A stretch of 30,162 nucleotides of DNA from a virus. This document shows, one piece after another, positions 1 to 30,162 of this stretch. Below the pieces are notes generated by a model, which did no database searches, had not been told where the DNA came from, and saw nothing but the letters and a program-made list of their open reading frames with translations. The position numbers and the translations under genes were made by a program. Within the stretch, counting starts at the first letter, position 1. Every line of letters begins with the position of its first letter. The stretch lies in IMG/VR virus record IMGVR_UViG_3300027741_000192, positions 1 to 30,162 of that record. One strand, written 5' to 3'.

Positions 1-10
1 TTTTTATTAG

Positions 11-157
11 TTGTTTTATTTTCATATACATATAATATACACTGTATTTTTACTTAAAACAAGCGAAAAATTCACTTTTTTAAAAGAAATAAGGCAACAA
101 AATCAGCAACTTAGTCAAATGTTGCAAAAATACAACAACAAAATTCATTATAAATAG
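11..157 (+). CDS. possible small ORF or 3' end of an upstream gene
   Basis: One plus-strand frame is open from 11 to a TAG at 155-157. It has no ATG before 119, so it would need the TTG at 11. The C-terminal half (about residues 22-48) is Gln/Asn/Lys-rich and looks like a short coiled coil ending in KYNNKIHYK. The N-terminal half is hydrophobic and of poor coding quality. The stop codon overlaps the late promoter box at 149-156, which fits a gene ending just before a new transcription unit. It could also be chance in AT-rich DNA. I do not recognise the protein. Confidence 0.22.
   Translation: MFYFHIHIIYTVFLLKTSEKFTFLKEIRQQNQQLSQMLQKYNNKIHYK
149..156 (+). promoter_or_regulatory. T4-type late promoter box TATAAATA
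   Basis: Exact match to the T4 late promoter -10 element. Eight bases separate it from the ATG at 165. With T4 spacing the transcript would start near 162, leaving a leader of about 3 nt. Confidence 0.7.
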
Positions 158-164
158 TAAATAT

Positions 165-296
165 ATGATTGATTTTGAAAAAATTGATGATTTATCATTT
201 ATGATTGATGATACTGATTCGAAAAAACTAAAAAAAACAAAAAAATATGGCAAAAAAAGTATCAAACAGCGCAAGCGCATTAAAAAACGCAGCTAA
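165..296 (+). CDS. small acidic-then-basic protein, unknown function
   Basis: A 43-residue frame with two halves. Residues 1-19 are acidic (MIDFEKIDDLSFMIDDTDS). Residues 20-43 are almost entirely Lys/Arg (KKLKKTKKYGKKS, then KQRKRIKKRS). The ATG at 165 follows a late promoter box by 8 nt and has no Shine-Dalgarno sequence. An in-frame ATG at 201 is an alternative start. The last 50 nt overlap the next gene in another frame. The basic tail suggests nucleic acid or acidic-partner binding, but that is inference from composition only. I recognise no family. Confidence 0.5.
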   Translation: MIDFEKIDDLSFMIDDTDSKKLKKTKKYGKKSIKQRKRIKKRS

Positions 297-396
297 ACCA
301 AAAAGAACTAGCATTGGTCGTGGGTTTCACAGTAAATCTATGATGAATAAACATAAAAGAAGAAGTTTTAAGGCTTATAGAGGCCAAGGAAGATAA
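247..396 (+). CDS. small basic protein of marine T4-like phages, unknown function
   Basis: A 49-residue, Lys/Arg-rich frame starting MAKKVSNSASALKNAAKPKR. The C-terminus, NKHKRRSFKAYRGQGR (residues 34-49), resembles a short conserved hypothetical that I recall from cyanophage and pelagiphage genomes (an NKHKRR...KYRGQGR ending). It overlaps the end of the preceding frame by 50 nt and ends 6 nt before the PAAR gene, so it is probably co-transcribed with it. No clear Shine-Dalgarno sequence precedes its ATG. Function is unknown. Its charge would suit a nucleic-acid-binding or structural glue role, which is inference. Confidence 0.7.
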   Translation: MAKKVSNSASALKNAAKPKRTSIGRGFHSKSMMNKHKRRSFKAYRGQGR

Positions 397-402
397 AAAC
401 TA

Positions 403-693
403 ATGCCAGGAATTTGTAGGGTGGAATTAGACCGACATATTGGTCATGCCAAGGCAAAAGTTCCTTATCACCAAACTCCTTATAAGACTGGTTCTGAAAA
501 TGTTTATGTAAATGGTAAACAAGCAGTTAGAATTGGTGATATTTGCGCTTGTAAAGATCCAGCACTTGAAGGAAGTGAAACTGTTTTTATAAATGGAATA
601 GGTGTTCATAGAAAAAATGATGCAACTGCTGGCCATGAAGGATGGGTGCCAAATAAAGCGGCTACTGGTTCAGAAAATGTATTTGCAGGTTAA
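403..693 (+). CDS. gp5.4: PAAR-domain spike-tip protein (gp5.4-like)
   Basis: A 96-residue PAAR-repeat protein. This family folds into a small cone that caps the central tail spike (gp5 in T4) and helps pierce the outer membrane. It starts MPGICRVELDRHIGHA and has two repeat-like halves: TGSENVYVNGKQAVRIGD (residues 29-46) and GSETVFINGIGVHRKND (57-73), with a third GSENVF at 89-94. PAAR proteins bind one zinc ion through His and Cys. Candidates here are His12, His15, His23, Cys48, Cys50 and His78. Length is typical. It lies 6 nt after the small basic gene and 1 nt before the next ATG, at the head of a baseplate and fibre block, which fits its role. Confidence 0.9.
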   Translation: MPGICRVELDRHIGHAKAKVPYHQTPYKTGSENVYVNGKQAVRIGDICACKDPALEGSETVFINGIGVHRKNDATAGHEGWVPNKAATGSENVFAG

Positions 694-694
694 T

Positions 695-937
695 ATGGCA
701 CAATTAGATTTATCGGGATTTACATTTACAACTCAACCTACAAAAAAAGAAACTGAACCATTTGAATATGCTGCTTTTGGCTACTTAGATCAAAACCCAG
801 CAATAGTTGGTAATACATTTCAAAGTTATATTGGTATTTACTATGATGATGCAGGCGATAAAACTGACGATAACTCTCAATATGACTATTTGTACATGTT
901 ATTAAATTATGTACAAAGTGGATATGTTAATGTTTAA
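695..937 (+). CDS. small protein of the tail cluster, unknown function
   Basis: An 80-residue protein. I chose the ATG at 695, just after the PAAR stop codon, over an upstream ATG at 602 that lies inside the PAAR gene in another frame. The sequence is rich in aromatic residues and Asp (EYAAFGYLDQNPAIVG, then YIGIYYDDAGDKTDDN) and ends YLYMLLNYVQSGYVNV. There is no signal peptide or clear membrane segment. Tight spacing after the spike tip and before the first fibre suggests a tail-associated protein or fibre accessory. I do not recognise a family. Confidence 0.65.
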   Translation: MAQLDLSGFTFTTQPTKKETEPFEYAAFGYLDQNPAIVGNTFQSYIGIYYDDAGDKTDDNSQYDYLYMLLNYVQSGYVNV

Positions 938-963
938 ATTGTATAATAAAGAATAAATAAAGC

Positions 964-3840
964 ATGACTATAACCTATCGAAATACCAAAGGAGCTGCTC
1001 TTACTTACAATGAGATGGACGAGAATTTTCGTGATCTAAGACAAGACACGACAATTGATAGAGTATTAGAGAATGGTAATACAACTACAAAAAGTTTAAA
1101 TTTAGGTTCTTTAAATGCAACTGCTATTACACTTAATGGACAACCTTTAGCAGGATTGGGTTATACAGGTTCAAAAGGAGATGTTGGTTATACAGGAAGT
1201 TTAGGTTACACAGGATCATTAGGTTATACAGGATCAGCTTCAACAGTTGTTGGTTACACAGGATCAAAAGGCGATCAAGGTCCTGCAGGAGGTTATACTG
1301 GATCACAAGGTGAAATTGGTTATACAGGTTCAGCATCTACTGTAGTTGGTTATACAGGAAGTTTAGGTTACACAGGATCACAAGGTGTAATCGGTTATAC
1401 AGGTTCTAAAGGCGATCAAGGCAACCAAGGTATACAAGGTTTTACAGGGTCAAAAGGCGATTTAGGTTATTCAGGTTCACAAGGCGTTACAGGTTATACA
1501 GGATCATTAGGAAATACAGGAACACAAGGCATACAAGGTAATATAGGATTTACAGGCTCTCAAGGTGATTTAGGTTACACAGGTAGTCAAGGTTATACAG
1601 GATCACAAGGCATAACAGGTTTCACAGGATCAAAAGGCGATCAAGGAAATATTGGTTATACAGGATCACAAGGTGTTATAGGATTTACAGGATCTTTAGG
1701 TTACACAGGTTCACAAGGCATACAAGGTTACACAGGTTCACAAGGCATACAAGGTTACACAGGTTCAAAAGGAGATATAGGATATACAGGATCGCAAGGT
1801 GTTGGTTATACTGGTTCACAAGGCAATATAGGATTTACAGGTTCACAAGGAATACAAGGCGAAAAAGGAGATATAGGATATACAGGATCAATAGGTGCTT
1901 CCGGAGACAAATATAATACAACATCACAAACTAGTTTAAATTTATCAACTTATTCTCTTAATGATACTATATCTTTAACTACCGTAACATTAAATTTAAG
2001 TTATTCTCCAAATCAAACTATTTTAATTACACAAACATCAACTCCTTCAAATAATATACATGCTAAAATTTTAACATACAATACTGGTACAGGACAATTA
2101 ACAGCAAATGTTACAAATATTACAGAAGCTCAAAATAATATTTCAAATTCTTGGACAATTAATTTAGATGGTGCTGTTGGCACTATAGGTTATACAGGAT
2201 CTAAAGGCGATCAAGGATACACAGGAAGTTTAGGTTACACAGGCTCAAAAGGAGATACTGGTTATATTGGTTCACAAGGAATTCAAGGAGACTTTGGTTA
2301 CTCCGGCTCTTTGGGTTATACAGGTTCTCGAGGTATTCAAGGTATACAAGGAAATATTGGTTATACAGGTTCACAAGGCGTAATTGGTTATACAGGATCA
2401 CAAGGTGTTATAGGATTTACAGGATCTTTAGGTTACACAGGTTCGCAAGGTTATTCAGGAAGTTTAGGTTACACAGGTTCACAAGGAGTCGGTTATACAG
2501 GTTCTTTAGGTTACACAGGTTCACAAGGAGTTGGTTATACAGGTTCTAAAGGTCCTGCAGGAGGTTATACAGGTTCGAAAGGAGATTCGGGAGACACATT
2601 CATTACTTTTTCTAATAATGAATTTACATTGGGAAGTTCAGGTTCTCAAACAATTATTATAGGTACTGGTTTAAGTTATACAACAGGACAAAATATAGTT
2701 ATTTCTTATGATCAAAATAATATTCAATATGGTGTAGTATCTTCATACAATTCAGATTATGGATTTTTTGTATTTGAAAAAATAGGATTTATAGGTTCAG
2801 GAACTTATGATAACTGGACAATTAACATAACAGGTCCTGTTGGCAATATTGGTTTTACAGGTTCACAAGGATATACAGGTTCTGCTGGAATTGGATATAC
2901 AGGTTCTGCATCATCAGTAATTGGTTATTCGGGAAGTTTAGGTTATACAGGTTCAAAAGGTTATACTGGTTCACAAGGTATTATTGGTTACACAGGATCA
3001 AAAGGTGATACAGGATCAACAGGTGCTGTGGGAAGTTTAGGTTATACAGGATCAATTGGTTATACAGGATCACAAGGTATTAACGGTTACACAGGATCGC
3101 AAGGAGATCAAGGACCTAGAGGAGGAACAGGATATACAGGAAGTTTAGGTTATACAGGTTCAAAAGGAGATACAGGTTTACAAGGTATTGGTTATACAGG
3201 TTCACAAGGTGCAACAGGTACTCAAGGAAGTATTGGTTATACAGGATCAATAGGTTATACAGGATCAACAGGCTATACAGGTTCTGCTTCAACAGTAATT
3301 GGTTATACAGGAAGTTTAGGTTATACAGGATCGCAAGGTGCTGGTTATACAGGTTCGAGAGGTGATACAGGATTTGTAGGTTCACAAGGTCCTGCTGGAG
3401 GTTATACAGGTTCAAAAGGCGATACAGGTTATACAGGTTCTGCCGGCATAGCAAGTGGATTACAATCAAGAACAACAGCAAGTGTTACTACAAGCAGTTT
3501 AGCAAATAATGCTGTAACTACTGTTGACATAACAGGTTCTAAATCTTATATGTTATTAAAAGTAACAACTGATGTTGCTTCATGGATTAGAATTTATACT
3601 GATGCTTCATCAAGAACGGCCGATGCTAGTAGAAGTCAATATACAGATCCAACACCTGGTTCTGGAGTAATTGCAGAGGTTATAACTTCAGGAAGTCAAA
3701 CAGTAATATTTACTCCTGCTGCTTTAGGTTATAATAATGAAAATCCTGTAACAACAACTATACCTATTAGAGTAACAAATTTAAGTGGTGGTACAACTAC
3801 AGTTACTGTAACATTGACATACATACAACTAGAGGCTTAA
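964..3840 (+). CDS. collagen-like tail fibre protein 1
   Basis: A 958-residue collagen-like fibre, probably an adsorption or whisker-like structure. Residues 1-65 form an N-terminal head (MTITYRNTKGAALTYNEMDE) of a type common in marine phage structural proteins, likely the virion attachment end. Three G-X-Y triplet blocks follow (about 66-315, 408-542 and 627-828), built from GYT-GSQ, GYT-GSK and GDQ triplets with almost no proline. Two globular modules interrupt them (about 316-407 and 543-626); each has a counterpart in the fibre at 25229-28885. Residues 830-958 are a beta-rich C-terminal domain (KSYMLLKVTTDVASWIRIYT, ending TVTLTYIQLEA) that I recall from cyanophage structural proteins. 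The S53 peptidase gene begins 1 nt downstream. Confidence 0.87.
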   Translation: MTITYRNTKGAALTYNEMDENFRDLRQDTTIDRVLENGNTTTKSLNLGSLNATAITLNGQPLAGLGYTGSKGDVGYTGSLGYTGSLGYTGSASTVVGYTGSKGDQGPAGGYTGSQGEIGYTGSASTVVGYTGSLGYTGSQGVIGYTGSKGDQGNQGIQGFTGSKGDLGYSGSQGVTGYTGSLGNTGTQGIQGNIGFTGSQGDLGYTGSQGYTGSQGITGFTGSKGDQGNIGYTGSQGVIGFTGSLGYTGSQGIQGYTGSQGIQGYTGSKGDIGYTGSQGVGYTGSQGNIGFTGSQGIQGEKGDIGYTGSIGASGDKYNTTSQTSLNLSTYSLNDTISLTTVTLNLSYSPNQTILITQTSTPSNNIHAKILTYNTGTGQLTANVTNITEAQNNISNSWTINLDGAVGTIGYTGSKGDQGYTGSLGYTGSKGDTGYIGSQGIQGDFGYSGSLGYTGSRGIQGIQGNIGYTGSQGVIGYTGSQGVIGFTGSLGYTGSQGYSGSLGYTGSQGVGYTGSLGYTGSQGVGYTGSKGPAGGYTGSKGDSGDTFITFSNNEFTLGSSGSQTIIIGTGLSYTTGQNIVISYDQNNIQYGVVSSYNSDYGFFVFEKIGFIGSGTYDNWTINITGPVGNIGFTGSQGYTGSAGIGYTGSASSVIGYSGSLGYTGSKGYTGSQGIIGYTGSKGDTGSTGAVGSLGYTGSIGYTGSQGINGYTGSQGDQGPRGGTGYTGSLGYTGSKGDTGLQGIGYTGSQGATGTQGSIGYTGSIGYTGSTGYTGSASTVIGYTGSLGYTGSQGAGYTGSRGDTGFVGSQGPAGGYTGSKGDTGYTGSAGIASGLQSRTTASVTTSSLANNAVTTVDITGSKSYMLLKVTTDVASWIRIYTDASSRTADASRSQYTDPTPGSGVIAEVITSGSQTVIFTPAALGYNNENPVTTTIPIRVTNLSGGTTTVTVTLTYIQLEA
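1159..3444 (+). repeat. collagen-type GYTGS triplet-coding repeat arrays (fibre 1)
   Basis: Degenerate 15-18 nt units of the form GGTTAYACAGGWTCW fill about 1159-1905, 2182-2585 and 2845-3444, separated by two non-repetitive modules. Synonymous codons vary between units, so the protein repeat is cleaner than the DNA repeat. Confidence 0.9.
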
Positions 3841-3841
3841 G

Positions 3842-5488
3842 ATGCCCACAACAACAAACGCTGATATTAATCAAACAATATTAGTTACTTTATATCTTAA
3901 AAGAGATTTGCATGAAAACGGCCAATCTTTATTAGAATACGTTAAAGGTATTCAGTCAAAAGAAAATTCTATTTTAACACATGAAGAATTTACATATCAG
4001 TTTGGTACAATAGAAGAAGAAATGAAATTAGTAAAAGATTATGTTACATCAAAAGGTTTAACTATAGAAGATGATTGTAGATTAAAATCAACTGTTAAAG
4101 TATCAGGAACAATAGGAACATTTAATAATATTTTTTCAATAACATTACAAACAATTGTTGATGAAGATAGAACTTATATAACACATGATGGTGATATTAC
4201 TATACCCACTGAAATATCTTCTGTAGTAGAAAATGTTTTAGGTTTAGATAATAAAATAGTAGTTGCAAGACCATCAGCAGTAAAATTTGTTGAAGAAGAA
4301 TATGTACCACCTGAAAATGTTCCTCCAGGGGTTTATATTGGTGCTGTTACTCCTGTTGAAGTTGCAAATGCTTATAATTTACCCGCTGGTGATGGTTATG
4401 GTGGTTGTATTGGAATTTATGAATTAACTTATTCAGGTTATCAAACAGGTTGGAATCAAACTGATGTTAATAATTCTTTCAGTAGAATAGGAATTATTCC
4501 ACCTACTATTGTAACGATTAATACTGACGGCGTAACAACATTAACTACAAGTGATGCTGAAAGTATGTTGGACATTTATTGTGCTGGTGCGGTTGCGCCT
4601 AGAGCAAAGATTGCTTATTATAATGCTCCTAATTCTTTTCAAGGAGTTATAGATAATTTTTTAACAGTAGCAGCAGATACTACAAATAGTCCTAGTGTTA
4701 TTAGTTGCAGTTGGGCTTTTGGAGATTATTTGCCAGGATCTTGGTTTGGTTCAGCTATGGCCGCTTGTTCTGCTTTAGGTATTACTGTATTAGTAGCATC
4801 AGGAGATGCAGGTGCTCAAAATTTTAATATGTATTCTCCTTACGGAATAACTACAGATCCTAGTGCTTGTATTTGTGGAGGAACAACTATCTATCTTAGT
4901 AATGATAAACAATCTTATTCGCAAGAAATAGGTTGGAGTGGTTCAGGTGGAGGAATTAGTAATGTTAATACTTTACCTGATTATCAAATAGGTTGTAAAT
5001 ACACAACTAAAACTTTAGGAGGAATAACAGGAACTCCAACACAATTACCTAAGAGAGGTGTTCCTGACATAAGTGCTCCTTCAGATCCAGGTACAGGTTT
5101 TCAATTTTATGTAAATGGTTTTCTTTCTCAATATGGAGGAACAAGTGCAGCTGCACCATGGCTAGCAGGAATGATAGTAAGATTTAATGTACTTATAGGT
5201 AAAAGAATGGGTCATGTAAATGAATTTTTTTATGCCAATCCTTCAACATATAGAGACACTGCTTTAGGAGATAACGTTAGAGGATATGCAAATGGTTATA
5301 CTACTACAGCAGATAGTTGGGATGCCGTTACCGGCTTAGGAAGTCCTTACGGACCAGGAATTTACACACTATTAAAGAAAGAAATGAAAGTTACATATCC
5401 TAAAGTAAATTATGGTTATAGATCCTCAAATAAACAAAGATATCCAAGATATACTACTGGTGTATCAGGCAGAACTAATAATTCATAA
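3842..5488 (+). CDS. S53 family serine-carboxyl peptidase (sedolisin/kumamolisin type) with propeptide
   Basis: A 548-residue endopeptidase of the sedolisin family. Residues about 1-150 match the pro-kumamolisin activation domain (LTHEEFTYQFG at 45-55, VKVSGTIGTFNNIF at 85-98). The catalytic domain follows from about 160 (GVYIGAVTPVEVANAYNLP). All active-site elements are present: Glu240 and Asp244 in DAESMLDIYCAGAVAP (the E-x3-D spacing of kumamolisin), oxyanion Asp322 in VASGDAGA, and Ser435 in YGGTSAAAPW. A C-terminal calcium site is likely around Asp472 and Asp494 (WDAVTGLGSP). Residues 515-548 are a basic Tyr/Arg-rich tail. No signal peptide is seen. AGAGG at 3831-3835 is a ribosome binding site. 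Family members self-cleave their propeptide and are usually acid-active; kumamolisin-As degrades collagen. The position after a collagen-like fibre suggests fibre processing or a virion-borne enzyme, which is inference. Confidence 0.93.
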   Translation: MPTTTNADINQTILVTLYLKRDLHENGQSLLEYVKGIQSKENSILTHEEFTYQFGTIEEEMKLVKDYVTSKGLTIEDDCRLKSTVKVSGTIGTFNNIFSITLQTIVDEDRTYITHDGDITIPTEISSVVENVLGLDNKIVVARPSAVKFVEEEYVPPENVPPGVYIGAVTPVEVANAYNLPAGDGYGGCIGIYELTYSGYQTGWNQTDVNNSFSRIGIIPPTIVTINTDGVTTLTTSDAESMLDIYCAGAVAPRAKIAYYNAPNSFQGVIDNFLTVAADTTNSPSVISCSWAFGDYLPGSWFGSAMAACSALGITVLVASGDAGAQNFNMYSPYGITTDPSACICGGTTIYLSNDKQSYSQEIGWSGSGGGISNVNTLPDYQIGCKYTTKTLGGITGTPTQLPKRGVPDISAPSDPGTGFQFYVNGFLSQYGGTSAAAPWLAGMIVRFNVLIGKRMGHVNEFFYANPSTYRDTALGDNVRGYANGYTTTADSWDAVTGLGSPYGPGIYTLLKKEMKVTYPKVNYGYRSSNKQRYPRYTTGVSGRTNNS

Positions 5489-5505
5489 TAACTATAGGAA
5501 TATTG

Positions 5506-5513
5506 TATAAATA
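5506..5513 (+). promoter_or_regulatory. T4-type late promoter box TATAAATA before gp25
   Basis: Exact late-promoter box in the 34-nt gap between the peptidase and gp25. It is 9 nt from the gp25 ATG, so a start near 5519 would leave a leader of about 4 nt with no room for a Shine-Dalgarno sequence. Confidence 0.75.
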
Positions 5514-5522
5514 TTACCACTT

Positions 5523-5948
5523 ATGCCAAATTACGATGCCTCTAGTACTAATAATAGCAAACGAGCTAATGTAAATTATAAAGATTTAGATTTAGATTTT
5601 GGTCGTAATGTGGTAACTAATGATGTTAATAAGTTGACAAATGTAGAAGCTGTTAAAAGAAGTGTTAGAAATTTAATTAACACCTCTCACTTTGAAAGAC
5701 CTTTTCATCCTGAAATAGGTTCTGATGTTAGAGCGTTGTTATTTGAAAACATGACACCTTTAACTGCTTTAAATTTGCAAAGAAAAGTTCAAGAAGTGTT
5801 GGTTAATTTTGAACCAAGAATAAGACTTGTGCAAATTTATGCAACACCTGATTATGATGGTAATTCATATCAGTTAACAGTTTATTTTTATGTTATTGGT
5901 ACAACTGAATTAGTAACTGTACAAACGTTTTTAGAAAGACTAAGATAA
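5523..5948 (+). CDS. gp25: baseplate wedge protein gp25
   Basis: A 141-residue homologue of T4 gp25 (132 aa), the small baseplate wedge protein with the GpW/gp25 lysozyme-like fold. It joins gp6 and gp53 near the inner baseplate and forms a sheath initiation point. The signature FERPFHPEIGSDVRALLFE occupies residues 57-75, after VKRSVRNLINT. The C-terminal part has the expected alternating beta pattern ending TVQTFLERLR. The next in-frame Met is around residue 77, inside the conserved core, so the first ATG is the only sensible start despite lacking a ribosome binding site. It opens the baseplate operon and ends 1 nt before gp6, the usual gp25-gp6 pairing. Confidence 0.95.
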   Translation: MPNYDASSTNNSKRANVNYKDLDLDFGRNVVTNDVNKLTNVEAVKRSVRNLINTSHFERPFHPEIGSDVRALLFENMTPLTALNLQRKVQEVLVNFEPRIRLVQIYATPDYDGNSYQLTVYFYVIGTTELVTVQTFLERLR

Positions 5949-5949
5949 T

Positions 5950-7812
5950 ATGGCAAGTAATAAATTAGAAGTATCAGATTTTGATTTTGATAATATAAAA
6001 CTTAATCTTAAAAAGTTTTTACAGAGTCAAGCAGAATTTTCAGATTATAACTTTGAGGGTTCGGGTTTTGCAGTTCTTTTAGATGTCTTAGCTTATAATA
6101 CACACTATCTTGGTTTCAATGCTAATATGTTAGCAAATGAAATGTATTTGGACAGTGCTGATATCAGAAAAAATATTGTTTCAATAGCAAAGATGTTAGG
6201 ATATACTCCAGCATCAGTAACAGCACCAGTAGCAAACATCAGTGTTCAAGTAAATAACGCATCAGGTGCAACTTTAACTATGCCAAAAGGCACATCATTT
6301 ACAACTTCTGTAAATGGAACAACTTATCAATACATTACAAATGAAGATTATACAATTTCTCCTTCAAGCGGCCTTTACAAATTTGAAGATGTAAATGTTT
6401 ATGAAGGAACTTTAGTAACTTACAGATACACGGTCGATTCAACAGATCCAGATCAAAAATTTATAATTCCTAGTAACACTGCTGATATGTCAACTTTAAC
6501 AGTAACAGTTCAGAATAGTGCAACTGATCTTACTCAAACAATTTTTAATAGATTAGACATTGCAGTTCAAACAACAAATTTTGGAACACAATCTGTATAT
6601 CTAACACAAGAAGTAGAAGATGGTAAATTTGAAGTATATTTTGGTGATAACGTAATTGGTAAAAAATTAGACGATGGTAATATTATTATACTTCAATACA
6701 TTGTAACAAATAGAGATCAATCAAATGGTGCTTCTTCTTTTTCTTTATCAAATACAATTAATGGTTATTCAGACGTTTTAATAACTACAAATTCAGTATC
6801 ACAAGGCGGAGGTGCGGCCGAATCTAAAGAATCAATAAGATATAATGCACCATTATTTTATGCTGCTCAAAATCGTGCTGTTACTACAACTGATTATGAA
6901 GCATTAGTTAGAGACATATATCCAAATGCTTTATCAGTAAGTGCTTGGGGTGGAGAGAATGATGAAAATCCTACTTACGGTGTAGTTAAGATAGCAATTA
7001 AAGCTGCATCAGGTTCAACACTAACAAATTATACAAAACAATCTATTGTTTCTCAATTAAAACAATATAACATTGCTTCTGTAAGACCGGAAGTGGTAGA
7101 TGCTGAAAGCACTTACATATTATTAACAAGCAATGTTAAATATGATTCAAGATTAACTTCTTATACAGCAGATACTTTAAAAACAAATGTTATCACAAAT
7201 TTGACAAATTATAACAATTCGACTTTACAAAGATTTGATGGTATTTTTAGATATTCTAAAGTTGTAGGTATAATAGATAACACAGATACAAGTATAGTAT
7301 CTAATATAACTACAATTAAAATTAAAAAGACAATCACACCAGTATTAAATTCGCCTCAAAAATATAATATCTATTTTAGAAATGCTTTATACAATCCTGT
7401 TACAGGATATAATGCTTCAAATGGAGGTATTTTACAATCATCTGGATTTAAAATAAATGGTGATACTACAAATATTTACTACTTAGATGATGATGGTGCA
7501 GGAAATGTTAGAAGATATACATTATCAGGTTCTACTAGATTATATACAGCTGCATCTCAAGGAACAATAAATTATAAAACAGGCCAAATAACATTAAATG
7601 CTTTAAATATTACTTCTATTGAAAATATTAGAGGTAACACTTCTAGTTTTATAGAAATAACAGTAGTACCTGAATCAAATGATATAGTTCCTGTTAGAGA
7701 TCAAATATTAGAAATAGATTTAACAAATTCTTTTATTACTGTAGAAGTAGATACTTTTGCTGTTGGTTCTTCTGATGCTGGTATTAATTATCAAACAGTT
7801 TCTAGTAGATAA
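5950..7812 (+). CDS. gp6: baseplate wedge protein gp6 (baseplate J-like)
   Basis: A 620-residue homologue of T4 gp6 (660 aa). Gp6 dimers form the inner ring that holds the six wedges around the hub. The N-terminal gp6 signature lies at residues 35-70 (NFEGSGFAVLLDVLAYNTHY, then LANEMYLDSADIRKN). A baseplate J-like segment follows around residue 300 (YAAQNRAVTTTDYEALVRDI). The beta-rich C-terminal third carries repeated ITS/INY elements. It starts 1 nt after gp25 and ends 2 nt before the next gene, so translation is probably coupled. Identification rests on sequence signature plus gp25-gp6 order. Confidence 0.94.
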   Translation: MASNKLEVSDFDFDNIKLNLKKFLQSQAEFSDYNFEGSGFAVLLDVLAYNTHYLGFNANMLANEMYLDSADIRKNIVSIAKMLGYTPASVTAPVANISVQVNNASGATLTMPKGTSFTTSVNGTTYQYITNEDYTISPSSGLYKFEDVNVYEGTLVTYRYTVDSTDPDQKFIIPSNTADMSTLTVTVQNSATDLTQTIFNRLDIAVQTTNFGTQSVYLTQEVEDGKFEVYFGDNVIGKKLDDGNIIILQYIVTNRDQSNGASSFSLSNTINGYSDVLITTNSVSQGGGAAESKESIRYNAPLFYAAQNRAVTTTDYEALVRDIYPNALSVSAWGGENDENPTYGVVKIAIKAASGSTLTNYTKQSIVSQLKQYNIASVRPEVVDAESTYILLTSNVKYDSRLTSYTADTLKTNVITNLTNYNNSTLQRFDGIFRYSKVVGIIDNTDTSIVSNITTIKIKKTITPVLNSPQKYNIYFRNALYNPVTGYNASNGGILQSSGFKINGDTTNIYYLDDDGAGNVRRYTLSGSTRLYTAASQGTINYKTGQITLNALNITSIENIRGNTSSFIEITVVPESNDIVPVRDQILEIDLTNSFITVEVDTFAVGSSDAGINYQTVSSR

Positions 7813-7814
7813 AA

Positions 7815-10367
7815 ATGTCTAAATTTAATAATAAGTTAACGAATTTAATAAATTCACAAGTACCTCAATTCGTATTACAAGACCATCCTAATTTTGTAGA
7901 ATTTTTAAAAGCTTATTACAAATTTATGGAATCGGCCGAACTGTCCGTTACAGTTACTGAATCCACTGATGGTATTATTTTAGAATCAGAAACAGATATT
8001 CAAGATTTATTAATAATAAATGCTTCAAAAATTGGTTCTAATATAACACCAATAGACGAAGGCGATAAAATACTTTTAGAAAGTTCATCTTACGGAAAAT
8101 TTACAAATGGTGAGATTATTACTGGTCAAACCTCAAATGCAACATCAATAATATTAGCAGAAGATTTGGATAATAATCGTTTATTCATATCAGCACAAGA
8201 TAAATTTTTAATAGGTGAAACTGTTATAGGTCAAACTTCAAATGCAGTAGGTACTGTAAATAATTATAGACCTAATCCTGTAGAAAATATACAAGATTTA
8301 TTAAACTTCAGAGATCCTGATAAAGTTATATCAAATTTTTTAGGTCATTTTAAAAATGAATTTTTAAATACTTTACCTAAAAGTATAGAACAATATGGTG
8401 ATATAAGACAACTAATTAAAAATATAAAATTTTTTTACGGTTTAAAAGGAACTGCTGAAGGTAATAATTTATTTTTTAATCTTTTATTTAATGAAACCGC
8501 AACTACAACATATCCTAGAGAACAAATAATAAGAGCGTCTGATGGTAAATGGAACACAAGCACAATATTAAGAGCTGTTACTGTAGAAGGACAAACAAAT
8601 AAATTAATTGGAAGAACAATAACAGGCCAAATATCTGGTTCTACAGCAATAGTAGAAACTGTAACCACATTTCAAATAGGTGCTGACACAATAGCAGAAT
8701 TTATATTAAACAGAGAAACTATAGATGGCAATTTTGAAATTGGAGAAGAAATAAGAGGAACAGAAACAGATGAAGATTCTTATTATATAAAACTAACTGT
8801 TACAGGAATACCTAATAATCCTACAATAACAAACGGTGGTAGTTTATATTCTTCTGAAAATGCAGTTACAATTTCTGGTGGCGGAGAAGGTGCATTAATA
8901 CAAACACAAGCTATAGGACATGGAAACATTACACAATTTTTTATTGATAATCCTGGACAAGGTTATGTTATAGGCGATGATTTAGTTTTTAATAACGCCA
9001 ATACAAACGGTGGCGGAGTTGTAGCAAAAGTTTCTATAGTTAATGGAGGTTTTGTAGATGAAACTTTAGGAGAAGATCGTATAGTTTTAGAAGATGCAAC
9101 ACAAGAAGGCGATTTATATACGGGAAATGTTTTAGTACAAGAAGCCGGAACAGGTATCAAAGATATTACAGATATAAGATTTATAAATCACGGATCAAAT
9201 TATACATCATTACCTACACTTACTGTTAACAGTGTATTAGGAACAAATGCTATTATAAAATGTTATGGTGACGAAATAGGAAGTGTACAATCATTAAAAA
9301 TTATAGAACCAGGAAAAGGTTATCAAAATTCTCCTGCACCAACTTTGTCTTTATCAACAAACATTTTATTTTTAAATCGTGTAGGAAATTTTATTGCAGG
9401 AGAAACAATAACAGGTTTAGGTTCTGATGGTTCTTCTATAATATCAGCAAAAATAGATAATATTAATAATAATACAAATATTTTAAAATTAAAAAACGCA
9501 ACAGGAACTTTTGGAACTGATATTGTTATTACAGGACAAAGTACAGGAGCTTATGCTACTATAAAAATATTTAACCAAGCAACTGCTGAAACAGATGTTG
9601 TTTCTATTTTAGATACAACAGGTTCTTTTTTAAATTCTGATGGTAAAGTTTCTGAAAATACAATGAAGATAGAAGATAATTTATTGTATCAAGATTTTTC
9701 TTATGTAATAAATGTTGGTCGTTCTATTAATGAATGGCGTAATAGTTTTAAAAAGACTATGCACCCAGCAGGATTTTATTTTCAAAACAGAGTTTTATTA
9801 GAATCAAGAGTTTCTACAAAGGCTCAAGCAATACAACAGAGTTTATTAGATGTTCTTAAAAACATATATTTTTTTGGAACATATTTCCGTAGAAAATTAG
9901 GAACACTTACTGATGGAACTATTTTAAGTGATAATCCAAATTTAGGTGTATCTCTTTCATTAAATAATCCTATAACATTATTTGCAAGTACCAGACGAGA
10001 AACAACATTGAAAAGTGTAATGACGTATTCATTAGAATTAACGCCTCAATTAAATGTAAGAAATGAAAATATAGATTATAGAAGATTTGGATATGCAAAT
10101 GCCGGCCCACGTATGAGAAATATAAGTCGTTTTGGTTTTACTACATTTAGCGGTAGTGGCCATGCACAATCTGGTAACGTAGGCAATAATCATACAACTG
10201 CAACGTATATACAACCTATGACACTTGCAAATTGGGCTGATTTTAGAATTATAGGTACTAAAAATATCAATATAGATGGTGAATTAACACAAATACAAGA
10301 TATTAACACTGATAATCTAAAAACATATATTGCTTTACCAACAGAAATTACAGTAACTCAACCATAA
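7815..10367 (+). CDS. large baseplate structural protein in the gp7 position
   Basis: An 850-residue protein between gp6 and gp8, the place held by gp7 (1032 aa) in T4. Its N-terminus (SQVPQFVLQDHPNFVEFLKA, then YYKFMESAE) is of a type I recall from marine T4-like phage baseplate proteins. At least five copies of a short beta module follow, for example FTNGEIITGQTSNATSII (about residue 95), FLIGETVIGQTSNAVGTV (about 133), and FIAGETITG (about 525). The middle has Gly-rich PTITNGGSLYSSENAVTISG and GSNYTSLPTLTVNSV segments. The C-terminus is less repetitive. I see no convincing residue match to T4 gp7, so the equivalence is by position and size. It is probably a wedge component binding gp6 and gp8. 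Confidence 0.75.
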   Translation: MSKFNNKLTNLINSQVPQFVLQDHPNFVEFLKAYYKFMESAELSVTVTESTDGIILESETDIQDLLIINASKIGSNITPIDEGDKILLESSSYGKFTNGEIITGQTSNATSIILAEDLDNNRLFISAQDKFLIGETVIGQTSNAVGTVNNYRPNPVENIQDLLNFRDPDKVISNFLGHFKNEFLNTLPKSIEQYGDIRQLIKNIKFFYGLKGTAEGNNLFFNLLFNETATTTYPREQIIRASDGKWNTSTILRAVTVEGQTNKLIGRTITGQISGSTAIVETVTTFQIGADTIAEFILNRETIDGNFEIGEEIRGTETDEDSYYIKLTVTGIPNNPTITNGGSLYSSENAVTISGGGEGALIQTQAIGHGNITQFFIDNPGQGYVIGDDLVFNNANTNGGGVVAKVSIVNGGFVDETLGEDRIVLEDATQEGDLYTGNVLVQEAGTGIKDITDIRFINHGSNYTSLPTLTVNSVLGTNAIIKCYGDEIGSVQSLKIIEPGKGYQNSPAPTLSLSTNILFLNRVGNFIAGETITGLGSDGSSIISAKIDNINNNTNILKLKNATGTFGTDIVITGQSTGAYATIKIFNQATAETDVVSILDTTGSFLNSDGKVSENTMKIEDNLLYQDFSYVINVGRSINEWRNSFKKTMHPAGFYFQNRVLLESRVSTKAQAIQQSLLDVLKNIYFFGTYFRRKLGTLTDGTILSDNPNLGVSLSLNNPITLFASTRRETTLKSVMTYSLELTPQLNVRNENIDYRRFGYANAGPRMRNISRFGFTTFSGSGHAQSGNVGNNHTTATYIQPMTLANWADFRIIGTKNINIDGELTQIQDINTDNLKTYIALPTEITVTQP

Positions 10368-10383
10368 CCACATGAATATCGTG

Positions 10384-10391
10384 TATAAATA
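10384..10391 (+). promoter_or_regulatory. T4-type late promoter box TATAAATA before gp8
   Basis: Exact late box in the 45-nt gap before gp8. It is 21 nt from the ATG, leaving a leader of about 16 nt that contains the AAGGAAA ribosome binding site. Confidence 0.8.
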
Positions 10392-10403
10392 TAATTAGAA
10401 TTT

Positions 10404-10410
10404 AAGGAAA
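10404..10410 (+). promoter_or_regulatory. ribosome binding site AAGGAAA for gp8
   Basis: AAGGAAA ends 2 nt before the ATG at 10413 and fixes that start. Its presence contrasts with the genes at 165, 5523 and 29997, whose predicted leaders are too short for one. Confidence 0.65.
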
Positions 10411-10412
10411 CT

Positions 10413-11879
10413 ATGCCAGCAATTATAACAAATAAATTTAGAAAACACAATAGTGATCAGTTTTATGAATCTTTTTCAGAAGCTTCACCAAACGTTTATT
10501 ACTTAGGTATCGCAAGACCACAGTCTTTTAAAACTTCAACAAGACCTGATGGAAGAACAGAAAACGAAGGCACAGACCTTTCACCAATTACACCAGCAGA
10601 TTCGATTAAAGATGAATTATACATCTATGATGATCTTTTAGCTGTTAAAAAAGTAACAAGTTCAGACGTATCTTATGTTATTCCTAGAAGAAATTGGATA
10701 TCAGGACAAGTTTATGACTATTACAGACCTGATTATGGTAATAGAATTACAAACACAACAACAACATTAACTTCTAATAGTGGTGCATCAAATTTATTTG
10801 ATTCTTTATTCTATGTTTTAACATCTTCTTATAACGTTTATAAATGTTTAGATAACAATAATAATTCTACTTCTACAGTTCAACCAACAGGAACTTCTAC
10901 ATCTATTTTAACAACAGCTGATGGTTACAAGTGGAAATACATGTACACTTTAGATGCTTCTCAACAAGCAAATTTCTTATCAACAGATTTTATGGCTGTT
11001 TCAACAAACTCTACTGTTTCTTCAGCTGGAATTGATGGTGGTGTTCACGTAGTAAAAATTAAAACAGCAGGTACAAGTGGAACAAATGGAACATATACAA
11101 ATATTCCTATCAGAGGAGATGGTACTAATGGTAAAGTTACAGTAATAATTGGAGGTAACGCTGTTACTTCTGTTGCTGTTACTAACGTAGGTTCAGGTTA
11201 CACATATGGTTATATTACTGTTGCTGATATCATTTCAGCTGGCGGTTCAGGTTTAACGGGAACAGAATTAGATGTTATGATCGAACCAAAAGGCGGTCAT
11301 GGTTTTGATGCTGTAACTGAATTGGGTGGATATTTTATAATGATGAATACAAGTTTACAAGGTTCTGAATTAGCAAATACTGCTGACTTTGTTACAGATA
11401 ACGATTTTAGAAAAGTTACTTTAATAAAAGATCCAAAATCAGGCGGCACAGCTGCATCAACAACTACATTAAGAGGAACTAAAGCAGTTAGATTTGCTGC
11501 TTCTCCAACTCCAGGAACTTTCCAAGTTGATGAAAAAATAACTCAAACAACAACAGGTGCAGTAGGAATTGTTGTAAGTTGGGATTCAACAAATAGAATT
11601 TTATATTACATACAACCAAGATTCACAAATGAAGGTGTTGATAGTAATGGAAACAAAACAGCATTTTCAGGAACATACGGTATTACAGGGGCAACATCAA
11701 GTGCTACTGGAACGCCAGCAAGTGCGACTGAAACTGTTAACTACGTATCATTTACTTCAGGATATTCTGATTCAGAAATAGATATACATAGTGGTGATGT
11801 TTTGTATGTTGAAAACAGAGCACCAATAACAAGAGCATCAGATCAAACTGAAAATATTAAATTAATAATTGAGTTTTAA
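10413..11879 (+). CDS. gp8: baseplate wedge protein gp8
   Basis: A 488-residue homologue of T4 gp8 (334 aa), a dimeric wedge protein bound to gp7 and gp10. Recognition is direct: IITNKFR at residues 4-10 (IVTSKFR in T4), VIPRRNW at 89-95 (VIPRRDW), DGYKWKYMYTLD around 170, and a C-terminus HSGDVLYVENRAPI...DQTENIKLIIEF that lines up with T4 gp8 HSGEMIYMENRPPI...DQTEEINILFTF. The extra length lies in the middle (about residues 200-450). This includes a Gly/Thr-rich segment and a copy of the beta module also seen in the neighbouring proteins (FQVDEKITQTTTGAVGIV). It has its own late promoter and ribosome binding site and ends 8 nt before the next gene. Confidence 0.95.
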   Translation: MPAIITNKFRKHNSDQFYESFSEASPNVYYLGIARPQSFKTSTRPDGRTENEGTDLSPITPADSIKDELYIYDDLLAVKKVTSSDVSYVIPRRNWISGQVYDYYRPDYGNRITNTTTTLTSNSGASNLFDSLFYVLTSSYNVYKCLDNNNNSTSTVQPTGTSTSILTTADGYKWKYMYTLDASQQANFLSTDFMAVSTNSTVSSAGIDGGVHVVKIKTAGTSGTNGTYTNIPIRGDGTNGKVTVIIGGNAVTSVAVTNVGSGYTYGYITVADIISAGGSGLTGTELDVMIEPKGGHGFDAVTELGGYFIMMNTSLQGSELANTADFVTDNDFRKVTLIKDPKSGGTAASTTTLRGTKAVRFAASPTPGTFQVDEKITQTTTGAVGIVVSWDSTNRILYYIQPRFTNEGVDSNGNKTAFSGTYGITGATSSATGTPASATETVNYVSFTSGYSDSEIDIHSGDVLYVENRAPITRASDQTENIKLIIEF

Positions 11880-11885
11880 GGAAAG
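11878..11885 (+). promoter_or_regulatory. ribosome binding site AAGGAAAG overlapping the gp8 stop codon
   Basis: The first two A bases belong to the gp8 TAA. It sits 2 nt before the ATG at 11888 and supports that start. Confidence 0.65.
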
Positions 11886-11887
11886 AT

Positions 11888-14800
11888 ATGCCAAGTCCAA
11901 CAGACTTTAACCTTTCGCCTTATTTTGATGATTACGATCCTACAAAAAAGTATCATAGGATTCTTTTCAGACCAGGATATGCAGTACAAGCGAGAGAGTT
12001 AACTCAGTCTCAATCAATACTACAAAATCAAGTAGAAAGATTATCAGATCACCTTTTTCAAAAAGGTGCTATGGTTATTCCAGGTGAGATTGGATTTGAT
12101 TTAAATTATTCAGCTGTAAAACTTACTTCTAAAACTTTTAGTTCTGTAACAAATTATGTTGGTTTAATATTGACAGGTGCAACATCAGGTGTAGTTGCTA
12201 CTTGCGTTAATTCTGTTGCAAATGATGGAACTGATCCTGATACTTTATATGTAAAATATAGTTCTACAGGAACAAATAACACTTCTGTTTCATTTTCAAA
12301 TGGTGAAACAATTAACGCTACAACATCAGATAATCCTACTATTTTAGCAACAGCAGTTGTTAACTCTACTGCTATAGGTTCTGCTGCTAGTATTGCAAAT
12401 GGTTCTTATTATATTAATGGATTTCAAGTATCGGTAATTGCTCAAACTATTATTTTAGACAAATATACAAACACACCAAACTATAGAGTTGGTTTAGAAA
12501 TTATAGAATCTTTTGTAACACCTAATGATGATCTTTCATTAAACGATAATGCTCAAGGTTCTACAAACGTAAATGCACCAGGCGCTCATAGATTTAAAAT
12601 AGATTTAACATTATCTAAAAGAACATTAACTTCAGTTGATGATGCAAACTTTGTTGAATTATTAAGATTAAAAAATGGTATTAGAGCAAATCAAGTTACT
12701 TCTACCGCTTACAGTGTTTTAGAAGATACTTTAGCAAGAAGAACTTATGATCAATCAGGCGATTATACAGTAAAAGATTTTGATATTGATGTTAGAGAAC
12801 ACTTATTGAGCGGAAATAATAGAGGTATCTATTCAGCAGGAGATGGTGGAGATTCTACAAAATTAGCATTAGGTTTAGCACCAGGAAAAGCATACGTAAA
12901 AGGATATGAGATTGAAAAAATTGGTACTAACTATGTAGAAATAGATAAGGCAAGAAATTATGATACTGAAAACAATTTTAGAACAAGATTTGATGTTCAA
13001 AACTATGTTAACGTTACAAACGTTTATGGCACACCAGATGTTGGATATGTTTCTGGTGATACAGAAGCATTTAAAAACGTAAATTTATTTGATACTGCAA
13101 CAGCAGTTAGAGGAACTCAACAATCAACTACGGGCGTTAAAGTTCCACAAATTGGTAGAGCAAAATCAAAAGGTTTCGAATTAAATAACGGAGTAGCAAG
13201 TTCTTTTATATTTGCTAGTTCTGGTTTAACATCAGCAGTTTATAAACATTATCTATTTGATATAGAACTGTTTACACATCTTAATATTAAAACTGCTCAA
13301 TCTTTCACTAATGGAGAAAAAGTAACAGGCGGAACTTCAGGTGCTATAGGGTATGTACAAAGCATATCTGCTACCAAATCATCAGCAGTTACAAGTATAT
13401 CGGTTGCAAGTCCAGGTGTTGTAACACTATCTACACATTCATTTTTAGAAGGTCAACAAATAACTTTAACAGGCGGATCATATTCAGTTGATTCTACAAT
13501 AGTTTCTACACCTACTGTTTATACTGTTAAAAATCCTTCAACAAACACATTCGAATTATATAATTCAACAGGAATTTATCCTGTAAATGTAACATCTTAT
13601 AGTTCAGCACCAACTGCTACGCACGGTGTTGTAGTATTGAATAATGTAATAGGAACATTTACATCTGGCGAAACAATTACAGGCGCAACTTCATCTAATA
13701 CGGCAGTTATTCAAGATAATAGATATGGATTTAATGGAGTACAATCATTTGATTTTACACAAATAAAACAAATTGGTATGTCAGGTTCTCCTACATATAC
13801 TGCTGATACTTCTACAGATTCATCTTATGGTGAAAATTATCAAGTGTATGGCCAATTATCAGTTGCAAATAGTTCTAAATTAGTTACAGGATTTGGTACT
13901 TTATTTAATACAGAATTAAAAATTGGTGATAAAATTACCTTTACAACAGATGCAGGTTCTACAATAACAAGAACTATTAATGCAATTTATTCAAACACTT
14001 CTTTAAGTTTATCTACGGTTGTAGGAGGAAGTGATGTATCCACAAAAACAACTGCTATTAGAAACAGAGCAGTTTTGCAAGGCGGAAACAAAAATATTTC
14101 TATATTTAAGTTGCCTTACAAAAGAATCAAAACACAAAAGACAACTAAAAATTCAGGACAATCAGATACAAATTTATATGTAAGAAGAAATTTTACAGCA
14201 AATTTATCAAGCGGTTCAGCTACAATATCAGCAGGAACAAATGAAATATTTGTTGGTGCAGCTGAAAAAGATTTTATTGTTTCTGTAATGACTACTAGTG
14301 GTTCTGCTGTTGCAGGTAACGTTTTAAGTATATCTGGTAATAATGGTAACGGTAGTCCTATATTTACATTAGGTGGTTCTCCAACAGGAAAAACATTAAC
14401 ATTAGATTTTGGTAGTGCTTATGGTACGGCTAAAATTAAGATTCTTGCTACAGTTTCAAGAGGTGTTGCAAATTCTAAAACAAAAACATTAAATACAGGT
14501 TCAACAGTTTCCATTTCATCTCAATCAACTATTCAATCAGGTTTAATTGGTTTAGGTAAAGCAGACGTTTATCAAATTAATTCTGTTTATATGGCTCCAG
14601 ATTTTAGTACACCTGCTACAACAAGTCATACAAATATTACGAATAGATTTACTTTAGATACAGGACAAAGAGATAATTTTTATGATATAGGAAGACTTAA
14701 ATTAAATTCAGGTGCATTAGTTCCTACTGGACGTCTATTAGTTAATTTTGATTATTTTTCACACGGTGCAGGTGATTATTTTGACGTAGATTCTTATTCA

Positions 14801-17800
14801 ATAGATTACACAAATATACCTTCTTACACTTCAGATACAACAGGTACTAATTATGATCTTAGAGATTGTTTAGATTTCAGACCAAGAGTTGATGATGCTT
14901 CAACTGTAAGAAGTGCAACACAAGATAGACAATATAGTGGAACAGGCGCTTCAGTAATTGATGTTACAGAATTTAACTCAGATGTAACTTCTGATTTTGA
15001 ATATTATTTACCAAGAGTAGATAAAATATTCTTAGATAATCTTGGTAATTTTAAAGTTGTAAAGGGTGCAAGTTCTTTGTCAGCACAATTACCTAAAAAT
15101 CTTGATAACGCTATGCAATTAGCAACTATATTTTTAAATCCTTATACTTTAAATACTAATGATTTAACAATTCAAAAAGTAGATAACAAACGATATACAA
15201 TGAGAGACATTGGTCGTTTAGAAACAAGAATTTCAAACGTAGAATATTATACTCAATTATCTTTATTAGAAACTCAAACACAAAATTTACAAATTCAAGA
15301 TGCTCAAGGATTTGATAGATTTAAAAATGGATTTATTGTAGATAATATGACAGGTCATGGAGTTGGTGATCCTACAAATTTAGATTATAAAGTTTCTATG
15401 GATATGTCAAATGGTTTAATGAGACCTATGTTTAATTCAGAGTCTGTTCAATTTATAGAAGCAGGAAGTGATGGATCTACAATTACAGAATCTAAAAGAG
15501 CAAATTCTAATTACCAAAAAACAGGTGCATTAATTACATTGCCTTATACGGAAGTAAATTCTATTGAACAACCATATGCAAGTCATTATGAAAATGTAAA
15601 TCCGTTTAGCGTATTTACATGGGCAGGTTCTGTTACTTTAGATCCGCCAAGTGATGAGTGGAAAGAAACAAACAGAGTTCCTGATTTGATAGTTAATCAA
15701 CAAGGTTCTTATGATACTCTTTTAAACTCTTTAGGCAATCCAAATTTAAAAAGTGTTGAAATAGATACTGTATGGAATGAATGGCAAGATTCTTGGACAG
15801 GAGCTCCAGTTGAAACAACTACAAGTGGTGGCGCTTATAGAGGAACAAATCAAGTTGCTGGTAACGGAAGAGGTGCCGGTGGTTGGACAGTTTTAGCACA
15901 AAATGTAACTACTACAACTTCTCAACAGATTACTCAAACAAGAACTGGTATTAGAAGTGCATTAGTTCCTCAAATAGTACAAACGTCTTTAGGTGATAAA
16001 GTATTAAGTGTTGCTTTTGTTCCTTTTATTAGAAGTAGAACTATTAATTTTACTGCTACAAGATTAAAACCAAATACAAAAGTTTATCCTTTCTTTGATA
16101 ATGTTGCTATTATTTCTTATGTAACACCAACAGGCGGTTCATTAGGTGGTGATTTAATATCAGATGATAATGGTGCCCTTTCAGGTTCTTTTACTATTCC
16201 TGATCCTACTGTAGATTCAAATCCAAGATGGAGAACTGGTAAAAAAATATTCCGTTTAACAACAAATTCAACTAACGGCGATACTAATGTAGAAACTTCT
16301 GCTGAAGGTGAGTATAATGCTCAAGGTTTATTAAACACAGTTCAGAATACTGTAATATCTACAAGAGAATCTACGTTATCAAGACAAACTGTAACTGATA
16401 CTCAAAATATCACTAGATCATCTACAAGAACAACGCAACAAGTTATACAATGGATTGATCCTATCGCTCAAACATTTTTAGTTGACGATACTGGAGGTGT
16501 ATTTGCTACTTCTATTGATATATATTTCAAATCTAAAGATGCAAATATTCCTGTTACATTACAAATTAGAGAAGTTGTGAATGGTTATCCATCAAGAACA
16601 ATTATACCATTTGGTGAAGTTGTATTAAATCCAAGTTCAGTAAATATATCTGATGATGCTAGTTTAGCAACTAATTTTAAATTTCCTTCACCTGTTTATT
16701 TACAAGAGAAAACTGAATACTCTTTCTGTTTATTAAGTAACTCAAATAGTTATAATGCCTTTGTTGCAACTATAGGTCGAACACAAATAGGTTCTGATAG
16801 AACGATATCTGTAAACCCTTATGCTGGTGTATATTTCAAATCTCAAAACGGTTCAACATGGACGGCAGATCAAACAACAGATATTAAATTTAAAATTAAT
16901 AGAGCAGAATTTGTAAACACAACAGGTACCGTTACATTAGTAAATGATGTGGTTCCTGTAAGAACGTTACCAAATAATTCATTAAGAACAACAAATAGTT
17001 CAGGTGTTATTAGAGTATTTCATAAAAATCATGGTATGCACGGAACAAACAATAGTGTTACTATTGCAGGAATTCCATCAGGAACTTATAATGGTATTGC
17101 ACATACAGCAATAAACGGAACATATACAAGCATTTCAAATATAACTTTAGATAGTTATGATATTACAACTGCAGGAACAGCAACTGCGTCTGGTGATATT
17201 GGTGGAACTTCTGTAACAGCAACACAAAATAGATTATTTGATTTAGCTAATTTGAGCATACAAACTTTAACTGTTCCTGGTACAAGTATTAACTATAACA
17301 TGTTGACTACTACAGGAAAATCAATTCATGGATCTGAATCTGAATTTACAACAACAACATTATCAAACGCTTTAAGTATAACTACAGGAAGTAATATCTT
17401 CTTCACATCACCTCAATTGGTGGCTAGTCAAATTAATGAAACTAATCGCATGGGTGGTTTAAAATCTTTATATACCAATTTAACTTTATCCACAACTAAT
17501 ACAAAAGTTTCTCCTGTTGTTGATACAGCGAGAATGAGTATGATTGCTGTTCAAAATAGATTAAATCAACCAACATCTGGTAATACACCAAATTTTGTTG
17601 ATGATACCGCTCCTACAGGTTCTTCCACATCTGGAATTTACGTAACTAAACCTGTTATATTAGAAAATGCTTCAACAGCAATTGATGTAAGACTTACTGC
17701 AAATGTTAGAACATCATCATCTATTAAAGTATATTACAGAGTTACAAGTTCTACAGAAGTTAGAAATGTAAACGATTTAGCGTGGATTCCATTCAATACA

Positions 17801-17983
17801 GATGGTTCTTCTGATTTATCGGTAACTCCTGCTCAAGATGATTCTACATTTAAAGAATACAAATATTCAGATAACAATATTACACAATTTACAGCATTTC
17901 AAATTAAAGTAGTATTACAAGGAACTAACTCAGCATATCCTCCACTTGTTAAAGATTTAAGAGGAATTGCTTTAGCATTATAA
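11888..17983 (+). CDS. giant DUF4815-type baseplate/tail structural protein
   Basis: A 2031-residue protein, the largest in the window. The N-terminus matches the DUF4815 signature of marine T4-like phage structural proteins (YHRILFRPGYAVQARELTQS at residues 22-41, then QSILQNQVERLSDHLF). Several copies of the F-x-x-GE-x-I-x-G-x-TS beta module occur in the first third (FSNGETINATTSDNPTIL, FTNGEKVTGGTSGAIGYV, FTSGETITGATSSNTAVI). The centre has LDTGQRDNFYDIGRL and YDLRDCLDFRPRVDD. A coiled-coil-like stretch follows (RLETRISNVEYYTQLSLLET). The C-terminal 600 residues are beta-rich (DPIAQTFLVDDTGGVFATSI). It fills the place of the T4 gp9/gp10 peripheral wedge genes and probably carries fibres at the baseplate rim. 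No T4 counterpart is recognisable from sequence. Confidence 0.82.
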   Translation: MPSPTDFNLSPYFDDYDPTKKYHRILFRPGYAVQARELTQSQSILQNQVERLSDHLFQKGAMVIPGEIGFDLNYSAVKLTSKTFSSVTNYVGLILTGATSGVVATCVNSVANDGTDPDTLYVKYSSTGTNNTSVSFSNGETINATTSDNPTILATAVVNSTAIGSAASIANGSYYINGFQVSVIAQTIILDKYTNTPNYRVGLEIIESFVTPNDDLSLNDNAQGSTNVNAPGAHRFKIDLTLSKRTLTSVDDANFVELLRLKNGIRANQVTSTAYSVLEDTLARRTYDQSGDYTVKDFDIDVREHLLSGNNRGIYSAGDGGDSTKLALGLAPGKAYVKGYEIEKIGTNYVEIDKARNYDTENNFRTRFDVQNYVNVTNVYGTPDVGYVSGDTEAFKNVNLFDTATAVRGTQQSTTGVKVPQIGRAKSKGFELNNGVASSFIFASSGLTSAVYKHYLFDIELFTHLNIKTAQSFTNGEKVTGGTSGAIGYVQSISATKSSAVTSISVASPGVVTLSTHSFLEGQQITLTGGSYSVDSTIVSTPTVYTVKNPSTNTFELYNSTGIYPVNVTSYSSAPTATHGVVVLNNVIGTFTSGETITGATSSNTAVIQDNRYGFNGVQSFDFTQIKQIGMSGSPTYTADTSTDSSYGENYQVYGQLSVANSSKLVTGFGTLFNTELKIGDKITFTTDAGSTITRTINAIYSNTSLSLSTVVGGSDVSTKTTAIRNRAVLQGGNKNISIFKLPYKRIKTQKTTKNSGQSDTNLYVRRNFTANLSSGSATISAGTNEIFVGAAEKDFIVSVMTTSGSAVAGNVLSISGNNGNGSPIFTLGGSPTGKTLTLDFGSAYGTAKIKILATVSRGVANSKTKTLNTGSTVSISSQSTIQSGLIGLGKADVYQINSVYMAPDFSTPATTSHTNITNRFTLDTGQRDNFYDIGRLKLNSGALVPTGRLLVNFDYFSHGAGDYFDVDSYSIDYTNIPSYTSDTTGTNYDLRDCLDFRPRVDDASTVRSATQDRQYSGTGASVIDVTEFNSDVTSDFEYYLPRVDKIFLDNLGNFKVVKGASSLSAQLPKNLDNAMQLATIFLNPYTLNTNDLTIQKVDNKRYTMRDIGRLETRISNVEYYTQLSLLETQTQNLQIQDAQGFDRFKNGFIVDNMTGHGVGDPTNLDYKVSMDMSNGLMRPMFNSESVQFIEAGSDGSTITESKRANSNYQKTGALITLPYTEVNSIEQPYASHYENVNPFSVFTWAGSVTLDPPSDEWKETNRVPDLIVNQQGSYDTLLNSLGNPNLKSVEIDTVWNEWQDSWTGAPVETTTSGGAYRGTNQVAGNGRGAGGWTVLAQNVTTTTSQQITQTRTGIRSALVPQIVQTSLGDKVLSVAFVPFIRSRTINFTATRLKPNTKVYPFFDNVAIISYVTPTGGSLGGDLISDDNGALSGSFTIPDPTVDSNPRWRTGKKIFRLTTNSTNGDTNVETSAEGEYNAQGLLNTVQNTVISTRESTLSRQTVTDTQNITRSSTRTTQQVIQWIDPIAQTFLVDDTGGVFATSIDIYFKSKDANIPVTLQIREVVNGYPSRTIIPFGEVVLNPSSVNISDDASLATNFKFPSPVYLQEKTEYSFCLLSNSNSYNAFVATIGRTQIGSDRTISVNPYAGVYFKSQNGSTWTADQTTDIKFKINRAEFVNTTGTVTLVNDVVPVRTLPNNSLRTTNSSGVIRVFHKNHGMHGTNNSVTIAGIPSGTYNGIAHTAINGTYTSISNITLDSYDITTAGTATASGDIGGTSVTATQNRLFDLANLSIQTLTVPGTSINYNMLTTTGKSIHGSESEFTTTTLSNALSITTGSNIFFTSPQLVASQINETNRMGGLKSLYTNLTLSTTNTKVSPVVDTARMSMIAVQNRLNQPTSGNTPNFVDDTAPTGSSTSGIYVTKPVILENASTAIDVRLTANVRTSSSIKVYYRVTSSTEVRNVNDLAWIPFNTDGSSDLSVTPAQDDSTFKEYKYSDNNITQFTAFQIKVVLQGTNSAYPPLVKDLRGIALAL

Positions 17984-17990
17984 AGGTATT

Positions 17991-18209
17991 ATGAAATTAA
18001 AAGTAGAAGGATATGATTATTTAGCTAGAGATTCAAAATCAAATGCTATTGTTAATACTTCTAAAAATGATTATCAACTTTATATTAACAGAGTTAAATC
18101 ACGTGAACAGCAAGGTGATAATATAAGAAATGTTATTAAAGAAGTAAATGTATTAAGACAAGAATTAGAGGAAATCAAATCTTTATTAAAGGAAATGGTT
18201 AAAAAATAA
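17991..18209 (+). CDS. small conserved coiled-coil protein of marine T4-like phages
   Basis: A 72-residue protein. The N-terminal half (MKLKVEGYDYLARDSKSNAI) resembles a short hypothetical I recall in cyanophages next to structural genes. Residues about 45-72 (VIKEVNVLRQELEEIKSLLK) have leucine/isoleucine heptads typical of a trimeric or dimeric coiled coil. AAAGG at 17983-17987 precedes the ATG. Its stop codon shares one base with the ATG of the next gene (TAATG), so the two are probably translationally coupled. It may be a connector or assembly factor for the fibre encoded next; function is unknown. Confidence 0.75.
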   Translation: MKLKVEGYDYLARDSKSNAIVNTSKNDYQLYINRVKSREQQGDNIRNVIKEVNVLRQELEEIKSLLKEMVKK

Positions 18210-19498
18210 TGACTGCTAAAACTGTACTTACAACGGATACACTAGAAACTTTTAGAACCACGTTTAATAGTTTATCTACAAATGATATTGGTAATCCTTC
18301 AACACTAACATCTACTGCAACAAATTTAGTAGATGCTATTAATGAAATTAAAGCAGAAGAAGTTACTTTAACAGGAACGCAAACAGTAACTAATAAAACT
18401 TTAACAACTCCAAAGATTGCTACTATTCTAACAAATAGTGGTTCAAATACTGTAACTTTACCATTAGCAACAGACACATTATTAGGTAAAGCAACTACAG
18501 ATACATTAACTAATAAAACTTATGATACTGCCGCAACAGGTAACGTATTTAAAGTAAATGGTAATTCAATTACTGGTTATACCGGTTCTGGTGCTAATGT
18601 TGTTTTATCTGTTGGCCCAACAATTACAGGCCATCCAACTATTGAAGGAGTAACTTCAACTGGTGCTACAGGAACAGGAAAATTTGTATTTGATAATTCT
18701 CCAACTTTAATTACACCAAAATTATTAAATAATGGTTACATTGCTGATGATAATGGAAATGCACAAATTAAATTTATTACAACATCTTCTGCTGTAAACC
18801 AATTTTCGATTACAAACTCAATTACAGGTTCAGGTCCTTCAATATCTGCTACTGGATCAGATACTAATATAATTTTAAATTTAATACCAAAAGGTACAGG
18901 AACTGTTAAAGTTCCATCTGGTTATAAAGATAGAGCAGGATTCGCAGCTGATTCTTTAGCAACAAAAGAATATGTAGATACAAAAACTTATTCAGGAGCT
19001 ATTGTTAGTGAAACAACGATAACCCCTTCAAATGTTAATGTTACTTTAAACAATGTTCAAATTACAGATACTCAAGGAAATTTTTCTTGTAATAATCCTG
19101 GCAGAACATTAGTTGTTGATCAAACAATAACTATCAGTGGTACACTTACGGGTACAGGATCTATTACAGGTTATTCTTCTCCTAAAACTTATTACATTAT
19201 AGAAACAAATGGATCAACAACATTTAAATTATCAACTAAAAATGTAAAAAATTCAAAAATTGATGGAGGTGCAGTTCTTGTAACAACTGCTGGTACTACA
19301 GATGGTTTAACTTGTGTAGCAAGTACCTATCAAACTAGTTTCAACGTAACTTATGTTTATAGTAACGTTGCTGTGTATTTGAACGGAATTAAATTGGTTG
19401 GTGGTGGAAGAGACTTTACAGCAAACGATCAAGCAACTGTTGTATTAAATAGTCCAGGAGCTCTACCAACAGACGTAATTCAATTCGTAACTTACTAA
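18209..19498 (+). CDS. tail-fibre-like protein
   Basis: A 429-residue beta-rich protein. Residues about 50-170 contain fibre-type repeats: TGTQTVTNKTLTTPKI, TTDTLTNKTYDTAATGN and FVFDNSPTLITPKLL. This TLTNKT pattern is frequent in phage tail fibres. A SLATKEYVDTKTYSGAIVS segment near residue 250 resembles the fibre ATKxYVD motif also present in the fibre at 23180. The C-terminus (VAVYLNGIKLVGGGRDFTAN) is a small domain common at the ends of fibre and structural proteins. It overlaps the preceding gene by one base and ends 4 nt before the next. It is not collagen-like, so it is a different fibre class from the three GYTGS proteins. Receptor unknown. Confidence 0.82.
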   Translation: MTAKTVLTTDTLETFRTTFNSLSTNDIGNPSTLTSTATNLVDAINEIKAEEVTLTGTQTVTNKTLTTPKIATILTNSGSNTVTLPLATDTLLGKATTDTLTNKTYDTAATGNVFKVNGNSITGYTGSGANVVLSVGPTITGHPTIEGVTSTGATGTGKFVFDNSPTLITPKLLNNGYIADDNGNAQIKFITTSSAVNQFSITNSITGSGPSISATGSDTNIILNLIPKGTGTVKVPSGYKDRAGFAADSLATKEYVDTKTYSGAIVSETTITPSNVNVTLNNVQITDTQGNFSCNNPGRTLVVDQTITISGTLTGTGSITGYSSPKTYYIIETNGSTTFKLSTKNVKNSKIDGGAVLVTTAGTTDGLTCVASTYQTSFNVTYVYSNVAVYLNGIKLVGGGRDFTANDQATVVLNSPGALPTDVIQFVTY

Positions 19499-19502
19499 TA
19501 AA

Positions 19503-19844
19503 ATGGCAGCTATAGCAAATTTAACAATAGACGCAGGTGCAACTTTCTCCAGTGATGTTGATGTTTTAGCTGATGATGGTAGTGTATTCAGTTTAGTAGG
19601 ATATACGGCTGAAGCAAAAATGACTAAAGGATATTCCGAAACATATCCTAGAGTTTATTTTGATATTACTGTTTATGAAGCTGATGGTATCGTAAGTATA
19701 AGTTTAGATCCTGCTGACACCATTCAACTAGAAGAAGGCCGTTGGGTTTATGATGTTCAAATAAAAGAAACAGCAACTGGCGATGTAACACGTGTTGTTG
19801 AAGGAATCATAACCGTTTATCCTTCTGTTTCAGGTATTGATTAA
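19503..19844 (+). CDS. small beta-rich virion protein
   Basis: A 113-residue protein with an alternating pattern suggesting an immunoglobulin-like or similar beta fold: ANLTIDAGATFSSDVDVLAD, then FSLVGYTAEAKMTKGY, EGRWVYDVQIKETATGDVTR and VVEGIITVYPSVSGID. I recall similar short proteins, starting with a xFTIDQGxxF motif and ending xRVVEGxVTVxPxV, beside fibre genes in cyanophages. Probably a fibre-associated or baseplate decoration protein. It is the last plus-strand gene before the minus-strand glycosyltransferase pair and its stop codon overlaps the convergent stop codon (TTAA at 19841-19844). Confidence 0.72.
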   Translation: MAAIANLTIDAGATFSSDVDVLADDGSVFSLVGYTAEAKMTKGYSETYPRVYFDITVYEADGIVSISLDPADTIQLEEGRWVYDVQIKETATGDVTRVVEGIITVYPSVSGID

Positions 19845-21055
19845 GATTCGTATTTAAATACTGCTTTATTTTTACCGGTTTTAATTTCTTTAAAACCGTT
19901 TTCTATTAAGTACTCACCTATTTTTTTAATATCATACGTAGTAACATCATCAAATATAAAAACACTATCATTCGCTTTTCTAAGCATAAAAAATTCAACT
20001 TCTTCCATAACACTAATTGTATCGTGTGGCCCGTCAAAATGCACCAAATCGTATTCGGTTATTAATTTTTTAACTTCATTATATACAGGATAACCATCTC
20101 CGTATCTTTTGAAAAATTCTGTATCTTCTAAACAAACAAGATGAAATTCAGGATAATCTTTTGTAAAGTTTAATAGTGCTTCTTTTTTCATATCGTTTGT
20201 GTAATCACATTTAGTTTGTGGTGCTTCATCTGAATAAGCATAAACAATATTTCCATAAGGGTCAATACCTAAATGATTTAGTTTTACTTGTGGATGATAT
20301 TTTCTAAATGAATCTATAATAATCTTACTTCCCATTCCAAGTCTTACGCCAATTTCAACCGTAGCTCCTGTAGGATTTTTTAATAATCTAACCGCTTCTT
20401 CTAAAGATTCATATTCATGGCTATCGCCATTAAATGTTGCAGGTTTTTCTTTATTAATAACATCTGTCATTCTAAATGTATGAGCACCAATATGATCGCA
20501 AAGTATTGTGGTATCTGCAAATATTTTAAAACCTTTCATTTTTGCTTTTCTACAAAAATCTACATCTTCTGATATTGTATTTCTATGATCTAATGCTGAA
20601 TGATAAACATATTGAGGATAACCTATTGTTCTAAAAACTTCCGATTTAATTAAAACACAACCCATACCACTTGCTTCTATTTCTAAGAAAGGAACGTTTT
20701 TAATCTTTTCATAAGGTATATTTGAACAACCACCAAATTGATTTTTTTCATATACTTCTATAGTATGTCTATCGTGGTGTCTTTGTCTATATAAACCTGA
20801 TACCATATCTACATTATGATTTAAAAGTTTTTTAAGAGTATCTGGTGCAAATACAATATCACTATCTACAGAAAACAAATAATCATAGTGAGTTGCCCAA
20901 TGAGCAATAAGATTTCTTATTTGATCTACTTGGTAACCATAAAAGAATTGAAATTGAGTTTTATAACCTTCAGGAACTTCAAGATTATATATTGCTCTCA
21001 TTGTTTCTGGTTCAATATATTTGTTTGTAGGTATTCCTATTAATATTGTTTTCAT
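19841..21055 (-). CDS. glycosyltransferase (GT-A) and class I methyltransferase fusion
   Basis: A 404-residue two-domain enzyme. Residues 1-200 form a GT2-like GT-A domain: ILIGIPTNKYIEPETM at the start, the metal and nucleotide-sugar binding Asp64-Ser65-Asp66 in FSVDSDIVF, and a SEDVDFCRKAKMKGFKIFAD acceptor-side motif (162-181). Residues about 215-404 look like a Methyltransf_24-type Rossmann domain: VEIGVRLGMGS (233-243) as motif I, GIDPYG (263-268), HFDGPHD (339-345) and FIFDDV (367-371). It would add a sugar and methylate a sugar or peptide; substrates are not visible. It overlaps the upstream gene by 4 nt (ATGA), so the two are translated together. The stop codon is convergent with the plus-strand neighbour. 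Confidence 0.85.
   Translation of the reverse strand: MKTILIGIPTNKYIEPETMRAIYNLEVPEGYKTQFQFFYGYQVDQIRNLIAHWATHYDYLFSVDSDIVFAPDTLKKLLNHNVDMVSGLYRQRHHDRHTIEVYEKNQFGGCSNIPYEKIKNVPFLEIEASGMGCVLIKSEVFRTIGYPQYVYHSALDHRNTISEDVDFCRKAKMKGFKIFADTTILCDHIGAHTFRMTDVINKEKPATFNGDSHEYESLEEAVRLLKNPTGATVEIGVRLGMGSKIIIDSFRKYHPQVKLNHLGIDPYGNIVYAYSDEAPQTKCDYTNDMKKEALLNFTKDYPEFHLVCLEDTEFFKRYGDGYPVYNEVKKLITEYDLVHFDGPHDTISVMEEVEFFMLRKANDSVFIFDDVTTYDIKKIGEYLIENGFKEIKTGKNKAVFKYES
19876..19904 (+). terminator. intrinsic terminator for the plus-strand fibre operon
   Basis: CGGTTTTAA (19876-19884), loop TTTCT, TTAAAACCG (19890-19898), then TTTTCT. The 9-bp stem is perfect and is followed by a short U-run on the plus strand, 32 nt after the last plus-strand stop codon. 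It lies inside the 3' coding end of the minus-strand gene and would shield that operon from read-through. Confidence 0.6.
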
Positions 21056-23082
21056 TGTTTTAATATCCTATTTGCATTTTTTGTTTGTTCGGCCGAATTT
21101 ACTTTATAATCATTTAATGGACTTATATCATTATAATTGTAAACTATATCTTGTACTACTTTAATTTTGTTTGGATCTGCTTTTTCTATTACTGTATAAA
21201 ATATAGAACCATCACCGCCCGCTTTGTACCAATTTCCTTTTTCATCTTTAAAATTTCCATCATTTACATCATTCAATAGATATGCCTTAAATGTTCTTAA
21301 ATGAGTATAAGGCATGTTCCAATTAAATTTATATTGTCTATATTTCTTTTCTTTTTTAGTTTCTTGTAAATAATTTTGAGATATCAAAGGTATTTTATCT
21401 ACCATTGAATAACATGAACCATAAGTAAATTCAGTTGTACCATCATAAAGATTATTGTAAAAATGAAATATTTGATTGTCGTTTACTAGAGAATCGTCTC
21501 CGTCTAAGAACATTACAATATTGTCCATTTGAGAATATTTAATTATAGCTTCTATTTGATTTCTCACTGCACCTTTATTTTCTGTATTTTTAATTACGAT
21601 TACTTTATCACTTTCATATCTTTTAGCAATATCATAAGTATTGTCTGTAGAACAATCATCAATAACAATCATTAAGTAATTATCATAATCTTGTGTAATA
21701 ACAGACTTAATACATGTTTCAATATATTGACTGGCATTATATGCAGGTGTAACTATAATCATTTTTTGTTGAGTGTTTCTAGGTATATAATTTTCTTCAT
21801 AATTTTCAAATCTTCTACCAAACACAGTTTTAACTCTTGCATTAATATAACTTACTTGTTTATATTCTTCTTTTGAAAGGTATGCGCCTAATTTTTTATA
21901 GATATGTTGTTTCCATTGTAATGCAACAGAATCCCAACCTACAATATCTTTTATAATATTACAAGCATACATTTTTTGTTGATGTAGATATCTATCAACA
22001 TTTGCTCTTAAAACCATATTTACAAATTTATCTTCTTGTTGCTTTTTGTCGATAAATCTAAAAAGACTATTTGGTTCAATTGCATAATCCATTAAATAAC
22101 AGGCCTGTTCAACGGCCGTTTCTTCTAATGCACCAAAACGAGTTGTAATTAAAGGAGTATTGTAAGCAATAGATTCCAACGTTGAAATACCAAATGTTTC
22201 AGGAAATGCACCAGGAAATAACATGAAACTTGCTTTGGCCATTAATTCTGCTATTTCTGATTGTTTAATAATACCAGTAAACTCTACATCTAGTTTTTTA
22301 TATTTTTCATCAGCAACCAATTCTCTCCATTTTTTTTCTTGTTCATCGGGAGCAGCATTTTCTCTAAATCTATAATATCCACCAATTACTTTTAATTTAG
22401 CTTGAGGTATATTTTGTTTAATTCTTTCCCACATATTCTCAACCAGAGGCAACATGCCTTTTGTAACAGAAGCATTGTAAACATATAGATAAGGATCTTT
22501 TTTTCTTATATCTACTTCGTTTTTATAATATATAATACCGTTACGTGTCATAAAAACTTTTTTCTTTAATACTTCAAAGTTTCTTTTTCTTCCATGATCA
22601 CAATTTGTAACATAAGATGTATGAAAATCTGAAAGTGTAAAGATTTCATCTAAATCACCATGCACTAACATATCTTCTAATATATGATCACCATACATTG
22701 AAAATGTATCGTGCATCCACATGGCTTTTAGTTTAGCATTAGCTTTTATTTTAGAATATCTTTGAGGTTTAAAACGTTCAAATTGACTATATAACTGTTC
22801 GGGTACAAAAGGTATTACTGTTCTGGAAGATATAACAACATCAAAATTAAAATCGTTTTTATAATCTAATATAGTATGATCAATATATTGAACATTATCA
22901 AATATTCCTTCTTTAGATTCTTTATCTATGCAGTTATTAAATACTGTTACTTTGAAATTCTTTTTAGCTAGTTCTTTTGCAAGTAAAATAACGGCTGATT
23001 CTGATCCACCTAGACCTCTTTTATTTAAGGTATCACCATCATAGGTCAATCCAATAATGTCAATAATCGCTATAGAAATCAT
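21052..23082 (-). CDS. bifunctional glycosyltransferase: GT4 (GT-B) plus GT2 (GT-A)
   Basis: A 676-residue fusion of two glycosyltransferases. The N-terminal domain (about 1-400) is GT4-like: GLGGSESAVILLAKELAKK (23-41), VTRNG-type region around 178-182, and the E-x7-E pair Glu295/Glu303 in FPETFGISTLESIAYNTP. The C-terminal domain (about 440-676) is GT2-like: IIVTPAYNASQYIETCIKS (442-460), VIDDCSTDNTYDIA (473-486) and the DGDD metal site at 527-530. Two different folds imply two sequential sugar transfers. No membrane segment or signal peptide is seen, so it acts in the cytoplasm. A strong sigma70-type promoter and a late box lie upstream. Capsular, LPS-modifying or virion-protein glycosylation are all possible; the setting among fibre genes favours the last, by inference. 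Confidence 0.9.
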   Translation of the reverse strand: MISIAIIDIIGLTYDGDTLNKRGLGGSESAVILLAKELAKKNFKVTVFNNCIDKESKEGIFDNVQYIDHTILDYKNDFNFDVVISSRTVIPFVPEQLYSQFERFKPQRYSKIKANAKLKAMWMHDTFSMYGDHILEDMLVHGDLDEIFTLSDFHTSYVTNCDHGRKRNFEVLKKKVFMTRNGIIYYKNEVDIRKKDPYLYVYNASVTKGMLPLVENMWERIKQNIPQAKLKVIGGYYRFRENAAPDEQEKKWRELVADEKYKKLDVEFTGIIKQSEIAELMAKASFMLFPGAFPETFGISTLESIAYNTPLITTRFGALEETAVEQACYLMDYAIEPNSLFRFIDKKQQEDKFVNMVLRANVDRYLHQQKMYACNIIKDIVGWDSVALQWKQHIYKKLGAYLSKEEYKQVSYINARVKTVFGRRFENYEENYIPRNTQQKMIIVTPAYNASQYIETCIKSVITQDYDNYLMIVIDDCSTDNTYDIAKRYESDKVIVIKNTENKGAVRNQIEAIIKYSQMDNIVMFLDGDDSLVNDNQIFHFYNNLYDGTTEFTYGSCYSMVDKIPLISQNYLQETKKEKKYRQYKFNWNMPYTHLRTFKAYLLNDVNDGNFKDEKGNWYKAGGDGSIFYTVIEKADPNKIKVVQDIVYNYNDISPLNDYKVNSAEQTKNANRILKQ

Positions 23083-23110
23083 TTTAAAAAAATTGTTATA
23101 AAGTTATAAT

Positions 23111-23122
23111 TATTTATAAATA
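23111..23122. promoter_or_regulatory. palindromic bidirectional T4-type late promoter
   Basis: TATTTATAAATA is its own reverse complement, so it presents TATAAATA on the plus strand (23115-23122) and on the minus strand (23111-23118). It lies between the divergent glycosyltransferase and fibre genes and could drive both. Predicted leaders are about 52 nt (plus) and about 23 nt (minus). Confidence 0.65.
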
Positions 23123-23123
23123 T

Positions 23124-23152
23124 ACTATAACATAATGTAACTGTATTGTCAA
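23124..23152 (-). promoter_or_regulatory. near-consensus sigma70 promoter for the glycosyltransferase operon
   Basis: Read on the minus strand: -35 TTGACA (23152-23147), a 17-bp spacer, and -10 TATAGT (23129-23124) with the extended -10 TG (TGTTATAGT). The predicted start, near 23117, falls inside the palindromic late box. It implies transcription by unmodified host RNA polymerase early in infection. Confidence 0.7.
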
Positions 23153-23179
23153 TCAAATAGAATTAAATGTAAATTATAG

Positions 23180-25138
23180 ATGGCCATAATAAAAGGACCC
23201 ACACAACAAGTAAAAGTAACACTTCCTTCAAGAGCTAGTGGATCAATAGGTTACACAGGATCACAAGGTTATACAGGATCTGGTGGAACTGGAAATGGTT
23301 ACACAGGTTCACAAGGATATTCAGGTAGTTTAGGTTACACAGGATCACAAGGACAAATAGGTTATACAGGATCTGGTGGAACTGGAAACGGCTATACAGG
23401 TTCTCAAGGTTCAACAGGATTTACAGGAAGTTTAGGTTATACAGGATCAGCAGGTGTTGGTTATACAGGTTCTCAAGGTTCAACAGGATTTACAGGAAGT
23501 TTAGGTTATACAGGATCAGCAGGTGTTGGTTATACAGGTTCTCAAGGTTCAACAGGATTTACAGGTTCACAAGGAAGTTTAGGTTACACAGGATCAAAAG
23601 GTGCTGACGGAACAATTGGTAGAGATGGTTATACAGGTTCTGCCGGCTCAACAGGATTTACCGGTTCAGCAGGAGTTGGATATACAGGATCTGCCGGCGC
23701 TGGTTATACAGGATCTCAAGGTACTACAGGTTATACAGGATCTGCCGGTGCTGCTAATACAGGAAATATTACATTTAATGCAAACACAATTTCTGCAACT
23801 TCAGGAAATATTATACTTGATCCTCCAGGAGCAGGAGTTGTAGATGTTAACACAAGTAGAATTATAAACGTAACAGATCCTTCTTCTGATCACGATGCTG
23901 CTACAAAAGCGTATGTTGATTCTCAGGTGTCTGCTGTTGGTGATGGTTACACAGGTTCACAAGGTATAGTTGGTTACACAGGATCAAAAGGCGATCAAGG
24001 TAATATAGGTTACACAGGATCGGCTTCAACAGTTGCTGGTTATACAGGATCAGCCGGTGTTGGTTATACAGGATCTAAAGGTACTGATGGAACAATTGGT
24101 AGAGACGGGTACACAGGTTCTTTAGGATTTACCGGTTCAGCAGGAGTTGGTTACACAGGCTCCACAGGCACTGGTTACACAGGATCAAAAGGCGATCAAG
24201 GAAATTTAGGATACACAGGATCGGCTTCAACAGTTGCTGGTTATACAGGTTCACAAGGAAATTTAGGTTATACTGGATCAATAGGTACTCCAGGTTCAAC
24301 AGGTTATTCTGGGTCAGTTGGTTACACAGGTTCAAAAGGCCAATTACAAATCACAACTTCAACAACTCCTCCAGGAAGTCCTAATTACGGAGATATTTGG
24401 ATTGATTCTGCTACAGGTATACAATATTTTTATATTGCTGATGGAGATTCAAATCAGTGGGTTGAAGATTCAAATGTGGGTGTAAGAGGGCCTATAGGTT
24501 TTACAGGTTCACAAGGAGAATCAGGAATAGCAAATTTAGGAAGAAAATTTAGTTGGTCTGCTCCAGCTGATGGATCACCTGCAACAGGTGGAACTACAAC
24601 AGGTACAATAGCAGGTTCTAATGCGTCTTTTTCTAATACTTCAATTGGTGTTGAATTAACAAAACTCGCAAATCAAAATGGTAGAGTTGTTTGGAATTTA
24701 ACAGATATAGATTTTACTAAAGATTTAAGTGTAGATATTTCTTTTTATCAAGAGGGTGCTGACGGCATTTCTTTTGGTATAGGAGGTACAAATGCTTTTT
24801 CAAGTAGTCAACCTTATACAGTTACTAATAATAGTTTATCGTTTTGGTATAAAACATATACAAATAAAACACAATTTTATAAAAATGGTACAGCCAATGG
24901 TAGTGAAACTGATTATATAGCTGGATTGACTTATGAAAATTCTTGGGTTTCATTAAAATTAGTATTAAGGACAATTTCATCTACTCGATATGCTTTTGTA
25001 TATCATCAAGGTGTTTTAATAAATTCATTAGATATTACGTCTTGGTCGCCTACAGGAAAATATATATTTGTAGGAGCTTGGTCAGGTGCATCTGCAGGAG
25101 GGCATGCTTTTAATGCAGTTTCTATAGATTATATATAA
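23180..25138 (+). CDS. collagen-like fibre 2 with lectin-like C-terminal domain
   Basis: A 652-residue fibre. A short head (MAIIKGPTQQVKVTLPSRAS, 1-20) leads into collagen block 1 (about 24-188). A linker module (about 190-253) carries GNITFNANTISATSGNIIL and the fibre motif SSDHDAATKAYVDSQVS. Collagen block 2 (about 254-384) follows, then a TTPPGSPNYGDIWIDSATGI module (about 386-432) shared with fibre 3. Residues about 450-652 form a beta-sandwich that resembles L-type or concanavalin-like lectins (DISFYQEGADGISFGIGGTN, then SWVSLKLVLRTISSTRYAFV), probably the receptor-binding head. It is transcribed from the palindromic late promoter and no convincing Shine-Dalgarno sequence precedes its ATG. 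Sugar specificity cannot be read from sequence. Confidence 0.87.
   Translation: MAIIKGPTQQVKVTLPSRASGSIGYTGSQGYTGSGGTGNGYTGSQGYSGSLGYTGSQGQIGYTGSGGTGNGYTGSQGSTGFTGSLGYTGSAGVGYTGSQGSTGFTGSLGYTGSAGVGYTGSQGSTGFTGSQGSLGYTGSKGADGTIGRDGYTGSAGSTGFTGSAGVGYTGSAGAGYTGSQGTTGYTGSAGAANTGNITFNANTISATSGNIILDPPGAGVVDVNTSRIINVTDPSSDHDAATKAYVDSQVSAVGDGYTGSQGIVGYTGSKGDQGNIGYTGSASTVAGYTGSAGVGYTGSKGTDGTIGRDGYTGSLGFTGSAGVGYTGSTGTGYTGSKGDQGNLGYTGSASTVAGYTGSQGNLGYTGSIGTPGSTGYSGSVGYTGSKGQLQITTSTTPPGSPNYGDIWIDSATGIQYFYIADGDSNQWVEDSNVGVRGPIGFTGSQGESGIANLGRKFSWSAPADGSPATGGTTTGTIAGSNASFSNTSIGVELTKLANQNGRVVWNLTDIDFTKDLSVDISFYQEGADGISFGIGGTNAFSSSQPYTVTNNSLSFWYKTYTNKTQFYKNGTANGSETDYIAGLTYENSWVSLKLVLRTISSTRYAFVYHQGVLINSLDITSWSPTGKYIFVGAWSGASAGGHAFNAVSIDYI
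23390..23569 (+). repeat. 69-bp tandem duplication within fibre 2
   Basis: A 23-codon unit (GYTGSQGSTGFTGSLGYTGS plus AGV) occurs at 23390-23458 and 23459-23527, differing by one base (GGC/GGT), and a third partial copy runs from 23528 to about 23569. The near-identity shows recent slippage or unequal recombination, in frame. Confidence 0.85.
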
Positions 25139-25184
25139 TAAGTAAAAAAAATTTAAAATATAATTAATTTGAAGTATAAACTTT

Positions 25185-25192
25185 TATAAATA
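25185..25192 (+). promoter_or_regulatory. T4-type late promoter box TATAAATA before fibre 3
   Basis: Exact late box in the 90-nt gap between fibres 2 and 3. It is 36 nt from the ATG at 25229, giving a leader of about 31 nt that contains AAGAGAGAA as a likely ribosome binding region. Confidence 0.8.
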
Positions 25193-25228
25193 AGTATAAC
25201 AATTAATAATTAAGAGAGAAATTATTTA

Positions 25229-28200
25229 ATGGCGGCACTCAATTTTCCTACAGATAATCTAGTTACTAATGTAACTACATATACATTAGGTAATCGTACA
25301 TGGTTATGGAACGGTACTGCTTGGCAGTTAGTTTCTAATCAATCAGGTTATGCTGGTTCTGTTGGTTACACTGGTTCTAAAGGTTCTCAAGGTTATACTG
25401 GTTCTAAAGGTTCAACAGGTTCAACAGGTTATGATGGTTCAGTAGGTTACACAGGCTCTCAAGGTGAAACAGGTTACACAGGTTCTAAAGGTATTCAAGG
25501 TTATACTGGCTCTCAAGGTGAAACAGGTTACGATGGTTCTGTTGGTTACACCGGCTCTCAAGGTTACACAGGTTCTAAAGGTGTAATTGGTTACACAGGT
25601 TCAAAAGGTGAAAATGGTTACGATGGTTCACAAGGTATTCAAGGTTACACAGGTTCAAAAGGTTCAACTGGTTACGATGGTTCAATTGGTTATACTGGTT
25701 CAAGAGGATATAATGGTTCAGTAGGTTACACAGGTTCAAAAGGAGAAACCGGTTTAGGATTTAGAATTGCTAAAATTTATCCTTCTGTTGCCGCATTAAC
25801 TGCTGATACTTCTCCAACAGGAATTGTTTCTGGAGAATTTGCTATCATAGATACAGGTGATGTAGAAAATCCTGATGATGCAAAATTATATTTATGGAAT
25901 GGTTCAGCATATTCATTTATTTCAGATTTATCTGGTGCTGCTGGTATTCATGGTTACGATGGTTCAGTAGGTTACACAGGTTCAAAAGGTGTTCAAGGTT
26001 ATGATGGTTCAAAAGGAGAAATCGGTTACACAGGTTCAAAAGGTGAAAATGGTTATGATGGTTCAAAAGGAGAAATCGGTTACACAGGTTCTAAAGGTGT
26101 AATTGGTTACACAGGTTCAAAAGGTGAAAATGGTTATGATGGTTCAAAAGGTGAAAATGGTTACGATGGTTCTCAAGGTATTCAAGGTTATACTGGTTCA
26201 CAAGGTGAAATTGGTTATACCGGCTCTAAAGGTTATACAGGCTCTCAAGGTTATTTTGGTTCACAAGGTTACACAGGCAGCCAAGGTATTGATGGTTACA
26301 CTGGTTCTAAAGGAGAAATTGGTTATTCAGGTTCTAAAGGTATTCAAGGTTATGATGGTTCAAAAGGCGAAATTGGTTATACAGGTTCTAAAGGTATTCA
26401 AGGTTATGCTGGTTCAAAAGGTGAAAATGGTTACGATGGTTCTGTAGGTTATACTGGTTCAAAAGGTGAAAATGGTTACGATGGTTCACAAGGTATTCAA
26501 GGTTACACAGGTTCTCAAGGTGAAATTGGTTACACAGGTTCTAAAGGTGTAATTGGTTATACAGGTTCAAAAGGTGAACAGGGTTATAATGGTTCTAAAG
26601 GAGAAATTGGTTACTCAGGTTCACAAGGTTACGTAGGTTCACAAGGTTACGATGGTTCTAAAGGTGCTGATGGAGACAGGTATCATACAACATCTATAAC
26701 AACTTTAAATTTATCAACTTATGCTTTAACTAATACTATATCTTTAACAACTGTTGATAAAGGTTTAGATTACTCAGCACAACAAACAATTTTAATTGCT
26801 TCAACAGCAACTCCAACAAATCACATTCACGCAACTGTATTAACTTACAATGATGTTAGTGGAGCTTTAACTGCTACAGTTACAGATATTACTAATGCTG
26901 CTAACAGTTCTGAAAGTTCATGGGAAATAAATTTAGATGGTGCTGTAGGTATTCAAGGTTACACAGGTTCAAAAGGTGTTCAAGGTTATGATGGTTCAAA
27001 AGGAGAAATCGGTTACACAGGTTCAAAAGGTATTCAAGGTTACACAGGTTCAAAAGGTGTTCAAGGTTATGATGGTTCTAAAGGAGAAATAGGTTATTCA
27101 GGTTCTCAAGGCGATATAGGTTACACAGGTTCTAAAGGTGTAATTGGTTATACAGGTTCTCAAGGTGAAACAGGTTACGATGGTTCTGTTGGTTACACCG
27201 GCTCTCAAGGAAATACAGGTTACGATGGTTCACAAGGTATTCAAGGTTACACAGGTTCTAAAGGAGATATTGGTTATAATGGTTCACAAGGATATACAGG
27301 TTCACAAGGTTATTTTGGTTCAGTAGGTTATACTGGTTCAAAAGGAGAAATTGGTTACACAGGTTCAAAAGGTGAACAAGGTTATGATGGTTCTAAAGGA
27401 GAAATTGGTTATTCAGGTTCAAAAGGTATTCAAGGTTATACTGGTTCAAAAGGAGAAACAGGTTATGATGGTTCTGTTGGTTACACAGGTTCTCAAGGAG
27501 ATACAGGTTACGATGGTTCAGTAGGTTACACAGGTTCAAAAGGAGAAATTGGTTACACAGGTTCTAAAGGTGTTATCGGTTATACAGGTTCTCAAGGTTA
27601 TGACGGTTCTAAAGGTGAAACTGGTTACGATGGTTCAGTAGGTTATACTGGTTCTAAAGGTGTTATCGGTTACACAGGTTCTAAAGGTGAAGCTGGTAGA
27701 GATGGTGATGTTTATCATACAACTTCTTCAAGTTCATTTACAATCGCAAATTCTGGTTCAGAAACAATTACTGTTGCTAGTGGATTAGATTATACAGTTG
27801 GTCAAGACATTGTTCTTGCTAATGACCAAGATCATTTACAATATGCAAACGTAACTTCATATAACCCTGTAAATGGCCAATTAGTATTTGTAAAAACAAG
27901 TTCGAAAGGTTCAGGAACATTTAATTCTTGGATTGTTAACTTAGATGGTGCCGTAGGTGCTTTAGGTTACACAGGTTCTAAAGGAGAAACCGGTTATAAT
28001 GGTTCTAAAGGTGAAAATGGTTACGATGGTTCAGTAGGTTACACCGGTTCTAAAGGTATTCAAGGTTACACAGGCTCTAAAGGCGAAACTGGTTACGATG
28101 GTTCAGTAGGTTATACAGGTTCTAAAGGTTCTACAGGTTATGATGGTTCTGTTGGTTACACAGGTTCACAAGGCGAAATTGGTTATACAGGTTCTAAAGG

Positions 28201-28885
28201 TACAACTGGTTACACCGGTTCTAAAGGCGAAACTGGTTACGATGGTTCTTATGGTGAAACAGGTTACACAGGTTCTAAAGGTACAACTGGTTATAATGGT
28301 TCTCAAGGTTATACTGGAAGTCAAGGTGCGTTAAATATAACTTTAGCAAGTACACCTCCAGGTTCACCAAACGTAGGAGATATCTGGATTGATTCAAATA
28401 CAGGCATTCAATACTTCTGGTCATTTGATACAGATTCATATCAATGGGTAGAATATTCAAATCAAGGTGTTGCAGGTATACAAGGGTACACAGGTTCTCA
28501 AGGTTACACAGGAAGTTTTTCAGGTACTGTTTCAGCTGCAACACTTTCGACAGCAACAACAGGAATGGGTTACATGGGATTGCCTCAAAATTCTCAATCA
28601 TCAGCTTATACACTTGTAATAGGTGATGCTGGTAAACACATATATGTAACAACATCAGCTACAGTTACAATACCTGCGAATGGTACTGTTGCTTATCCTA
28701 TAGGAACTGTTATTAATTTAATTGCTGCTACAGGAGTAACAATTACTGTTGCAATTACAACTGATACATTATATCTTGGTGGTTCGGGAACTACTGGTTC
28801 AAGAACTGTTGCGGCTTTTGGTATGGCAACTTTAGTTAAAATAGATTCTACTTCTTGGATTATTGGTGGTACGGGAGTAGCTTAA
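25229..28885 (+). CDS. collagen-like tail fibre protein 3
   Basis: A 1218-residue fibre, the longest of the three. The head (MAALNFPTDNLVTNVTTYTL, then GNRTWLWNGTAWQLVS) is of a type frequent in phage structural proteins. Collagen blocks use GYDGS as well as GYTGS, with GEI, GEN, GVI and GIQ triplets. Four globular modules interrupt them: about 176-239 (YPSVAALTADTSPTGIVSGE), 481-572 and 826-909 (counterparts of the two modules in the fibre at 964-3840), and 1034-1080 (TPPGSPNVGDIWIDSNTGIQ, shared with fibre 2). The C-terminus (about 1090-1218; QSSAYTLVIGDAGKHIYVTT, ending WIIGGTGVA) is a beta-rich tip seen on many phage fibres. It lies 1 nt before the LamG-like gene, its likely partner. Confidence 0.87.
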   Translation: MAALNFPTDNLVTNVTTYTLGNRTWLWNGTAWQLVSNQSGYAGSVGYTGSKGSQGYTGSKGSTGSTGYDGSVGYTGSQGETGYTGSKGIQGYTGSQGETGYDGSVGYTGSQGYTGSKGVIGYTGSKGENGYDGSQGIQGYTGSKGSTGYDGSIGYTGSRGYNGSVGYTGSKGETGLGFRIAKIYPSVAALTADTSPTGIVSGEFAIIDTGDVENPDDAKLYLWNGSAYSFISDLSGAAGIHGYDGSVGYTGSKGVQGYDGSKGEIGYTGSKGENGYDGSKGEIGYTGSKGVIGYTGSKGENGYDGSKGENGYDGSQGIQGYTGSQGEIGYTGSKGYTGSQGYFGSQGYTGSQGIDGYTGSKGEIGYSGSKGIQGYDGSKGEIGYTGSKGIQGYAGSKGENGYDGSVGYTGSKGENGYDGSQGIQGYTGSQGEIGYTGSKGVIGYTGSKGEQGYNGSKGEIGYSGSQGYVGSQGYDGSKGADGDRYHTTSITTLNLSTYALTNTISLTTVDKGLDYSAQQTILIASTATPTNHIHATVLTYNDVSGALTATVTDITNAANSSESSWEINLDGAVGIQGYTGSKGVQGYDGSKGEIGYTGSKGIQGYTGSKGVQGYDGSKGEIGYSGSQGDIGYTGSKGVIGYTGSQGETGYDGSVGYTGSQGNTGYDGSQGIQGYTGSKGDIGYNGSQGYTGSQGYFGSVGYTGSKGEIGYTGSKGEQGYDGSKGEIGYSGSKGIQGYTGSKGETGYDGSVGYTGSQGDTGYDGSVGYTGSKGEIGYTGSKGVIGYTGSQGYDGSKGETGYDGSVGYTGSKGVIGYTGSKGEAGRDGDVYHTTSSSSFTIANSGSETITVASGLDYTVGQDIVLANDQDHLQYANVTSYNPVNGQLVFVKTSSKGSGTFNSWIVNLDGAVGALGYTGSKGETGYNGSKGENGYDGSVGYTGSKGIQGYTGSKGETGYDGSVGYTGSKGSTGYDGSVGYTGSQGEIGYTGSKGTTGYTGSKGETGYDGSYGETGYTGSKGTTGYNGSQGYTGSQGALNITLASTPPGSPNVGDIWIDSNTGIQYFWSFDTDSYQWVEYSNQGVAGIQGYTGSQGYTGSFSGTVSAATLSTATTGMGYMGLPQNSQSSAYTLVIGDAGKHIYVTTSATVTIPANGTVAYPIGTVINLIAATGVTITVAITTDTLYLGGSGTTGSRTVAAFGMATLVKIDSTSWIIGGTGVA
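25970..26044 (+). repeat. 75-bp exact direct repeat, copy 1 (fibre 3)
   Basis: Identical over 75 bp to 26957-27031, 987 bp downstream (329 codons, in frame). Recombination between the copies would delete a collagen block plus the module at 481-572 without breaking the frame. Confidence 0.88.
26957..27031 (+). repeat. 75-bp exact direct repeat, copy 2 (fibre 3)
   Basis: Second copy of the repeat at 25970-26044. Part of the same unit recurs again from about 27040, so this stretch is locally amplified. Confidence 0.88.
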
Positions 28886-28886
28886 A

Positions 28887-29615
28887 ATGGCTCCAATAAT
28901 TTTTAAACAAACAATCACAACACCTTCAATAGTTTCTTCTGGTTTAATATTAAATTTAGATGCGGGAAATGTTTCCAGTTATTCTGGTTCAGGAACTGCG
29001 TGGAATGATTTAAGTGGCAATGGAAATCATGGTACATTAAATTCTAATCAATATCACTTTCCTGTAGCATATAGTTCTTCTCAAGGTGGTTATTTTACTT
29101 TTGACGGTCCTACTTATAATCAAAATTTTTCAATTAATTCTGCTGGAAGTTTTAATTATGGTGTTGGAGATTTTGCTATAGAAATATGGGCATATCCAAC
29201 TACTGCGGCTGTGAATGCCTATAATCCTACTATTTTTACAACTAAAGGAAACGGCGACTGGTACGGTCAGTTGCGTTTACAATATGGAATATTGTTAATA
29301 ACTGGCGATGTTGGTAATTGGATAAATTTTTCATCTTCTATTCAGTTAAATACTTGGCAACAAATAGTAATAAGTAGAGTTAGTGGAGTTGTTACTGTTT
29401 ATAAAAATACTACAAGTATTGGTACAAAAACGGTTGGAAATGCAATAGGAGCTGATGACAATAGACCTGCTTTATGTATTTCAGATTCTTTGCCTAATGG
29501 TAGGGAACATATGTCAGGAAGAATTAGTATTTTCAGAATTTATAAAAATAAAGGACTTACTTCAACAGAAGTTACTCAAAACTTTAATGCAGTTAAATCA
29601 AGATATGGATTGTAG
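28887..29615 (+). CDS. LamG/concanavalin-like lectin protein, probable receptor-binding or fibre-tip protein
   Basis: A 242-residue protein made of one jelly-roll lectin-like domain. The N-terminal signature SGLILNLDAGNVSSYSGSGT followed by WNDLSGNGNHG (residues about 18-49) is typical of LamG-like domains in phage and bacterial surface proteins. FAIEIWAYPT (about 97-106), WQQIVISRVSGVVTVYKN (about 152-169) and a final GRISIFRIYKNKGLTSTEVT (about 211-230) complete the fold. There is no collagen repeat and no signal peptide. It begins 1 nt after the fibre 3 stop codon, so it probably caps fibre 3 or another fibre and binds a surface glycan. Ligand unknown. Confidence 0.85.
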   Translation: MAPIIFKQTITTPSIVSSGLILNLDAGNVSSYSGSGTAWNDLSGNGNHGTLNSNQYHFPVAYSSSQGGYFTFDGPTYNQNFSINSAGSFNYGVGDFAIEIWAYPTTAAVNAYNPTIFTTKGNGDWYGQLRLQYGILLITGDVGNWINFSSSIQLNTWQQIVISRVSGVVTVYKNTTSIGTKTVGNAIGADDNRPALCISDSLPNGREHMSGRISIFRIYKNKGLTSTEVTQNFNAVKSRYGL

Positions 29616-29640
29616 TAATACATAAAATTAAAATAATATT

Positions 29641-29858
29641 ATGACAACAATCCAACTAATATTACTAATCAACAAATACTAGCTAAACAATCAGAACTAC
29701 AGGCAGAATACGAAACCAAACAATATCAAAGAAATAGAGCAAAAGAATATACTGACTTTAAAGAATACCTAGATGGTATTGTTAAAGGTGATGATGCTCA
29801 AATACAAAAATATATTAACGATTGTTTAGCAGTTAAAGCTAAATATCCTAAAGAATAG
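29641..29858 (+). pseudogene. small tail-assembly-type gene with an apparent one-base frameshift at its start
   Basis: The 381-nt gap between the LamG-like gene and gp13 is not empty. A frame open from 29637 to a TAG at 29856-29858 reads NNPTNITNQQILAKQSELQ, then YETKQYQRNRAKEYTDFKEY and CLAVKAKYPKE. This resembles the short marine-phage proteins with QYxRxRxxEYP and KAKYPKE elements that sit beside fibre genes and may be assembly chaperones. The frame has no ATG, GTG or TTG start. An ATG at 29641 lies one base out of phase; restoring one A in the AA at 29649-29650 would give MTTNPTNITNQQ. It could be a real lesion, a sequencing or assembly error, or an unusual start. Function is tentative. 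Confidence 0.5.
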
Positions 29859-29914
29859 ATGACAATAAGTATTCTTGGAACGAACAAACTTTATCTTGGG
29901 ATATAGTAGAATAA
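29859..29914 (+). pseudogene. very short ORF, also one base out of phase with its ATG
   Basis: Directly after the preceding TAG comes ATGACAATAAG. In the ATG frame it stops after 15 codons. In the -1 frame it reads DNKYSWNEQTLSWDIVE and stops with TAA at 29912-29914. The YSWNxxTxSWDxV pattern looks like real small phage tail peptides. One restored A would give MTNKYSWNEQTLSWDIVE, 18 residues. I see nothing else in 29915-29979. Confidence 0.35.
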
Positions 29915-29979
29915 TATAATACCTTACAAAAATATCAAAGTATAATTAATATTTAATCAATAGGTCTCAAACTAATTAT

Positions 29980-29987
29980 TATAAATA
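29980..29987 (+). promoter_or_regulatory. T4-type late promoter box TATAAATA before gp13
   Basis: Exact late box 9 nt before the ATG at 29997. The predicted start near 29993 leaves a leader of about 4 nt, the same arrangement as at 149-156 and 5506-5513. Confidence 0.75.
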
Positions 29988-29996
29988 GTAGAGAAT

Positions 29997-30162
29997 ATGG
30001 CTACTCCTGCAACAAGAGAAACATTAAAACAATACGCTTTACGATCATTAGGTAAACCAGTTATAGAGATTAACGTGGATAATGACCAGTTAGAAGATCG
30101 TTTAGATGAGTGTTTACAATTTTATTCACAATATCACTATGATGGTATTCGTAGAACATATA
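29997..30162 (+). CDS. gp13: neck protein gp13, 5' end only
   Basis: The frame runs off the window end after 55 codons. The visible N-terminus reads MATPATRETLKQYALRSLGK, then PVIEINVDNDQLEDRLDECL and QFYSQYHYDGIRRTY. This matches the start of T4 gp13-type head-completion neck proteins, in which a LxxLGxPxIxI element is followed by QIxDxIxxAxxxYxEYHFDG. Gp13 and gp14 close the filled head and join it to the tail. In T4 gene 13 also follows the fibre genes 11, 12 and wac, so the order agrees. It has its own late promoter. Confidence 0.82.
   Translation, partial: MATPATRETLKQYALRSLGKPVIEINVDNDQLEDRLDECLQFYSQYHYDGIRRTY

Follow-up and report, generated by a model that had tools for sequence, protein, structure and literature searches.

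Tailspike depolymerases clear cell-surface polysaccharide enzymatically during adsorption, and phages are well known to use such spike enzymes; little has been documented about proteolytic tip modules. A separate protein mounted on a fibre is described for T2/S16-type phages, in which gp38 sits on the C-terminal tip of the gp37 long tail fibre (PMC12892980). Proteases of clan SB enter the picture from two further directions, namely the S8 proteases annotated in records of Kyanoviridae cyanophages (S-CREM1 UYA57622.1, S-WAM2, S-RSM4) and the kumamolisins of MEROPS family S53.

The locus considered here lies in a 30,162-base linear virus record, the whole of which is referred to as the window, and it resembles each of these systems in part. 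An S53 peptidase gene directly follows a tail fibre gene, and the geometry proposed for the two products is that of the gp37-gp38 tip pair, a likeness of position in which the S53 member is known from genes; gp38, a receptor-binding protein rich in glycine (PGII), is not an enzyme and has no sequence relation to S53. The proposed logic of enzymatic surface clearing at adsorption is shared with tailspike depolymerases, but these degrade polysaccharide and belong to the spike polypeptide itself, whereas the S53 protein is a separate protease paired with a fibre. The cyanophage S8 proteases stand directly behind the same fibre tip domain, end in the same tail motif and have the same clan SB fold; they differ from the window enzyme in their S8 catalytic domain and in their N-terminal region. 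With kumamolisin and pro-kumamolisin the window protein shares a near full-length alignment, the prodomain, the catalytic triad, the oxyanion Asp, the GTSxxxP motif and the calcium-site Asp. The window protein differs from kumamolisin in having no signal peptide, a place in a fibre operon and an extra C-terminal tail; the phage S53 proteins form a clade of their own, and in some of them the prodomain is missing.

The gene (3842..5488, plus strand) starts with ATG and encodes a sedolisin/kumamolisin-type peptidase of 548 aa. The initial annotation read it as a complete S53 enzyme with its propeptide and all catalytic residues, and looked to Pfam profiles and structure prediction for confirmation; both bear this reading out. 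The pro-kumamolisin activation domain (Pro-kuma_activ, PF09286) matches aa 6-137 at 2.2e-15, Peptidase_S8 matches weakly at 1.4e-5, and phmmer aligns pro-kumamolisin 1t1e over nearly the full length, aa 10-507, at 3e-65. Among PDB entries, Foldseek matches an AlphaFold2 model (pLDDT 76, pTM 0.81) best to pro-kumamolisin 1t1e (E 1e-35, TM 0.73). Residues E240, D244, D322 and S435 align with the kumamolisin catalytic residues, forming the Ser-Glu-Asp triad and oxyanion Asp, and are invariant across 22 aligned phage S53 relatives; W291 likewise sits at its stated position. The enzyme thus carries the S53 set Glu-Asp-Ser rather than the Asp-His-Ser domain of S8, and its sequence is that of a peptidase, not of a glycine-rich PGII receptor-binding domain of the gp38 type. 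D472 and D494, the likely side-chain ligands of a calcium site, are also invariant in this alignment (n=22), so the site that had been proposed appears intact. Comparison with four relatives 88-94% identical gave dN/dS values of 0.17-0.26, similarly low across prodomain, catalytic domain and tail and about 0.2 in the catalytic domain. The gene encodes a genuine, undamaged enzyme that purifying selection maintains, as the annotation had held in calling it no relic.

The layout of the protein follows that of its cellular counterparts up to the C-terminus. The N-terminus (MPTTTNADINQTILVTLYLKRD) shows on inspection no signal peptide, in agreement with the earlier reading. A prodomain of aa 1-143 (3842..4270), predicted by AlphaFold2 as a well-formed separate domain, is followed by a putative activation linker of aa 144-166 (4271..4339), modelled with low confidence or as disordered (pLDDT below 50), where autoprocessing would be expected; the alignment with mature kumamolisin chains begins at aa 168. 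The catalytic domain, delimited by alignment, invariance and Foldseek comparison, spans aa ~168-510 (4343..5371), with the codons of E240 at 4559-4561, D244 at 4571-4573, D322 at 4805-4807 and S435 at 5144-5146. Behind it lies a conserved C-terminal tail of aa 518-548 (5393..5485), the proposed docking tail, which includes the shared motif NYGYRSSNKQRYPR (5408-5449); all of these features are on the plus strand. A subclade of phage S53 proteins (L062, L068, L094, L103, L117 and L119) dispenses with the prodomain; these proteins, of 407-425 aa, retain the catalytic residues, and their context of tip and tail is unchanged.

Immediately upstream is a tail fibre of 958 aa (964..3840, plus strand) with a collagen shaft (Pfam Collagen 9.3e-66; PHROG tail fibre families) and a C-terminal tip domain of ~125 aa (3448..3837, plus strand). 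The tip is predicted to be a compact beta sandwich (AF2 pLDDT 85), had no significant fold match in the PDB (best 1.7e-3), and is C-terminal in 102 of the 102 ORFs that carry it. Searches seeded with the window S53 and a 44% relative, blind to the tip and covering contigs of up to 223 kb, found a fibre with this domain ending 1-3 nt before the S53 start in 18 of the 20 distinct loci for which upstream sequence is available. The shafts of these fibres vary: the window lineage has collagen, L009 and L010 have head-fibre repeats of the phi29 type (PF11133 in L010), and other types occur elsewhere; what S53-linked fibres have in common is their last ~125 residues, which also recur in 193 IMG/VR loci. 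The two exceptions are L034, where the tail is present and a recognisable tip absent, and L008, which lacks the tip and where other adhesin-like domains accompany S53. In L008 (7971-17276) about 270 residues are inserted into the calcium-site loop of the S53 protein, which ends in a cadherin-like region, and the next gene encodes a 2234-aa cadherin/Ig-repeat protein. Judged by gene order, the conserved partner of S53 is the fibre tip domain, neither collagen nor gp25.

The window has a T4-like tail module, in the order PAAR, collagen fibre, S53, gp25, gp6, baseplate wedge protein, gp8, DUF4815, fibre chaperone and two more collagen fibres. A PAAR-motif spike-tip protein (403..693, plus strand; PF05488 1.2e-14) is the first gene of a probable fibre operon, an order kept in L003, L004 and L007. 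In L007 (2714-3766, PF03480 3.9e-27) and L004 (2795-3847) a gene for a TRAP-transporter DctP-type solute-binding protein, possibly an auxiliary metabolic gene, lies upstream of PAAR, fibre and S53. The fibre-S53-gp25 order and spacing recur in six close IMG/VR contigs, as far as each reaches. Both spacings given by the initial annotation stand, the 1 nt between fibre and protease being seen again in five close relatives and the 34 nt between protease and gp25 in six, but the functional link to gp25 does not. Outside the window lineage gp25 does not come after S53. Among cultured phages the nearest gp25 matches (50-55%) come from Kyanoviridae of Pelagibacter and Methylophilales, in which unrelated cargo rather than fibre or S53 directly precedes gp25. 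A T4-late-promoter-like box, TATAAATA (5506..5513, plus strand), stands between S53 and gp25, and a partnership with gp25 was rejected on these grounds.

Such boxes occur at 149, 5506, 10384, 23115, 25185 and 29980 on the plus strand and at 23111 on the minus strand. All seven are intergenic, most of them shortly before structural genes. Shuffling of the intergenic DNA gives an expectation of 0.75 for the plus strand against the six observed, although the number over the whole window is at chance level. The fibre-S53 junction, TAA-G-ATG, has neither such a box nor an intergenic gap, and a putative Shine-Dalgarno-like AGAGG for S53 (3831..3835, plus strand) falls within the last codons of the fibre gene. 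With a candidate promoter before gp25 and a one-base junction bearing AGAGG on the other side, S53 would therefore be expressed with the fibre and not with gp25. Elsewhere in the module, the third collagen fibre (25229-28885) is followed after 1 nt by a LamG/ConA-type lectin gene (28887-29615), a lectin in the protease's place, and two glycosyltransferase/methyltransferase genes (19841-23082, minus strand) possibly serve glycosylation of fibres or of the host surface.

The position behind the tip is not reserved for S53. A tip-seeded search, blind to proteases, gave 193 loci, of which 80 were kept; combined with cultured cyanophages and the S53-seeded loci, these yielded 73 non-redundant next genes. 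A clan SB protease follows the tip in 60 of them (39 S8 subtilases and 21 S53), an adhesin-like family in 11, and something that is neither in 2, with gaps mostly of -1 to +7 nt. Cultured or single-cell cyanophage records account for 15 classified slots, 10 of them with S8; Pfam confirmed the S8 assignment in five reference cyanophages, and several slot genes carry the record annotation 'subtilisin-like serine protease'. The adhesin-like occupants form the 'NNGNTGW' family of 600-930 aa, mostly ending in ARTT (L077, L080, L085 and others). Many tip-linked S8 proteins (L038, L039, L076, L108, L116) have a plastocyanin-like extra C-terminal module (GTYYYICQFHSGM) behind the tail motif. An apparent fusion of tip and S8 in S-SCSM1 was judged spurious because the S8 model includes fibre-like C-terminal extensions. 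By this census, the window S53 holds a protease slot that S8 subtilases fill more often.

S53 and S8 slot-holders share the tail R-P-x-x-G-x-x-[YFW]-P-R, found at the C-terminal end or, where extra domains come after, directly behind the catalytic domain. Its loose form is present in 48 of 52 complete slot proteases and its strict form, within the last 45 aa, in 35 of 52. None of the 11 adhesin-like slot-holders and none of 82 complete cellular S53 proteins has it, and a comparison set of 387 ORFs, each 150 aa or longer, gave two matches, both to S53 proteins outside the tip-based list, leaving 0 of 385. With an HMM built from S53 tails alone, 14 of the 32 C-termini of phage S8 proteins outscored every one of 1600 shuffles. 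The window copy is degenerate, RSSNKQRYPR; it is canonical in relatives, its outer arginines, R527 and R536, are invariant in the 22 aligned phage S53 proteins, and it is counted here among the tail-bearing forms. AlphaFold2 predicts the tail to be disordered in isolation, which would suit a docking peptide. A place behind a tip does not require the tail, since the 11 adhesin-like occupants do without it.

The histories of protease and tip do not coincide. A genome-contig scan for cellular S53 with prodomain patterns found no S53 relatives, and one with catalytic patterns found relatives in Acidobacteria, Acetobacteraceae, Chloroflexi and others. In a tree of 23 phage S53 and 45 cellular homologues, relatives being 24-33% identical, the phage proteins form one clade (support 100/99); since the cellular homologues were chosen by similarity, cellular relatives nearer than those sampled may exist. 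The tips of S53 fibres are not one clade, a single clade being rejected (AU p 0.005), and the window tips nest among S8-type tips. Mapped onto the tip tree, which has 132 columns and is partly resolved, the S53/S8 label changes four times, three of the changes being forced by well-supported branches. Because phage S53 is monophyletic and the tips are not, proteases have been exchanged between tips; the most economical interpretation is an exchange of catalytic units while the tip on one side and the tail on the other stayed conserved.

On balance it is somewhat probable that the window gene encodes a virion protease linked to the fibre tip, docked by its tail and acting on host surface proteins, the location at the tip being deduced from the genes. 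The S53 zymogen would be translated immediately behind the tip-bearing fibre (964-3840), and its disordered C-terminal tail (YGYRSSNKQRYPR in the window, RPxxGxx[YFW]PR generally) would dock it non-covalently to or beside the tip. The prodomain would hold the enzyme inactive in the cytoplasm until autoprocessing in the linker, aa 144-166, removed it once assembly or release had taken place. The protease might then, on the free virion, trim or remove proteins of the host surface or surrounding matrix, so that the fibre reaches its receptor. The slot would be modular, with S53 and S8 catalytic units exchanged between the upstream tip and the downstream tail. Zymogen control cannot be universal, given the prodomain-less subclade. 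That subclade counts against the model, as do the tail-less adhesin-like occupants, L034 and L008. So does the enzyme type, for kumamolisin-type enzymes are acid-active and natural waters are near neutral. The annotation's suggestion of a virion or assembly role gains support from the conserved tip pairing, gp25 adjacency, its other pointer, being incidental.

The main rival, itself unlikely, is a fibre-maturation protease that cleaves the neighbouring fibre or its own tail in the infected cell or during assembly and may then leave the virion, much as T4 gp38 leaves after its chaperone action. The strict 1-nt pairing with the fibre, the prodomains of most of the enzymes and the disorder of the tail would all suit such a role. 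Against it, the fibre is otherwise variable, with no conserved cleavage site seen beyond the tip; two catalytic families in one slot fit a single fixed substrate site less well; and the protease can be replaced by adhesin-like proteins. A tip-mounted tool is favoured over a maturation enzyme because of the adhesin-like occupant, the two protease families and the strict tip pairing. Less probable still is a protease of lysis or host takeover that lies in the tail module by happenstance: a free protease is plausible cargo, but such a reading leaves unexplained why one particular domain is paired with it across unrelated shafts and two protease families, and why these share a tail.

The initial annotation took the neighbouring collagen fibres as candidate substrates, and a collagenase directed at collagen-like fibres, of this phage or of a competing one, would suit both the collagen-like window fibre and the kumamolisins as closest solved enzymes. 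The idea was dropped because non-collagen shafts precede S53 in L009, L010 and others, the tip domain being the conserved feature, and the chance that it is right is now very slight. Equally improbable is a catalytically idle adhesin, a protease fold reused for receptor binding in a slot that adhesin-like proteins can occupy, in view of catalytic residues invariant in 22 S53 homologues and the low dN/dS of the catalytic domain.

Two S53 queries run by tblastn against INPHARED recovered no phage S53. Neither PHROGs nor NCBIfam includes a family for phage S53, and the best S53-like matches in BFVD were giant-virus proteins, the phage matches being weaker subtilases. A search of open-licence literature found no published description of the pairing of fibre tip and protease, S53 or S8, in phage or cyanophage. 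Sedolisins stand directly behind a fibre tip in many uncultured phages, and the results suggest a hitherto undescribed fibre-tip-linked protease family used at host encounter. A broader proposal is put forward more tentatively, that widespread and exchangeable clan SB proteases, with S53 and S8 interchangeable, are held on fibre tips by a common docking tail and combine adhesion with proteolysis of the host surface in a manner previously undescribed.

The tail offers a defined candidate docking motif, and the pairing would account for several of the 'subtilisin-like' annotations in cultured cyanophages. If the proposal is true, the pairing of tip and tail with swapped protease families would show how T4-like aquatic phages handle protein layers on cyanobacteria and other hosts.
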